Assembly: GCF_003854935.1 (NCBI RefSeq)
Contig: NZ_CP033971.1
Span: 62,001 to 126,000, forward strand
DNA from: Cupriavidus pauculus
GTDB taxonomy: Bacteria > Pseudomonadota > Gammaproteobacteria > Burkholderiales > Burkholderiaceae
Reading direction: 5' to 3'
Length of the DNA: 64,000 nucleotides
Shown: piece after piece, positions 1 through 64,000 of the stretch
How positions within the stretch are numbered: the stretch's first letter is position 1
Layout of the letters: every line of letters begins with the position of its first letter
Program-made: the position numbers and the translations under genes
Notes under the pieces: generated by a model
Seen by the model: the letters and a program-made list of their open reading frames with translations, nothing else
Told to the model about the DNA's origin: nothing
The model's database searches: none

Positions 1-1
1 G

Positions 2-112
2 CGGGCTGCCACGCGGCTGGACATCGCGCCGCTGACACTGACCACGCTGACCGGCCAGCCTGGCGGCTGGCGCGTGTCGACCGTGGCCGTCCCTATTCAG
101 CCGGGCGGCTGA
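2..112 (+). CDS. C-terminal end of an unidentified protein
   Basis: An open frame runs in from the left edge and ends at a TGA at 110-112, giving about 36 residues that end in PGG. The fragment is too short to place in a family. It is the tail of a plus-strand gene that lies mostly outside the window. Confidence 0.5.
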   Translation, partial: RAATRLDIAPLTLTTLTGQPGGWRVSTVAVPIQPGG

Positions 113-534
113 GGCGCTGGGGCGCCAGGCTGCTGCGGCGCGCGAGCGGAAAGGTCCGTAGACGTCCTGCCCCGTGTTCCAGAACGTGACCACAAGCCCA
201 CTGTCCTAGCCATCATCAGCGTGTTGCCGTAGGGCACGGTCGGTATGAACGCGATATCGGGCGCCACAGCCACGGGCGGCTCCGGGGCCGCTTCCACGGT
301 CAGCACCAGTTCGACAGTTTAAGCAATCGACCGGGCAATCGCGGCAATCATCGCGCTGTTGCGGGCTCGGCACCCCGCCGTCGTCGCCTTCAGCGGCGGC
401 AAAGACAATAGTGCTGAGGCGGCCCTCGTGCTGCACGTGGCAGTACTTCATCGCGCTGCGGAAGGCTCGCCGATTGTCATTTCGTTCATGGTGCGCCACC
501 CGGAACGCCCGGTCGGATGTCACGGGCCACGCGC
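113..534. other. Non-coding stretch, no gene seen
   Basis: No convincing gene lies between the partial plus-strand gene and the 3' end of the minus-strand transporter. Short frames on both strands are proline/arginine-rich, as expected for chance frames in GC-rich DNA, and none has a good ribosome binding site. No clear terminator hairpin was recognised. Confidence 0.4.
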
Positions 535-1974
535 TCAGTCCAGCGCGCGATTCCTCGATTCAACGTTGACGGCCGCGATGGCGAACGCGCCGACGAGCAG
601 CATCGTCGAGATCATCACCAGTGCAAGCGTGAAGTGCGAGGCCATGACCGGCGCGATGATGGCCGGCGCGAACAGGCCGCCGAAGCGTGCCACGGCGCCT
701 GCGGTGCCCATGCCGGTGGCACGCAGGTCCGTGGGGTAGACCTCGGGCGTGAACGCGTACAGCGCCCCCCAAGTGCCCAGCAACGAAAAACTCATCAGCA
801 GCGTCGAGCCGATAACCACGGTCGGGGAGGTGCCCAGGCTGTACAGCATGCAACCCACCGCGCTGAGCAGCAGGAATCCGATCAGCGTCGGCTTCCGACC
901 CCAGCGCTCCACGCCATAGGCCGATAGCGCGAAGCCGGGCAATTGCACGATCGCTAGCACCACCAGGAACACCTGGCCGCGCATGAACGCAAAGCCTTCC
1001 GCGCTCAGCTTGATCGGCAGGTAGACAAACACGCCGTAGTACGCGATCGAAATCAGCGCCCAGGCGGCCAGCAGGGCGATGCTGCGGCGCCGGAAGCTGG
1101 TGGAAAACAGCGCGAAGACCGACTTCGGGGCAACCGGCTCGGACTTGAGCGGCGGGATGTCGACGTCGCGGCCATTCACCTTGGCCACGCGCTGCAGCAC
1201 CTTGCGGGCCTCGTCGGACCTGCCGCTGCGGTTCAGGAACATTGGCGACTCGGGGATGTAAAAGCGTAGCACCACGCCGATCAATGCCGGAATGCCGGTG
1301 ACCAGGAAGATCACGCGCCATGCCTGATCGCCATACGAAAGCGCCGCCAGCGCCAGCAGCGCCAGGCAGATGGTGCCGACGGCCCAGAACGATTCCAGCA
1401 GCACCAGCCATCGGCCACGTCGGTCGCTGGGCAGGAACTCGGCCATCATCGTGTAGTCGACGGGCAGCGTGCCACCTACGCCGATGCCGGTGAGGAAGCG
1501 CAGGGCCAGCAGCCAGGTCAGTTCCGGGGCAAACGCCGATGCCACACCGCACACGGCATCGATGACCACGGCCATCATCAGAACGGGCCGGCGGCCGATG
1601 CGATCGGCCAGGCGTCCGAAGAAGAACGCGCCGATCAGCATGCCCACGAAGAAGAACGTGCCGGTCTGCAGCGCCTGGGGCACGGTGATGCCGAACGTCT
1701 TGGCAATGGACGGTGCGCTGAAGCCGATCGACAGGACCTGCATCGCGTCGGCCAGCCATACCAAGCCGAAGATCACGAAGAGCCGATACTGGAACTTGCC
1801 CACGCCTGCGGCCTGGATGCCGCTTTCCAGCGATGCTTGGCCTGCCGTGCCGGCGGCGCCATGGCGGGCGCTCAGGCCGAGGCGGTCAACGCGCACGTCC
1901 TCGCGGTAAATGTCAGGCGTTGCGGCCGCCACGGGGGGCAGGGCAGCCGCAGAGTCTTGATACGGGGATTGCAT
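535..1974 (-). CDS. niaP: MFS nicotinate (niacin) transporter, NiaP-like
   Basis: Major facilitator protein of 479 residues, probably importing nicotinate across the inner membrane. About 60 polar N-terminal residues precede twelve predicted membrane segments. The conserved MFS loop is visible as GRLADRIGRRPVLM, followed by GIGVGGTLPVDYTMMAEFLP, which is the pattern of the sugar-porter-like NiaP niacin transporters. It lies downstream of nicB on the same strand behind a 227-base gap carrying a strong palindrome, so it probably has its own regulated promoter. The exact substrate is inferred from family resemblance and from the surrounding nicotinate genes; an aromatic-acid carrier is the alternative. 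Confidence 0.8.
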   Translation of the reverse strand: MQSPYQDSAAALPPVAAATPDIYREDVRVDRLGLSARHGAAGTAGQASLESGIQAAGVGKFQYRLFVIFGLVWLADAMQVLSIGFSAPSIAKTFGITVPQALQTGTFFFVGMLIGAFFFGRLADRIGRRPVLMMAVVIDAVCGVASAFAPELTWLLALRFLTGIGVGGTLPVDYTMMAEFLPSDRRGRWLVLLESFWAVGTICLALLALAALSYGDQAWRVIFLVTGIPALIGVVLRFYIPESPMFLNRSGRSDEARKVLQRVAKVNGRDVDIPPLKSEPVAPKSVFALFSTSFRRRSIALLAAWALISIAYYGVFVYLPIKLSAEGFAFMRGQVFLVVLAIVQLPGFALSAYGVERWGRKPTLIGFLLLSAVGCMLYSLGTSPTVVIGSTLLMSFSLLGTWGALYAFTPEVYPTDLRATGMGTAGAVARFGGLFAPAIIAPVMASHFTLALVMISTMLLVGAFAIAAVNVESRNRALD

Positions 1975-2178
1975 TGTCGCTCCTTATGGCGTGTTCGCCG
2001 TGGTTTGTCTACCCGAGATCTGGCCGTGCCGGGCGGCATTGCTGGGGTCGCAAGGTCCGCGCCAGCCGAATGGCGATCGATTGCTATCGATTCTGTGTAC
2101 TGCTGGTCAACTTCAGGCACATTGGCAGCGCGCCGCCGCCTGTTTCCGGTGCGTGCGGCCGCCTTGTGCCGGACATCG

Positions 2179-2208
2179 GCACTGATGTAGTGAGCGCTAC
2201 ATTAGTGC
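2179..2208. promoter_or_regulatory. Near-perfect 30-bp palindrome (candidate MarR operator) upstream of niaP
   Basis: The arms GCACTGATGTAG and CTACATTAGTGC flank a 6-base centre (TGAGCG); 11 of 12 arm positions are complementary. The block abuts the nicB stop codon and lies about 205 bases upstream of niaP. The 24-base left part recurs with one mismatch at 17812-17835 before a MarR gene, which suggests a shared repressor. Confidence 0.6.
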
Positions 2209-5072
2209 TTGGGCTGCTGCCTTATCCTGGCGACCGTCGCTTCCACGTCGTGCCATGCCGGCTGGCCCGGCGCGAAACGCTGGCGCAGGTAATGCAAGAG
2301 TTCGGTTACCTGGGCATCGTCGAAGCTGTCCGCGAACCCTGGCATGTAGCCAATGCCCGACTGCGGCGGCGTGTCGCTGCCGTGCAGCACCGCTTGGATC
2401 ACGTTGTCCGGGCGCACACTGTGTAGGTTGCTATTGAGCGCCAGCGATGGCTTCACGCCGAACTGCGGCACACCGGCATTGCCCTGGTGGCACACCGCGC
2501 AGGCGCTCTGGTAAAGACGGTCGGTCGCGCCCGATAGCCGGAGCGCCGCCGCATCGCTGCGCGCCTCAACGGTCGCCACGTCCGGAGCGTCGGGCGCCGG
2601 TGGCTGGAACGACGCTACATAGTGGGCAATCGCGCGCACATCGCTGGCAGGCAGTTCGCGCAAGCTCTCGACCACCGGTGCCATCGGCCCGGCCGCTGCG
2701 CCGTGGCGGGCGGCATAGCCAGTGCGCAGGTACTGGAATAGGTCGTCTTCCGTCCACGGCACTGGCGACTTCGACAGCGCGGTCAACGCCGGCGCTTCCC
2801 ACCCTTCGGCCTCGCCGCCGGTCAAGTACGCCTTGCCGCCTTTCTCGGCGCCCAGCGCGTTGCGTGGCGAATGGCATGCGCCGCAATGCCCCAGCCCCTC
2901 GGCCAGATATGCGCCGCGATTCCACAACGCAGACCGGCTGGCATCAGGCTCGTACGGCGCATTACGGTGGAACAGCGCATTCCAACCGGCCAGCGCGGGG
3001 CGGAGATTAAATGGGAACGCGAGTTGCGTCTCGGGCGGGCGCGACGCCACTGGCTCGGTCGACATCAGGTAGGCGTAGAGCGCCTGCATGTCGGAATCGC
3101 TCACCTTGGCAAACGCGGTGTACGGGAAGGCCGGATAGAGGCGCCGGCCATCCCGATGGATACCCTCGCGCATGGCGCGCTCAAACGCGGCGTACGACCA
3201 GTTGCCGATGCCGGTTTCGACATCGGGCGTGATGTTGGTGCTGTAGACCGTGCCGAACGGTGTTTCCAGTCCCAGTCCGCCGGCGTTGCGGGCACCGCCT
3301 GGGACGGTATGGCACACCGCGCAATCGCCGGCTGCGGCTACCAGCCGACCGCGTTCGATGGTGGCGGCCGAATAGAAGCCGGGGCCGGTGGGCGCCACGG
3401 GCGCGATGGGTGCCCGCCATGGCATCACGGTGGCACACAGGCCGGCCAGCGCCGTCAGCGGCGCCAGCACGGCAACCAGCCAGCGGCGCTTGCCTGCTCG
3501 CTGGCGCGCTGTCTCATCGGACGCGGCGGATGCCGTGGCCAATGCTTCGCGAATCTGGCCGGCACTGAATGGCGGCTCGCGCAGACGAATGCCCGTTGCG
3601 TCATGGATCGCATTGGCGACGGCGGCAGCGGCCGGCAGCGTCGCCGCCGCACTGCCGGCCAAAGAGCCAACGACGTCGACCTGTGTCGGCGCTGCCATGG
3701 CGACACCGGTTGCGTGCGTGGCCAGCGCAAACGCCGATTCCGCTGTCGCGTCGTCGCCCCAAGCATCGTATGCGCTGCCGCCAGCGGTGAGCTGCCGCGC
3801 GGCGACGGTTACGTCGTCCTTGAGCGATGTGGGCCGTGCCGGCGCATCGCTGCGGGTGACTTCGCGCTCGTGGCCGACCGTCACGCGTGTGACGCTGACG
3901 TCGCCTGTGCGGCTGTCGACTTCGACGTCCGCCACCCAGGCCGACCACGTGCGGGCGGGGCGTCCATCCTCGACGTCGACGACGCTGGCGTAGGCAAAGC
4001 CACGTCCGTGTCGAACCCCTTCGTCCGTCCTTGCGCGGCCGTGCAGCGGTCCGCGCCAACCGGACTGGGCGGCGACGCGTTTGATCAGTTCCGTGCCGGT
4101 GCAGTCTTCCAGCGAGCGGAGCCGCAAAGCCAACGGATCGAGATCGGCGCGCACGGCGAGTTCGTCCCAGTGGGATTCGTGGGCGAATACCTGGCCTCGC
4201 GCGGCGATGTCCGAAGGCACATCCATGGGCAGGGTGGCCGTGACGTCCAGGTGCTCCACCGCATACGGCGGCACCAGGCTCGGATCGACCGCAACGTCGT
4301 CGGCCGCCGGCGATGCCGTTCCGATTTGCGCCAGGGCAATGGGCTGGCTAGCATGCGCTGGCGCGCTTGCGGCGATGCGATAGGCCGACTCCGGGGCCAG
4401 CGCGCCGCTGACTACCAGCGTCACGTGCGCCGACGCGCCGGTCAGGTCTGCCGCGTGGCATTCCGCCTGCACTGGCCGGCCTACTACCTGGGTCATCAGC
4501 GCCGCATCGGCTGCCGCCTGGGCCGCGCAATAGTTGTCATGGCGCGCCGTCGGGTCGGGATCGCAAACGATCAGGACCCGGCTCTCGGGGACGTCCAGCA
4601 ACGCCGCCAGCGACGTCCGCAGCGCGGCTGGCTGCGTGCAAGCCAGCCACACATGCAACGTTCCGTGGCGCCATTCGGCTGTTGCCGTGCCGCAGGCGTC
4701 GATGCGCGGACTCATCAGCGGCCAGCGGTAGCTCGCGTCGACACGCTGCGCGCTCTGCGCCAGTGCCGTTGCCGCATCGCCACGGGAGGCGATGCGCACC
4801 GTCCGGGTGTGCATGGGCTGGGCGGGGGGCGTGTCGGCCCGCCAGACAGGCTGTAAGGCCGCCGCCGCGGCCCTGGCCTGGTGGCGCGTGTCTGCCACGA
4901 CCGCCAGGAAGTTGCCACGCGCGACAATGTCGACCACGCCGGCGCAGCGGCGCGCCAGATCGGCGTCGAAGCGCTGAAGGCGGGCGGCCCCGCCGGCCGG
5001 ACGCGCCACGTAGCCATGCAGCACCGCAGCCGGCACCGCCAGTCGAACCGTGTCGTGCGTGCGCGCGTTCAT
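2202..5072 (-). CDS. nicB: Nicotinate hydroxylase large subunit with three-haem cytochrome c domain
   Basis: 956-residue subunit combining a molybdopterin-oxidoreductase-like N-terminal half (about 1-520), one membrane segment near 540-560, and a cytochrome c half with three CXXCH haem sites (Cys584, Cys730, Cys858). In the known pathway NicAB hydroxylates nicotinate to 6-hydroxynicotinate and passes electrons to the respiratory chain through the haems. The start at 5072 was chosen because it overlaps the nicA stop by four bases (ATGA). Odd points: the molybdenum half is short, lacks the N-terminal cofactor-binding segment found in the gene at 11239, and shows no glutamate where the family's catalytic GE motif should be. 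It may therefore mainly carry electrons, with the other protein as the catalytic subunit. Confidence 0.85.
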   Translation of the reverse strand: MNARTHDTVRLAVPAAVLHGYVARPAGGAARLQRFDADLARRCAGVVDIVARGNFLAVVADTRHQARAAAAALQPVWRADTPPAQPMHTRTVRIASRGDAATALAQSAQRVDASYRWPLMSPRIDACGTATAEWRHGTLHVWLACTQPAALRTSLAALLDVPESRVLIVCDPDPTARHDNYCAAQAAADAALMTQVVGRPVQAECHAADLTGASAHVTLVVSGALAPESAYRIAASAPAHASQPIALAQIGTASPAADDVAVDPSLVPPYAVEHLDVTATLPMDVPSDIAARGQVFAHESHWDELAVRADLDPLALRLRSLEDCTGTELIKRVAAQSGWRGPLHGRARTDEGVRHGRGFAYASVVDVEDGRPARTWSAWVADVEVDSRTGDVSVTRVTVGHEREVTRSDAPARPTSLKDDVTVAARQLTAGGSAYDAWGDDATAESAFALATHATGVAMAAPTQVDVVGSLAGSAAATLPAAAAVANAIHDATGIRLREPPFSAGQIREALATASAASDETARQRAGKRRWLVAVLAPLTALAGLCATVMPWRAPIAPVAPTGPGFYSAATIERGRLVAAAGDCAVCHTVPGGARNAGGLGLETPFGTVYSTNITPDVETGIGNWSYAAFERAMREGIHRDGRRLYPAFPYTAFAKVSDSDMQALYAYLMSTEPVASRPPETQLAFPFNLRPALAGWNALFHRNAPYEPDASRSALWNRGAYLAEGLGHCGACHSPRNALGAEKGGKAYLTGGEAEGWEAPALTALSKSPVPWTEDDLFQYLRTGYAARHGAAAGPMAPVVESLRELPASDVRAIAHYVASFQPPAPDAPDVATVEARSDAAALRLSGATDRLYQSACAVCHQGNAGVPQFGVKPSLALNSNLHSVRPDNVIQAVLHGSDTPPQSGIGYMPGFADSFDDAQVTELLHYLRQRFAPGQPAWHDVEATVARIRQQPKH

Positions 5073-5578
5073 CGGACTGCCTCGAACTCGCGTCGCGCGT
5101 CGGCTTCGCGCTGTAACGCTGCGGCGCGCCGCACTGCGCGAAGGATTTCCATGTGTGTGCCACAGCGGCACAGGTTGAACCGCAGCGCCTCGCGGATCTC
5201 GGCGTCGCTCGGGTCCGGGTTCACCGCCAGCAGCGCCTTCGTGCTCATGATCATTCCGTTGAGGCAGTAGCCGCACTGGGCCGCTTGCTCGTCGATGAAG
5301 CCCTGCTGAACCGAGTCCGGCTGCGCCCGGGTGCCGAGTCCTTCCAGCGTGGTCACGGCCCGCCCCACGGCCGCGCCGGCGGGCACAATGCACGACCGTG
5401 CCGCCACGCCATCGATCAGCACCGTGCAAGCCCCACACTGGCCCAGCCCGCATCCATACTTCGGACCGTTACAGGCGAGGTCATTGCGCAGAACATAGAG
5501 CAACGGCGTTTGCGGATCGACACAGACATCGTGCGACGTCCGGTTCACGCGCAGCATCAGGGGACGGGATGCGGTCAT
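5069..5578 (-). CDS. nicA: Nicotinate hydroxylase small [2Fe-2S] subunit
   Basis: 169-residue xanthine-dehydrogenase-family iron-sulfur subunit. The plant-ferredoxin cluster ligands are Cys43, Cys48, Cys51 and Cys63; the second cluster ligands are Cys102, Cys105, Cys137 and Cys139 (CGYC and CRCG motifs). It relays electrons from the molybdenum centre to the cytochrome domain of NicB. It sits 22 bases downstream of nicC and overlaps nicB by four bases, so nicC-nicA-nicB form one minus-strand operon with tight coupling of the subunits. Confidence 0.92.
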   Translation of the reverse strand: MTASRPLMLRVNRTSHDVCVDPQTPLLYVLRNDLACNGPKYGCGLGQCGACTVLIDGVAARSCIVPAGAAVGRAVTTLEGLGTRAQPDSVQQGFIDEQAAQCGYCLNGMIMSTKALLAVNPDPSDAEIREALRFNLCRCGTHMEILRAVRRAAALQREADARREFEAVR

Positions 5579-5600
5579 CGTTGGGCGCCCTGCGGGGGAG

Positions 5601-7090
<1,490 letters not shown>

Positions 7091-7843
7091 GTGCAGAAAG
7101 TTTTCCGGATCGGACAGATCGTTCCCAGTTCCAACACCACCATGGAGACCGAGATTCCGGCCATGCTGGCCGCGCGCCAACTGGTGCGCCCCGAGCGCTT
7201 CACGTTCCACTCGAGCCGCATGCGCATGAAGACGGTCAAGAAGGAAGAGCTGGCGGCCATGGATGCCGAGTCCGACCGCTGCGCGCTGGAACTGAGCGAC
7301 GCTCGCGTTGACGTGCTGGGTTACGCCTGCCTGGTCGCGATTATGTCGATGGGGCGCGGCTACCACCGCCAGTCCGAGACGCGCCTGAAAGCTCGCACCG
7401 AGGAAAATGGCGCCACGGCGCCGGTTGTGACAAGCGCGGGCGCGCTGGTCCATGCGCTCAAGGTGATCGGGGCGAAGCGCATCGCGCTGGTGGCGCCCTA
7501 TATGAAGCCGTTGACCGAACTGGTGGTCGACTACATCGAGCATGAGGGGTTTGAAGTGGTGGAGTGGCGCGCGCTCGAGATTCCGGACAACCTTGAAGTC
7601 GGCCGCCACGATCCGTCGCGGCTGCCCGGCATCGTCGCCACGATGAACACGCGCGATGTGGATGCAGTGGTGCTGTCGGCCTGCGTGCAAATGCCGTCGC
7701 TTCCGGTTGTGGAAAAGGTCGAGGCCATGACTGGAAAGCCGGTCATTACGGCGGCCATCGCCACGACCTACGCGCTGCTTAAGGAGCTGGACCTGGAGGC
7801 GGTGGTCCCCGGTGGCGGCGCGTTGCTGTCCGGTGCCTATTGA
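7091..7843 (+). CDS. nicE: Maleate cis-trans isomerase
   Basis: 250-residue member of the Asp/Glu racemase-like maleate isomerase family, catalysing the last step, maleate to fumarate. The signature PSSNTTMETEIPAM lies near the N-terminus and the two catalytic cysteines are seen as Cys80 (GYAC) and Cys198 (SACVQMPSL). Start is a GTG at 7091 with GGAG six bases upstream. It heads the plus-strand nicE-nicD-nicX-nicF operon; the next gene begins 13 bases after its stop. Confidence 0.92.
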   Translation: MQKVFRIGQIVPSSNTTMETEIPAMLAARQLVRPERFTFHSSRMRMKTVKKEELAAMDAESDRCALELSDARVDVLGYACLVAIMSMGRGYHRQSETRLKARTEENGATAPVVTSAGALVHALKVIGAKRIALVAPYMKPLTELVVDYIEHEGFEVVEWRALEIPDNLEVGRHDPSRLPGIVATMNTRDVDAVVLSACVQMPSLPVVEKVEAMTGKPVITAAIATTYALLKELDLEAVVPGGGALLSGAY

Positions 7844-7856
7844 ACGGAGGCGCACC

Positions 7857-8684
7857 ATGAGCATGTTCCTGTATGGCGGCAATGTGCACGCCAACGGCAT
7901 CCGCCAGCATTACCTGCGCTACGGCGGCAGCGGTGACGGCCGCGATGCGCGCGATGCCGTCATCATTGTGCCGGGCATCACGAGCCCGGCCATCACGTGG
8001 GGCTTCGTGGGCGCGCAGTTTGGCACCCGCTTCGATACCTACGTCCTCGACGTGCGCGGCAGAGGCCTGTCCTCCGCCGGGCCAGAACTGGACTACAGCC
8101 TCGATGCGCAGGCCGCCGACGTGATCGCGTTTGCCCAGGCGCTCGGGCTCAGCCGGTACCAGATCGTCGGGCATTCCATGGGCGGCCGCATCGGCATCCG
8201 CGCCGCGCGCTCCCGGCCCGCTGGGCTGACTCGGCTGGTGATGGTGGACCCGCCGGTCTCCGGCCCGGGCCGCCGGCCGTACCCGGCCCAACTGCCGTGG
8301 TATGTCGATTCAATCCGCCTGGCCATGCAGGGCATCGATGCCGAAGGCATGCGCCGCTTCTGCCCCACGTGGACTGAGGAGCAGCGCCAGCTACGTGCCG
8401 AATGGCTGCATACCTGCGACGAGCGCGCGATGCTGGCCAGTTTCGAGGGCTTTCATACCGACGACATCCACGCGGACCTGCCTCATGTGCAGGTGCCGAC
8501 GCTGCTGATCACGGCCGCGCGCGGGGACGTGGTGCTGCCGGGGGACGTCGAGGAACTGAAATCGCTGCGGCCGGGGCTGCTGGAAACCCGGGTGCCGGAC
8601 GCCGGCCACATGATCCCCTGGGATAACGAGCCCGGCTTCTACCAGGCTTTCGGTGACTTCCTCGGCGCGCCGCTCGCCGCTTGA
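7857..8684 (+). CDS. nicD: N-formylmaleamate deformylase
   Basis: 275-residue alpha/beta hydrolase that removes formate from N-formylmaleamate to give maleamate. The nucleophile elbow is GHSMGG (Ser107), with a likely acid Asp224 and the catalytic His251 in AGHMIPWD. I start at the ATG at 7857, behind ACGGAGG; a second in-frame ATG follows two codons later. Length agrees with NicD of Pseudomonas (about 270). It lies between nicE and nicX in one operon. Confidence 0.92.
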   Translation: MSMFLYGGNVHANGIRQHYLRYGGSGDGRDARDAVIIVPGITSPAITWGFVGAQFGTRFDTYVLDVRGRGLSSAGPELDYSLDAQAADVIAFAQALGLSRYQIVGHSMGGRIGIRAARSRPAGLTRLVMVDPPVSGPGRRPYPAQLPWYVDSIRLAMQGIDAEGMRRFCPTWTEEQRQLRAEWLHTCDERAMLASFEGFHTDDIHADLPHVQVPTLLITAARGDVVLPGDVEELKSLRPGLLETRVPDAGHMIPWDNEPGFYQAFGDFLGAPLAA

Positions 8685-8706
8685 GTCCAACTGCAAGGAG
8701 CCCATC

Positions 8707-9774
8707 ATGGCCGTCAGTGACTATGACCTGACCTGCGCGTGGAAGCAGGTCCTTATGCTGTCGAAACTGGAGCCGGGGCAGACCGTCACCGTGCTGACCG
8801 GGGCCGATACCCACCCGCAGACGCTGCGCACCGCGCTGGTGGCGGCGGCGTCGATGGGCGCCGTCGTCAACCGGCTTGACTTGCCGCCCGTCAACGGCGA
8901 AAAGGCGCTGAGCCGCGACGCGCTGGCCTATCTGGGCACCACGCCGCTCACCGGCAACCCCGCCGCCATCGCAGCGTTGAAGGCCAGTGACCTGGTGCTG
9001 GACCTGATGACCCTGCTGTTCTCGCCGGAGCAGCATGACATCCTGTCCACGGGCACCAGAATCCTGCTGGCCGTGGAGCCGCCCGAAGTGCTGGTCCGAC
9101 TGGTGCCCACGGAAGCCGACCGCGTGCGCGTCAAGGCCGCCACCGCCCGGCTGTCGGGAGCCCGGACCATGCACATCACTTCTGACGCGGGCACAGATCT
9201 ACGTTGCGACCTGGGCGAGTTCCCGGCCATCAGCGAGTACGGGTTTGTCGACGAGCCCGGCCGCTGGGACCACTGGCCCAGCGGCTTCGTGCTGACCTGG
9301 CCAAACGAGGGCGGCACTAACGGACACCTGGTGTTGGATCGCGGCGATATCCTGCTGCCAATGAAGTCCTATGTGCAGGAGCCGATCCACGTGACCGTGC
9401 AAAACGGCTACGTGACGAACATCGAGGGCGGGCTGGATGCCGAGCTGCTGGCCGACTATATGGCATCGTTTAACGACCCCGAGTCGTATGCGATGTCGCA
9501 CGTTGGCTGGGGCCTGCAACCGCGCGCCCGCTGGTCGACGCTGGCCATGTACGACCGCGAAGCCACCATCGGCATGGACGCACGAGCCTACGAAGGCAAC
9601 TTTCTGTGCTCGTTCGGCCCGAACAACGAAGCAGGCGGCAGCCGCACCACGGCCTGCCATATCGACATTCCGCTGCGCCGCTGCACAGTCAGGCTGGACG
9701 GCGAGCCCGTGGTGGCCGCCGGCAAGGTGCTGGACGGCGCAACCCATCCCAGCCAGGAGCCCGCTCATGCATGA
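8707..9774 (+). CDS. nicX: 2,5-dihydroxypyridine 5,6-dioxygenase
   Basis: 355-residue iron(II) extradiol-type ring-opening dioxygenase producing N-formylmaleamate. His265, His318 and Asp320 (the latter two in CHIDIP) fall at the positions reported for the iron ligands of Pseudomonas NicX, so the alignment is essentially colinear. The start at 8707 follows a GGAG sequence (AAGGAGCCCATC). Its last codons overlap the nicF start by eight bases, showing translational coupling. Confidence 0.93.
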   Translation: MAVSDYDLTCAWKQVLMLSKLEPGQTVTVLTGADTHPQTLRTALVAAASMGAVVNRLDLPPVNGEKALSRDALAYLGTTPLTGNPAAIAALKASDLVLDLMTLLFSPEQHDILSTGTRILLAVEPPEVLVRLVPTEADRVRVKAATARLSGARTMHITSDAGTDLRCDLGEFPAISEYGFVDEPGRWDHWPSGFVLTWPNEGGTNGHLVLDRGDILLPMKSYVQEPIHVTVQNGYVTNIEGGLDAELLADYMASFNDPESYAMSHVGWGLQPRARWSTLAMYDREATIGMDARAYEGNFLCSFGPNNEAGGSRTTACHIDIPLRRCTVRLDGEPVVAAGKVLDGATHPSQEPAHA

Positions 9775-10405
9775 AGAAGAACAGACGTACCGCCGCCAGG
9801 GTTTTGGCACGGCGATGGAACTAAAGGCCCCCTACGGCCTGCTGATCATCGATTTCGTCAATGGTTTTGCCGATCCGGCCGTGTTCGGCGGTGGCAACAT
9901 CCCCGAGGCCATCGCCGCCACGCAGCCGCTGCTGGCTACCGCTCGACGGATGGGCTGGCCCGTGGCGCACAGCCGGATCGTGTTTGCCGATGACGACGCT
10001 GACCACAACATCTTCACGTTGAAGGTGCCTGGCATGCTGACGCTGAAGGAGGACGGCGCGCCGAGCCAGATCGTGCCGCAGCTTGCGCCGGCGCCCGGCG
10101 AGTTGGTGGTGCGCAAGACCGTGCCGTCGGCGTTCTTCGGCACGTCGCTGGCCGCGTGGCTGGCGCAGCGCGGCGTGCAGACGCTGCTGGTGGCTGGTTG
10201 CGTGACCAGCGGCTGCGTGCGGGCCAGCGTGGTCGACGCGATGTCGTACGGCTTCCGTCCGCTGGTGCTGTCCGACTGCGTTGGCGACCGCGCCATCGGT
10301 CCGCACGACGCGAACCTCTTCGACATGTCGCAGAAGTACGCGATGGTGATGCCGCGCGATGCCGCGCTGTCGGCCATCGGCGCGGCGGAGGCCGTGGCGG
10401 CCTAG
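9767..10405 (+). CDS. nicF: Maleamate amidohydrolase
   Basis: 212-residue isochorismatase-like amidohydrolase converting maleamate to maleate and ammonia. The family's catalytic triad is visible as Asp29 (LLIIDF), Lys117 (VRKTVPSAF) and Cys150 (TSGCVRAS). It starts inside the 3' end of nicX. Its TAG stop shares the bases CTAG with the stop of the convergent TetR gene, so no space for a terminator exists between them. Confidence 0.92.
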   Translation: MHEEEQTYRRQGFGTAMELKAPYGLLIIDFVNGFADPAVFGGGNIPEAIAATQPLLATARRMGWPVAHSRIVFADDDADHNIFTLKVPGMLTLKEDGAPSQIVPQLAPAPGELVVRKTVPSAFFGTSLAAWLAQRGVQTLLVAGCVTSGCVRASVVDAMSYGFRPLVLSDCVGDRAIGPHDANLFDMSQKYAMVMPRDAALSAIGAAEAVAA

Positions 10406-11130
10406 GCCACCCGGCGGGGTCGGCCGCGCGGCCTGCGCGGCGCCCGCGTGGCTTCCACGGGCAGGATCTCGGCTCGATGGCACACGGCATTGAGTACGGT
10501 ACGCTGGATGACGTCGCGCCAGTGCGCGACGGCCTCCGCGCGCATGATCGGCTCGCCCAGGAAAGCGCTCAGCGTATGGTGGTTCGAGTTGTAGAAGTAG
10601 CCCAGCGACGCGATGATCAGGTACACGTCGCGCGCGGTCAGGCCCGCCTGGAACGTGCCGGCCGCGATGCCGCGCGCCAGGATGCCGTCGAGCACCGACA
10701 GCGCATAGCCCGAGATCTCGTTGAGCCGCTCGGACTTCCTGGCATGGCGCGCGCGGCTCAGGTTCTCGCTGTTGAGGATGGCGACGAACTCGGGATGGTC
10801 AAGGTAGTATCGCCAGACGAAGTCGATGAGCTGCGTCAGCGCGCGAACCGGGTCATCAGGGTCCAGCACGAGTTGCTGCTCGGCCTCGTTGAGCTGCAGG
10901 TAGATGGTCTCCAGCACTTCGATGAACAGTTTCTCCTTGCTGCCGAAGTAATAGTAGATCATCCGGTCGTACGTATTGGCCAGCGACGAGATACTCTCGA
11001 TGCGCCCGCCGTCGTAGCCGCGCTGCGCAAAGACCTTGATGGCGGCCTTGAGGATCTTGGCGCGGGTGTCTTGAGCCTGGCGGGCGCGGGTACCGGGGCG
11101 GGCGGGCGCGGTGTTCGTGTCTTTGGGCAT
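10402..11130 (-). CDS. TetR-family regulator, NicS-like by position
   Basis: 242-residue regulator with a TetR helix-turn-helix at about residues 15-60 (AAIKVFAQRGYDGG ... YYYFGSKEKLF) and a C-terminal ligand domain. The C-terminus ends in a short basic tail. I chose the ATG at 11130; an upstream ATG ten codons earlier is possible. It faces away from the second molybdenum-subunit gene, separated by 108 bases with a long inverted repeat, and its stop overlaps that of nicF. In Pseudomonas putida a TetR protein, NicS, controls nicAB; the same role is inferred here. Confidence 0.75.
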   Translation of the reverse strand: MPKDTNTAPARPGTRARQAQDTRAKILKAAIKVFAQRGYDGGRIESISSLANTYDRMIYYYFGSKEKLFIEVLETIYLQLNEAEQQLVLDPDDPVRALTQLIDFVWRYYLDHPEFVAILNSENLSRARHARKSERLNEISGYALSVLDGILARGIAAGTFQAGLTARDVYLIIASLGYFYNSNHHTLSAFLGEPIMRAEAVAHWRDVIQRTVLNAVCHRAEILPVEATRAPRRPRGRPRRVA

Positions 11131-11161
11131 GCGGGCCGTAGTCCGGAAGAATTCCAACAAG

Positions 11162-11187
11162 GCGCCGGCGGACCTGTACGCCGGCGC
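11162..11187. promoter_or_regulatory. Perfect 9-bp inverted repeat between tetR and the second Mo-subunit gene
   Basis: GCGCCGGCG at 11162-11170 and CGCCGGCGC at 11179-11187 are separated by 8 bases, in the divergent promoter region. It could be a TetR-type operator or a strong hairpin in the leader of the plus-strand gene. Confidence 0.4.
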
Positions 11188-11238
11188 GGTTGCCAGTATA
11201 GCCGCGCATCATGAGCGTGCGGCATGGAAGGACGAACG

Positions 11239-13428
11239 ATGTCAGAGACACCCCGCGCATTGCGTGAAACGTTGTTCCGAGAGGCCGGCGTGCTGCTGGT
11301 AACGCGGCCGGCGGCCGCGGCGCCGCGCCCGTCGTCGGGCCAGCCCGGCGCCGCCTCTGATTTCGTCTCCGACCTGCCTGACATCTTCATCGCGATCCGC
11401 GCCTCGGGCCAAATTCTGGCCTTCAACGGCCACGTCGACCTGGGCACCGGGATCCGCACGGCGCTGGCGCAGATCGTGGCCGAAGAACTCGACGTCGAAC
11501 CGGACACGGTCACCATGGTGCTGGGCCATACCGAAGCCACGCCTAATCAAGGGCCCACCATTGCCAGCGCGTCGATTCAGATTTCGTCGCTGCCGCTGCG
11601 CCGGGCGGCCGCACAGGCCCGCGCCTGGCTCGTCAAACGGGCCGACGGAGGCACGGTGGACTTGGCAGCGCTGCTCGGCGGCGAGCACATCGAACTGCCG
11701 CTGGCCGACGACGTGCCGACCAAGCCGGCCGACCAGTACCGCGTGGTGGGTCGCAGCGCGCCGCGCGTCGATATCCCGGCCAAGGCCACCGGCGAGCTGA
11801 CGTTCGTGCACGACGTGCGTTTGCCGGGCATGCTGCACGGTCGCGTCATCCGGCCGCCTTACGCCGGTCGCGACAGCGGCGACTTCGTCGGCACGAGCCT
11901 GATCGACGTCGACGAGGCGTCGGTGGCGTCGGTACCGGGGCTGGTGCGGGTCTACGCCGAGGGCGATTTCGTTGGGGTGGTGGCCGAGCGCGAGGAGCAG
12001 GCCATCGAGGCCGCGCGGCGGCTCAAGGTGCGATGGAAGCCGGTGCCACCGTTGCCGGATCTGAACGCGCCCGAAACGGCGCTGCGCGCGGCACCGGCAC
12101 GCCGCCGCGCGTTGCTGCAGACCGGCGAAGCCTCCGCGGCACTGGCCGCCAGCGCGCGTCGGCTGGAAAGGACCTATGTCTGGCCCTACCAGATGCACGG
12201 CTCAATCGGGCCGTCGTGCGCGGTGGCAGACTGGCGCGACGGCCGGCTGACGCTCTGGTCGGGGACACAGAATCCGCATGTACTCCGTATCGACATGGCG
12301 CGCCTGACGGGTCTGAACGAAGGCGCCATCGAGGTAGTGCGGATGGAGGCCGCCGGCTGCTATGGCCGCAACTGCGCTGACGACGTCTCTGCCGACGCGG
12401 TGCTGCTGTCGCGCGCCGTGGGCTGCCCAGTACGCGTGCAGCTCAGCCGCGAACAGGAGCATCTCTGGGAGCCCAAGGGCGCGGCGCAGTTGATGGACGT
12501 GCGCGGCGGTGCGGAAGCCGACGGCGCGCTGACCGCCTACGAGTTCCTGACGCGCTATCCGTCGAATGACGCGCCGGTGCTGGCGTTGCTGCTGACCGGG
12601 CGGGTGCCGTCATCGCCGCGGATGCTGGAGATGGGCGACCGTACCTCCGTGCCCCCCTACGCTTATCGCGCGATGGACATCGCCTGTGACGACACGCCTG
12701 CTATTGCGCGCGCATCCTGGCTGCGCGGCGTGTCCGCGCTACCCAATACCTTCGCGCACGAGTCCTTCATCGATGAACTGGCGCACCAGTGCGGCGCCGA
12801 TCCGCTGGCGTTCCGCCTGCGGCATCTGCCCGACACCCGCGCCTGCGAACTGCTGGTGGCACTGGCGCAGGCCGCCGGGTGGCACGAGGGCATACGCGGA
12901 TCACGCGGACAGCCTGGGGCGGACGGCCTGCTGCGCGGGCGCGGCATTGCCTATGCCCGCTATATCCACAGCAAGTTCCCTGGCTTCGGCGCCGCCTGGG
13001 CGGCCTGGATCGTTGACGTGGAGGTGGACCCCGCCACCGGCAACGTAGGCGTGACGCGGCTGCATGTGGGGCAGGACACCGGCATGATGGTGAACCCGGA
13101 CGGCGTGCGCCACCAGATTCATGGCAACGTGGTGCAGAGCCTGAGCCGCGTGCTGCGCGAGCAGGTGCGGTTCGATACCCAGGGCGTAGCCAGCCGCGAG
13201 TGGGGCAGCTATCCCATCGCTGGCTTCACCGATCTGCCCGACATCGACGTTCTGCTGATGCCCCGCCAGGGGGAGAGTCCCCTAGGCGCTGGGGAATCTG
13301 CATCGCTGCCCGGTGCGCCGGCAATTGCCAACGCGCTGTTCGATGCCACCGGCGTCCGCCTGACGCGGGCGCCCTTCACACCGGAGGTGCTCCGGCAAGC
13401 GTGTTCCAGCCCCTTTGCAGCCGTGTAA
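11239..13428 (+). CDS. Molybdenum hydroxylase large subunit (second nicotinate hydroxylase subunit)
   Basis: 729-residue xanthine-oxidase-family catalytic subunit without cytochrome domains. The order is an N-terminal molybdopterin-binding segment (about 35-130, VDLGTGIRTALAQI), the a/b hammerhead (about 170-260, PGMLHGRVIRPP), then the rest of the cofactor-binding region. The catalytic glutamate is Glu686 in GAGES. The arrangement resembles the IorB/NicB type. The ATG at 11239 with GGAAGGA upstream is preferred over 11224. No iron-sulfur subunit is adjacent; NicA at 5069 is the obvious partner. Because NicB appears to lack its glutamate, this may be the true catalytic subunit. A related dehydrogenase acting on a different N-heterocycle is the alternative. 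Confidence 0.82.
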   Translation: MSETPRALRETLFREAGVLLVTRPAAAAPRPSSGQPGAASDFVSDLPDIFIAIRASGQILAFNGHVDLGTGIRTALAQIVAEELDVEPDTVTMVLGHTEATPNQGPTIASASIQISSLPLRRAAAQARAWLVKRADGGTVDLAALLGGEHIELPLADDVPTKPADQYRVVGRSAPRVDIPAKATGELTFVHDVRLPGMLHGRVIRPPYAGRDSGDFVGTSLIDVDEASVASVPGLVRVYAEGDFVGVVAEREEQAIEAARRLKVRWKPVPPLPDLNAPETALRAAPARRRALLQTGEASAALAASARRLERTYVWPYQMHGSIGPSCAVADWRDGRLTLWSGTQNPHVLRIDMARLTGLNEGAIEVVRMEAAGCYGRNCADDVSADAVLLSRAVGCPVRVQLSREQEHLWEPKGAAQLMDVRGGAEADGALTAYEFLTRYPSNDAPVLALLLTGRVPSSPRMLEMGDRTSVPPYAYRAMDIACDDTPAIARASWLRGVSALPNTFAHESFIDELAHQCGADPLAFRLRHLPDTRACELLVALAQAAGWHEGIRGSRGQPGADGLLRGRGIAYARYIHSKFPGFGAAWAAWIVDVEVDPATGNVGVTRLHVGQDTGMMVNPDGVRHQIHGNVVQSLSRVLREQVRFDTQGVASREWGSYPIAGFTDLPDIDVLLMPRQGESPLGAGESASLPGAPAIANALFDATGVRLTRAPFTPEVLRQACSSPFAAV

Positions 13429-13471
13429 CCGATGCCCCGTTCCCGTCTTGCGAAGAAAACGAGGCAAGTGC

Positions 13472-14569
13472 TCAGAACTTATGGCGGATGCCGACCACCG
13501 CGCCTAGCTGGTTGGTGCCGGGCAGCCCGATGGTCGTCGCCGGCCCGTTGAGGCCGATGCGCGCGCCGTCGTCGTTGCGTACATAGGCAGCCTGCGCATA
13601 GACGTCCGTGCGCTTGGCGAAAGCATAGTCGATCAGCAGCGCGGCGCTCCACGCGTTGCCATTGCCGCGCCGGTCATCCAGCAGATAAGCCGCACCGCTG
13701 AACGATAGCGCCGGCGTGAGCTGGTATCCCACGCCAATCCAGTACAGGTCCGCGCGGCGCGAAGGCACGGTGGCCGTCGTGCCAATGTTGCCGTTAAGCC
13801 AGCGGTACCCCGCGTACACCTTGGCATTGGGGAGCTTGTAGGTCGCGGCAACAGCCAGACGCTGGTCCTTCTGGGACGGATTCTGGCCCGCTATGCCGGT
13901 GGTGCCTTGCTGCATGTCGTAGATCACCGTCATCCCGACGTTGCCCGCGTTGTATTCCAGGCCGCCGCTGATTGCCCGGTCGCTCTGCGGATTCCCGGCT
14001 ACTTCACTGGCCATGCCGCCGCCCGACAGCGACGTACCGCGCGCGAACGCATAAAGTCCCGTCACCGTGAGGCCGCCGAATTTGCCGACATACTTGGCCG
14101 TGTTGTCGTAGCGGCCGGCGGTCATCGTATCCATCATGAAAATGGAATAGCGCGGGGACACAGCCATGGCGTCGTAGTTGATCAGGATGTCATACAGGAT
14201 GTTGTTCTGCCTGCCCAGCGTGACGCGCCCGTACGGCGATGACAGGCCCGAGTAGGCCTGGCGCCCGAACAGGCGTCCGCCCTGGGCGGACGTGCCGGCG
14301 TCGATGTCGAAGCCGCTCTCCAGCACGAACAGCGCCTGCAGGCCGTTGCCGAGGTCTTCGGTGCCGCGGATGCCCCAGCGTGAGCCGGACAAGTTGCCGG
14401 ACGCCATGCGCGTCGGGCTGCGGTTGGCGGCATCGGCATGGGTTAGAAACTCGATGCCGGCGTCGGCTACCCCGTACAGCGTGACCGACGATTGCGCGTG
14501 TGTCGCCGGCGCGGCGAGCATGGCCGCGGCTAGCGCGACATGCCGAAGAGAAAGGCGTGATTGGCTCAT
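13472..14569 (-). CDS. Outer-membrane porin (Gram-negative general porin type)
   Basis: 365-residue betaproteobacterial trimeric porin. A signal peptide (about 1-25, ending THA) precedes SSVTLYGVADAGIEF, the usual first strand. The protein contains RWGIRGTEDLGNGL and ends in the porin-type terminal Phe (IRHKF). It probably admits small acids such as nicotinate to the periplasm. It is convergent with the second molybdenum-subunit gene and lies 209 bases downstream of the Bug receptor gene, whose expression it may share. Confidence 0.9.
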   Translation of the reverse strand: MSQSRLSLRHVALAAAMLAAPATHAQSSVTLYGVADAGIEFLTHADAANRSPTRMASGNLSGSRWGIRGTEDLGNGLQALFVLESGFDIDAGTSAQGGRLFGRQAYSGLSSPYGRVTLGRQNNILYDILINYDAMAVSPRYSIFMMDTMTAGRYDNTAKYVGKFGGLTVTGLYAFARGTSLSGGGMASEVAGNPQSDRAISGGLEYNAGNVGMTVIYDMQQGTTGIAGQNPSQKDQRLAVAATYKLPNAKVYAGYRWLNGNIGTTATVPSRRADLYWIGVGYQLTPALSFSGAAYLLDDRRGNGNAWSAALLIDYAFAKRTDVYAQAAYVRNDDGARIGLNGPATTIGLPGTNQLGAVVGIRHKF

Positions 14570-14766
14570 TGTATTGGTATGACGGTTGGAGATGCCCTGA
14601 CTTCCTCCGTACGTCACGGGAACTCGGCGCGCAGCCCCCCGACGTCTGGACGTTAGGTCCAGATCGCAGGGACGAACGCGCTTTCACGGGGGCTGGCGTG
14701 GCGCCCGAGGCGTGACGTTGCGGAGGAAGGGGGAAAAAAGGGGTCGGCCTGCTGTGACCTGGGCGG

Positions 14767-14781
14767 TGACCCGGCGGGTCA
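14767..14781. terminator. Short hairpin overlapping the Bug-receptor stop codon
   Basis: TGACCCG and CGGGTCA form a perfect 7-bp stem around one base, with the stop codon of the minus-strand gene inside it. A C5T6C5 tract follows about 30 bases further. It is a weak candidate for an attenuating terminator between the receptor and the porin. Confidence 0.3.
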
Positions 14782-15771
14782 GTCGACCAGCAGGTTGATC
14801 TTTGTCGCGAACTTCTGCCAGCGATCGATATCACTGGTCACCAGCTTCTGGAACTCGGCCGGGGTGCTGGTCGTGGTGGCAAAGCCAAGCTGCGCCAGCG
14901 TGGCCTTGGTCTCGGGCCGGGCCACCGCCTTCGCGATCTCGGCATTAAGCTTCTGCACGATGTCGGGCGGGGTATGGGCAGGCGCCAGAATGCCGAACCA
15001 TTGGTCAACGTCGTAGCCCGGCAGGCCCAGTTCGCTGACGGTTGGTACGTCGGGCAGGAACGGCGAGCGGGTCTTGGACGTAACGGCCAAAGCGCGCAGC
15101 TTGTTGCTCTTTAGATAGGGCACCGTGTTGGTCAGGGTGTTGACGCTGACGTCGGCCTGACCGCCCAGCACATCGGCAATGGCCGGCGCGCAACCCTTGT
15201 AGGGCACATGCAGCATTTCCATTCTAGCGGAGACCTTCAGCAGTTCGCCGGCCAGATGCTGCGGCGTGCCATTGCCGCACGAGGCGTAGCTGGGCGGCGT
15301 GCCGCTCTTGCCGGCGGCGAGCAGGTCGTTGAACGTGCGCAGCTTCGACTGGTACGGCACCGCGATCACCGAAGGCACCGAGGCAAAGGTGATGACGGCG
15401 CTGAAGTCGCCCTTGGGGTCGAACTGTAGCTTCTTGAAGACGCTCGGGTTGATCGCAAAGCTGCTGTTGACGATCAGTAGCGTGTAGCCGTCCGCCGGGC
15501 TTTTGGCCACGAACTCCGCGCCGATATTGCCGCTCGCGCCGGGGCGGTTGTCGACCACCACGGGCTGGCCCAGCGACTTGCTCAAGTCGGCGCCAATCAG
15601 CCGCGCAAGCGCGTCGGTGCCGCCGCCAGCCGGAAACGTCACGACCACGCGTATCGGTTTCTGGGGAAACGCGCTCGCAATGTTGGCCTGCGCACGACCG
15701 GGCAGGGTGCCAAGCGTACCAGCCACGAACAGCAGCGATGCCAGACTGCTGACGACGGATAGGGGTCTCAT
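14779..15771 (-). CDS. Bug-type (TctC family) periplasmic substrate-binding protein
   Basis: 330-residue tripartite-tricarboxylate-type receptor with a signal peptide of about 32 residues (cleavage near GRAQA). It carries the typical start of the mature domain, FPQKPIRVVVTFPAGGGTDALAR, and VVDNRPGASGNIGAE. No TctA/TctB membrane genes are next to it, as is usual for orphan Bug proteins of Burkholderiales. It follows the PhnN-phosphorylase fusion by 43 bases on the same strand and is likely co-transcribed. The ligand is unknown; a pyridine carboxylate such as nicotinate or quinolinate would fit the context. Confidence 0.9.
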   Translation of the reverse strand: MRPLSVVSSLASLLFVAGTLGTLPGRAQANIASAFPQKPIRVVVTFPAGGGTDALARLIGADLSKSLGQPVVVDNRPGASGNIGAEFVAKSPADGYTLLIVNSSFAINPSVFKKLQFDPKGDFSAVITFASVPSVIAVPYQSKLRTFNDLLAAGKSGTPPSYASCGNGTPQHLAGELLKVSARMEMLHVPYKGCAPAIADVLGGQADVSVNTLTNTVPYLKSNKLRALAVTSKTRSPFLPDVPTVSELGLPGYDVDQWFGILAPAHTPPDIVQKLNAEIAKAVARPETKATLAQLGFATTTSTPAEFQKLVTSDIDRWQKFATKINLLVD

Positions 15772-15814
15772 GTGTTTACCTCGTCGGTTAGGTTGAAGGA
15801 AAGGGGAAAGCCGG

Positions 15815-17608
15815 TCAATCGGGGTCGATGCGTATCGCGTCAGCGCCTTCGCCGCAGGCCAGCGCCACGGCGGCTGCCAGCGCCTCGGGAGACGCGGCGT
15901 GGATTCGGTACAGCGCCTGGTCCACTTCCACATGCGCGCCAATCGTGCACAGTAGGTCTAGGCCGGCACCGGCGTTGCGCGGTGCGCCTGCAGCGCGGGC
16001 CACGCCAGACACCTGCACGCCCTCGATGGAGGCCACGCGGCCGGCGCGTTCGGCGCGAATCTCGTGGACGAGGGCACTGGGCAGCACTGGCGCCGCATGG
16101 CGACCCTGTGCCGCGGCGATTTGATCGAAAGCGGCCTTCGCCTCGCCCGACGCAAGCAAGCGCGTCGCAATTTCCAGGCCCTGTTCGGCCGAACCGACGC
16201 GCGGGTCGAAGGCGATGATCTCGCCGGCAAAGCGCAGCGCCTTGGCGCGCAGGTCCGCTGGGGCCGCCGGGTTGTTGTCGAGGACCTGCATGACGTCGCG
16301 CACTTCCAGTGCGGGGCCGATGCCACGGCCGATGGGCCGGCTGCCGTCGGTGGCGATCGCGCGCACGTGCAGGCCAAGCCCCTTGCCAACCTGCTCGAAG
16401 AGGGCGCCCAGCGCCTCGGCGTCGGCGCGGCTAGCCATCTTGGTCTGCGGCCCGTAGGGCAGGTCGACCATGACGTGGGTGGCCCCGGCGGTGTACTTCT
16501 TCGACAAGATCGATGCCACCGACCAGCGCCGCGAGTCGAGCTGCAGCGGCCGCGTGATCGCGTTCATCACGTCGTCGACGATGGAGTGATTAAGGCGGCC
16601 GTTCCAGGCGATGCAGGCGCGCGCCTGGGCCACGCAGCGGCGCACATCTGCCTGCGTCAGGTCCACGCGAGCGACGGTTTCCATCGCGTCCGCCGTGCCG
16701 GCCGCCGAGGTGATGGCGCGCGACGACGTCTTGGGCATCGCCAGTCCGTACGCCGCGACGATGGGCACGAGGATCAGCGTGATGCGGCTGCCGGGGACGC
16801 CGCCCAGCGAGTGCTTGTCCACCACCAGCGGCTCGTCCCAATCGATGCGCGGCGTAAAGGCTGTGCGCGCGCGGGCCAGTGCCACCACCTCGGCGTCGCT
16901 CAGGCTGGCCGTGGCGCCGATCAAGAACTGGGTCAACTCGGCTTCGGTGTAGCGGCCAGCGATGGCGTCGCGCAACACGGCCACATAGGCGGCCTCGTCC
17001 AGCGCATCGCCACGAATCTTCGCGCGTAGGTTGAGGTGGCTGACTGGCGGAGTACCACTGGGCGCGCCTTGCCGCAGCGCTTCGACAAAGCGAGCCACGC
17101 CCACTTCGAGTGTGCTGTCGTTCGATACAGTGATGCAGCGCACGCCATCCGGCAGCGGCATCGCCTGGCGTGCGACCCGCCGCGCCACCGCTTCGCCCGA
17201 TTCGCGGCCACGCGCCGCGATGCGCTGGGCCAGCACGTCATGTGGAGCGGTCACCATCACCACGGTAAAGCGGGGCAGCCGGGCCGCAAGCTCCGCCACC
17301 ACGCTGCGCGAGCCGTTGGCAATGACGTGCACACCGGTGGCCAGCGTGTCCAAAAGCGCGGTGGGCAGGCCATAACGCAAGTCGTGAGCGTCCCACGTGA
17401 CCAGGAACTCGCCAGCCTCCTGGCGATGCGCAAACTCCAGGTCGGATACGCTTTCGTGATCCTCTCCCGGAGAACCGGTCGGCCGCGTGATCACCCGCCG
17501 CGCGAACCGGTAGCCGCTGGTGAGAATCGCGCGTGCACCATCGATCAGGGAGTCCTTGCCCGCGCCGCTGGGGCCTACCACAAGAAAAAATGTGCCGGTC
17601 TCTTTCAT
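15815..17608 (-). CDS. Fusion of PhnN (ribose 1,5-bisphosphokinase) with a thymidine/AMP phosphorylase-like domain
   Basis: 597-residue single open frame. Residues 1-185 match PhnN: Walker A GPSGAGKD at 12-19, then [14 protein letters not shown]. Residues from about 190 match the long thymidine phosphorylase family related to archaeal AMP phosphorylase: [44 protein letters not shown] and [15 protein letters not shown]. The separate N-terminal domain of AMP phosphorylase is missing, its place being taken by PhnN. AMP phosphorylase releases ribose 1,5-bisphosphate, which PhnN converts to PRPP, so the fusion could turn a nucleoside monophosphate into base plus PRPP. That pathway is inference. 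It is divergent from a MarR gene and shares promoter boxes with nadC. Confidence 0.85.
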
Positions 17609-17610
17609 GA

Positions 17611-17690
17611 TTAACTTAGACGTCGAAGTTGTAGGCTTATGCTAGCACCGGCCGAAACGCTGTCAAGAAAAGTTCGATGTCTAAGTTAAT
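17611..17690. promoter_or_regulatory. Paired inverted boxes upstream of the PhnN-phosphorylase fusion
   Basis: Box 1 at 17611-17630 contains TTAACTTAGACGTCGAA and box 2 at 17671-17690 contains TTCGATGTCTAAGTTAA on the same strand, i.e. an inverted copy with one difference over 17 bases. Box 1 begins two bases upstream of the start codon. The same pair occurs before nadC (19438-19509). Confidence 0.65.
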
Positions 17691-17811
17691 GCAAGGGACG
17701 GGCCAGCTCCCGCAAATCCAGTGTGTACGCCGGATCCGGCCGTTTCTCAGGGAAAACGCGCAGGGCGCCATGCGCGCCCTCGGTGCCCCATGCCTCAGCA
17801 GCGCGCACGGC

Positions 17812-17835
17812 GCACTGATGTTGTGAGCGCTACAT
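17812..17835. promoter_or_regulatory. Candidate operator before the MarR gene, shared with niaP
   Basis: GCACTGATGT, a variable base, then GTGAGCGCTACAT; 23 of 24 bases equal the block at 2179-2202. It contains the dyad ATGTTG-N6-CTACAT and lies 82 bases upstream of the MarR start, consistent with autoregulation. Confidence 0.6.
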
Positions 17836-17916
17836 CGATGTCAAGCGGGAGCGCGCGGCGATGTCATGCCGGAGGCGCTATCATGTGCGCTGCCTTTGTC
17901 ATTACCCGCTTACGCC

Positions 17917-18462
17917 ATGGCCACAAGAAAGCCGGATAGTCCTGTCTCCATCACGCCTTCCGACGAGATCGAGGAAGAACGCCTTGCCCATCTGGTTAAG
18001 GACGCGGCCCGAGCGTATATCCGCGCGCTGCAGTTGCGCCTGGCCGAGCATTCGGTGTCGTATGGCCACTGGACCATCCTGCGGATCCTGTGGCGACACG
18101 ACGGCCTGTCGCAACGCGAGCTCAGCGAACGCGCCGGCGTGACGGAGCCCACCACGTTCGCTGCCGTCAAGGCGCTCGAAGCGCTCGGCTATGTCGAGCG
18201 CACGCACCTGCCGGGCAACAAGAAGAAGGTGCACGTGTTCCTGAGCAAGACAGGGCGAGCCCTGCGGCGCAAGCTGGAGCCGCTGGCGACCGAGGTCAAT
18301 ACATTGAGCGTGGAGGGGGTCAGCGAGGAGGATGTGCTGACCACGCGCCGCGTGCTGATAACGATCGCGCAGCGCCTGGTGGCCGACGAAATGGCGCTGG
18401 CCGAGCGGGGTCGGCGCGTGCCGTCCACGCAAGAAGTCGGACGTCTGCTGGCCGATCTCTAG
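17917..18462 (+). CDS. MarR-family transcriptional regulator
   Basis: 181-residue winged-helix regulator. The MarR DNA-binding core is at about 65-115: LSQRELSERAGVTEPTTFAAVKALEALGYVERTHLPGNKKK. The ATG at 17917 is preferred to one 17 codons upstream, because the upstream extension is not MarR-like. It is divergent from the PhnN-phosphorylase fusion and convergent with nadC. An operator-like dyad in front of it recurs before niaP, so it probably represses itself and the transporter. The ligand is probably a pyridine intermediate, by context only. Confidence 0.85.
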   Translation: MATRKPDSPVSITPSDEIEEERLAHLVKDAARAYIRALQLRLAEHSVSYGHWTILRILWRHDGLSQRELSERAGVTEPTTFAAVKALEALGYVERTHLPGNKKKVHVFLSKTGRALRRKLEPLATEVNTLSVEGVSEEDVLTTRRVLITIAQRLVADEMALAERGRRVPSTQEVGRLLADL

Positions 18463-18497
18463 GATCGTCGCGGCTGTCCCGAAGCCAATGCAAAAGG

Positions 18498-18522
18498 CCC
18501 TCGGCCGGCGGGCCGGCGAGGG
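18498..18522. terminator. Strong GC hairpin between convergent MarR gene and nadC
   Basis: CCCTCGGCCGGC and GCCGGCGAGGG form an 11-bp stem with one bulged G around a single base. It sits in the 104-base gap between converging genes. No T tract follows on either strand, so it is a hairpin of the bidirectional or Rho-assisted type. Confidence 0.5.
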
Positions 18523-18566
18523 TGAAGCCTTCTCGGGTGGAAGGCGCGACAATCAACAGGTGGCTG

Positions 18567-19400
18567 TCAGGCTTCGTCGAGCCCGATGTCGACGGCCGGG
18601 GCCGACTGGGTGATCTTGCTCGTTGAGATGTAGTCGACGCCGGTTTCCGCCACGGCACGGATCGTTTCGAGCCGGATACCGCCGGACGCCTCGACCTTAG
18701 TCCGGCCGTTGACGATCTGCACTGCCTCTTTCATGTCGGGCACCGACATGTTGTCCAGCATGATGACGTCCACACCGGCCGCCAGGGCTTCGTGCACCTG
18801 TTCGAGCCGGTCGCACTCCACTTCCAGTTTGGTCAGCACAGGGAGCTTGCGGCGCACGCGCTCGACGGCGGCTGCAATGCTGCCGCACACCGCGATGTGG
18901 TTGTCCTTGATCATCACGCCGTTGTCCAGGCTCAGGCGGTGATTCAGCCCGCCGCCGCACGTGACGGCATGCTTTTCCAGCGCTCGCAAGCCCGGCGTGG
19001 TCTTGCGGCTGTCGATCAGGCGCGCCTTGGTGTGCGCGATGGCCTGAGCGTACGTGGCCGTGTGGTTGGCGATGCCGCAGAGCCGCTGCATGATGTTCAG
19101 CGCCGTGCGTTCGGCCGTCAGCACACTGCGGGCATTGCCACTCACGTTAAGCAGGATCGCACCTTTCTCGACCTTGTCGCCGTCCACCACGCGCACGTCG
19201 ATGGAAAGCGACGGATCGTAGCGCGCAAAGATCCGGGCGGCGACGTCGATGCCTGCAATGCGCATCGGCTCCCGCGCGTTCATGCAGAACGAGCCGGTCT
19301 CCCCGGGCTCGATCATGGTCTGGACCGTCAGGTCGCAGATGCCGATGTCCTCGGTCAGCCAAAGGTCGATCAGCTTGTCCGTGGCGAAAATGTCATACAT
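18567..19400 (-). CDS. nadC: Nicotinate-nucleotide pyrophosphorylase (carboxylating), NadC-like
   Basis: 277-residue quinolinate phosphoribosyltransferase, making nicotinate mononucleotide from quinolinate and PRPP. Family motifs are TEDIGICDLT near the N-terminus, RKTTPGLR at 132-139, HAVTCGGGLNHR at 144-155, IKDNH at 164-168, and the C-terminal EASGGI. The usual GD of the first motif is CD here. The ATG at 19400 is the first that fits the family N-terminus. The paired boxes in its promoter also precede the PhnN-phosphorylase fusion, linking it to PRPP supply. It may be a pathway-specific paralogue of a housekeeping NadC, which cannot be checked from this window. Confidence 0.88.
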   Translation of the reverse strand: MYDIFATDKLIDLWLTEDIGICDLTVQTMIEPGETGSFCMNAREPMRIAGIDVAARIFARYDPSLSIDVRVVDGDKVEKGAILLNVSGNARSVLTAERTALNIMQRLCGIANHTATYAQAIAHTKARLIDSRKTTPGLRALEKHAVTCGGGLNHRLSLDNGVMIKDNHIAVCGSIAAAVERVRRKLPVLTKLEVECDRLEQVHEALAAGVDVIMLDNMSVPDMKEAVQIVNGRTKVEASGGIRLETIRAVAETGVDYISTSKITQSAPAVDIGLDEA

Positions 19401-19437
19401 GGGTGGGCTCCTTAGCGGGGTTGTCGCACATCGAAAT

Positions 19438-19509
19438 CTTAGACATCGAAGTACATGACGTAATACTAGCGCCTGGCGCGGCCATGTCAATAATAATTCG
19501 ATCTCTAAG
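19438..19509. promoter_or_regulatory. Paired inverted boxes upstream of nadC
   Basis: Box 1 (19438-19452) is CTTAGACATCGAAGT and box 2 (19497-19509) is TTCGATCTCTAAG, an inverted copy with one difference over 13 bases. The gap between the TCGAA cores is 46 bases, against 45 before the PhnN-phosphorylase fusion. Confidence 0.65.
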
Positions 19510-19617
19510 ATAAATTGAAGCGGCGACGTCCGGAAGGATTCTCGGGGGCAGGGAGCAAAGGGAAGGGAAGGGCGACGGGCGGTCCGCGCGGCCCGTCGGG
19601 TGGCTGGTGGCTGGTGA

Positions 19618-20115
19618 TCAGGCCGGGCTGTCGGATTCGGCGGTGACGTCCGGCCGCAGGTCGTCTAGTTCGCTCATTTTGCGCAGCAGATAGAGCAGCG
19701 CCACGCGTTCAGCGGGGTTCAGGCCGCCCATGGTACGCTCGGTGATGTCCTGCGCAAACGGTACCACTTCGTCGATCAGAGCCTGTCCGGCAGGAGACAG
19801 CAGCACCACCACCTTGCGTCGGTCGCGCGCGTCGTGGGACACCACGATCAGCTCGCGGGACTTCAGGCGCTCGATAATGCCGCGCACGGTGGCCTGATCG
19901 ATGGCCGTGGCGCGGGCAATCTCGCTGAGGGAGCACGATCCTTGCTCCTGCACGGCACAAAGCACCACAAACTGACCGGCCGTGAGCTGGGAATCAGGAA
20001 TGGTCTGCTGGAAGATGGCGACGTGCCGTTGATAGGCCCGGCGCAGGAGGTGTCCCACCTGTTCCGTGAAATCGTAATGGTCGTTCACGCGCGGGTCGAA
20101 GCTTTGGCTGTTCAC
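19618..20115 (-). CDS. nicR: MarR-family repressor resembling NicR/BpsR
   Basis: 165-residue MarR protein with the N-terminal pattern DFTEQVGHLLRRAYQRHVAI. The winged helix (about 60-110) includes SLSEIARATAIDQATVRGII and the DARDRRKVVVLL wing. This N-terminal arrangement resembles NicR of Pseudomonas and BpsR of Bordetella, which sense 6-hydroxynicotinate. It lies alone on the minus strand, 217 bases beyond nadC. Assignment as the nicotinate repressor rests on family pattern plus context; the neighbouring MarR at 17917 is an alternative for the same role. Confidence 0.7.
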   Translation of the reverse strand: MNSQSFDPRVNDHYDFTEQVGHLLRRAYQRHVAIFQQTIPDSQLTAGQFVVLCAVQEQGSCSLSEIARATAIDQATVRGIIERLKSRELIVVSHDARDRRKVVVLLSPAGQALIDEVVPFAQDITERTMGGLNPAERVALLYLLRKMSELDDLRPDVTAESDSPA

Positions 20116-20313
20116 GGATGACGGACGGCGAATCGGCGATGCCGCGAAGTATACCTGCGGTACGCCTTTCCGGCCGGGAATCGTTCCGCGCTCCGGTAAG
20201 ACCTTGCCTAGAACGCCTCGGTCACCGCAGCAATAACCACCTGCTCTCGCGATTTCCGGTTGAACCGGTACACTCTGCCGGTGACGTCGATCGCCTGCCG
20301 GCCGGATGTAAGG

Positions 20314-20862
20314 TCAGACTCCGGTTTGCTCTGCAACCTTCGAAGCGTCATCAACCTCAATCCCCAAATACCTGACGGCGCTCTCGAGCTTTATATGATC
20401 GAGGGAGCAGTTGGACGGCTCCTAGGTTCCGGGTCCGTCGGTAGATTAAAGAGACCCAGTTCGCCGGATTGAATGCGTCCCGAAGCGAAAGTATCGAGGC
20501 CGATCGACGCCACCCACCGATGAAACAATCGCGCATACTGTCGGGTCGATAGGTGGGGCGAGGAAAGCAACCGACTGGGAAATAGGGAAGTCGCCGCAGC
20601 TCAGCCACGTCGCACGCATCCAAGCCTGGAAGCATTCCCGAGTCTGTCCAGTAATCTTAAACTGCACGGGTCGATGCGTCTTCTGTTGCATGACCGTTGC
20701 ACGCATGCCAACCTGGCTTCCTACACTGATATCTTGAGCTCGGAGGCGAATCAGGTCGCACCCGCGCAGCTTGCTGTCGAGGGCGAGGTTGAACATCGCC
20801 AAGTCTCTCGTGTTAGCGCCGAGCTGCAAGCGCTTACGGATGGCCCAGATCTCCGAAACCTT
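20314..20862 (-). pseudogene. Broken tyrosine recombinase (integrase)
   Basis: Reading the minus strand gives an integrase-like series in more than one frame. It runs from EIWAIRKRLQLGANTRDLAM through LDSKLRGCDLIRL and QQKTHRPVQFKITGQTRE; THSIRRT then breaks off and the match resumes as LIYRRTRNLGAVQLL and finally YLGIEVDDASKVAEQTGV before a stop at 20314. At least two frame changes and a missing start mean it cannot be functional. The zinc-ribbon gene stop lies directly at its 5' edge. Confidence 0.75.
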
Positions 20863-21054
20863 CTAGTCCCACTCCGCCCCCGAAACCAGCTCCGCTGAAA
20901 CGACCCCTTCGACGCTCATTTGGTAGAGCTTCCGGTAGCACAGCGGACATGGCACCCAGTCCAAGGCCTCATTGCCTCCGACTTCGAAATGCACTTCGCG
21001 AATCCGGACGGGGGCCCCGCATTTGCAGACGAGCTTCTGGGTATGATCATCCAT
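20863..21054 (-). CDS. Small zinc-ribbon protein of unknown function
   Basis: 63 residues with paired cysteine motifs CKCG near residue 10 and CPLC near residue 37, spaced for one zinc site. AGGAGG lies six bases before the ATG. A related protein with CQCG and CPVC is encoded at 44210-44503. Function unknown. Confidence 0.6.
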   Translation of the reverse strand: MDDHTQKLVCKCGAPVRIREVHFEVGGNEALDWVPCPLCYRKLYQMSVEGVVSAELVSGAEWD

Positions 21055-21184
21055 CGCTTACCTCCTTAGCTTAAGGGGGATTGCAGCATGTGACGGCCGG
21101 AGATTTCCATGGATTACGCGTTACTGACCGTCCTAACGTGCAACCGGAGGCACCGCAGGGTCCGAAGAGCCGAAGCGTAGGACC

Positions 21185-21485
21185 AATATTTTGTGTGGGG
21201 CAGTTTCGGACATTGCTGACTCCAAGAACGTTGGCATTGTTGCGCCCAGCAGCGTTACGCCCGCACTGTTCACCAGCACACCGATGCGTTCGGCCCGCGC
21301 AAATAGGCGGACGCTTGATCGCGGATATCCAACTCGATCAGTTCAACGCTTGGCAGCGGCTGCGCTTTTGCGAGGTCCCGCACGGTGCCGAATACCCGTC
21401 AGCCGTGAAGCGCATTCTTCGCTGCGGTGGCGCGGCCGATGCCAGAAGATACACCGGTAATCACGACAACTTTGGAATTGGACAT
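21185..21485 (-). pseudogene. Broken short-chain dehydrogenase/reductase
   Basis: From the ATG at 21485 the minus strand reads MSNSKVVVITGVSSGIGRAT, the classic SDR nucleotide-binding start. It then meets a TGA about 28 codons in, where a normal homologue would continue as QG-RVFGTVRD. RVFGTVRDLAKAQPLPSVEL follows in frame after the stop, and later VNSAGVTLLGA appears in another frame. A stop, a frame change and an internal deletion make it a remnant. Confidence 0.7.
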
Positions 21486-21578
21486 GGAGGTTTCCTTCTG
21501 AATGGATAAGGCGAGACGCGGAAACTCGGGTATTTCGAAGCGCGCGGCGCTGGAACCCCAGCCACATTCACGGAGGGA

Positions 21579-23039
21579 CTATCGGCCTGCAACCGCGGTC
21601 GATTCGTCAGGCTGCCAGCCACCGCCCAGTGCCTTGAATGCCGCGACAGCAGCGCGTGCCGACTCCGTTTGTGCCTGGACGCGCGCATCTGACGCACGCA
21701 ACAGGTTCTCGTCGGCCTGCAGGACTTCTATCAGGCTGACCACGCCTTTCTGATAGGCGGCAAAAGAAGCATTACGCGCGCGGCTGAGAGAATTGACGCC
21801 TTGTGTGAGCAAAGCTGCCTGCTCTTCGCGCTTGACCAGGGCAGAGAAGGCGTTTTCCACGTCTTCCGTAGCGTGCAGCACGGCGAGTCGGTACGCGGCC
21901 AGCATTTCAGCTTCTTCCCCCTTGGCCCGATCGATTTGCGCATTGATGCGGCCGAAGTCAAACAGGCGCCAGCGCAGGCCGAGCACGCCGGCATACTGAC
22001 TGGCACCGCTGCCGAACAGGCTTCCGGCGCCCACAGATGTGGCGCTGCCGATCAGGCCACTGATCGAGAACTTCGGGTAGAACTCCGCAATGGAGGCGCC
22101 AATGCGCGCATTGGAAGCCGCCAGGCGGCGCTCGGCAACGATGAGGTCGGGCCGGCGCCTCAGCAATTCGCCCGGCGATCCGCTGGTCGCGATCTGTGGA
22201 GCGGCCGGGATATCGCCGTCTTGTCCCAACTCCGCGCGATGTGCCCCCGGCAGCGCGCCAAGTATCACGTCGAGCGCGTTCATCGCTGCATCCAAGCCGA
22301 CTTCAAGTTGGGGGATCGACGCGCGAACCTGGGCCAGCGCGCCTTCGGCCTGCCTGACTTGAAGCTCGGCCGCCAGCCCCTTGCCGTACAGCAGGTTGAT
22401 GGTGGAGAGCAGTTCTTCCTGCGTCTGGACCTGGTGACGCGCCACCTTCAGGCGCGCCTGCAAGCCACGGACAGTGATGTAGATGTCAGCGGTTTGTGCG
22501 GCGACGGCCAGCCGCGTGGCATTTGCACCGGCCTTGGAGGCCTGGTATTCGGCGAGCGCTGCTTCCCTGCCGCGACGCAGTCCGCCGAATAGGTCCACCT
22601 CCCAACTCGCGTTGACATTAGCCTCAAAGGCATTGCCGTATCGGTCAAAACCGGGCTGCGCATTCAGGACTCTGCCTAACGGCATTTCGACGGAACGGTA
22701 TGCCCGTGCGGCGTCGGCACCGACGTTCCCGGAGGGCAGCAACGCCGCATTTGCGGCACCGAGGCCGGCACGGGCCTGTTCTACGCGGGCGAATGCCTGT
22801 GCGAGATCCAGGTTTCGTTCCAGCGCGAGGTGCACGAAACCTGTCAGTTGCGGGTCATGGAACCCGACCCACCACGCGGACAGATCGGCTCCGGCGTTGG
22901 CGGGACGCTGCTCCACGGCGGTCTGTCCCTCGAAACGTCGCGGAACTGACACGTCGGGCTCCATGTAATCTGGGCCGACAGCGCAACCGGTTGCTAGGCT
23001 AGCAACGACGAGAGACGCAAGGTAGCGTTTGGGCAACAT
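21579..23039 (-). CDS. RND efflux outer-membrane lipoprotein (OprM/NodT family)
   Basis: 486-residue TolC-like outer-membrane channel. A lipoprotein signal ends in the lipobox LATGC followed by AVGPDYMEP, as in NodT-family members. Two repeated outer-membrane efflux domains follow, including ARVEQARAGLGAANAALLP and the second-half GEEAEMLAAYRLAVLHATEDVENAF. Start at 23039 places the signal peptide correctly; the open frame upstream is promoter DNA. It diverges from the TetR gene and should complete the pump encoded at 23842-28076. Confidence 0.92.
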   Translation of the reverse strand: MLPKRYLASLVVASLATGCAVGPDYMEPDVSVPRRFEGQTAVEQRPANAGADLSAWWVGFHDPQLTGFVHLALERNLDLAQAFARVEQARAGLGAANAALLPSGNVGADAARAYRSVEMPLGRVLNAQPGFDRYGNAFEANVNASWEVDLFGGLRRGREAALAEYQASKAGANATRLAVAAQTADIYITVRGLQARLKVARHQVQTQEELLSTINLLYGKGLAAELQVRQAEGALAQVRASIPQLEVGLDAAMNALDVILGALPGAHRAELGQDGDIPAAPQIATSGSPGELLRRRPDLIVAERRLAASNARIGASIAEFYPKFSISGLIGSATSVGAGSLFGSGASQYAGVLGLRWRLFDFGRINAQIDRAKGEEAEMLAAYRLAVLHATEDVENAFSALVKREEQAALLTQGVNSLSRARNASFAAYQKGVVSLIEVLQADENLLRASDARVQAQTESARAAVAAFKALGGGWQPDESTAVAGR

Positions 23040-23060
23040 AAGCTTTCCTCGGGATATCTG

Positions 23061-23084
23061 GTGACTATAATACAAAATAGTCAC
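23061..23084. promoter_or_regulatory. Palindromic TetR operator between the outer-membrane gene and tetR
   Basis: GTGACTA at 23061-23067 and TAGTCAC at 23078-23084 are perfect inverted arms in the 84-base divergent promoter region. The same arms recur at 23772-23795. Confidence 0.65.
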
Positions 23085-23123
23085 AAGTTGTTCAACTTTC
23101 CCGACTGGCGTAAGCTGGAGCCC

Positions 23124-23744
23124 ATGAACTCCACCCCTTATCCCGCTCCCGCTCCCGCTCGCGGTCCTGTGGACCATGACGTGCGAGACCAAATCGTGGC
23201 GGCCGCCACCGAGCACTTCAGCCGCTACGGCTACGAAAAGACCACTGTTTCCGATCTGGCCAAAGCCATTGGTTTCTCCAAGGCCTATATCTACAAGTTC
23301 TTCGAGTCCAAGCAGGCCATCGGCGAGATGATTTGCGCGAACTGCCTGCGCGAGATCGAGGCCGAGGTCAGCGCTGCTCTCGCAGAAGCCGAGTCACCGC
23401 CCGACAAGCTCCGGCGGCTTTTCAGAACCGTGACGGAGGCCAGTCTTCGACTGTTCTCCCGCGACCGCAAGCTGTACGAGATCGCCGCCTCGGCAGCGAC
23501 CGAACGGTGGCGGGCAGTACTCGCCTACGAGGAGCGCATCCAGAAGGTAGTGCGGGCGGTGTTGCAGGAGGGTCGGGAAACCGGAGACTTCGAGCGCAAG
23601 ACGCCGTTGGACGAAGCCACGAGCGCCATCTACCTGGTGATGCGCCCGTACATGAATCCTCTGCTTTTGCAGCAGAACCTCGACTACACGGACACTGCTC
23701 CCGGGCTGCTCTCCAGCCTCGTGCTTAGGAGTCTTTCCCCCTGA
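23124..23744 (+). CDS. TetR-family repressor of the RND pump
   Basis: 206-residue regulator with the TetR helix-turn-helix at about 25-70 (AATEHFSRYGYEKTTVSDLAKAIGFSKAYIYKFFESK). It lies between the divergent outer-membrane gene and the adaptor-pump genes. Matching GTGACTA/TAGTCAC dyads lie on both sides of it, so it probably represses both units and itself. The ATG at 23124 places the DNA-binding domain at the usual distance. Confidence 0.9.
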   Translation: MNSTPYPAPAPARGPVDHDVRDQIVAAATEHFSRYGYEKTTVSDLAKAIGFSKAYIYKFFESKQAIGEMICANCLREIEAEVSAALAEAESPPDKLRRLFRTVTEASLRLFSRDRKLYEIAASAATERWRAVLAYEERIQKVVRAVLQEGRETGDFERKTPLDEATSAIYLVMRPYMNPLLLQQNLDYTDTAPGLLSSLVLRSLSP

Positions 23745-23771
23745 CGGTCAAATTCCGACCAGCTTTTCTTT

Positions 23772-23795
23772 GTGACTATTGACTAAATAGGTCAC
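23772..23795. promoter_or_regulatory. Second copy of the TetR operator, before the adaptor gene
   Basis: GTGACTATT and AATAGGTCAC form a dyad matching that at 23061-23084. It is 46 bases upstream of the adaptor start. Confidence 0.65.
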
Positions 23796-23841
23796 AAGAA
23801 CCCAAAATGAAACCCCAGCCATCCCTATCGATGGGGCTTTC

Positions 23842-24957
23842 ATGCTTTTGCGCCGCTTTGTTACTTTCACCGTCATTTGGGCGTTGCCGCTCGCATTGAC
23901 CGCTTGCGGCGAAAAGGCCGCTTATGATCCACGCACGGAGGCGCCGTTGGTGCGCACCGCGCTCGTCCAGCTGGCTGGCACTCCATCAAGTGCTTTCACG
24001 GGGATCATCGCTGCCAGAGTGCAGAGCGACATAGGCTTCCGCGTGTCGGGCAAGGTGCTGGAACGCCTGGTGGATGCCGGACAGACCGTCAAGCGGGGGC
24101 AGCCACTGATGCGAATTGACCCCGTCGACCTGCTGCTAGCGGCTCACGCCCAGCAAGAAGCCGTGACCGCTGCGCGGGCCCGTGCGAAGCAGACGGCGGA
24201 GGACGAAGCCCGTTATCGCGATCTGCGCGGCACGGGCGCTATTTCCGCCTCCGCTTACGACCAGGCAAAGGCCGCTGCCGATGCGGCACGCGCTCAACTC
24301 AGCGCAGCGGAGGCACAGGCCGACGTGGCACGTAACGCCAGCCGCTACGCCGAGCTGGTTGCCGATGGCGATGGCGTTGTCATGGAAACGCTGGCAGAAC
24401 GCGGCCAGGTCGTCAATGCGGGGCAGGCCGTTGTACGCCTGGCGCACGCTGGCCGCCGCGAAGCGGTTGTCCAATTGCCCGAAACGCTGCGGCCGGCGAT
24501 CGGATCTATTGCAACGGCCACGCTTTTCGGTGGCAACAACACCGGCGTGTCGGCCCAGCTCCGGCAACTTTCGAATGCTGCAGATCGACAGACCCGCACG
24601 TTCGAAGCGCGCTATGTGCTGGACGGTGAATTGGCCAACGCGCCGCTGGGCGCTACTGTGACCATCCAGGTGCCCGATCCACGGGCCACTGCGCAAGGCG
24701 ATCTGCAGGTGCCACTTGGCGCCGTGTTCGACGCCGGCAAGGGGCCGGGCGTATGGGTCATCCACGGGGATCCGGCCACGGTGTCGTGGCGATCCGTCAC
24801 CATCGTGCACCTTGGCGACGAAGCTGCTCAGGTTGCGGGGCAGCTCAAGCAAGGGGACCGGATCGTCGCGCTCGGCGCGCAACTGCTGCGTGAAGGACAG
24901 CAAGTCCGTGTGGCTGGCCAGGGCGGCAGCGCTGCCATCGCAGGGGTGCGACTGTGA
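23842..24957 (+). CDS. RND efflux periplasmic adaptor (membrane fusion protein)
   Basis: 371-residue HlyD-type adaptor. Lipobox LTACG near residue 22 indicates a lipid anchor. The lipoyl half-motifs appear as GFRVSGKVLERLVDAGQTVKRGQPLMRID and later DGVVMETLAERGQVVNAGQAV, with an alpha-hairpin between. It links the inner-membrane pump to the outer-membrane channel. Its TGA overlaps the GTG start of the pump gene by four bases. Confidence 0.92.
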   Translation: MLLRRFVTFTVIWALPLALTACGEKAAYDPRTEAPLVRTALVQLAGTPSSAFTGIIAARVQSDIGFRVSGKVLERLVDAGQTVKRGQPLMRIDPVDLLLAAHAQQEAVTAARARAKQTAEDEARYRDLRGTGAISASAYDQAKAAADAARAQLSAAEAQADVARNASRYAELVADGDGVVMETLAERGQVVNAGQAVVRLAHAGRREAVVQLPETLRPAIGSIATATLFGGNNTGVSAQLRQLSNAADRQTRTFEARYVLDGELANAPLGATVTIQVPDPRATAQGDLQVPLGAVFDAGKGPGVWVIHGDPATVSWRSVTIVHLGDEAAQVAGQLKQGDRIVALGAQLLREGQQVRVAGQGGSAAIAGVRL

Positions 24958-27900
24958 GCCCCGGACGTTTCAATCTATCGGCACTCGCCGTGCGTGAGCG
25001 TGCCGTTACGTTGTTCCTCATCTGCCTGATCTCGCTGGCAGGCATCGTTTCCTTCTTCAAGCTGGGCCGTGCTGAAGATCCGGCGTTTACCGTGAAGGTC
25101 ATGACGATCATTACGGCATGGCCGGGCGCCACCGCGCAGGAAATGCAGGACCAGGTGGCCGAGAAGATCGAAAAGCGCATGCAGGAGCTGCGCTGGTATG
25201 ACCGCACGGAGACCTACACCCGGCCGGGGCTGGCGTTTACCACGTTGACCCTGCTGGACAGCACGCCACCATCGGAAGTGCAGGACGAGTTCTATCAGGC
25301 GCGCAAGAAGGTGGGCGACGAGATCGCCAACCTGCCGCCCGGCGTGATCGGGCCGCTGGTCAACGACGAGTATGCGGACGTGACCTTTGCATTGTTCGCG
25401 CTCAAGGCCAAGGGCGAGCCGCAACGCATGCTCGTGCGTGACGCGGAGACGCTACGCCAGCGGCTATTGCACGTGCCCGGCGTAAAGAAGGTCAACATCA
25501 TCGGTGAGCAGTCGGAGCGCATCTACGTCGAGTTTTCACATGACAGGCTCGCGACGCTCGGCGTGAGTCCGCAAGACGTCTTCGCCGCCCTGAACAGCCA
25601 GAATGCCCTGACGGCAGCGGGTTTTGTGGAAACGAAGGGGCCGCAGGTCTTCATCCGCCTGGATGGCGCGTTCGATGGCCTGCAGAAGATCCGCGATACG
25701 CCCGTGGTGTCACAAGGGCGCACGTTGAAGCTGTCGGACATTGCCACGGTCAAGCGCGGCTACGAAGACCCCGCAACCTTCACGGTGCGCAACGGCGGGC
25801 AACCTGCCTTGCTGATGGGCATCGTCATGCGCGAGGGATGGAACGGCCTGGACCTTGGCAAGGCGTTGGACAAGGAGGTTGGTACCATCAACGCCGAGAT
25901 GCCGCTTGGGATGAGCCTGACAAAGGTGACGGACCAGTCGGTCAACATCAGCGCTGCCGTCGATGAGTTCATGCTCAAGTTCTTCGCCGCACTGCTGGTG
26001 GTCATGCTGGTGAGCTTCGTCAGCATGGGCTGGCGCGCCGGCATGGTAGTCGCCGCCGCTGTGCCGCTGACACTCGCCGTGGTCTTTGTGGTGATGGCTG
26101 CGACAGGCAAGAACTTCGATCGCATCACCCTCGGCTCCTTGATCCTGGCGCTGGGCCTTTTGGTGGACGACGCCATCATCGCCATCGAGATGATGGTGGT
26201 GAAGATGGAAGAGGGTTACAGCCGCGTCGCCGCCTCCGCTTACGCCTGGAGCCACACCGCGGCGCCCATGCTGTCGGGCACGCTCGTGACGGCTGTCGGC
26301 TTCATGCCAAATGGCTTTGCGCGATCCACCGCGGGCGAATACACCAGCAACATGTTCTGGATAGTAGGCATTGCGCTGATTGCGTCCTGGGTTGTTGCAG
26401 TGGTGTTTACGCCTTACCTGGGGGTGAAGATGCTGCCCGACTTCAAGAAGGTCGAGGGCGGGCACGATGCGATTTACGATACCCCGCGCTACAACCGCTT
26501 CCGTGCACTGCTGGGGCGTGTGATTGCGCGTAAATGGCTGGTCGCGGCTTCGGTTGTCGGGCTCTTCGTCTTCGCCATTTTAGGCATGGCGGTGGTCAAG
26601 AAACAGTTCTTTCCGATCTCGGATCGACCCGAAGTGCTGGTCGAGGTGCAGATGCCCTATGGCACTTCGATCAACCAGACCAGCGCCGCCACGGCCAAGC
26701 TCGAAACGTGGCTGGCCAAACAGAAGGAAGCCAGGATCGTGACGGCTTACGTTGGCCAGGGTGCGCCGCGCTTTTATCTGGCGATGGGCCCGGAGTTGCC
26801 CGATCCGTCGTTCGCCAAGATCGTGATCCGGACCGATAGCCAGGAAGAGCGTGATGCGTTGAAGCAGCGCATGCGCAAGGCCATCGCCAACGGCCTTGCG
26901 CCCGAAGCGCGCGTGCGCGTCACTCAACTCGTGTTCGGTCCCTATTCGCCGTTCCCGGTTGCCTATCGGGTGACCGGCCCGGAAGCGGAAACGTTGCGCC
27001 GCATCGCGAGCGATGTGCAGCAAGTCATGGACGCGAGCCCAATGATGCGCACGGTCAACACTGACTGGGGGGTACGCGTACCGGCCCTGCACTTCACCTT
27101 GCAGCAGGACCGCCTCCAAGCCGTGGGACTGTCGTCCAGCGCAGTCGCACAACAGCTGCAATTCCTGCTCAACGGCATTCCGGTGACGACCGTCCGTGAG
27201 GACATCCGTACCGTACAGGTGACTGCGCGCTCGGCCGGCGAGGCCCGACTCGACCCCGCCAGGATTGCGGATTTCACGTTGGCGGGCGCCAACGGGCAAC
27301 GCATTCCGCTCTCGCAGGTGGGCAAGATTGATGTTCGCATGGAAGAGCCCATCATCCGCCGGCGCGACCGCATGCCGACCATCACGGTACGCGGCGATAT
27401 TGCCGATGGCCTGCAACCGCCCGACGTATCGACAGCCATCAGCAAGCAGCTTCAACCGATCATCGACAAACTGCCCGGCGGATACCGCATTGAACAAGCA
27501 GGCTCCATTGAAGAATCGGGGAAAGCGACGAAAGCCATGCTGCCGCTGTTCCCGATCATGCTGGCGGTAACCCTGCTGATCCTCATCTTTCAGGTGAGGT
27601 CGATCCCGGCGATGGTGATGGTGTTCCTGACCAGTCCGCTCGGCCTGATTGGTGTGGTGCCCACGCTGATTCTGTTCGGACAGCCGTTCGGCATCAACGC
27701 GCTGGTCGGCCTGATTGCGCTATCGGGCATCCTGATGCGCAACACGCTGATCCTGATCGGCCAGATTCAACACAACAAGGACGAAGGGCTGGACCCGTTC
27801 AGGGCCGTCGTGGAAGCCACTGTCCAGCGTGCGCGGCCGGTTATTCTGACGGCGTTGGCCGCCATTCTGGCCTTCATTCCGTTGACCCATTCGGTGTTCT

Positions 27901-28076
27901 GGGGAGCCTTGGCCTACACGCTCATCGGCGGGACGTTTGCCGGGACGATCTTGACCCTGGTGTTTCTGCCGGCCATGTACTCCATCTGGTTCAGGATTCA
28001 CCCGAGCAATGCAGCCGATGCGCGGCGCGCTCGACATTCGGCTATGAAGTCCGACGGACAACTGCTACCCGAATAG
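24954..28076 (+). CDS. RND multidrug efflux pump, inner membrane
   Basis: 1040-residue RND transporter with twelve predicted membrane segments and two large periplasmic loops. The proton-relay helix shows LGLLVDDAIIAIEMMVVKME, with the paired aspartates of the drug-exporting HAE1 type rather than metal exporters. It starts with GTG, overlapping the adaptor stop. Substrate range is unknown; drugs or solvents are usual for the family. Confidence 0.93.
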   Translation: MSPGRFNLSALAVRERAVTLFLICLISLAGIVSFFKLGRAEDPAFTVKVMTIITAWPGATAQEMQDQVAEKIEKRMQELRWYDRTETYTRPGLAFTTLTLLDSTPPSEVQDEFYQARKKVGDEIANLPPGVIGPLVNDEYADVTFALFALKAKGEPQRMLVRDAETLRQRLLHVPGVKKVNIIGEQSERIYVEFSHDRLATLGVSPQDVFAALNSQNALTAAGFVETKGPQVFIRLDGAFDGLQKIRDTPVVSQGRTLKLSDIATVKRGYEDPATFTVRNGGQPALLMGIVMREGWNGLDLGKALDKEVGTINAEMPLGMSLTKVTDQSVNISAAVDEFMLKFFAALLVVMLVSFVSMGWRAGMVVAAAVPLTLAVVFVVMAATGKNFDRITLGSLILALGLLVDDAIIAIEMMVVKMEEGYSRVAASAYAWSHTAAPMLSGTLVTAVGFMPNGFARSTAGEYTSNMFWIVGIALIASWVVAVVFTPYLGVKMLPDFKKVEGGHDAIYDTPRYNRFRALLGRVIARKWLVAASVVGLFVFAILGMAVVKKQFFPISDRPEVLVEVQMPYGTSINQTSAATAKLETWLAKQKEARIVTAYVGQGAPRFYLAMGPELPDPSFAKIVIRTDSQEERDALKQRMRKAIANGLAPEARVRVTQLVFGPYSPFPVAYRVTGPEAETLRRIASDVQQVMDASPMMRTVNTDWGVRVPALHFTLQQDRLQAVGLSSSAVAQQLQFLLNGIPVTTVREDIRTVQVTARSAGEARLDPARIADFTLAGANGQRIPLSQVGKIDVRMEEPIIRRRDRMPTITVRGDIADGLQPPDVSTAISKQLQPIIDKLPGGYRIEQAGSIEESGKATKAMLPLFPIMLAVTLLILIFQVRSIPAMVMVFLTSPLGLIGVVPTLILFGQPFGINALVGLIALSGILMRNTLILIGQIQHNKDEGLDPFRAVVEATVQRARPVILTALAAILAFIPLTHSVFWGALAYTLIGGTFAGTILTLVFLPAMYSIWFRIHPSNAADARRARHSAMKSDGQLLPE

Positions 28077-28870
28077 TGCTGACTAGCCTGGGCATTTCCT
28101 TCCCACATTGTGGACAAGTTGGAAGCTTAAAGGCGGCGCATCGAGGCAGGGACTCTTCGATCCGCTCAACATTGGCACGGAGCCGCCCCCCCCCCGCCCC
28201 GCGGTTCGACAAGTTACAGATTGGCCCTGAATTCGTCGCTGCGATGAGGGAAGCTACGTAAGCAGAGACAAATTTTGTTTGCACGCGCCCGCCCATTTTT
28301 TGTCTCCGTGGCTCTCTCGACCTTGGGGCGGGCTTTTCCTCCCACTTTTCCGATTGCTTCCCGGCCGATGTCCGATGCAGGCACCTCTGCGGGGCCGAGG
28401 TACAACCCATCCTGCCTGGCTAGTCGCCTCCCTCATGTGGCGAATCTGCCGCGTTCAGCCTCCCGGCTTTCTTGCATGTTCCGGCCGCCGCTTCGGCAGC
28501 CACGATGAAGAACGCCGACACGGCGAGAGGCATAGCGGCCGCCGTTGACGGTTGGCACTTGCATCTTTAGCACTCACCGGGCGTGCTGCAGTGGGATTGA
28601 ATGGCGAACGAGAGACTGTCTGAGTACGTCGTTGCCGGTACCACGATCGCGTGCCAGCCGTCGGAGTCGCCGCCACTGTGCTTGACGGTTCGCGTTCGCA
28701 AATTTAGATTATTCGAGAACGTGCATATGGAAGATGCGAAGGCGCTGGATCGCCAATAGCCTATATTGTTTGTTCAATCGGCAGAGTATCGCTGAACTGG
28801 AAGCTAGCGGTCGTAGGCTTCCCGGCATGCTTTCTTCTTACCGTACCCGCCCGGGGGCAGCGAGACTAGG
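28077..28870. other. Gene-free stretch
   Basis: No convincing gene on either strand; frames are short and of chance composition. A run of nine or more C with one G interruption occurs around 28187-28200. No terminator hairpin with a T tract was recognised directly after the pump gene. Confidence 0.4.
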
Positions 28871-30028
28871 ATGGACCGTTCAGTCACCCATGCTAAGAAA
28901 TATGTGAATGTCGCATTGATCGGAGCTGCAGATGTCAGAGAAGCGGCCTCGCACCTTGTGCGTAGGCCGGCGGAGCGAAGCCATTCCAAGAATTATGGTG
29001 TCAATGTGGGGGACGAGTGGTTCACCCCACGAGACCTTTTGAGGGCCGCAAGCTCCAAGCTAGGGATTCCCATCTCGAAGGCGGTTGTGGGCCAGTACGA
29101 CCAAGCTTGGCGTCAACGCCTCGCCGAGCTTGGTTTTCCAATCCAAAGGCGCAGCGTGGGATCTCTGCGGCGAGTGGACGCTCAGTCAGGGATAGATCCA
29201 CGCGAGTCGCTGCCGTTGGCGCGCCCTGATTACATTTTGGCCGAGCATATCGTTGCCGCTGCCAGGGAATGGAAGCAGGGAAAGATTAGGCCTTCCTATA
29301 GGCCTAGTTCGCGCTACAACGTATGGATATCTGTCGATCTTGAAAGCCCGCCGGAGCCGTTCCCGCCCAAAGCCATACTTGGTTTGGCATCAGCGCATTC
29401 CGGGCAGCGCCCTCTGCAACCAAAAGATTTCACTTTCACCATCGGCGGAAACTGGCACGCTCGTCTTGTTGCGCTAGGCTTTGAGGTCCTCTTGAGAGGC
29501 GATCAACCGGGGGTATTCACTTCAACGGCCCGCTTCGCTGAACGTAAGACGCTGGACGGGAATCCAACTGTGGCGTTGGAAGACGCAATGCTCCTTCCAT
29601 GGTCCGATCCTCTATCTGGAGCTCTGCGTGAGGCGTTGATGGAACGGCATATGGGGCGGTGTCAGGTTTCCGGTTTAGGGATCCCCGAGATTCTCTGCGC
29701 CACGCCAATCTCCAGGCAATCCGGAGACGCGCCCCCGAGGTTGCTGAGAGTGGATGAGGCGCTCTTACTTGCTCCTAACATTGCCGCATTATTTAATATC
29801 GGACACATAGCTTTCTCAAGTAGCGGACAGATGTGGATGTCGCCAAAAATCGTGAAGCTTCGCGGGATGCTCGGCCTCCGGCGTGGCATGAAGTTGGCCG
29901 TCATTTCCTGCCGCCAAAGGGATCTCCTTCTCAAACACTACGAGAGCGCGCTGCGACTCAGTGCGGTGCGCACTGAAAACGAGCTTGAGTATGGAGAACG
30001 CTTTGTTCCCTTTCCCGCGCCCAAATAG
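28871..30028 (+). CDS. ScoMcrA/HNH-like restriction-type protein with lost HNH residues
   Basis: 385 residues. Residues 148-210 look like the N-terminal DNA-binding head found in ScoMcrA-type proteins (FPPKAILGLASAHSG ... ALGFEVLL), and 41-94 look like a weaker first copy. Residues 261-320 resemble the HNH_2 nuclease core (GRCQVSGLGIPEIL ... LLLAPNIAALFNIGHIAF). However, the three positions that would be His, Asn and His in active relatives read Pro279, Glu296 and Ala305. The fold appears kept and the active site lost. It stands alone with gene-free DNA on both sides. It may bind modified DNA without cutting; function is unproven. Confidence 0.65.
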   Translation: MDRSVTHAKKYVNVALIGAADVREAASHLVRRPAERSHSKNYGVNVGDEWFTPRDLLRAASSKLGIPISKAVVGQYDQAWRQRLAELGFPIQRRSVGSLRRVDAQSGIDPRESLPLARPDYILAEHIVAAAREWKQGKIRPSYRPSSRYNVWISVDLESPPEPFPPKAILGLASAHSGQRPLQPKDFTFTIGGNWHARLVALGFEVLLRGDQPGVFTSTARFAERKTLDGNPTVALEDAMLLPWSDPLSGALREALMERHMGRCQVSGLGIPEILCATPISRQSGDAPPRLLRVDEALLLAPNIAALFNIGHIAFSSSGQMWMSPKIVKLRGMLGLRRGMKLAVISCRQRDLLLKHYESALRLSAVRTENELEYGERFVPFPAPK

Positions 30029-30432
30029 TGGGCGCCACTAGCTACCCGCCACCCCCGTGCGGACTACAGGCAAGCGCGCGGTCGTAGATCGGCCGTGAAG
30101 TGTGTCGCGGGCTCATAGGGTTCGATCATTCCACCTCAGTGCCATCCAATGCGGGTCGCCGGAGACCTGATGCAGACGGGGAGCAGGGCGAATTTCGACG
30201 CGTTGTGGAGTAGTATAAATGTGACGTAAGAACACCGTACGGGCTGAATCCGTTTCTTGGCGATTCGCCAAACCTGCCCACTTGAAATTTGGGTGGCAAG
30301 CTACATTTTCGCTCAGGCAGTCGACGACCAACGCGCGCGCTGCGTGTTTCTGTTTGTTTGCCAGCAGCTTGGCAGGTCGATGGGAGCGCGTATGCCATTC
30401 GCCTCCTCGCTGCATGGAAGGAGGATACGACC
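30029..30432. other. Gene-free stretch before the hsp20 remnant
   Basis: No gene seen. The last part, including GGAAGGAGGA just before 30433, is the leader and ribosome binding site of the broken small heat-shock gene. Confidence 0.4.
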
Positions 30433-30665
30433 ATGAGCAACCTTTCCATTGGGCTGACCTCTTCAACGAACTCGACCGCGTCCAAAGGCAGGTGGCGAGC
30501 TTGTTCGGCGGCTTCCCGTCAAGCATTCGCTCCGGCCGCTTTGGGGCATCCCCCCCGGTGAATATCGGAGCCACGGACAATTCCATCGAGATCGTCGCGC
30601 CGCCATTTCGTGTATCGGCACTCACGTGCCAATTGTGCAAGTTCGAAGACTTGGCGTGGGGTTGA
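30433..30665 (+). pseudogene. Truncated, frameshifted small heat-shock protein (Hsp20)
   Basis: An ATG with GGAGG upstream begins MSNL, and after a one-base shift the reading continues HWADLFNELDRVQRQVASLF, then SIRSGRFGASPPVNIGATDN and SIEIVAPPF. That is the usual N-terminus of Hsp20/IbpA-type chaperones up to the start of the crystallin domain. The frame then leaves the family and stops at 30665, so most of the alpha-crystallin domain is missing. Confidence 0.7.
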
Positions 30666-31429
30666 GGAAGGGAGATGGTCTTGGCTGGGGCCCGAGCGGC
30701 AGCGGTTCGGTGAAGATCATAGCTTGGATCTTCTTTTCAGCCTCAATCATCGAATGAGCACTTGTTTCCGGAGCCAGGTCGGATTGAGCGGTACGGCCTG
30801 CGAAAGTGCGTGTGTCGGTAGGCTGGCTCACGCTGAGACCCCCATATATGGCGGGTAGCAGTATGTCGCGGCATGACTAAAATGGTCCGTCGGGGAGCTT
30901 CCGCGGAGATCATGCCCGTCGGCGCGGCAGGTGGAGATGGACGGGGTCCGTGCCTCGGCGTCGCGCGGTGGCGAATGGTGAAACATTCGTGGCGCGAGTG
31001 GAAAAATGATCGACGGAATACCTCCCCACTCCCTAACCACTACGCGGCTATACGGACTCTTACCCACCCTATCCCTGCGCGGCTCCTTCCGTTTCGTATT
31101 CCCGGCGATTTCGCCGCTTTTGCTGTTCCAGATAGAGGCCTGCGCCGCATACATGCTTAAGGGCGCAGAATAATAGACTTCAAACCTTAATTGCAGATTA
31201 GGATGGCCGCCCTGCTGTAGGACGTACACCTACCTCTTACGTCCGCTATCGAACTCCGAGTGATAAGTTCAGTATCTCGGTGCTGGAAACAGCAACTCGA
31301 CCCTAAATCTTGCGCCGCAGCGTCGTCTGGCTGCGGCATTTTTTTGCCCGGGAGTTGTTCATCGCTAATCTCTAGCGATACGCCGCCCGGTTCAAGCTTT
31401 AACCGGGTCAACTATTCTATGGAGGCATC
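30666..31429. other. Gene-free stretch
   Basis: No frame here has protein-like composition plus a ribosome binding site. The end (31416-31429, TTCTATGGAGGC) is the leader of the next small gene and is nearly the same as the leader at 41369-41380. Confidence 0.4.
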
Positions 31430-31651
31430 ATGGCGAACCGAGGCATCCATGTGGTGCCCTCAGGCGAGGGATGGGCGGTCGAAGTGCCGGATGGCGGCGC
31501 GCACTCTATCTTCGTAACGCAGGAGGAAGCCATCGCGGCAGGTACCGAGCTGGCAAAACGCGAGAAGGCCGAGTTGCTCATCCATGGGCGCGATGGGCGA
31601 ATCCGTGTAAGGGAATCTTTTTGCCATGGCCGGCCCGTTCATAGGGGCTAG
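31430..31651 (+). CDS. DUF2188 family small protein
   Basis: 73 residues with the DUF2188 pattern: HVVPSGEGWAVEV, a central TQEEAIAAGTELAKRE, then LLIHGRDGRIRVRESF. GGAGG lies four bases before the ATG. A paralogue is at 55071-55292. The family's role is unknown; members often appear with general-stress genes. Confidence 0.8.
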   Translation: MANRGIHVVPSGEGWAVEVPDGGAHSIFVTQEEAIAAGTELAKREKAELLIHGRDGRIRVRESFCHGRPVHRG

Positions 31652-31799
31652 TCACACCATCAGTACCGCCCACGGCTTGGGTGCTGTTCTTGCCGCTGTT
31701 ATCCGGGAAACTTCTGCCGGCTTGCGCCCATAGTCCGTTAGCGAACGGAAACCGCGCCATGCCTCCAGCAAAGTGGCTGCAACAGCCAAAGAACTCACC

Positions 31800-32120
31800 A
31801 TGCCAGATGTAGTCCGCAAAGCTGCCCACGTTTATGACGTGCTTGCTGCAGCCCTACAGCAGGCCGAAGAATCGCTGGATCACAACGACGTTGTGATTGC
31901 GATCCAGCGCTTTGGGATGGTTCGCATCCCGTGCCCCCACGAGGGCCCGAATGTGGACGATCGATTTGAGTATCGCGACGCCGCTGGCGATAGCGTCACC
32001 ATGTGGTGTCATCTGGACAATCGGAACGCGCATGCACCGCGCAGCAAGTTTGTTCTCGAATTGCGCAGAGCCGATTCAGATCGCCATCGCGTCACTAAGG
32101 TGAGTTTTCCCGCCACGTAG
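31800..32120 (+). CDS. Hypothetical protein
   Basis: 106 residues, unrecognised. It has an N-terminal helical stretch (VVRKAAHVYDVLAAALQQAEESL) and ends in beta-like sequence with KFVLELRRAD. An upstream GTG at 31773 would add nine residues. Composition is protein-like, which favours a real gene over a chance frame. Confidence 0.5.
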   Translation: MPDVVRKAAHVYDVLAAALQQAEESLDHNDVVIAIQRFGMVRIPCPHEGPNVDDRFEYRDAAGDSVTMWCHLDNRNAHAPRSKFVLELRRADSDRHRVTKVSFPAT

Positions 32121-32309
32121 GCAGAGCGAAGGTCTTACACCTGTGTGTCGTTTCTTCATAGTGGGCTACCAGTAAAGTTAACGCTCAATTGCAGGAAGTG
32201 TGCGCTGATGCGCGCCTGCCCCTTCGCTCGGCATTGGTACAAGCTATGCGGACGAAGGTCGGGGGACGGGCTCGTCCGACGGACCTCTAGTGAGAACAAG
32301 GAGACGAAG

Positions 32310-32550
32310 ATGATGAAAACCCGAACAATGGCAGCGACGTTTGCAATGCTGGGAGCGGTACTGGGCGGCTGCACTGCAGCAGGTAGCGGAACAGGCTCCG
32401 GCTCCGCAGCGGGGTCAGGTAGCGTTGCGCCCACCGATTCCCGCAGCGGAGGCAGCCGCCCTGGCACTGCTCTTGACGGGCACTAGCGGTACCAGTAGCG
32501 GTAGTGCAAGCGGTAGCGGCGCAACATCAGGAGCGACAGGCTCCCGATAG
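32310..32550 (+). pseudogene. Frameshifted Gly/Ser-rich lipoprotein
   Basis: ATG at 32310 behind AAGGAGACGAAG begins a lipoprotein signal ending in the lipobox LGGC. It is followed by Gly/Ser-rich sequence (TAAGSGTGSGSAAGSGSVAP). The frame stops at 32486, but the same low-complexity style resumes in another frame (GTSGTSSGSASGSGATSGAT) and stops at 32550. A single frame change around 32450-32485 would restore one protein, so this looks like recent damage or a sequencing slip. Confidence 0.55.
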
Positions 32551-32762
32551 GAAGGGGCAATGCCGGTTCTATGGATGCGCCGGCTTTCGTGCGAAGCTCG
32601 ATCCTTGAATGGACTACAGCGTTCGCGGGTAGGAGGAAATTAAGCACCTGGGAGATGTCGGCTGGAAACACAGATCCTGTCGTGACTTTTTAGCACCATT
32701 TCACGTTTATGTCAACACGTGCCATGCAGGCGTGACAAGAAAGTGGCCACCTTTGCATTTAG

Positions 32763-32791
32763 CCACGACCACCCCGGCCGTGGTTTTTTTT
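32763..32791 (+). terminator. Rho-independent terminator, copy 1
   Basis: CCACGACC and GGCCGTGG form a stem with one mismatch, around ACCCC, followed by eight T. It is more than 200 bases beyond the nearest gene end, and a close copy lies at 37360-37388. Confidence 0.75.
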
Positions 32792-32976
32792 GTTAAAGGA
32801 CCGCGCAGGCCGGCCCGCCGGATACGCTGGCAAAGCCTGCGAAATTATCGCGGGGCGCTCCACAGTCGGTCGCGCGATAGTTAGGGGTATACATTGCACC
32901 TGGACTTGTGCAGCCGCTCTTGGGACTATGACTTCTGAATCACGCTGCTTGGACGATTCCATAGAAAGCGTCGCTT

Positions 32977-33186
32977 TCAGCGGCTCACCTGGCTATCTAC
33001 CCAGTCTTTGGCCCAAGCAAGCCCCAGTGCTTGAGCTTCCTCGGACGTGGGAAAGCATGCGAGTGCCCCCGAGGCGCCCACTCGACGGCTAGCGAGGTCT
33101 ACGCCGGCCGACGCCTCAAACTGTTCATTCCACAGCTTCCATACAAACGCTCTTACTGTGTAGCCTTTATAGACGTCCGCAAGCAT
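32977..33186 (-). CDS. Small hypothetical protein
   Basis: 69 residues, soluble, starting MLADVYKGYTV and ending with SEEAQALGLAWAKDWVDSQ, a helical tail. Composition is that of a small globular protein. No family recognised. Confidence 0.55.
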   Translation of the reverse strand: MLADVYKGYTVRAFVWKLWNEQFEASAGVDLASRRVGASGALACFPTSEEAQALGLAWAKDWVDSQVSR

Positions 33187-33526
33187 GGAGTTCTCCGATC
33201 ATGAGACGGCGCAATACAGATTCTTTTGAGAAGAGCTTGCTCTTCCAACTCGAAATTGGACGTGTGTTGTCGACTTGAGAAAAAACGGCCCTTGTGCTAG
33301 CGGTGCGGCGCAAAGCGCAGAGAATGAAGAGCTTTGAGAGCAAAGCGTCGGCAAGTGTATGAAGGACCGCCGACGCTACGGTACGTAGCATGCATTTTGC
33401 GGGCCGGCTACAACCCCGCCCCCATAGACCACAACGATTATCGGCGGCGTACATAACGTTGGCGTTTCGAACGGTCTCTTCCAAAGGGGGGTGCGGTACA
33501 TTCCCTGCAAAGGGGGAGGGAGATAG
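33187..33526. other. Short gene-free stretch
   Basis: No gene seen. It ends in a purine-rich ribosome binding site (GGGGGAGGGAGA) for the next gene. Confidence 0.35.
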
Positions 33527-33775
33527 ATGCGACGCGTGATCCTACGAGACCTAATCGTCGTGGAGCGGTTTCGAAAACAGCTGGCAGCGGAAGTTGCAGG
33601 GCAAAAAGCAACCATCGAAGCTCTTGCGTCGGCCGGGGCTGATATCACTGAGCAAACCCGAATTTTGGCCGCCATGGAGAACGCGCTGCGTGCGCTAGAG
33701 GTAAGGGCTACCCAGCTCCAGCGAATTAAAAATCACGGCGCCGATCTTCAACGCTCTCAGCGTCGGAGCGGCTAG
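33527..33775 (+). CDS. Small helical hypothetical protein
   Basis: 82 residues, basic at both ends, with a predicted coiled-coil middle (FRKQLAAEVAGQKATIEALA and RILAAMENALRALEVRATQL). A strong purine-rich ribosome binding site precedes the ATG. Unrecognised. Confidence 0.55.
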   Translation: MRRVILRDLIVVERFRKQLAAEVAGQKATIEALASAGADITEQTRILAAMENALRALEVRATQLQRIKNHGADLQRSQRRSG

Positions 33776-33853
33776 ACAGCCGCTTTGCTAGAGAAGTGGT
33801 TTTTTCTTCGGCGTACTGAATTGCATCAGGAAGCAACACGACTTTCGTGAGTC

Positions 33854-34096
33854 GTGCTTCGGGTCGCCAGGCATGTCCATCGCCTGCAGCGCCACGAATG
33901 GCCGTTGTTGCGCTCGGCAATCCCAACGGTGTTCCACTGCAGCAGGGCAGTGGCGCTGGCCACGATTTTCGGCCTGAAGGCTGAACAGGTCACGATCGAC
34001 GTCGTCGTCGTAAGTCAGACTGAGGTGGATACGCATTTTGGCGTTTATGAGCGCATGCTGGCAGAGAAGCTCGGCACCGTGCCGCCCATACAGTAA
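33854..34096 (+). CDS. Doubtful small ORF, possibly a gene remnant
   Basis: The last 50 residues (LATIFGLKAEQVTIDVVVVS ... VYERMLAEKLGTVPPIQ) look like a real protein, while the first 30 look like out-of-frame sequence and there is no good ribosome binding site. It may be the 3' part of a damaged gene. Confidence 0.3.
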   Translation: MLRVARHVHRLQRHEWPLLRSAIPTVFHCSRAVALATIFGLKAEQVTIDVVVVSQTEVDTHFGVYERMLAEKLGTVPPIQ

Positions 34097-34170
34097 AGCG
34101 CGAGGCCTGATCAATTGCGGGGCAATGACGCGGGAGAGATACAACATCTTTCCTGGGCGCAAGTGTCAAT

Positions 34171-34208
34171 CAATTCTATAGGCGGTCAGGGTGCTGCCCG
34201 TAGAATTG
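34171..34208. promoter_or_regulatory. Inverted repeat upstream of the DUF3626 gene
   Basis: CAATTCTA at 34171-34178 and TAGAATTG at 34201-34208 are perfect inverted arms with 22 bases between. A third ATTCTA lies near 34229. They end 37 bases before the start codon. Confidence 0.4.
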
Positions 34209-34244
34209 GCCAAATCGTTTCCCTGAAGTCGATTCTACGACACC

Positions 34245-35090
34245 ATGTCATTAGCCCTCACCTCCGCCGCCAGGGCATGGGCCCACATTGCCGCAATATC
34301 GGCGGGCAAGCCGGTCGATCCGGGTTGGCGTGTAACGCTGAACTTCCACCCCGATCGAATCTTTCGTGGTCGGCCTCTACTGGCAGTGTTGGCGGAAGAT
34401 GGCGTGTATCGAACTCAGTTCGAAACTGGCACGAGCAATGGGGGGCTGTCCGCCTATCCCGGTGGCGATCGCTGGCAATGGGAAAGCCGAATCTTCGGGC
34501 AGGCTTATGACACAGCACCCGCTTCCGAGCGGCCGCGCTATGGCGCGCTGAATGTAGGCCATGCATCCGCTGGCGCGGCGCCCCGCTTTGGGTCGGCGCA
34601 TTTACGGCTTGCATCCGGCGTGCTGTCTCGTACGACGTTTTGCCACCCGGACAGCGTCTACGAGCCGAGTCATTTTGGCGTGGCCGGCCGTTTCGCCCTT
34701 GTCGAACGTCTGGCTGCTGCGGTTACTCATGGCGACCCGCTTGACCATTACATTGAGGCCCATGTTCATGGTGGCGTGGTGATTGAGCGCGACGTGGAGG
34801 CTATCGTGCTTGACCCATCGTTCCGGCATAGCGACGTCGAGGCGCTTGCTCATGCATTGCCCTGTCGTGTCGAATGGCACGCCGGGTTTCGCGCAGAAGC
34901 GGATCTGCTGCGCCGACAGTCCGAGTACCGTGGGTCGGCTGTCGCAAAACTAGCTGCGTCCCTGGCCGGCGCACACCCACTCACGCCGGTACGGATTGGC
35001 GAGGCCGCGCGCAGCGGCCAGTATGATCCTCAGATGCTTAAGCAGGTGTGGCACTGCCTGGCCCGTTTCGGCAACAGCAATCACCGCTAA
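34245..35090 (+). CDS. DUF3626 family protein
   Basis: 281 residues matching the DUF3626 pattern through most of its length: LNFHPDR, then YRTQFETGTSNGG, a WESRIFGQAY block, RYGALN, PRFGSAHLRL, and DHYIEAHVHGGVV with VLDPSF. The spaced Arg, Ser/Thr and Glu blocks recall the R-S-E layout of ADP-ribosyltransferases, but that link is my inference. No partner gene is adjacent, and the gene has an inverted repeat in its leader. No good ribosome binding site is seen before the ATG. Confidence 0.7.
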   Translation: MSLALTSAARAWAHIAAISAGKPVDPGWRVTLNFHPDRIFRGRPLLAVLAEDGVYRTQFETGTSNGGLSAYPGGDRWQWESRIFGQAYDTAPASERPRYGALNVGHASAGAAPRFGSAHLRLASGVLSRTTFCHPDSVYEPSHFGVAGRFALVERLAAAVTHGDPLDHYIEAHVHGGVVIERDVEAIVLDPSFRHSDVEALAHALPCRVEWHAGFRAEADLLRRQSEYRGSAVAKLAASLAGAHPLTPVRIGEAARSGQYDPQMLKQVWHCLARFGNSNHR

Positions 35091-35301
35091 GCCACGTCCA
35101 GGATCGTTCGCTCGCCCACGTGACTGATGTTCTGCGCCGCGCCGGGCGGATTGGAAGTAGGTTCGGTGGATGACGGCTACTGCCTGACGCGGCCGGCGCC
35201 GGCGCCGTTCCGATCGGTACCGTTTGTACACCGTCGTCGAGGAAAGCATGGACGGCGCAGAGGGGAGCGTCTCATTCACGTGGAAGTACTGTGCATTTCG
35301 C

Positions 35302-36489
35302 TCAACGAGTAGGCGCAGGCTTTACTCCAATGTGCAGCCGGTACAGCACGTAGGGCTTCACGCGCATATCCTTACCGCCTTGAAATCCCGCCTGGCGATG
35401 CAACTGGTTGGCCGTGACATAAAGATAGCCGTCTGGGCCAACCGAAAGCGTGTCGGGCCAAAGTAGCCGGTCATCCTGCACAAGAGTTTTCCACGTACCG
35501 GACGTGCCTAATGTTCGGATGGCATTGTTTTCATAGTCGCTGGCGTAGACCGTGCCATTAGCATCAGACTCCAACCCGTCGGATGCGCCTTTCTCGCCAA
35601 GGTCTGAGACCGCCTTTCCGATCTGCGCGTCCGTCAATGTCGGATCGCGCAGCATGGCGGTCGGCACCGAATAGAGATGTCGGCTGGATAGTGGAGAGTA
35701 GTAAAGCGTCTTGCCATCCGGGCTTAACGCAATGCCGTCGGAGGCCACGGTAAACGGGCTGATATTGCCGGAAGCGTCTCGCGCTTGCATTGGCTTGCCT
35801 TCAACGACCGGGCGGAACGATGGATCAGCCGACGTCGAAGGATGGCCAGTGAGGCGGCGGACAGCCTTACCCGTGTCCAGGTCTACTACGATCAGTCCCC
35901 CGGTGCCGGAGAGCGAAGAATCCGTGATATACGCGACGCCGGACCTCCCGATGCGCAAGTCGAAGCGCATGTCATTGACGTAGGTCCGATCAAGCATGAC
36001 GTCGGGAGGGAAGACGATGGTCTTTGCAATCTGGTCAGTTTTCAGGTCGATTGCGACCAGCTTGGCTCCGCCTGGGGCTGGGTTGGAGAAATTCGGAGCC
36101 CCGGTATCAAGTACCCAGACCCGCCCCTGGCCGTCGGCCACCACGCTTTGAACACTGAGGAAGGTGTCCCCTGGCCGCGAATTGTCGGGTTTATTGACTG
36201 CTGCATCGGGGTATGCGCGCACCTGGCCGTCCCGAAGCTCTCCGACGGTGAACGGGACATCATCGCCCCAGCGCGGAAAGTTGACGAAGATCCGGCCGCC
36301 TTCGGCGACCGTGACGCCGGTGGGCATGGCTCCGTTGAATATTGCGACAGCTTCCAAAGCTGGTGATGGGGCTGCGGCAAGGGAAGCGCCGAGCGGAGTC
36401 AGCCAGGCCGCCGCCGTGGTGACAGCGCCCACTAGCAGTCCCCGAGTGTAGCGAGCCCAAGTTCCGTCGTTCAGTGTTGAGTTCATCAT
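35302..36489 (-). CDS. Secreted SMP-30/major royal jelly-like beta-propeller
   Basis: 395 residues with a twin-Arg-free signal segment (LLVGAVTTAAAWLTPLGASLAAA) and repeated beta-propeller blades. Examples are PTGVTVAEGGRIFVNFPRWG, VVADGQGRVWVLDTG, YVNDMRFD, AYITDSSL and SDGIALSPDGKTLYY. This is the pattern of bacterial royal-jelly/L-dopachrome-tautomerase-related proteins. I use the ATG at 36489; the open frame upstream is unlikely coding. Periplasmic or secreted; substrate unknown. Confidence 0.8.
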   Translation of the reverse strand: MMNSTLNDGTWARYTRGLLVGAVTTAAAWLTPLGASLAAAPSPALEAVAIFNGAMPTGVTVAEGGRIFVNFPRWGDDVPFTVGELRDGQVRAYPDAAVNKPDNSRPGDTFLSVQSVVADGQGRVWVLDTGAPNFSNPAPGGAKLVAIDLKTDQIAKTIVFPPDVMLDRTYVNDMRFDLRIGRSGVAYITDSSLSGTGGLIVVDLDTGKAVRRLTGHPSTSADPSFRPVVEGKPMQARDASGNISPFTVASDGIALSPDGKTLYYSPLSSRHLYSVPTAMLRDPTLTDAQIGKAVSDLGEKGASDGLESDANGTVYASDYENNAIRTLGTSGTWKTLVQDDRLLWPDTLSVGPDGYLYVTANQLHRQAGFQGGKDMRVKPYVLYRLHIGVKPAPTR

Positions 36490-36954
36490 AAAAGTCCCAG
36501 TCGATTGTCTTTTGGTTGCCAAGCTTTCCAGTTCATTCGCGTCTGAAAATTCAAGGGCGGCGCGATGAGTTCGTGGGGATATCTTCTGCGCTAGCAGCTT
36601 GTCGAGAAACATGAGGAATGCGGCAGGACTTTCACTCGTATTGTGAAAATGGAGTGTCGGTCGGCTGACCACGGACGCCGAATGGGACCGAGAGCCGTCC
36701 TAGTAGCCCTACTGGGGCCGGGTGGCGCATACTGTGCATTTGTACAGTGCGTGTTTTCCGGCCATTGGGTACCAAAATCGGCCGCGGTCTGCCGGTGCCA
36801 TCTCCGGCCCCCGACATTCCAATGGTCCGTCAAGTGGCGATGCGCCTGCTTGGGGCCTTGGACCAGGTACACGACGGCACCGAGGTACCGCTTCCATGGC
36901 TGGGGGAGCGGACTGGAAGAGCGGGCCGGAGATCGTGTGTGGGGGAAGTCCGCC
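36490..36954. other. Gene-free stretch
   Basis: No convincing gene; short frames on both strands have chance composition. Confidence 0.35.
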
Positions 36955-37203
36955 ATGAAGCTGAGGTGCTTGTGGCCAGTACGCCAGCGCACAGCAGACT
37001 TAATCACGGGCGCAAACTTCGAGCCCGATACATTCGGGCGTGTCTGGAAATCCGAGACGGTTCAGAGGGCGGCTAGCTTCTACATAGCGCGGCTTGGCCG
37101 AAGCTGTCCGGGCCCCGTGACGGCCGGATTTAAGAGCAAGATTACTTTGACTACGACCGGCGGCATGCGAGTGGCTGAGCGCCACACCGTCATTGGGCTC
37201 TAG
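36955..37203 (+). CDS. Doubtful small hypothetical protein
   Basis: 82 residues beginning MKLRCLWPV. GGGGGAAG lies six bases before the ATG, which supports translation, but the protein matches nothing I recognise and could be a chance or decayed frame. Confidence 0.3.
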   Translation: MKLRCLWPVRQRTADLITGANFEPDTFGRVWKSETVQRAASFYIARLGRSCPGPVTAGFKSKITLTTTGGMRVAERHTVIGL

Positions 37204-37359
37204 ATTCCGCTAGACAAAGGCATTCGGGGGCCGAGAGAGGGAGTACGAGTTTTCGCATCCCTGACAATGCAGATACTAGCCTGACCCGATCGGGCTATTC
37301 CCAGTAGAGGCCGCGCGTGACATTCTTTGTTTGCCAAGAGATTGGCCCTTTGCATTCAG

Positions 37360-37388
37360 CCACGACCATCCGGCCGTGGCTTTTTTTT
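37360..37388 (+). terminator. Rho-independent terminator, copy 2
   Basis: The same stem arms as copy 1 (CCACGACC and GGCCGTGG) around a 4-base loop, with eight T after one C. The 15 bases upstream (TTGCATTCAGCCACG) also match copy 1 with one change. Confidence 0.75.
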
Positions 37389-38055
37389 CGGTTCTGTTTG
37401 GCGCCGCTTCTGGCTACCTGAGTGCAAAACGAGCGTCAGTTCGTCCTATTTCCAGGAGAGTGGCTATCTGCGGCGTTTGCCTCGCGTCGCTGATCGCTGT
37501 CGAAACCTGATCTGTCCCGCGTCTGGACCACCGAAGCGGAGTCGTTCAAAAGCGACAACCAAGGCAAGCCTCAGCGGTTCTGACCCAACAGTCTATGGGA
37601 GCAGGCTAGCGTCATGCTTTCGGCGATATACGCCCGGCGGCCACGCTTGCGTTCGACGGTAGTCAACCGTTCCCAGTGACCGGCGCTCCAATAGCCCAGA
37701 ACGCGGCGTTGGCCGAACTACGCGCCGACTTTGCCGTCTAGGCCGTTGGCTACGGTTGCGTTGCGCTACACAGGCCAGTTCGGCGGCGGCAACCAAGACC
37801 AAACCGGCCCGGTGGCTTTGCGGTGGAGGTTCTAGAGAGGACGCGCGCGAGAGAGCGACAGGCGGTGTGAGCCGACCTCTCCCGCTTTCAGCGCCAGAAC
37901 CGGACAGGTGGGATGGCGGGAGCAGGGAAAAGCCTGGGTCTGTTACTCTAAAACGTTCCAGAGAAACCGCATACATACAACGATAGCGCTAACTCTCGGC
38001 GGGGCTCAACGGCCAATGTTCGAGACGCGTGTGGATCCACTCCAGATAAGACAGT
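37389..38055. other. Gene-free stretch
   Basis: Nothing recognisable as a gene. Long open frames here are arginine/proline-rich shadows without ribosome binding sites. Confidence 0.4.
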
Positions 38056-38826
38056 TCAAGATCGGCTCGCATGCCGACCCTCGGTGCTGCCGCGGCGAAC
38101 GAAGTCTGCCCTGGCGGGAATCCATGCCAGAGCGAACAGAAGACAGGCAAATGGAGTTACGAAAACAAAGCCAATGCTTTGGAATCCAGCCGCACCAGCC
38201 ATGCCACCGAGAATAAAAGACAACAGCAGCCCACCGCTACGCTGCAGACGGGGCACATCGGCGCGTACCGAGACGTGCTTAGACACTTCACGCCGGTTCC
38301 AATAAAGCATCTTCCCCAGCTCGATTCCGACATCGGTGATATTGCCGGTCATATGCGTAGTCCGGACTGTTCCGGCCGACGTCTTGGAACCGATGGCGTT
38401 CTGCAATCCCATAATGAAGCAGAGCAGCAAGACAGTGGCCGGCGCAGCGAACGGTGTTTGCCAGCTTAAAGTCGCTGTCCCGAGGACCCCGAAAGGGAAC
38501 AGCAGGGCGGCTTCCAACAAGAGAGGCAAAGCGTAGGTATTGCGGGCGCGGATGCGGCGGGAGAAATTCACAAGCATCGAGGTCGTCGCAGCCCCGATGG
38601 TGAACGAGACAAGCGCTGCCGCGGAAGCGACCCCCAATTCGAAATCGCTGAGAACCACACCGTCTGCAACCTGGGAAGCAAAGCCGGTCATGTGCGACGT
38701 ATAGCGTTGCAGAACGATATAGCCGCCCGCGTTAATAGCGCCCGCATTCAGCGCCAGCAGCAGGCCAAGCGCGAGGTTGGAGGAAGGTGTGCGGTGCCGG
38801 TGGGTAAGATAGCTAAAGCGTCGCAT
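38056..38826 (-). CDS. DUF1275 (YoaK) family membrane protein
   Basis: 256 residues with about six membrane segments and the family marks NAGAINAGGYIVL, HMTGFASQVADG, CFIMGLQNAIGSKTSAGTVR and TTHMTGNITDVGIELG. The family is widespread and of unknown function. It stands alone with short gene-free stretches on each side. Confidence 0.88.
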   Translation of the reverse strand: MRRFSYLTHRHRTPSSNLALGLLLALNAGAINAGGYIVLQRYTSHMTGFASQVADGVVLSDFELGVASAAALVSFTIGAATTSMLVNFSRRIRARNTYALPLLLEAALLFPFGVLGTATLSWQTPFAAPATVLLLCFIMGLQNAIGSKTSAGTVRTTHMTGNITDVGIELGKMLYWNRREVSKHVSVRADVPRLQRSGGLLLSFILGGMAGAAGFQSIGFVFVTPFACLLFALAWIPARADFVRRGSTEGRHASRS

Positions 38827-39290
38827 AATCCATATACGGTCGGCTAGATTAAGGCATGAAGTGATTTTCTATCACGCGCTCGCCCCAATGCAAACCAGTA
38901 TTGGGTGCGTAGGCCAACGTTAGTGAGGCGCATATACGCCATCAGCGCTCTAGGCAAGACCGGCACTATCGGTAGCCGTACTTCCAGCAATAGGACAGCC
39001 AGATTGTGTCGGATTGGCTGAGCAGTCCGGTGCGACATGTCAACCGCCGTGAGGCAGTTCAGCCTATCGCCGACATCGTGCTGCTTCGGTCGTTCCCTGC
39101 GCGGTGTTGAGCGTTATGGGCGCACATGAGCGCGGCGGGACGCGGCGATCATCAGGCGGCATGCGGGAAGGCTCGGTGGCTCAGACCGCTGAGTGAGGTT
39201 GTTTCGCACCGGGGCCTGCGCATTCGCCGCAGCTGGACGCTTGTTAAATCGCCACAATTGGGGGGTGAGGCCCGTGCCGCGCATCAGGTT
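38827..39290. other. Gene-free stretch
   Basis: No gene seen on either strand. Confidence 0.35.
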
Positions 39291-39569
39291 TCAGGTACGG
39301 TCATGATCGGCTGACCTGCTGGGTGATTGGCTGACACCGCGGGGGCTATACGGTCCCCTTCGCGCCGTGCCAGGGAAGGCGCGCTGCACAGCGCTAAGTA
39401 CTTGGTATCCGGCCGGTGTAAGGCATGCTGAAGTGGACGCGACCGATGCATTTGTAATGTGTACCAAGTTGCGGGCGGCAAGTGCAGCCAGATCGCGCCG
39501 ATCGATATCGCGGGAATATCCCAGCGAGCCGAGCACCATCAATGCGGCGATTTCATGGGCGCTCAACAT
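39291..39569 (-). CDS. Hypothetical protein, possible small helical domain
   Basis: 92 residues starting MLSAHEIAALMVLGSLGY. Two helices (DIDRRDLAALAARNLVHI) and CLTPAGYQVLSAVQRAF resemble the last helix and wing of winged-helix proteins. GGGAG lies before the ATG. Function unknown. Confidence 0.5.
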   Translation of the reverse strand: MLSAHEIAALMVLGSLGYSRDIDRRDLAALAARNLVHITNASVASTSACLTPAGYQVLSAVQRAFPGTARRGPYSPRGVSQSPSRSADHDRT

Positions 39570-40082
39570 GGCATGTCTCCCTTGGCAGCGGCCATCGAGT
39601 GTTTATTGCCATGCGAACATAGCCGCTGCTAGAGCGTTATTGGGTGCAAACTTGCATCTGGTTGACGACGATCAAGCCGGCCTAGATGCTCCCACGTCAT
39701 AAGATTACGAGCGTGCACAAAGCTCTCATGCAAGAAGCCATGCCGCTGCGGACACCTCAAAGCATGATTGCCGGGGTTGCACGGGGTGGTCAACGGGCAC
39801 AGTCGGCGGCAGCTGTCAGCAGGGCAGGCTAATAATGAGGAGTTGCCAACAACCCGATTTGTTCTTGCTAGCTCGGAACTTGTTTTTGAACACAATTTAC
39901 CAGCGGGGCTGCGCGCTGAAGCGCTACACGCACCATTCATCCGTGGCTGTATGAAGATGGCAGTTAGGAGCGCGACACGGGAGATCCGGCGATCATATTT
40001 AATAGAGTTGGTGGACCCGCGTGTGCCGGCATGGCGAGAAAGGGAGCAAGCTCCCTTTTCTGGTTTGGACGTCCCTCGCGGC
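39570..40082. other. Gene-free stretch
   Basis: No gene seen. A weak hairpin with GGGAGCAAGCTCCC lies at about 40043-40056, just beyond the HU-type gene stop on the minus strand, and may terminate it. Confidence 0.35.
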
Positions 40083-40502
40083 TTATAGCGCGGCGTCCTT
40101 CAGTTTCTTCAAGGGCCGCACCTTCACCTTCACCGATGCAGGCTTGGCCGCGAACCACTGCTCCTGGCCCGTGAAGGGATTCTTGCCGAACCGCTTCTTT
40201 GTTGCTGGCACCTGGACGGCAGAAACCTTGAAGAGGCCCGGCAAGGTGAATTCGCCTGCGCCCTTTTTGTGCACTGCGCCCACGATCGTGTTCTCCAGGT
40301 GAGCAAGCACGGTCTGAACGGTCTTCTTGTCCAGTTGGGTTTGTTCTACCAAGTGTGCGAGCAGACTGGTCCTATTGAACGTGTCCTTCAGCGGCTTCGC
40401 CACTGGGGCGGCTGCTGCATTCTTGGCCGCTGCGGCCTTCTTTGCGGGGGCGGCCGTTTTCTTTGCCGCAGGTTTCGGGGCGGCCATCTTCTTCGTTGCC
40501 AT
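40083..40502 (-). CDS. HU-family DNA-binding protein with Lys/Ala/Pro-rich N-terminal tail
   Basis: 139 residues. The first 45 are a histone-like tail rich in Ala, Lys and Pro (AAPKPAAKKTAAPAKKAAAA). The rest is an HU/IHF fold: FNRTSLLAHLVEQTQLDKKT, VGAVHKKGAGEFTLPGLFKV, then the DNA-binding arm with KKRFGKNPFTGQEQ. Such tailed HU proteins compact DNA in Burkholderiales. The ATG at 40502 has GGAG upstream. It is probably a stress or replicon-specific nucleoid protein. Confidence 0.9.
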   Translation of the reverse strand: MATKKMAAPKPAAKKTAAPAKKAAAAKNAAAAPVAKPLKDTFNRTSLLAHLVEQTQLDKKTVQTVLAHLENTIVGAVHKKGAGEFTLPGLFKVSAVQVPATKKRFGKNPFTGQEQWFAAKPASVKVKVRPLKKLKDAAL

Positions 40503-41378
40503 AAATCTCCTTAGTTTCTTAGTGCCGGCCTGTGCATGCTGGCCGGATCCATGGAGCTTAGCGAATTCGCCCCGAAGTGCGCAACGGGGTGAATCGCTAA
40601 CTGTCTGAGCCTGGCATTCCAGGCGGTACTGTCGGTCACGAAGGCTTCGATACTGCTGGCGCAGGCTGGCCTGCCGCTGAGGCGGGTTGGGCCGCCGCAT
40701 GGTGGCTTCCACGTTTCGGGCCTGGTCGGGCAGCGCTTCACATACAGTAGCCCTGGGGTGGAACCGCGACGGGCTAGTCATCGTGACGCTGCGGGGCGAT
40801 GCCGCCGAGATATGAGTCGAGCGGGAGGCGAGAGATGCTTGTTCCTGCTGACCGACCGAACCGCTATTGCCGACGGTGGATACCGCCCTCCTGCAGGGGG
40901 TGGAACAAGTGCAAAGCCATCCGGACAGTGTGTGCAGCACCTTGCCCGCTCGCCGGCGTTTGATGAGGGCCTACACCATTGCAGCTTGCGCCAACAACAA
41001 TCAAGCACGGCGCAGCGCATCGCTACTTTCCCATGCGAAGCTTGGATCGTTCCGGATAATCCACCGCAGTCGACGAGAAGCGCGGCCAAGTCGGTGAGGG
41101 CGTAGACGGCCAAAGAGAGAGTGGTGACCATGTGCCCCCCTTGTTCAGCTCGTGTATCCAGGAGGTTTTGGCTGGCGAGCATGGCGTACCTGCGCAACGA
41201 GGGCCTCCCGGCTGAAGTAGGGTTGGCTGGGCTATGAATTCGTCATGGACGAGGAAGTCGTGCAGATTTACCGGGCGGCGAAGTTGGCTCAGGATCTGAC
41301 CAAAAGCGGCCTCGGCTTTCGCGTAGACCATGCTACTGTTGCGGTAGAGCGCAATGTTTCACCTTCTATGGAGGCGTT
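40503..41378. other. Mostly gene-free; possible small broken ORF near 41181-41403
   Basis: No convincing gene. From 41181 the plus strand reads MAYLRNEGLPAEVG and, after a one-base shift, YEFVMDEEVVQIYRAAKLAQ continuing to 41403. That would be a small frameshifted protein overlapping the next gene, but no family is recognised. Confidence 0.3.
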
Positions 41379-41750
41379 ATGGAAACGACTCGGCGTCTGC
41401 TGACTGTCGCCTTGCTGGTAGCCCTGCTTCCCGGGGGCGCGGCCAGGGGGCAATCTCAGAACAATGGAAGCGCGGCGTCGGCGATCTCTGAGGCCGTACA
41501 GGAAGGTAGCAACCCCTATCGGCCGCCATCCGCGGTCAACCCGGAGAACAAATCGGACGCAAGCTACGAGGAGCAGCGCCGCGCTCGTTGCGACCAACTG
41601 CGACGCGACATCGAAGAGACCGATCGGAAGCGCACCTATACGTCCCCTGGCACCGCGACTACCAGTGCGCAAGGGCGGGCCATTCCCAAGCTGGAGCGCG
41701 ATAAAACATTAAAGCGGTTGCAGCAGAGCTATCGTCAAAATTGCTCCTGA
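41379..41750 (+). CDS. Small secreted hypothetical protein
   Basis: 123 residues: a signal peptide (LLTVALLVALLPGGAARG) then a charged, helical domain with a repeated Arg/Glu pattern (YEEQRRARCDQLRRDIEETD) and a C-terminal cysteine two residues from the end. GGAGG lies four bases before the ATG. Likely periplasmic; function unknown. Confidence 0.65.
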   Translation: METTRRLLTVALLVALLPGGAARGQSQNNGSAASAISEAVQEGSNPYRPPSAVNPENKSDASYEEQRRARCDQLRRDIEETDRKRTYTSPGTATTSAQGRAIPKLERDKTLKRLQQSYRQNCS

Positions 41751-42562
41751 TCGGCCCCCCGAGAACCGGACGTCAATACGTCGCGCGAGAGGGAGGCCCT
41801 TGGGTATGGCGTCTCCCGGTAATCAATGTTCGTGTCTGGCCGGCGCTAGGTGTCATGATTGGGGGAAGCCCGGCCCCTGCTAGGCAAGAGTGCCTATAGC
41901 TATGCTCACCGTTCCGACGGCGCCATGTCCAACTCCGCGAGCCCGACGCTAAAGCGGTTAGCAGCTTCACTGTATTAGCGAATAAAGGTATCGAGCGCGT
42001 GGCGGGAGGTGTCGTGTTGTGGGTCATCAGTGTCGACCCGAACGGAACGAACTCCCAGACACCCAGCGTAGGGCGGGGATGGCGTGGACGCGTTAAGTAA
42101 AGTGCGCTAAGAATCGGGGGGCGATGAAATTTTCATGGACTCCGACCATGGCCTAAATGACGTAGATGACCCGCTTCTAGGTCATGGTGCGAAGGGGCGT
42201 CGATATTTGCAAAGCGTCCGTTTCCTATTTTCAAGCGTGAAAGTCAAAACAAAATTTGTGATCTTATGTGCGCCCCCCGCGCGCCGGCCTATGGTGAAGA
42301 TTCCTCGTCAAAATCTGCTGGATCCCCTAGGTCGAACACCCGTGCAAAAACAAGGACAACCGGAAGGCTAAAGGTCGGTCATAGGGTCCGCTTTTCGATG
42401 GCAATTCTCAGTATGCCGAGAAGGCCAAGGCCACGGGCAGCCCTTCGCCAGTAAAGGTTGCCACGGTGTGCAGTACTGCGGCCATGTGTGAAGTTCATTG
42501 CTTGGTCTATCGCCCTAACCGTCTTCGCCCTGTTCAGTCTTGAGCTGTCCTTGTATCATGTC
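41751..42562. other. Gene-free stretch
   Basis: No gene seen. It is noticeably less GC-rich towards the right end, near the ATPase promoter. Confidence 0.35.
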
Positions 42563-42588
42563 TTCTCAAGAATTTTGAGAATTCTCAA
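42563..42588. promoter_or_regulatory. Triple TTCTCAA/TTGAGAA boxes abutting the ATPase start
   Basis: TTCTCAA (42563-42569), then the perfect 14-base palindrome TTGAGAATTCTCAA (42575-42588). It ends five bases before the ATG of the ATPase, where a ribosome binding site would normally lie. It looks like an autoregulatory operator. Confidence 0.5.
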
Positions 42589-42593
42589 TTTGT

Positions 42594-43730
42594 ATGAGAT
42601 CTACTGAGAAGAATCTTCCCGATCCGTGGCATTTTGCTCGGCCCGAACTGGCGCAGGCGTATCTGAGCGCGTTCGAGCTCGGCCTGTCAGCCGCGCGTGG
42701 ACTCTTTGCTCGCCGTCGCATGGGAAAGACTGAGTTCCTGCGTCGGGACCTCCTGCCAGCGGCCGTGTCAGGGGGTTACCTGACTGCGTATACGAACCTT
42801 TGGGATAACAGGTCCTCCCCGGAAACAGCCCTCGTTGCGGCACTTACCCACGCGCTCGAGCCCAAAGGCGCGGGTGCGCTGATGGCCAGGCTTGGCGCAC
42901 CGGTCAAGAAGGTAAAGGCGAGTGCCAAGCTGACCGGCGTAGGGGAGGGGACTCTTGAAGCCGAATTGGGGAAGTCGGGCTCGGACCGGACCATCGCACT
43001 GCATGAGGTGCTAAAACAAATAGACCGAGCGAAGAAGCCGCTTCTACTTGTCATCGACGAAGCACAGGTGCTTGCCGGAACGGACCACAGCGATTTTGCG
43101 CACGCGTTGCGGGCCGCGCTTGATATCCGGAAAGATCGCATCAAGGTGATCTTCGCCGGCAGTTCCGAGACAACGCTGCGCGCAATGTTTGCGCGAGCAT
43201 CTGAGCCGTTCTATAACTGGGCGCCGCTTGAGCCGTTTCCCCTGCTCGGCGACGAATTTGTCTCCTTCACGGTCAAGCTGCTGAACAGCATGGCGCGCCA
43301 GAAGCTCACCCTTGAGCAAGGCAAGCGTGCCTTTGAGGAACTACATCGCACGCCCGAATTCTTCAAACGATTCATTGAGCGGTACATGATGTACCAACCT
43401 CAGGGCGAGGCTGCCGCGCTGGCTTACACCAAGGCCTCGGTATTTTCCGATGAGCATTCGCTGGCGCAATGGCGCGATATGAAACCTGCCGACCGCGCCC
43501 TCTTGTATCTTCTGGCCCGAGGTGAGTCCGACCTGCATTCCGCGGCGACTTTGGAAAGGCTGGGCAAAATGATTGGCAAGGTAGCGACGCGCAACACTAC
43601 AGGTCACGCGCTGAGGCGGCTACTAGCGGCAAACCTCGTCACGCGCCTGGCAATGGGGGACTATCGGATCGAAGACGAAGCGTTTGCCGAGTGGATTCGT
43701 AATCGGTCAGAACCTGCTGCAGACGCGTGA
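42594..43730 (+). CDS. AAA/STAND-type ATP-binding protein
   Basis: 378-residue P-loop ATPase. Walker A is FARRRMGKT (GKT at 44-46) with Ala where the first Gly of GxxxxGK is usual; Walker B is LLLVIDEAQ with DEAQ at 154-157. A sensor-like FAGSSETTLRAMF follows. The C-terminal third (LARGESDLHSAATLERLGKM ... ALRRLLAANLVTRL) resembles a winged helix. This is the layout of archaeal-type ATPases of the MNS/STAND group. It stands alone, with no visible ribosome binding site and with palindromic boxes at its start. Function unknown. Confidence 0.75.
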   Translation: MRSTEKNLPDPWHFARPELAQAYLSAFELGLSAARGLFARRRMGKTEFLRRDLLPAAVSGGYLTAYTNLWDNRSSPETALVAALTHALEPKGAGALMARLGAPVKKVKASAKLTGVGEGTLEAELGKSGSDRTIALHEVLKQIDRAKKPLLLVIDEAQVLAGTDHSDFAHALRAALDIRKDRIKVIFAGSSETTLRAMFARASEPFYNWAPLEPFPLLGDEFVSFTVKLLNSMARQKLTLEQGKRAFEELHRTPEFFKRFIERYMMYQPQGEAAALAYTKASVFSDEHSLAQWRDMKPADRALLYLLARGESDLHSAATLERLGKMIGKVATRNTTGHALRRLLAANLVTRLAMGDYRIEDEAFAEWIRNRSEPAADA

Positions 43731-43833
43731 CAAGCGATCGTTAGACAGACATTGCAGTTAGCCTGACGTCCACTTTCAGCTTTCATTCAGAAGCGTAGGG
43801 TTTGAGCATCCAGCGATCGGGATGAGGTCGCAG

Positions 43834-44118
43834 CTATTGCAGTCGACATCGCCACACGCAGGAATCGTTGCTCGAGTGGGGACGGAGCGCCAGGATTGGA
43901 GCGAGCCGATAACCGCGTCCCACAAGCTGCGCACCTCTGCCCTTGAAATGCAATCTCGAGGGGCTTGGGCCAAATCGAAAGACATCTCTCCGAGGCTGCT
44001 GCTTCCAAAATACATCGTTCTCGAGCCAATGTTTGAGCGCAGTTGCGACACGAATGTCAAGCTCTGTGACGTTGCCTACGTCACGAACGGGCGAAGCGTT
44101 GCATGTGGATGGCGCCAT
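43834..44118 (-). pseudogene. Possible damaged small gene
   Basis: An ATG at 44118 with AAGGA upstream begins MAPSTCNASPVRDVGNV and TELDIRVATALKHWLENDV. After about 40 codons the protein-like reading moves to another frame (GEMSFDLAQAP ... CGDVDCNSCDLIPIAGC) that stops at 43776. A frameshifted small protein with four to five cysteines is possible; no family recognised. Confidence 0.3.
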
Positions 44119-44209
44119 GATGGAATCCTTGCGTAGTTAGCGAGTACGTCCAAGCTACCTGGATTCGCGCCAAGTCAAGTTCGGCTAGGCAGCCGATTCA
44201 CGCGGTTGC

Positions 44210-44503
44210 TCATTTGCCCTCTTGTCGCCGCAACAGTGCCGTGAGGGTTGGGAAAGGCCAGTCCTCGTCGTCGTATCCGGGCGGCAGGCCCAAGTGGCGA
44301 TCACCGTCGCCGCATTTGAGCTTGTCCCCGGGAAGGACGACCTCCGTCACCAAAATGCCCGGACGGTCCATCTCGAGCAATAGACGGCAGCAGACCGGGC
44401 AATAGCCACGATCTCGCGGCTCATCCTCGCCAAGATCCATGAGGTATTCGTGGATCTGCACCTTGACCCCACATTGACAGATGATCGGTTCGATAAAGTT
44501 CAT
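44210..44503 (-). CDS. Small zinc-ribbon protein of unknown function
   Basis: 97 residues with CQCG near residue 9 and CPVC near 36, the same spacing as the 63-residue protein at 20863-21054 (CKCG, CPLC), plus an acidic C-terminal extension ending in TALLRRQ. GGAG precedes the ATG. The two appear to be paralogues. Function unknown. Confidence 0.6.
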   Translation of the reverse strand: MNFIEPIICQCGVKVQIHEYLMDLGEDEPRDRGYCPVCCRLLLEMDRPGILVTEVVLPGDKLKCGDGDRHLGLPPGYDDEDWPFPTLTALLRRQEGK

Positions 44504-44698
44504 GGACTGGCTCCGGAGGTAGAGTGCTCAGTAAACTGGCTTCGAGCACTGCGGTCCATGGATGATGAACTTTTAGGGTCAAATTGCCATCGCCCGAACA
44601 GGGCACGAACTAATCTGTCAGGTCAGCATTGGTGCTTGCAGACGCCGCAGGCTAGCAGATAACGCTCAGTTGAGTTCGATCACGCCGTGTTGCTATCG

Positions 44699-45025
44699 CT
44701 AGGGTTTGGGTTTGGTTGGATGCGCGCCGGCAACCCAGGCGGCATAGCCACCAACCAGATATGTTGCGTCGAAACCTACGGCTTCCAGTAGGGCGGCGCA
44801 GTTTTGACTGACCTCCATTCCATGGACGCAGTACAGAACGATGGACCGTTGGGCGTCAAGCGTCGTAATCCACTCGGCGAGATGCTCTGGATCCCGCCAC
44901 TCCGATTCAGGGATCATGCCGTCGCTAGCTTCAAATGCTGGCTGGCGGCGAACGTCGATAACATATGGCGAGTTGGATTGCGTAAGCGCCCGAGCGAGGG
45001 CGTGAGGGTAGGTGGCATTAGGCAT
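44699..45025 (-). CDS. Rhodanese-domain sulfurtransferase of the chromate operon
   Basis: 108-residue single rhodanese domain. The active-site loop is YCVHGMEVS with the catalytic Cys; the N-terminal VIDVRRQPAFEAS and C-terminal YLVGGYAAWVAG are typical. It follows chrA by 22 bases, so it is the last gene of chrB-chrA-rhodanese. It may handle thiol damage or reduced sulfur during chromate stress; this role is inferred. Confidence 0.85.
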   Translation of the reverse strand: MPNATYPHALARALTQSNSPYVIDVRRQPAFEASDGMIPESEWRDPEHLAEWITTLDAQRSIVLYCVHGMEVSQNCAALLEAVGFDATYLVGGYAAWVAGAHPTKPKP

Positions 45026-45047
45026 AATGCTCCGCCTTCGGTATCAG

Positions 45048-46256
45048 TCAATGCCGCAACAATGGGTAGACTAACAGACCGATCAGCGCCGCACCCGCGA
45101 CGATCATCGGTTCGGACAGTTTCTTGAACCGCAACAGCAGCACGACGGCGGCCAAGGCCAGCAGCGCCGTCGGCAGGTCGATGATCGAGCGCCTGGCCAG
45201 CACGATCACGGCGCCGGTGATGGCGCCGATGGCGGCTGCGGTGACGCCGTCCACGAACGCCAGGATGGCCGGCAGCCGGCCGTACTTCTTGAAGTACGGC
45301 GCCGGTAGCACGGTGAACAGGTAGCAGGGCAGGAAGGTGGCCCCCGCCGCCACGCAGGCGCCGGGCAGCCCCGCCACGAGATAGCCGATGAATCCCACGG
45401 TGATCACCACCGGCCCCGGGGTAATCATGGCCACGGCCACCGCGTCGACAAACTGCTTGTCGTTCAGCCACTGGTGCTCGGTCACCACGCCGCCATACAG
45501 GAACGGGACGATGGCAAGGCCCGAGCCGAACACGAACGCGCCCGCCTTGGCAAAGAACACGCCGACCTGCGCCAGCAGCGGCCAGTCGACGTAGCCCAGC
45601 GCCCCGGCGGCCGCCGGCACCGGCACCGCCGCCATGGCGTGCAGGCTGCCGCGCCGCAGCCAGCGCGGCGGCGCGCGCCAGAACCAGACCAGGACGCCGG
45701 CGGCCAGGAACATCCACGCCATCTCCGATTCGGTGACCACCGTGACGACGGCCAGCACGAGGTAGATCGCCCATAGCAGCCAGTCGGTCCCCACGCTCTT
45801 GCGGGTCAGCTTGTAGGCGCTGATGGCGATGATGCCGATCACGGCGGCGCCCACGCCGTAGAACACTGCCTGCATCCACGCCAAGCCGTTAAACCGCACG
45901 TACGCCCAGCCCAGCGCCAGCACCATCAGGAACGATGGCAGAACGAACGCGATGCCCACCAGCGTGGCGCCCGTGACGCGGTAGTGCACATAGCCCAAAT
46001 AGATCGCAAGCTGCGCCGCGAGCGGGCCCGGCGCCAGTTGCGCCAGCGCCAGCCCTTCGCGGTAGTCGGCATCGGACACCCAGCCGCGCTGCTCCACGAG
46101 GTCGCGGTGCATGTAGCCGGCCAGCGCCACGGGCCCGCCGAAGCCCAGCGCGCCCAGCCGCAGGAAGTACAGCACGAGCTGCTGCAGCGTGTAGCGCGGC
46201 AACTCGCGTTCGGGCGGCGGCGGAACAACCACATTGGACGGGGGCGTCGGGAGCAT
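45048..46256 (-). CDS. chrA: Chromate efflux transporter ChrA
   Basis: 402-residue two-domain CHR transporter with about ten membrane segments. Each half carries the family pattern: LRLGALGFGGPVALAGYMHRDLVE with LALAQLAPGPLAAQLAIYLG, and FGSGLAIVPFL with MITPGPVVITVGFIGYLVAG. It exports chromate using the membrane potential. It lies 45 bases after chrB in the same operon. Confidence 0.95.
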   Translation of the reverse strand: MLPTPPSNVVVPPPPERELPRYTLQQLVLYFLRLGALGFGGPVALAGYMHRDLVEQRGWVSDADYREGLALAQLAPGPLAAQLAIYLGYVHYRVTGATLVGIAFVLPSFLMVLALGWAYVRFNGLAWMQAVFYGVGAAVIGIIAISAYKLTRKSVGTDWLLWAIYLVLAVVTVVTESEMAWMFLAAGVLVWFWRAPPRWLRRGSLHAMAAVPVPAAAGALGYVDWPLLAQVGVFFAKAGAFVFGSGLAIVPFLYGGVVTEHQWLNDKQFVDAVAVAMITPGPVVITVGFIGYLVAGLPGACVAAGATFLPCYLFTVLPAPYFKKYGRLPAILAFVDGVTAAAIGAITGAVIVLARRSIIDLPTALLALAAVVLLLRFKKLSEPMIVAGAALIGLLVYPLLRH

Positions 46257-46301
46257 GGTCGAGATAAGGTTTCGGGGTTAAAAGGTGTGCCGACAGTCCC
46301 G

Positions 46302-47276
46302 TTAGCGCAGGCGGGGACGAGCGAAGTGGGCGTACAGCGAGTCGAGGACCCGACCGATTTCGTCAAGCAGCGCCGTGTCGTCGGACAATCGTTCGCGTGC
46401 GCCGGCCAACACGGCCTCGAAACCGCTGGCCTCCGCCACAGGGATGCCGCCGACGTCGAGTGCATGCACCATCTGCCCGATGCGGGACAACGCCCGGTCC
46501 TCGTCAAGGCCAAAGCTGGACACCAGTACCTCGAACGTGACCCGGTCGCCGATGTGCGTGAATGTGGCACCGTCGAAATCGAACCCGAGCGCGTCTGCAG
46601 GGCAGTCCCGGACATCTTCCAGCCACAGGAACGTGGCGTGTGGATCGATATGCCGCAGAATCAGCCAGGCACTGGCCACGCGGTCTACCCACAGGTGGCG
46701 CCGGGTCGCCCAATGCCGGCCCTGGTACTGCCCCGGGTCGCGGCGCGGAGTGCTGCCGCGCGCGCCCTGAGGCTCTCCCGGGGACAGCAGGCGGTCGATG
46801 GCACCATGGAAGTCGCGCCAGTGGGCGTCAGCGCGTCGGGATGCCGCATCGGGGAAGTAGTCGATCCGGCGGATGGCTTCGAGCGATCGGGCGTACCGGC
46901 GCGCCAGACGCAGCAGTTCTGCCTCGTCGGCGTCGCCGATGGCGGCCCGGGCCGTAGCAAGCTCCTGCGTCCACGTCGCGTAGTCGCTGGTCCGGTCGAA
47001 CAGTGCGCGATAGCTACTTTCCTGCTCCATGTCCGTGGCGTAGACCGACAGCACCCAGACTCTGCCATCCTCCCCCGCAGCATCGGCGGCCAGGGCCTGC
47101 AAGGCATCCTGGAGTCCGGGGAGGTCAGGCAGCAAGTAGACGCCGTCACGTAATGCGGCGGCGCCCAATGCCTTGACGCCGCGCCAGAGGCGCATGCGGG
47201 CGGTAGCGGCCGACGTCGGCAGGCTGACGACGAGTAGCCGCCATGCCTGCGAATTGGATAGCGAATTCATGCCCAC
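46302..47276 (-). CDS. chrB: ChrB, chromate-sensing regulatory protein
   Basis: 324-residue ChrB with the family N-terminus (LLVVSLPTSAATARMRLWRGVKALGAAALRDGVYLLP) and the C-terminal chromate-resistance domain (RHLWVDRVASAWLI, FIDPHA-like RHIDPHATFLW). ChrB is the chromate-responsive regulator of chrA in Cupriavidus. The first codon is GTG at 47276, with an ATG two codons later. A dyad at 47309-47324 lies directly upstream. Confidence 0.93.
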   Translation of the reverse strand: MGMNSLSNSQAWRLLVVSLPTSAATARMRLWRGVKALGAAALRDGVYLLPDLPGLQDALQALAADAAGEDGRVWVLSVYATDMEQESSYRALFDRTSDYATWTQELATARAAIGDADEAELLRLARRYARSLEAIRRIDYFPDAASRRADAHWRDFHGAIDRLLSPGEPQGARGSTPRRDPGQYQGRHWATRRHLWVDRVASAWLILRHIDPHATFLWLEDVRDCPADALGFDFDGATFTHIGDRVTFEVLVSSFGLDEDRALSRIGQMVHALDVGGIPVAEASGFEAVLAGARERLSDDTALLDEIGRVLDSLYAHFARPRLR

Positions 47277-47308
47277 AGGTTACGGGCCTGTAGTGGCCTC
47301 TGCAACCG

Positions 47309-47324
47309 TGTAGAGCTCGCTACA
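47309..47324. promoter_or_regulatory. Palindrome upstream of chrB
   Basis: TGTAG-AGCTCG-CTACA, a perfect dyad 32 bases upstream of the chrB start; the central AGCTCG is nearly self-complementary too. A likely ChrB operator. Confidence 0.5.
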
Positions 47325-47366
47325 AAAATGATTCATCCGGCGTAACGGCCGGTCGCCCGCCTCACC

Positions 47367-47747
47367 CTATTTCACCGCGAACCGCACTGTCACCGTCTTC
47401 CCGTCGGCAAACGTTACCGTGGCCACGGCCTTGGCGCCGGATGGCAGCGCGATGGGGTCGCGGGCCACCAGGGCGTTTTCCCGGGACGGCACCAGCGCGG
47501 TTTCCTTCTTGTCCGCGCCAGCCAGCACGGTCAGCTTGCCGGCGGCGCCTGCAACCGGCTTTCTACTGTCGTGATCGTCGACATACAGGCTGACCTGGCC
47601 GTCCTTGCCGACCAGTTCGAACTGCAGGTCGCTGGCGGTCTGGACCACACCGCCGTACTGCGCCGGCCTGGCACCGTGCGCGTGGACCAGGCTAGCCGAG
47701 CCGAGCATGGCAGCGGCGGCGATGGCAATGGCGATCAAGTTTTTCAT
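47367..47747 (-). CDS. Small periplasmic protein of the metal efflux operon
   Basis: 126 residues with a signal peptide ending LVHAHG and a single beta-rich domain (GGVVQTASDLQFELVGKDGQ ... SLYVDDHDSRKPV). Two histidines follow the cleavage site. It is the last gene of the heavy-metal efflux operon, 57 bases after the pump. Proteins of this kind accompany CzcCBA-type pumps and may bind metal in the periplasm; no activity is known to me. Confidence 0.75.
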   Translation of the reverse strand: MKNLIAIAIAAAAMLGSASLVHAHGARPAQYGGVVQTASDLQFELVGKDGQVSLYVDDHDSRKPVAGAAGKLTVLAGADKKETALVPSRENALVARDPIALPSGAKAVATVTFADGKTVTVRFAVK

Positions 47748-47804
47748 CGGAATGCTCCTGGAAATGGGCGACTTGCGAGGGCGTCGCCGCTGGACCCTGT
47801 GATT

Positions 47805-50800
47805 TCAGTACGGCGCCTGGCCGCCTTCGCGGACCATCCGCTCGATCGGCTCGCGGCCAAAGCGCCACACGATGACGGGTGTCAGCACTGCGTCTAGTAG
47901 CGTGGAACTGAGCAGTCCGCCAAAGATGACCACGGCTACCGGATGCAGAATTTCCTTGCCGGGTGCGTCGGCCGAGACCAGCAGCGGCACCAGCGCGAAG
48001 GCGGCCACCAGCGCGGTCATCAGCACCGGCGTGAGCCGCTCGAGCGACCCGCGCACCAGCATCGGGATGCCGAAGGGCTCGCCTTCGAACCGGCACAGGT
48101 TGATGTAGTGGCTGACCTTGAGAATGCCGTTGCGCGTGGCGATGCCCGTCAGCGTGATGAAGCCCACCATCGACGCCACCGACAGCGTCAGGCCGCCGAT
48201 CCACATCGCCGCCACGCTGCCGATCAGCGCCAGCGGTATGTTGGCCATGATCGCCAGCGCCAGCCGGTGCGAGCGGTAGCGCGAGTACAGCACCAGGTAG
48301 ATCAACGCCAGCGACCCCAGAGCCAGCAGCGCGATCAGCCGGCTAGCCTGCTCCTGGGCCTGGAACTGGCCCTCCACGCTCACGAAGTAGCCGCCCGGCA
48401 GTCCCGCGCCGGCGATGGCCGTGCGCACCCCGCCGATGATGCGCGACATGTCGGTGCCGTCGGTATTGGCGTACACGACGATGCGGCGCCGGCCGTTCTC
48501 GCGGCCCACCTGGTTCGGGCCGTCGGACGTCTCGACCGTGGCGATGGCCGACAGTGGCACAGGGCCGCGCGGCGACTGCAGCATGACGCGGGCCAGGTCC
48601 TGCGGTGTCCGGCCGGCATCGGGGAGCCGCACCACCAGGTCGAACCGCTTGACGCCCTCGATCACCTGCGACACCCGCGTGCCGTCGGCCAGCGTCTGCA
48701 GCGCGCCCAGCGCGTCGCCCGGGGCGATGCCGTACTGTGTCGCGCGGCGATAGTCGAGCCGGACGTTGACCTGCGGGATCAGCACCTGCTTCTCGACCGA
48801 AATGTCGACCAGCCCGGGGACGCCCGTCAGCCGGCTGCGCAGCGTTTCGGCCAGCCCGCGCAGCGTGTCTAGGTCGTCACCATAGATTTTGAGCGCGATC
48901 TGGGCGCGCACACCCGAGAGCAAGTGGTCGAGCCGGTGCGAGATGGGCTGGCCGATGGCCACAGACGCCGGCAGCGTCGCCAGTTGCGCGCGGATCGCGG
49001 CCATCACCGCCTCGCGGCTGCGACCCGCGCGCCGCAGGTCGACGTCGATCTCGGACGAATGCACGCCTTCGGCATGCTCGTCCAGCTCGGCCCGGCCCGT
49101 GCGGCGGCCCACTTGCACCACTTCCGGCACCTGGCGTATCAGCGTCTCGGCCAGCGCGCCCATGCGGTTGGCCTCCGCCAGCGACGTGCCGGGCTGGAGC
49201 AGCAGTGACATCACGAGTGATCCTTCGTTGAAGCTGGGCAGGAATGCGCGCGGCAGATAAGGCACCGTGGCGGCGGCCAGCAGCACGGCCGCCCCGCCCG
49301 CGGCCAGCACCAGCCGCGTGCGCGGGAAGGCCCAGTCCAGCAGCCGCATCTCGGCGCGCTTAAGCCAGCGCACCAGCGGGCTGTCGGGATGGTCCAGGCG
49401 CTGCATGCCGGGCAGCAGGTAGAACGACAGCACCGGCGTCACCGTCATCGACACCAGCATCGACGCGAGAACGGAGACGATGTAGGCAATGCCCAGCGGC
49501 GCGAACAGCCGGCCCTCGATGCCCGGCAGCGCGAACAGCGGCACGAACACCAGCACCACGATCAGCGTGGCATAGACGATGCCGGAACGGACCTCGACGG
49601 ACGCGCGCCAGATCACGTCCAGCACGGGCGGCGGGGCGTCCATGGCGCGGCGCTGCCGGAGCCGGCGCAGGATATTCTCGACGTCGACCACGGCGTCGTC
49701 GACGAGCTCACCGATGGCGATGGCAAGCCCGCCCAGCGTCATCACGTTGATCGACTGGCCGAGCAGGTGGAATGCCAGCGCCGTCACCGTCAGCGACAGC
49801 GGGATGGCGATCAGCGAGATCGCCGTCGTGCGCGCGCTGAGCAGGAAGGCGAAAAGCACGATGGCCACCATGATGGCTCCGTCGCGCAGCGCATCCACCA
49901 CGTTGTCGATCGACGCCTCGATGAAGTCGGCCTGCCGGAACAGGATTTGCGGTGCGGCCAGGCCGGCCGGCAGCCCCTGCTTTAGCTCGCCCAGCGCGCG
50001 TTCCAGTTCGCGCGTGAGTTGCACCGTGTCGGCGGCGGGCTGTTTCTGGACGCTGACGATCACGGCCGGCTGGCCGTTGAATCCGGCGTCGCCGCGCTTG
50101 ATGGCGGCCGCATGGCGTACCGACGCCACCTGTTCGAGCAGGATCGGCGCGTTGTCGCGGTAACCCACGGCCAGCCCGCGCAGGTCCTCCAGCCGCGTAG
50201 TGCGGCCCAGGTTGCGGATCAGGTACTCGCGCCCGTTCAGGTCGATGAATCCGCCGCTGGTGTTGGCCGCGAAGTCGCGCAGCGCACGGGCGACGTCGGC
50301 CAGCGCCACGCCGAACTGGGCCATGCGCGCCGTGTACGGCTCCACGCGGAGCTGGCGCACTTCGCCGCCGATCGGGATCACCTGCGCGACGCCCGGCACC
50401 GACAGCAGCCGGGGCCGCAGCACGAAATCGGCATACTCGCGCGCCACCATCGGGCTAACCTTCGCCACGTCGATGGGCAGCGCGACGAGCATGATCTCGC
50501 CCATGATCGACGACACCGGCCCCAGGATCGGCGTGAGCCCGCCCGGCAACTGCTCGCGGACCAGCGCCAGCCGTTCCGACACGAGTTGGCGGTTGCGGTA
50601 CACGTCGCTGCCCCAGTCGAACTCGGCGTAGACGATCGACAACCCCACGCCCGACACCGACCGCACACGGGTGACGCCTGGCATGCCGTTCAGCGCCGTC
50701 TCGATGGGGAACGAGACCAGCAGCTCCACTTCCTGCGGCGCCATGCCGCCGGCCTCGGTGATCACGGTCACCAACGGCTTGTTGAGATCGGGAAAAACGT

Positions 50801-50909
50801 CGATGGGCGTGCGCCAGGCCATGAACGACCCGTACGCCATCAGCATGGCTGCCACGGCCAACACCAGCAGCCGGTTGCCCAGGCTCGCGCGAACGATCCA
50901 GTTGAACAT
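47805..50909 (-). CDS. Heavy-metal RND efflux pump (CzcA/CusA superfamily)
   Basis: 1034-residue HME-type RND protein. The N-terminus ([32 protein letters not shown]) is typical, and the proton-relay helix reads [20 protein letters not shown]. The paired Asp in that motif differs from the classical CzcA form DFGLIVDGAV, pointing to another metal subgroup. It follows the adaptor by nine bases. It should expel a metal cation from the periplasm; which one is not readable from sequence alone. Confidence 0.93.
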
Positions 50910-50918
50910 GGCGTGCCC

Positions 50919-52043
50919 CTACCGGATCTGGTTGATCAGGGCCGCGCCGCGTACGACCACACGGTTCTCCGGCGACAGGCCGCGCGTTACCACCACCGTC
51001 TTTGCGTCGAGCGTGCGCACTTCCACCGGCTGCGCGATGAAGCGCTGCGCGCCTGACTTGATCCAGACCACCGGTTCGTTGTTCGGATTGTGTACCACGG
51101 CCTCGCTGGGCAGCGCGATGCCGGGCATCACGTCGGACAGCCGCGCCACCACCGTGACCGGCTGGCCTACCGCGAGCGTGGCCGAGCCATCGGCCAGGCG
51201 GAACGTCAGCGGCACGGCGCCGTTGCGCAGGCTGCGGCCGGCGCCGATAAAGACGAGCTGGCCGCCGGTGGCCAGCACGCCGTCGCGGATGCGGCCGGCC
51301 AGCGCGGCATCGGGGCTTTGCGCCTCCACCATCAGGCGGTGTGGGTCGACGATCTCGAACAGCGTGTCCTGCGCGGCCACCACCTGGCCGGCCACGGCGT
51401 TGGCCGACGCGATCACACCATCGGCCGGCGCGCGCAGCGTGTCGGTGGGATGCAGGCTCGTTGCCACGGCCGCACGCTGGCCGGCCAAGCTCTGCACGTC
51501 GGCGCGCGCGGCGTCGACGTCCTTGCGCGGGATGCTGTCCTGCAGCGATTCCAGCCGGGCCAGCCGCTGCCGCGCCAGCTGCAGGTTGGCTGTCAGCGTG
51601 GCGAGCTGGGCCTGCTGGTTGCCGATGTCGAACGGCTCGTTCTTGTGCCGCAGCACGGCCAGCGGCTGGCCCTTGGTCACGCGCTGGCCCAGCACCGGAA
51701 AGCCGTCGCGCGGCGCTTCGATCCAGCCCGGATGGCCGGCCTGCACGCGGCCGCCCGCGTTGGGATCGATCACCACCGCGGCATTGAGTGGCACGGTCTG
51801 CGGATGCTCGCCCGCCTGCGGCAAGGCGGTACGGATGGCCATGCGGCGCTGGGCCAGCTTGGGCACCTGTACGCTGCCGTCGGGCAGGCGTGCGAGGCCG
51901 GTGGCCGGGGCGGGCGCGCCCGGCGCGTCCAAGTGTTCGCCCCCGGGGCCATGGGCGCCCGGCGCTGCCCCGGCGTGCAGGGGATAGCCGGCCAGCAGCG
52001 TGGCGAGGGTGACGAGGGCAAGCAGCAGCAAAGTCTTGTACAT
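50919..52043 (-). CDS. Metal efflux adaptor (CzcB-like membrane fusion protein)
   Basis: 374-residue adaptor with a signal peptide, lipoyl half-motifs (AGHPGWIEAPRDGFPVLGQRVTKGQPL and RAPADGVIASANAVAGQVVAAQ) and an alpha-hairpin. Just after the signal it has GAHGPGGEHLDAP, a His-containing motif repeated in the next upstream gene product. That N-terminal segment could be a metal-binding tag. Confidence 0.9.
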   Translation of the reverse strand: MYKTLLLLALVTLATLLAGYPLHAGAAPGAHGPGGEHLDAPGAPAPATGLARLPDGSVQVPKLAQRRMAIRTALPQAGEHPQTVPLNAAVVIDPNAGGRVQAGHPGWIEAPRDGFPVLGQRVTKGQPLAVLRHKNEPFDIGNQQAQLATLTANLQLARQRLARLESLQDSIPRKDVDAARADVQSLAGQRAAVATSLHPTDTLRAPADGVIASANAVAGQVVAAQDTLFEIVDPHRLMVEAQSPDAALAGRIRDGVLATGGQLVFIGAGRSLRNGAVPLTFRLADGSATLAVGQPVTVVARLSDVMPGIALPSEAVVHNPNNEPVVWIKSGAQRFIAQPVEVRTLDAKTVVVTRGLSPENRVVVRGAALINQIR

Positions 52044-52059
52044 GGTCGCGTAGCCTTCT

Positions 52060-52617
52060 TCAGCGAGGAGTGCGGCGGCGGCGCAGGCGCCAGGCGGTCA
52101 CGGCGGCCGCCAGCACCGCGAGGCCCGCCAGCACGGCGGCGGCCAGCTTGCCGGCATGCCATTGGCCGCGCGCGTCGGTGTCGGGGGGCGTGCGCAGCGC
52201 GCCTTCGATCAGGTCCGTGTCGTGGCCGGTCACCAGCGTGAACACGAGCACGTGTTCGCCCGGCTGGCGCAGCGCAGCCAGCAGTTTCGGATCGGCAAAG
52301 GAGAAATCGCCGATGTCGGCGTGGAGCCGGGCTTGCGCCTTGATCGGCCCGAGCTCCACTTCCAGCGTGCCGGTGGTGACGGGCTCGTTGGTGTCGTAGC
52401 GGTCGACCAGCACGGAAAACTCGTCGGCGTGCAGCGTGCCGACCAGCTCGAAGCCCTCGGTGCTGGCCTCGATGCCGGGCCGCGCGGCGCCCGCCGGCAC
52501 ACCGGCCGCGGGCGCGTCCAGATGCTCGCCGTTGGGGCCGTGGGCGCCCGGGCCGGCCAGGGCAGGGTGGCTCAGGGCCGCGCAGAGGCAGAGCGCGGCA
52601 AGACAGGTTCGGATCAT
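52060..52617 (-). CDS. Membrane-anchored accessory protein of the metal efflux operon
   Basis: 185 residues: signal peptide, GAHGPNGEHLDAP right after it, a beta-rich domain (EFSVLVDRYDTNEPVTTGTLEVELG), a C-terminal membrane helix (LAAAVLAGLAVLAAAVTAW) and a basic tail. The His motif is shared with the adaptor. Its start overlaps the stop of the outer-membrane gene by four bases. Unnamed family; a periplasmic metal-handling role is inferred. Confidence 0.75.
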   Translation of the reverse strand: MIRTCLAALCLCAALSHPALAGPGAHGPNGEHLDAPAAGVPAGAARPGIEASTEGFELVGTLHADEFSVLVDRYDTNEPVTTGTLEVELGPIKAQARLHADIGDFSFADPKLLAALRQPGEHVLVFTLVTGHDTDLIEGALRTPPDTDARGQWHAGKLAAAVLAGLAVLAAAVTAWRLRRRRTPR

Positions 52618-53819
52618 GGCAGTACTCCCAGTGCCTGGTTCAAGTTGGCGATGGCAAAGCCGCGTCGCGCGCGGATACGGGCCAGTTCCAGGTCGGCGTC
52701 CAGCGCCTGGTTCTGCGCGCGCAGGACCTCGGCCAGGCCGATCTCGCCCGCGTCGAACGTCTTGCGCAGCAGCGCGGCGCGCTCGGCCAGCGTGGCGCTG
52801 CGCTCAGAGACAAGGGCCAGTTGCTGCTCGGCCAGCGCCAGCGACTGCCGCGCGGCATCGATGTCGGACTGCACCACGCGCTCGGTCCGGTCGCGCTCGG
52901 CCCGCGCGGTCATTAGTTCGGTCTGCGCGGCGGTCTCGCGGGGCAGGTTGCGGGCATCGGTGGCAAACGGAAAACGCACGAAGACGCCGACGGTCTGGTC
53001 GCTGGGCAAGCCGCCGCCCGCCGCGTCGCGGCGGTAGGTCACGCCAACTTCGGGCGCATCGCGGCGGGATGTCCGCAGGTAGCCCACCTGGCGCTCGCCG
53101 CGCTCCACGGCGCGCCAGGCCGCCTCAATGCGCGGATGCGGCGCGCCGGGCAGGTCCGGCGCGGGGCGTTCGTCGTAGTGCTGCGGCAGGCCCTGCACGC
53201 CGGTGGCCTGCAGCAGCCGGGCGCGCATCTCGATCACGCGCGCCTCGTTCTCGGTCAGCAGTGCGCGGCTGGCTAGCAGGTCCTGCTCCGCGAACAGCAG
53301 GTCGGTGCGGGCCAAGTCGCCGGCGCTCACGCGGCCCCGCACGTCGTCGCGCAGGCGCTGGGCAACGCCCACGCGGCGGCGGGCCACGTCGCCCTCGGCC
53401 TCGGCGGCAGCCAGTTGCCAGACCCGCTCGCGGACTTCGGCGGCCACGGCAAGCTGGCCCAGCAGCATCGCGGACTCGGCCTCGGCGGCCTGGGCATCGG
53501 CCAGAGCGCCGCGTGCGCTGCGCTGTCCCGGCAACCAGACCGGCACGCCCAGCGACACCTCGGTCTCGCGCACGCCGCGCCGGTCGGTAAGCTGGTCGCC
53601 CCGGTGGCGCAGGTCCACGGCGGGCGATCCCGCGATCAGCGCGTCGGCCTGCACCCGGCTGGCGGCGGCTTCCTGGCGCCGGCCGGCAGCGGCCTGCATG
53701 GAGACCGACCGCTCCCATGCGGCCTCGAACAGCGCGTGCAGATCCGTCGCCGGTGTTTGCGCGCAAACGTCGGCCAGCATCGCGCACGATGCGGCCAGCA
53801 ATACAAGTAACTTCTGCAT
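52614..53819 (-). CDS. Metal efflux outer-membrane channel (CzcC-like)
   Basis: 401-residue TolC-superfamily protein with a signal peptide (LLAASCAMLADVCA). Two outer-membrane efflux repeats are rich in Ala/Glu/Arg helices (AALADAQAAEAESAMLLGQL; EQQLALVSERSATLAERAAL). Stop overlaps the following gene's ATG by four bases. Confidence 0.88.
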   Translation of the reverse strand: MQKLLVLLAASCAMLADVCAQTPATDLHALFEAAWERSVSMQAAAGRRQEAAASRVQADALIAGSPAVDLRHRGDQLTDRRGVRETEVSLGVPVWLPGQRSARGALADAQAAEAESAMLLGQLAVAAEVRERVWQLAAAEAEGDVARRRVGVAQRLRDDVRGRVSAGDLARTDLLFAEQDLLASRALLTENEARVIEMRARLLQATGVQGLPQHYDERPAPDLPGAPHPRIEAAWRAVERGERQVGYLRTSRRDAPEVGVTYRRDAAGGGLPSDQTVGVFVRFPFATDARNLPRETAAQTELMTARAERDRTERVVQSDIDAARQSLALAEQQLALVSERSATLAERAALLRKTFDAGEIGLAEVLRAQNQALDADLELARIRARRGFAIANLNQALGVLP

Positions 53820-53909
53820 GACTTCCCCAAACGCCTAGGCTCGACCAGCGTCGCGGCGGGGCACCGTGCCTGAGCGGCACGGCGAGCAGGAATGGCTAAC
53901 GCCCCGCCG

Positions 53910-54263
53910 TCAGGCGGGTGCGTGAGGCGGACGTAAGGGAGGACTTGTGGCCGGGTGCGGCACTGCGCGGCCGGCAAAGACGGGCGCGGGCTGGCGGCAA
54001 TCCAGCAGTGGCGGGAACGCCACCGTCATCAGCGTGCCGGGCAGATTGGACATCAGGTCGAAGGCGAGCTGATGCGTGGCGGACGACAGCGAGTCGTCTT
54101 GTTCGACGCTGCCATCGTCGTCATGATGGTGCGGCACGTGTTCGGCGTGCGCGACGAGGTGGTCGATGGTGTCGCCGGCCAGATGACCGAGTTGCCGCTC
54201 CGCCGCGGCAAACGCCTGCAGCGGAAGGACCAGCATCATCAAGATGGCAACGATTCGCGACAT
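53910..54263 (-). CDS. His-rich periplasmic protein, CzcI-like
   Basis: 117 residues: signal peptide (ILMMLVLPLQAFA) then a His/Asp cluster (HAEHVPHHHDDDGS) and a Pro-rich tail. It is the first gene of the operon, matching CzcI-type leader proteins of Cupriavidus metal operons. Probably a periplasmic metal sensor or buffer; inferred. Confidence 0.7.
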   Translation of the reverse strand: MSRIVAILMMLVLPLQAFAAAERQLGHLAGDTIDHLVAHAEHVPHHHDDDGSVEQDDSLSSATHQLAFDLMSNLPGTLMTVAFPPLLDCRQPAPVFAGRAVPHPATSPPLRPPHAPA

Positions 54264-54463
54264 GGGCGCGATTCTACATCACCGATTCGGTATCCGGCAC
54301 CAATCACCCAAGCCTTCCAGGGAGGAGGATCGGTTCTTAGGGCAATGCCCATTTTGTCACGGCCGTTGCAAGCACAGTCGGAATATCAGTGGGGAGCGAC
54401 ATTGAGCCGGCGACGGCAAGAGAGAGGATTGACTAGCTGCTGGGCGTCTAATCGCACAATTTT

Positions 54464-55063
54464 TCAGCGGGATGCGTGATCTTCCTGTTTCACTGCAGTA
54501 GATACTCTGAGCCGCTGATGATCCTCGCGCGCCGCAGGTCCGGGCGTTCCGTCTCTGGCTTGCGGCTTGACGAATGTGATCTGGCCGGCTCGTTCCAACA
54601 CCACCTTCCACTGGCGGTCCCAGCCGGGCGCGTGCATGCTGGCGCGTGCATTGGCGTCGAGGTCCTCGTCGCTCAACATGGCGCGCTTGCGCGCATGGCG
54701 GTTCTCCATGCCGTCGAAGACCAGCACGATTGGCCGGCCACCGACGATTCGGTCGAAGGCTGGCCACCGAGCCGACAGCATGCTGATTGCGCGATGCATG
54801 AAGACAAGTACTGCCGCCCCGGCCAGCGTACCGAGCATGGGGCTTGCTCCGACCACCGCGCGCGACAGGATCGCGCCCAGCAGCAGCATTATGCACAGGT
54901 CGAACGCGGTCTTCTGCGCGAACGTGCGTCGACCAGCCACCCGTAGCAGCACCCACGCGGCCATAAACACGAGCGCGGCCCGCGCGGCCATCTGGTACCA
55001 GGCCAGTTCCTCGCCCCTGCCGAAGACGGCCTGCATGGCCGCCTGGATGCCATCTGCAACCAC
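54464..55063 (-). CDS. DUF421 (YetF/YcaP) family membrane protein
   Basis: 199 residues from a GTG at 55063; an ATG at 55036 is the alternative. Three N-terminal membrane segments (LVFMAAWVLLRVAGRRTFAQ ... LCIMLLLGAILSRAVVG ... LAGAAVLVFMHRAISM) are followed by the cytoplasmic domain with GRPIVLVFDG. It lies seven bases after the DUF2188 gene, forming a two-gene unit. The family often appears in stress or sporulation contexts; no biochemical role is known here. Confidence 0.82.
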   Translation of the reverse strand: MVADGIQAAMQAVFGRGEELAWYQMAARAALVFMAAWVLLRVAGRRTFAQKTAFDLCIMLLLGAILSRAVVGASPMLGTLAGAAVLVFMHRAISMLSARWPAFDRIVGGRPIVLVFDGMENRHARKRAMLSDEDLDANARASMHAPGWDRQWKVVLERAGQITFVKPQARDGTPGPAAREDHQRLRVSTAVKQEDHASR

Positions 55064-55070
55064 GGCCGAT

Positions 55071-55292
55071 TTACCCCTTGATCGATCGGGGATCATGCCC
55101 GAACGAGTTGCGCGAGCGGATCTGGCCGTCGCGGCCATGGATGAACAGCTCCGACTGGTTGCGCCGGGCGATCTCCATGGCGGCCTCGATGGCGTCCTCC
55201 TGCGTGGCGAACAGCTTGCGGCCCGCCGGGGTCTTCGCCTCTTCCACGGCCCAGCCCTCGGGGGCAGGGACCACGTGTACGTCCTTGTTCAT
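55071..55292 (-). CDS. DUF2188 family small protein
   Basis: 73 residues with HVVPAPEGWAVEE, TQEDAIEAAMEIARRN and ELFIHGRDGQIRSRNSF, a paralogue of the protein at 31430-31651. It is upstream of and probably co-transcribed with the DUF421 gene. Confidence 0.82.
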   Translation of the reverse strand: MNKDVHVVPAPEGWAVEEAKTPAGRKLFATQEDAIEAAMEIARRNQSELFIHGRDGQIRSRNSFGHDPRSIKG

Positions 55293-55414
55293 AGGTCACC
55301 ATCTGGTGGTTGTCACATAGCGTACTTATTCACCCAAAGCGACCTGCGGGGTAGTCGGCCAAAGTCTGACAACCGTGTAGGCCAAATGGCGATCGAGAAG
55401 GATCGGCTCACAAT

Positions 55415-56323
55415 CTATGGCGTCACCGGTATCGTGGCGGCGATACGGGCAACAGTCCTATTGCTAACGAGACCCAGCGTCGCGCTGACCGTAACGGCGG
55501 CGATCCCACGGATCAATAGGCGCCGGCAGTAAGTGTTTCGGAGAGTCCTTGGACTTATGTTGTCCGCTTCGTGTCCAATCGCGTGGCATGCTTCGCGCAC
55601 TATCTTGCCGAGACTCATGTCGGTTATCGGGGTTCCCGCGCGTGTTAGTGCAAAAAGCAGATCGCTCTCGGCTTTCCATTTGCGCCGGGCGGCAGCCCAG
55701 GCGGTAAGGGGTTCAAGGGCAAAGGGCTCCACATGCACCGTTCGGGCATCCTTGGGCCGCCGTGCGGGTACGTGGAGATATGGAGGGGCCGCATCAAGAT
55801 GTAGATCGCGACCTCTAGCGCCGCGGCCCTCGTTGGCAGTGACACCAGTCCCGAGAAAAAAGGCGACTATTGCTCGTTTCTGGAGTTTCGCTGGGTCCTC
55901 GTTCGGTGCTGGCTGCACAAATTCCTGCAGCGCCAAATCCATCTCTTGGCTAAGGAAATAAACGTCCGGATCTGTGAGGGGCCATTGGTGGCTTGAGGCC
56001 AGTTCGCCGGCCGGATTTGAGTCGCGAACGCCGATGGTGACGAGATGTCTGCACAGACGGTCGATGAGCTTGAGGTAGCGCATGCGCGTTGCCGCAGAGT
56101 AGTGGACCGCCTCCCCATCGAGCCAGAACCCGTCTAAAACGTCAGAGCCAAAACTGGTCACCGTAGCACCGCGGCCGATCAAGTATCGATGGAATCGATC
56201 GAACATGGCTCGATGCTGGATGATCGATCGAGGGGAGAACGGACGGCGGTCCGCGCCAACGGCTTCGCCATCCTGCCAGTCGGCGTAGGCGCGAGCAGGA
56301 TCCGATAACCACAGTCTATCCAT
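55415..56323 (-). CDS. Atypical tyrosine-recombinase-like protein
   Basis: 302 residues with an N-terminal SAM-like core-binding region (SPRSIIQHRAMFDRFHRYLI) and a C-terminal integrase-type fold. The usual first catalytic Arg position reads GTGVTANEG (Thr instead of Arg), box II reads SPRTLRNTY (His replaced), and the terminal region LGLVSNRTVARI shows no nucleophilic Tyr. The start at 56323 avoids an upstream non-integrase extension. It may be an inactive relative with a structural or regulatory role. Confidence 0.65.
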   Translation of the reverse strand: MDRLWLSDPARAYADWQDGEAVGADRRPFSPRSIIQHRAMFDRFHRYLIGRGATVTSFGSDVLDGFWLDGEAVHYSAATRMRYLKLIDRLCRHLVTIGVRDSNPAGELASSHQWPLTDPDVYFLSQEMDLALQEFVQPAPNEDPAKLQKRAIVAFFLGTGVTANEGRGARGRDLHLDAAPPYLHVPARRPKDARTVHVEPFALEPLTAWAAARRKWKAESDLLFALTRAGTPITDMSLGKIVREACHAIGHEADNISPRTLRNTYCRRLLIRGIAAVTVSATLGLVSNRTVARIAATIPVTP

Positions 56324-56556
56324 CTTTGAATTTATATACTGAAATTGACCGACCTCACAAACAAATCGTCGCTTCGCGCCGACATTTGCATTCAAGCAAG
56401 GGCCGGCGAACTATGGAGACCACGTCAATCAGGCGCCACGCGAGCGGCCAGGTCCCGGATGTCGACAATATGAACGCTCAACTGGAAATGGCCAGGGAAG
56501 CCCGAAAGTCCTAATATAGATTTCCTTTCCGGCGGCAACGCGGCACACGGACATCC

Positions 56557-57285
56557 TTACTCCGTCGTACTCGCACTCCAGAATGCTTGACTGACAACGC
56601 TAGTGCCCCCCAGCCGGGTGACAATGCGGTCGAGTACGTCGCCGTCGACAGAGGTCGCGGCCAGCGCCGCCTCAATTTCCACTTCCTGTTCGCCGAATGC
56701 GCGGACTTCCAGGTCGCTCGGCGGATAATGGGCGGCCTTCAGCGCGTCCTCCAGCAGCCTTAGCGCCGTCTTCTGATGATCGCGTGCGGCGATCACATGC
56801 ACCGTGTGTGTGACTTCCACGGCCGTCGTGTCTAATGGCTGGCGGTTAATGCGATCTACAACGGGGCGCAGCAACGTGTTGGCGGCCAGGATGAACACCG
56901 CGGCGATCGCCGCTTCCACAATCATGTCGGCGCCGGCGCAGGCGCCCACCGCGGCCGAGCACCAGAGCGTGGCCGCCGTGTTCAGCCCGCGCACGTTGCC
57001 TTCCTCGCGCATGATCACGCCCGCGCCCAGAAAACCGATGCCGGAAACGACGTACGCAACCACGCGCACCGCGCCATCGTGTCCGGCGATATGGTTTGCA
57101 AGGTCGACGAAGATCGCCGCGCCCACAGCCACCAGCACGTTGGTGCGTAGGCCGGCCGTGCGTTGGCGATACTGGCGCTCGAAACCGATCATGCCGCCCA
57201 GCACGAACGCTGCGGCCAAGCTTATGGCCGTATCGAGTAGCGATTGCGGGTTGATATTTTGCAGCGCTTCCAGCGACATGGACAT
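56557..57285 (-). CDS. MgtC/SapB family membrane protein
   Basis: 242 residues from the Met at 57285; a further upstream start at 57372 is possible. Four to five membrane segments show the family pattern [29 protein letters not shown] and [37 protein letters not shown]. The soluble C-terminal domain ([16 protein letters not shown]) resembles the MgtC ACT-like regulatory tail. MgtC proteins regulate ATP synthase and Mg adaptation; role here unproven. Confidence 0.88.
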
Positions 57286-57509
57286 ATCCGTCTGGGCAAA
57301 AAGTTGGGGCGATTGTGGCACAGCGGCCGGGTGCCCGGTCCAATCCTTAGTCGCGCCCACCGTCTTGTTCATGCCGCTGACGACGAAACGCTCCGCATTG
57401 CGTTAGCTGCCGCCTCCACTACGGCGACCAGTAGATCAGACCGGCACGCGGCACGCCAGGTCGTGCAAAGATCACGCTATTGCTTGGCTCCACGTTTTTC
57501 CGTTGCCGG

Positions 57510-58274
57510 TTATTCGACTTCGCCGCCATCGGTGTCTCCCGTCTGCGCCTCGTTTTCGTGAGCCATGGCTGCTGCCGCGAGTGTCAGGGCGTTGGAGGGC
57601 GCGACCTCCTTGCGCTCGCTGTAGCGATCGGTCAGGTAGTCGCTGCGGTCCCGCACCAGTAGCGTGAACTTGTAGAGTTCCTCCATGACGTCGACCACGC
57701 GATCGTAGTACGACGACGGCTTCATACGGCCGTGGGCGTCGAACTCCTGATACGCCTTGGCTACCGACGACTGATTCGGAATGGTCACCATGCGCATCCA
57801 GCGGCCCAGCAAGCGCAGCGCGTTGACGGCGTTGAACGACTGCGAACCGCCGCACACCTGCATCACAGCCAGCGTGCGACCCTGCGTCGGGCGAATGCCG
57901 CCCATCTCCAGCGGCAGCCAGTCGATCTGGTTCTTGAAGACGGCTGTCAGCGTGCCGTGGCGCTCGGGACTGCACCAGACCTGGCCTTCCGACCACTCGG
58001 AGAGCTTGCGCAGTTCGACCACCTTCGGGTGATCGGCGGGCACGCTGTCGGTCATCGGCAGATCGCGCGGCTCAAAGACGCGGGTCTCTGCCCCGAAGTG
58101 CTGCAGGATCCGTTCGGCTTCCAGCACAAGCAAGCGGCTGTAGGAGGTCTCGCGCAGCGATCCGTATAGCAGAAGGATGCGCGGCGGGTGGGTGCTGACG
58201 TGTGCTGGCTTCAGCTTGCGGAGGTCCGGCGTGTCGAGCACCGCAGGGACGATGTTGGGGAGATCGACGGTCAT
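57510..58274 (-). CDS. arsH: ArsH, NADPH-dependent organoarsenical oxidase/flavoprotein
   Basis: 254-residue flavodoxin-like reductase. The FMN loop [12 protein letters not shown] and the [23 protein letters not shown] region are typical of ArsH. It probably oxidises trivalent organoarsenicals. Its ATG overlaps the upstream arsC stop by four bases. It is the last gene of the ars operon. Confidence 0.93.
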
Positions 58275-58693
58275 CGAATCCTCCGGCCCTGCGCGTCGGT
58301 GACGGCCTCGCCGTCCTCCTTGGTGAAAGCGCCTTGCTGCGGTGCCGGCAGGATGTCCAGCACGACTTCGGACGGTCGGCACAACCGCACGCCAAGCGCG
58401 GTGACGACGAAGGGGCGGTTGATCAGGATGGGGTGGGCCAGCATGGCATCGAGCAACTGGTCATCGTTCAACGCAGGATCGGCGAGACCGAGTTCGGCGT
58501 AAGGCGTGCCCTTATCGCGGATGGCTTCGCGTACGGTAAGGCCGGCATCGCGGATCATTGCTTGCAAGGTCTGCCGATCGAGTGGCGAGGTCAGGTACTC
58601 GATGACGGTTGGCTCAATCCCCGTATTGCGGATCATCGCCAGCGTATTGCGCGACGTACCGCACGCCGGGTTGTGATAGATGGTGACGGTCAT
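58271..58693 (-). CDS. arsC: Arsenate reductase, glutaredoxin-coupled type
   Basis: 140 residues with the ArsC N-terminal active site [13 protein letters not shown] (Cys11) and the conserved RPFVVT near residue 94. It reduces arsenate using glutathione/glutaredoxin. It lies eight bases after the acr3 stop and overlaps arsH by four bases. Confidence 0.93.
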
Positions 58694-58701
58694 GGGGTAT
58701 C

Positions 58702-59766
58702 TCAATGCGATTCGTACCAGTGCTGCGAACGGTTGACCACGCCAACCACGAGAAGCATCACCGGCACCTCGATCAGCACGCCGACGACGGTGGCGAGCGC
58801 CGCGCCGGACTGAAAACCGAACAGGCTGATGGCCGTGGCCACGGCCAGCTCGAAGAAGTTGCTCGCGCCGATCAGCGCCGATGGGCCCGCCACGCAGTGG
58901 GCGACGCCGAGCTTGCGATTGAGCAGGTAGGCCAGCCCGGAGTTCACGAGTACCTGGATCAGGATGGGCACAGCCAGCAGCAGGATGATCAGCGGCTGCT
59001 CCACGATCGCGTTGCCCTGGAAGCCGAACAACAGCACCAGCGTCGCGAGCAGTGCGGTGATCGAGTAGGGACCCAGCGCTCCCACCACGCGCTTGTAGGT
59101 CGCCTCGCCCCGCGCCAGCAACGCCTTGCGGATACCCTGCGCGATCAGCACCGGTACCACAATGTAGAGCGCGACCGAGGTGATGAGCGTGTTCCACGGT
59201 ACGGTGATCGACGACAGGCCCAGTAGCAGCGCGACGACGGGTGCGAAGGCCACGACCATGATGGCATCGTTGAGTGCCACCTGCGAGAGCGTGAAATACG
59301 GATCGCCCTTGCAGAGCTGCGACCAGACGAACACCATTGCCGTACAGGGCGCTGCCGCCAGCAGGATCAGGCCGGCGATGTAGCTGTCGAGTTGATCCCC
59401 CGGCAGCCAGCCTGCGAACAGGTGGCGGACAAAGATCCAGCCCAGCAACGCCATCGAGAACGGCTTGACCAGCCAGTTGACGAAAAGGGTGACGCCGATG
59501 CCGCGCCAATGGCCCGCGACCTGGCCCATGGCGCCGAAGTCGATCTTGATTAGCATCGGGATGATCATGATCCAGATCAGCACGCCGACGGGCAAGTTTA
59601 CCTGCGCAACTTCCATGCTGCCAATGGCGTGAAAGACCGGTTGCAGCCATTGGCCGAGCAGAATGCCGGCGACGATGCAGAGTGCCACCCAGACGGTCAG
59701 GTAGCGCTCGAAAAAGCCAATGGCGTTGGACTGCACCGTTGCGGCGGACTGTTGCGTCGTGCTCAT
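58702..59766 (-). CDS. acr3: Acr3-type arsenite efflux permease
   Basis: 354-residue ten-helix transporter with Acr3 marks: LLAAAPCTAMVFVWSQLCKGD with the functional Cys, NDAIMVV, and ASNFFELAVATAISLFG near the C-terminus. It exports arsenite from the cytoplasm. The ATG overlaps the preceding arsC stop by four bases. Confidence 0.94.
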   Translation of the reverse strand: MSTTQQSAATVQSNAIGFFERYLTVWVALCIVAGILLGQWLQPVFHAIGSMEVAQVNLPVGVLIWIMIIPMLIKIDFGAMGQVAGHWRGIGVTLFVNWLVKPFSMALLGWIFVRHLFAGWLPGDQLDSYIAGLILLAAAPCTAMVFVWSQLCKGDPYFTLSQVALNDAIMVVAFAPVVALLLGLSSITVPWNTLITSVALYIVVPVLIAQGIRKALLARGEATYKRVVGALGPYSITALLATLVLLFGFQGNAIVEQPLIILLLAVPILIQVLVNSGLAYLLNRKLGVAHCVAGPSALIGASNFFELAVATAISLFGFQSGAALATVVGVLIEVPVMLLVVGVVNRSQHWYESH

Positions 59767-60278
59767 TTGCCAGCGTCCACAGGCTGCTCGCCGATGGCCC
59801 GCATTTCGCGGTGGATGGCGTTGCGGTCCAGCACGTGCAGGGGCAGGTTCACGAACAGCGTGACGCGGTTCAGGATCTGGCGGAAGACCTGGTCGAAGAC
59901 CTTGCGCTTCTCGTCGTCGGAGCCCTGAATGGCGGCCGGGTCCATGAAGCCCCAGTGCGCGGTCATCGGCGTGCCGGGCCAGATCGGACAGGTCTCGCCG
60001 GCGGCCTGGTCGCAGACCGTGATGACGAAGTCCATCTGCGGCGCGCCGGGCTGGGCGAACTCGTCCCAGCCCTTGCTGCGCAGGTTCGCGGTGTCGTAGC
60101 CGATGGACCGGCACAGGTCGACCGCCATCGGATGGACCCGGCCGGTCGGCTGGCTACCGCCGCTGTAGGCCCGGAAGCGGCCCTTGCCCAGCACGTTGAA
60201 CAGCGCCTCGGCCATCACGCTGCGGGCGGAGTTGCCGGTGCAGAGCACCAGCACGTTGTACGTCTTGTTGTCGGACAT
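59763..60278 (-). CDS. arsC2: Arsenate reductase, low-molecular-weight-phosphatase type
   Basis: 171 residues with the P-loop LCTGNSARS (Cys13) and the redox pair Cys89 and Cys97 (VCDQAAGETCPIWPG), i.e. the thioredoxin-coupled ArsC family. The operon therefore carries two unrelated arsenate reductases. It lies 35 bases after arsI. Confidence 0.92.
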   Translation of the reverse strand: MSDNKTYNVLVLCTGNSARSVMAEALFNVLGKGRFRAYSGGSQPTGRVHPMAVDLCRSIGYDTANLRSKGWDEFAQPGAPQMDFVITVCDQAAGETCPIWPGTPMTAHWGFMDPAAIQGSDDEKRKVFDQVFRQILNRVTLFVNLPLHVLDRNAIHREMRAIGEQPVDAGK

Positions 60279-60313
60279 GGCTGCCTCGGGATGCGGTTGC
60301 GGGGGCGGGGGGC

Positions 60314-60802
60314 TCAGCAGCAGCCGGAGGCCGGCGTGCAGCCACGGGCCGGGGTGGCCGGCTGCGGCACGGCGTCGAACTGGCGGGGCACGCAGCAGGC
60401 CGACGCCTCGGCGCCGCGGTCGCGCGATTCGCCGTAGGTGGGCGCGTCGCCGAGCGTCTGGAACGATTCCCACGCGATGCCGGTGGGGTCCACCGACCAG
60501 TGCTTGCTCGATCGGGCGTAGCAGCAGTTGGTCTCGGCCTGCGTCTGCATCGGAAGGTCGGCGCTGGCCAGCCGCGCCTGCATTGCCGCCAGTTCGTCGG
60601 CCGTTTCCACCTGGATGCCCAGGTGGTCCACGCCGGGCTGGTCGGTGCGATTCGAGATCGCGAAGTTCACGTGTGGGTCGTCGAGCGCCCACCTGGCGTA
60701 GTCGTCGCGCACGACGGTGGGTTCGGCGTCGAACAGGGCCGAGTAGTAGCGGATGCTGGCCGACAGGTCGGCCACGCTGACGTGGACGTGAAAGCGCTTC
60801 AT
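60314..60802 (-). CDS. arsI: ArsI-like C-As lyase (glyoxalase-fold)
   Basis: 162-residue glyoxalase/dioxygenase-superfamily protein with candidate metal ligands near the N-terminus (FHVHVSV), His60 (VDHLGI) and Glu112. The arsenic-binding pair is NCCYARSSKHW (Cys93, Cys94), and a Cys-rich C-terminus (CTPASGCC) follows. It would cleave the carbon-arsenic bond of trivalent methyl- or aryl-arsenicals. It follows arsR by three bases. Confidence 0.88.
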   Translation of the reverse strand: MKRFHVHVSVADLSASIRYYSALFDAEPTVVRDDYARWALDDPHVNFAISNRTDQPGVDHLGIQVETADELAAMQARLASADLPMQTQAETNCCYARSSKHWSVDPTGIAWESFQTLGDAPTYGESRDRGAEASACCVPRQFDAVPQPATPARGCTPASGCC

Positions 60803-60805
60803 GGT

Positions 60806-61135
60806 TCAGGACTCCGCGGCGGCGGAACAGGCGGACACCGGCGAACACGGCGCGCCGCCGCAGCAGTTCTCGGTGAGGTAGCCCAGCAGGGCATTCATGG
60901 TTTCGAAGCGGGCCATGTAGACGATGGAGCGGCCTTCCTGGCGGCTGGCCAGCAGGCCCGCGCGGTGCAATTCCTTGAGGTGGAACGACAGCGACGAGGC
61001 CGGCATCTCCATCAATTCGGCAATGCGGCCGGCCGGCAGCCCGTCGGGGCCGGCCTGGACCAGCAGGCGGAAAACGGCCAGCCGGGCGGCATGGGCCAGC
61101 GCGGCGAGCGCTTCGATGGCTTTACTGGTTTCCAT
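60806..61135 (-). CDS. arsR: ArsR-family arsenic repressor
   Basis: 109-residue winged-helix repressor (PAGRIAELMEMPASSLSFHLKELHRAGLL). A C-terminal Cys cluster (Cys91, Cys92, Cys97, Cys103; ENCCGGAPC) should bind arsenite, the type seen in many proteobacterial ArsR proteins. It heads the arsR-arsI-arsC-acr3-arsC-arsH operon. Confidence 0.93.
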   Translation of the reverse strand: METSKAIEALAALAHAARLAVFRLLVQAGPDGLPAGRIAELMEMPASSLSFHLKELHRAGLLASRQEGRSIVYMARFETMNALLGYLTENCCGGAPCSPVSACSAAAES

Positions 61136-61138
61136 TAT

Positions 61139-61154
61139 TCGAATGTAGTCGAAA
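61139..61154. promoter_or_regulatory. Candidate ArsR operator
   Basis: TTCGA-ATGTAG-TCGAA, a perfect 5-bp dyad beginning three bases upstream of the arsR start codon. This position would let ArsR block its own operon. Confidence 0.55.
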
Positions 61155-61163
61155 TATGGAAAT

Positions 61164-61720
61164 TCAGCAATCGCTAGCGCAGAAGTTCGTGGCCCTGCCG
61201 ATCCTCAAGGGTCGGGAGAACGTGGGGAACGTGCGGCCGTTGCGGTAAAAAGGACGGCGCGCCTGATGTCCCTGGTGGGCACAGGGGACAAGCAAAAACA
61301 GGGCGGATGGGTCGCCATGGCAACTGATTTTCATGGCGGACCCCGTTACCCGAAAGCACCGAATCCGAGGACCGCAGCCAATGCGTGCACATTTCATGAC
61401 TTGGAAAGGGACCGCAGGCGTGGAGATAAAGTTCAATAGTGCCCGGTGCGTGAAGTGCCTTCGCCGTCGCTTGTGGAGAATTTGTGTCCTACAAGTGAAA
61501 GTCGAGCGTAAGTCCCCATAGACCGCGATGTATCCCATGTTGGCGAATCCAAATGGTCGTGAGTTCCAGCGGGCTATTGATAATGACCTAATGTCCGTCG
61601 GCGGCAAGCCGGTGGGACAACGCGCGACCGATGCCCTTTACTGGCGCCCGTAACCAAAAATGTACGTCTGAGCATTGCAAAAATCCTATAGATGTAGAAG
61701 TGAGCCCGTGGGAAACGCAG
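61164..61720. other. Gene-free stretch
   Basis: No gene seen. Short frames on both strands are chance-like. Confidence 0.35.
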
Positions 61721-62380
61721 TCATCCCCAGCGGGAATTCAGAATGATGCTGCACAGATTAGCGCGCTCGAAGCTTGGGTCCTTGTGCGCCAGGAAGTCGT
61801 CGTTGAACGTGCCGAACGTGGTGCCTGGGCGATGCTTCATACCGTCGTAGAAGGCATCGATCATCTTTCCGGCGAAATCGGTACCGCGGGGATAGGCAGC
61901 GACAACCGACGCGCGCTGTTCCTCGATGAACGCGTCGAAGTTCCGTCCTGCCAAGTCCATTCCAGCTCCTGCCTGCACCAGTGCGATTTCACCGTGCATG
62001 TGCTCGGGAATGCCTGGCGTCGTATGGAGCGCCACAGCGGTCCACACTTTCGCTACGTCAGCCTCGTCCACCTGGTGGCTGCGCAGAAAATCGCGCGCCG
62101 CGTTGGCGCCGTCAACTTCGAAACGCAGTTCGCTTTCGCGATAGGACGAGGTCAAACCGATATCGTGGAACATTGACGCAACGTAGAGCAGTTCCGGGTC
62201 GAACGCTACGCGCTTTCGCTCTCCCAGTAGTGCGCCCCATAGATAGACGCGCGTGGAGTGGTTGAAGAGCAGTTCGCTTTCGGTGTCCCGAATGAGCTGC
62301 GCGACCTCGCGCGCTAGCTGGCTGTCGGGGATGACGACACCAAGACTTTCGATTGCGGGCGCTGCCTTATCCTGCTTCAT
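61721..62380 (-). CDS. HD-domain hydrolase (cyanamide-hydratase-like)
   Basis: 219 residues with the metal-binding HD pattern: His in NHSTRVYLWG, the HD pair in ASMFHDIGLTSS, and a C-terminal Asp region. The overall organisation resembles fungal/bacterial cyanamide hydratase-like HD proteins. The ATG at 62380 starts the domain cleanly. It is divergent from a MocR-type regulator, which may control it. Confidence 0.8.
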   Translation of the reverse strand: MKQDKAAPAIESLGVVIPDSQLAREVAQLIRDTESELLFNHSTRVYLWGALLGERKRVAFDPELLYVASMFHDIGLTSSYRESELRFEVDGANAARDFLRSHQVDEADVAKVWTAVALHTTPGIPEHMHGEIALVQAGAGMDLAGRNFDAFIEEQRASVVAAYPRGTDFAGKMIDAFYDGMKHRPGTTFGTFNDDFLAHKDPSFERANLCSIILNSRWG

Positions 62381-62558
62381 CGGATTCCTCGCGTTGTTGA
62401 GAGCGTGCGATTCCTGCAGCACGCTTGATTTCCGGAGCCCGCCGCGTGAGTCATTGAACCCGAACGGGCCTAGCGGCATGACACCGACAAAATTACACCT
62501 CTCCTTGGGTCATGGAAAAGGCCTAAGATTGGACAATTCGAATGTACTATGCGCGTCC

Positions 62559-63968
62559 ATGACAAAGCTTTCTATCGGCCTCGATCGGTCCGGGCGCATC
62601 TCTCTATCGGCGCAAATTTACGGCTCGATTCGAGAAGCGATCGAGTCGGGCCAGCTTGCCGCTGGCGCACGGCTGCCGTCCTGGTCTGATCTTTCCACCC
62701 AGCTCGGCGTGTCCCGGGGCACAGTGCGGGCCGCCTATGAACGGCTAATTGACGAGCAATTCGTGATCGGCCTTGGCGCGGCCGGCACCCGAGTAGCCGC
62801 GCGGCCATTGCCGGCGACGACGGGATGGTCGCCGGAGGCGCCGCCGCTTCCGGATCTGTTCTACGACTTCAGCACAGCGCCGTTGGCGTTCCAAATGGGG
62901 GTCCCCTCCCAGGACGCCTTTCCATTCAAGCTCTGGTCGCGCATTCAGGCGCGTGCGGCCCGCCGAGCAGCAGCGGCTCCCGTCGGCTACCCCGACCCAC
63001 GTGGCGAGCCGGATTTGCGCCAGGAGATCGCTGCGTATCTTGGCGTCTCGCGCGGGCTTCGATGCAGCCCCTCCCAGGTCTTCGTCACCGCAGGGTTCTC
63101 CGGCGCGCTCAATCTGGCGATTCGCGGGCTTCGCTTGGAAGGTCGCCAAGCCTGGCTGGAAGAGCCCGGCTTTCCGCTCACACGCGCGGCGCTCGGGCTG
63201 GCCGGCATAACCGTGGCAGGAGTGCCGGTCGATGTGGACGGGCTCAATGTCGACGCCGGCATTCAGATCGCTCCCGAAGCCGCCCTCGCGGTGGTCACGC
63301 CGGGCCAGCAGGCGCCGTTCGGAATGACGATGTCGCTTTCTCGAAGAATCTCACTGCTCGGCTGGGCCCAAAAAAACGATGCCTGGATTGTCGAAGACGA
63401 TTATCTCGGCGACTTGCAGCTGAAAGGGCGGGCCGCGCCGGCGCTGGCGTCGCTCGATTCGGATGGACGGGTGCTGCACATCGGGACCTTCAGCAAGACG
63501 ATCAGTCCGGCACTGCGTTTGGGGTTTCTCGTTGTCCCGCCTGCCCTGGCACGCCACTTTGGAGACGTCGCAGCGTGCCTTGCGCCCGCGCCGACTACTT
63601 CCGTGCAACACGCCGTTACCGAGTTCATGCACGACGGACACTATCTTCGCCATCTGCGGCGTATGAAACGTCTCTACGCTGCTCGACAGGAATCACTCGT
63701 TCGTTGTCTGAAGGGCCTGGCCTCGCAATCGATCAGAGTGCAGGCGGCCGCCGGCATGACCGTCGTGGTCGCGACGCCCCCTTCGGCCTCTGATGTCGAT
63801 ATCGCTGCGCGGGCGCGAGCTTTCGGGCTAGCCCCAGTTCCTCTCTCACCTTGGTACACGAGCCATCCGGCGCAGCAGGGGCTACTGCTCGGCGTCACGA
63901 ATATCGATGAACGAACCCTTGCGTCCAACTGTTCACGCCTGCTGGAACTGGTTCTCGGACGCCACTGA
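62559..63968 (+). CDS. MocR-type regulator (GntR helix-turn-helix fused to aminotransferase)
   Basis: 469 residues: GntR DNA-binding domain at about 1-80 (ISLSAQIYGSIREAIESGQL, LGVSRGTVRAAYERL) and a fold-type I aminotransferase domain. The PLP lysine is visible in TFSKTISPALRLG, with VEDDYLGDL upstream. These regulators sense PLP or amino-acid-like ligands. It faces the HD-domain gene, its likely target. Confidence 0.9.
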   Translation: MTKLSIGLDRSGRISLSAQIYGSIREAIESGQLAAGARLPSWSDLSTQLGVSRGTVRAAYERLIDEQFVIGLGAAGTRVAARPLPATTGWSPEAPPLPDLFYDFSTAPLAFQMGVPSQDAFPFKLWSRIQARAARRAAAAPVGYPDPRGEPDLRQEIAAYLGVSRGLRCSPSQVFVTAGFSGALNLAIRGLRLEGRQAWLEEPGFPLTRAALGLAGITVAGVPVDVDGLNVDAGIQIAPEAALAVVTPGQQAPFGMTMSLSRRISLLGWAQKNDAWIVEDDYLGDLQLKGRAAPALASLDSDGRVLHIGTFSKTISPALRLGFLVVPPALARHFGDVAACLAPAPTTSVQHAVTEFMHDGHYLRHLRRMKRLYAARQESLVRCLKGLASQSIRVQAAAGMTVVVATPPSASDVDIAARARAFGLAPVPLSPWYTSHPAQQGLLLGVTNIDERTLASNCSRLLELVLGRH

Positions 63969-64000
63969 TGGACCCGTGGCGCTAGATCTTTCGTCGCGTC

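Follow-up and report, generated by a model that had tools for sequence, protein, structure and literature searches.

Quinolinate is a product of tryptophan and a neurotoxin in animals. NadC combines it with PRPP to form NaMN, CO2 and PPi, and PhnN, a kinase of phosphonate metabolism, converts ribose 1,5-bisphosphate and ATP to PRPP and ADP. To our knowledge, no enzyme of the AMP/thymidine-phosphorylase family acts on NaMN.

Several described systems come close to the locus considered here. E. coli PhnN makes PRPP from ribose 1,5-bisphosphate, as stated in the accessible text of PMC9700705, and an archaeal AMP (NMP) phosphorylase from Thermococcus kodakarensis has been solved (PDB 4ga4-4ga6). 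According to the available parts of Sorci et al. 2024 (PMC11452294), Bug27 and Bug69 bind quinolinate in the submicromolar range, quinolinate is the preferred ligand of Bug27, and bug27 lies next to nadC and phnN in Variovorax and Jezberella, for which those authors suggest a part in NAD metabolism; in Bordetella, growth on quinolinate survived deletion of Bug69. The word 'phosphorylase' is absent from the main text of that article, in the parts of it at hand. Nicotinate is degraded by a nic (maleamate) type and by an enamidase type of pathway, and the accessible portions of their descriptions contain no feed from quinolinate through NaMN. The available text of PMC9304392 gives the reductive nicotinate pathway as known from Eubacterium barkeri and Azorhizobium and cites fungal work in which quinolinate degradation is tied to nicotinate genes.

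Here we report a PhnN-phosphorylase fusion protein and its gene neighbourhood in the window, the whole stretch of 64,000 nucleotides of Cupriavidus pauculus DNA that was analysed (Table 1). We consider it fairly probable that quinolinate is broken down through a PRPP cycle in which the fusion carries out the recycling half. The enzyme families concerned have been described before. The literature searched, which took in subscription papers in part, contains no account of the fused enzyme, of its probable NaMN phosphorylase activity or of a PRPP cycle of this kind. In that literature the pair of PhnN and thymidine phosphorylase domains was not found described, and no description of an NaMN/PRPP-cycle route was recognised under quinolinate catabolism.

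Table 1. Features of the window, with one gene family of other loci in the last row
Feature	Position	Strand	Basis or remark
NicB-like molybdopterin/cytochrome c subunit	2202..5453	-	Pfam domains; true start probably near or below 5081
NicA-like 2Fe-2S subunit (alignment extent)	5081..5575	-	60-64% identity to 2Fe-2S proteins of L088, L016; PF01799
NicC, 6-hydroxynicotinate 3-monooxygenase	5601..6926	-	5eow E 1.3e-162
NicE, maleate isomerase	7091..7843	+	4fq7 E 5.7e-114
NicD-like alpha/beta hydrolase	7812..8684	+	Pfam fold only; NicD name from cluster position
NicX, 2,5-dihydroxypyridine 5,6-dioxygenase	8707..9774	+	7cn3 E 2.9e-121
NicF-like amidohydrolase, isochorismatase fold	9767..10405	+	3ot4/3uao E 1.9e-98
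TetR-family regulator	10402..11160	-	PF00440, PF17938
Second molybdopterin hydroxylase large subunit	11224..13428	+	Domain scan
Bug/TctC periplasmic binding protein	14779..15771	-	Nearest solved structure Bug27; ORF from 15942, start near 15771 read from sequence
PhnN-phosphorylase fusion	15815..17608	-	597 aa; domain matches, structure comparison
AMP/thymidine-phosphorylase-like domain	15851..17050	-	Residues 187-586; family-specific base loop
PhnN (ribose 1,5-bisphosphate kinase) domain	17069..17596	-	Residues 5-180; TIGR02322
Operator-like palindrome AACTTAGACGTCGAAGTT	17613..17630	.	Fusion side; conserved in Cupriavidus
Second operator-like site	17670..17687	.	Fusion side; conserved in Cupriavidus
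MarR-family regulator, divergent, between fusion and nadC	17866..18462	+	Domain match
NadC paralogue (quinolinate phosphoribosyltransferase)	18567..19400	-	TIGR00078; ORF opens 19490, conserved start 19400
Operator-like site upstream of nadC	19436..19453	.	Conserved in Cupriavidus
Weaker fourth operator-like site	19494..19511	.	Read by eye; 58 bp from third
Second MarR-family regulator	19618..20115	-	Domain match
FRG-domain protein	L086:6972-7787; L020:9873-10715; L085:12528-13304; L014:4928-5722; also L015, L019		PF08867

Sequences compared

The 50 fetched fusion loci correspond to 40 distinct places, ten of them being the same genome taken twice; likewise, the 56 stand-alone phosphorylase loci reduce to 53 distinct places after three duplicates. 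The tree of 87 catalytic domains contained 35 fusion rows, 51 stand-alone rows and one archaeal row, 16 of the 51 fusion rows (Cupriavidus) having been omitted for thinning. An alignment position was called diagnostic when one residue reached at least 95% in 20 thinned fusions and another residue at least 90% in 51 stand-alone enzymes. A second nadC was searched for in the window genome (G000) and 12 further genomes, with G822 and G823 left out.

The fused protein

A single uninterrupted frame beginning with ATG joins both domains, as the earlier note had claimed, and the Walker A motif GPSGAGKD that it had pointed to is present in the PhnN half. The PhnN residues score 180 bits against TIGR02322 (cutoff 156), and the whole protein scores 589.6 bits against NF003338, the bacterial long phosphorylase subfamily (cutoff 434). 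The models for AMP phosphorylase (TIGR03327, 329 bits, cutoff 535) and thymidine phosphorylase DeoA (TIGR02643, 105.9 bits, cutoff 570.7) were matched below their cutoffs. The fusion has the catalytic fold of AMP phosphorylase, which is its nearest relative among solved structures in both sequence and fold, and its AlphaFold model has a pLDDT of 88.6. No guanylate-kinase-like or PhnN structure stood among the fold-search matches listed, which scarcely cover the PhnN part. Both the PhnN and the phosphorylase models were matched in 22 of 22 aligned fusion members.

The fusion is genuine and no artefact, because the same domain pair occurs at 50 loci, or 40 distinct places. A chance open reading frame was ruled out by the domain matches and by conservation. 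Compared with the archaeal AMP phosphorylase, whose catalytic fold it shares, the fusion is bacterial, linked to nadC and changed in its base loop, and the archaeal N-terminal domain is either lost or retained behind the PhnN kinase. With the PhnN of phosphonate metabolism it shares the TIGR02322 match and the Walker A motif, and it differs by its phosphorylase partner.

A further PhnN-like stretch lies elsewhere in the window genome (C2:16050-16613), with one TGA inside the aligned part and 40% identity to the PhnN half of the fusion over residues 7-188. In public records, longer fusions from Variovorax (L019:7998-10151) and Pacificitalea (L021:7956-10082) are named 'phnN' only, a name that hides the phosphorylase part in both plasmid annotations and that would need correction if our reading is true.

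Distribution and relatives

The fusion was found in 30 of 61 Cupriavidus genomes (L001, L090-L118). Outside that genus it occurs in Comamonadaceae MAGs (L014, L015), Bosea (L016), Variovorax (L019), Paraburkholderia (L020) and Pacificitalea (L021), and in five genomes of other genera (L085-L089). In the catalytic-domain tree the fusion rows form one clade across Pseudomonadota, with SH-aLRT support of 100.

The fusions vary in length. Those of 670-718 aa (L016, L019, L021, L086, L087, L089, L115-L118) carry an extra stretch between PhnN and the catalytic domain, which we take as the N-terminal domain of AMP phosphorylase, and the shorter ones of about 590-626 aa, that of the window included, are without it, probably through later loss. 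The earlier note, which had the fusion standing in place of this domain, is therefore right for some lineages only, whereas the longer fusions keep it.

Stand-alone phosphorylases of the NF003338 type (L017, L018, L022, L023, L028-L054, L060-L084) have an adjoining homologue of prs, the ribose-phosphate pyrophosphokinase gene, at 51 of 56 loci (48 of 53 distinct places). Such a homologue was near none of the 51 fusion loci, the window counted. The fusion thus departs from the sampled stand-alone members of NF003338 in base loop and prs neighbour, neither of which is a curated criterion.

The base loop

Asparagine 336, histidine 341 and asparagine 349 (N336, H341, N349) are present in 51 of 51 aligned fusion rows. 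At the same positions the stand-alone rows have G (51/51), L (49/51) and I (50/51), residues that the archaeal enzyme shares. The 415 positions of the catalytic domain include eight diagnostic ones, three of which are these residues, all within one 18-residue loop (hypergeometric p 0.003, for a loop picked after inspection). By hand count, R353, S366 and K370 align with R202, S217 and K221 of human thymidine phosphorylase, which we take to be base-binding residues, and they are invariant across 22 fusions. With these residues kept and the loop remodelled, the phosphorylase half has probably retained its sugar-phosphate chemistry and altered its base site. Tolerance of the base has a precedent, since an archaeal homologue takes AMP, CMP and UMP according to the accessible text of PMC9700705. 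AMP was set aside as the main substrate of the fusion on account of the partner genes and the altered base loop.

Binding protein and importers

The earlier note was silent on two features of the surroundings, a Bug27-like gene and a nic cluster. The product of the former matches Bug27 (2qpq) with an E value of 4.7e-107, the next structure standing at 1.7e-61, and quinolinate would on this likeness be the imported compound. An importer gene is near the module in nine of the 11 non-Cupriavidus loci, with types that vary by lineage: Bug in L014, L015 and L019 (49-52% identity), TAXI-TRAP in L021, L086 and L087, ABC in L020, and MFS in L085 and L088. Among the part of the flanking ORFs that was scanned, none was recognised in L016 and L089.

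Nicotinate-degradation genes

The nic cluster, at 2202-13428, neighbours the module. Its NicF-like product matches 3uao, which we take to be maleamate amidohydrolase. The cluster contains two different molybdopterin hydroxylase large subunits, the second of which may act on another substrate. Within the flank examined, L004-L006 have the molybdenum hydroxylase, TetR, nicF, nicX and nicD genes arranged as in the window.

Among Cupriavidus genomes, nicX is present in 30 of 30 with the fusion and in 14 of 31 without it (Fisher p 7e-7, with kinship ignored), and the two are no more than about 10 kb apart in just five of those 30. Across a sample of the order, 21 of 399 genomes have nicX. Many Cupriavidus genomes, for example G804, G807 and G782, carry the gene twice, one copy about 87% and the other about 78% identical to that of the window, which suggests two nicotinate clusters.

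Five of the 11 non-Cupriavidus loci have nicotinate-type genes in the examined flank (L015, L016, L086, L088, L089). That of L088 contains nicA/B/C-like genes, and that of L089 a NicB-like molybdenum/cytochrome protein; in L015 a NicB-like protein is represented by its cytochrome part alone. L086 has an enamidase (2vun, E 3.1e-109) and electron-transfer flavoprotein genes, and L016 encodes a protein 72.5% identical to that enamidase, which points to the reductive nicotinate pathway in both. For L085, L087 and L020, nicX lies elsewhere in the genome or plasmid (E <= 1e-20). No nicotinate-degradation genes were recognised for L014, L019 and L021, the plasmid alone having been searched for the last two. 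A search for nicX gave no match in G317, G749, G822, G823 and G824, and in four of these cases (L086, L089, L015, L016) the flank carries the other nicotinate-type genes described above. That a single module adjoins two distinct nicotinate pathways suggests nicotinate as their common link.

The linked NadC paralogue

The earlier note had also linked the fusion to nadC, and this link is general: a nadC paralogue adjoins the fusion at 49 of 50 loci, or 39 of 40 distinct places, with the window as one more. It was seen at 45 of 50 in the first fetch and at four of the other five after the flank was extended; the sole exception, L116, ends at a contig edge. As a control, nadC was near none of the 56 stand-alone phosphorylase loci (53 distinct; mean flank 4.5 kb). 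The window paralogue scores 312.5 bits against TIGR00078 (cutoff 198.4). In the NadC tree the linked rows form one clade, separate from ten unlinked rows. Distances among fusions and among linked NadC proteins are correlated over 16 loci (r = 0.887, reached in 0 of 2000 permutations, with kinship ignored), and shared species history alone could yield part of this correlation.

We take the quinolinate site of NadC to be R98, R132, K133, H154, R155 and K165 in the numbering of the 277-aa form. All six positions are kept in 24 of 24 linked rows. In the unlinked proteins five of the six are present in ten of ten rows and H154 is Q in eight of ten, so that H154 is either not universal in NadC or misaligned. 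The linked paralogue shares with the usual NadC its family, these site positions and probably its reaction, and it differs in forming a separate clade, in lying away from nadA and in its likely catabolic role.

In the window genome a second nadC, 39% identical, lies beside nadA (C2:1512449-1513225 and C2:1511373-1512293). Across 15 fusion genomes examined, nadA is present in nine, eight of which have a second nadC beside it, and the linked NadC is therefore dispensable there for de novo NAD synthesis. In G687, which has nadA, the linked nadC is the only one at E <= 1e-15 and may therefore have a part in NAD synthesis there too. The six genomes with no nadA match are G317, G749 and G758, which are 98-100% complete, and G822, G823 and G824, for which completeness is not given.

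These counts bear on an alternative that unites the view of the earlier note with that of Sorci et al., in which the fusion supplies PRPP for NAD salvage, making it from AMP or other nucleotides while the linked NadC turns scavenged quinolinate into NaMN. The same domains and the nadC linkage fit such a role, the six genomes without nadA might scavenge quinolinate, and Sorci et al. read bug27 beside nadC and phnN as NAD metabolism in the available text of PMC11452294. We think it unlikely all the same. Simple NAD salvage was set aside on the second nadC beside nadA in eight genomes and on the nicotinate catabolic genes of two pathways that recur near the fusion. Moreover, the base loop is unlike that of AMP phosphorylase, no adenine-salvage gene was noticed in a general scan of flanking ORFs, and making PRPP from AMP offers, by reasoning, no evident gain over Prs.

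Proposed PRPP cycle

The constant nadC, the usual importer and the nicotinate genes of two pathways suggest a closed cycle. Quinolinate would be captured outside the cell, in the window by the Bug27-like protein, and imported. The NadC paralogue would then use PRPP to form NaMN, releasing CO2 and PPi, the joining to PRPP loosening the 2-carboxylate. The phosphorylase half would split NaMN with Pi into nicotinate and ribose 1,5-bisphosphate, from which the PhnN half would remake PRPP with ATP, leaving ADP. In sum, quinolinate, ATP and Pi would give nicotinate, CO2, ADP and PPi, with PRPP acting catalytically, and the nicotinate would enter the degradation pathway that, in the window, adjoins the module. 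Placing the two recycling steps in one polypeptide would limit the loss of ribose 1,5-bisphosphate.

The charged pyridinium of NaMN makes glycosidic cleavage easy. NaMN, which the earlier note had listed among candidate substrates, is a candidate for the phosphorylase half, and the note's view that this half hands its product on to the kinase is likewise supported. Its broader picture of a general route from nucleotides to PRPP gives way to the closed cycle, to which the nadC partner, the importers and the nicotinate genes point instead; the PRPP used by NadC would be restored by the fusion as it breaks NaMN down, so that the module would yield nicotinate and no net PRPP. The purpose of the module would accordingly be catabolic. 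Against the cycle, cleavage of NaMN would compete with NAD synthesis. Also against it stand the three non-Cupriavidus loci for which no nicotinate-degradation genes were recognised (L019 and L021 on the plasmid alone), the five genomes with no nicX match, the small share of Cupriavidus genomes in which nicX is near the fusion, the possible NAD role of the linked nadC in G687 and the growth of Bordetella on quinolinate after loss of Bug69.

On balance we lean towards regarding PRPP as a recycled, coenzyme-like carrier, the phosphorylase half as an NaMN phosphorylase, and NadC, phosphorylase and kinase together as an ATP-driven quinolinate decarboxylase that joins at least two nicotinate pathways. 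Of these pathways, downstream genes of the nic type are present in the window and in L088, and the enamidase type is represented in L086 and by the close relative in L016. The Bug69/Bug27-nadC quinolinate salvage of Bordetella and relatives likewise pairs a quinolinate-type binding protein with nadC; in the accessible text of PMC11452294 it is read as NAD synthesis, whereas the module of the window has the phosphorylase and sits with nicotinate degradation. If true, the proposed cycle would explain how some bacteria feed quinolinate into nicotinate degradation, and it would give a catabolic use to an enzyme of NAD synthesis, a kinase of the phosphonate pathway and a phosphorylase of archaeal type as well as a catabolic role to nadC-linked Bug27-type binding proteins.

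The same cycle might instead serve another pyridine or aromatic N-heterocyclic acid, with NadC and the importers handling a quinolinate analogue whose base the phosphorylase frees. The variety of importer types and the separate clade of the linked NadC would suit such a substrate. The six site positions kept in every linked row argue for quinolinate itself, as do the flanking pathways, which pass through nicotinate or 6-hydroxynicotinate, and the preference of Bug27 in the available text of PMC11452294; we consider an analogue quite unlikely.

Operator-like sites and regulators

The earlier note described promoter boxes shared by the fusion and nadC. Sites exist upstream of both genes, but they are 18-bp near-palindromes that look like MarR-type operators. 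The near-palindrome occurs at three places (the first three sites of Table 1), with four strand hits against 0.01 expected, and with the fourth site there are two pairs at a spacing of about 58 bp, one upstream of the fusion and one upstream of nadC. With up to five mismatches allowed, ten of ten Cupriavidus loci (L004-L013) have the fusion-side pair complete together with one or more sites on the nadC side, and in seven of the ten the nadC-side pair is complete as well. The same loci carry a MarR gene in the interval separating the fusion from nadC, and the divergent MarR protein of the window would be the regulator acting at the predicted operators. Paired sites were not found in the 11 other loci scanned, of which L019 has a single candidate just before nadC.

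Operator-like sites suggest induction, which would also suit a role in pyridine-nucleotide salvage or disposal, in which NMN or surplus NaMN would be broken down by the phosphorylase half, NAD limited and PRPP returned, with no catabolism of quinolinate. Either nucleotide would be a natural substrate next to NadC. Such a role leaves the importers unexplained, and equally the close association with an enzyme that uses quinolinate and would produce the very nucleotide destroyed, and we hold it to be very improbable. The protein might also be a plain thymidine phosphorylase to which PhnN became fused incidentally, and the NCBI subfamily NF003338 does bear the name thymidine phosphorylase. This reading is hardly credible and was set aside on the missed DeoA-type cutoffs and the closer sequence and fold of AMP phosphorylase among solved structures, with the conserved nadC linkage also against it.

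The module has one further recurrent neighbour. An FRG-domain protein (about 54-61% identity) was not found in L004-L006 and gave only a weak match in L087; it adjoins the module in six non-Cupriavidus loci.
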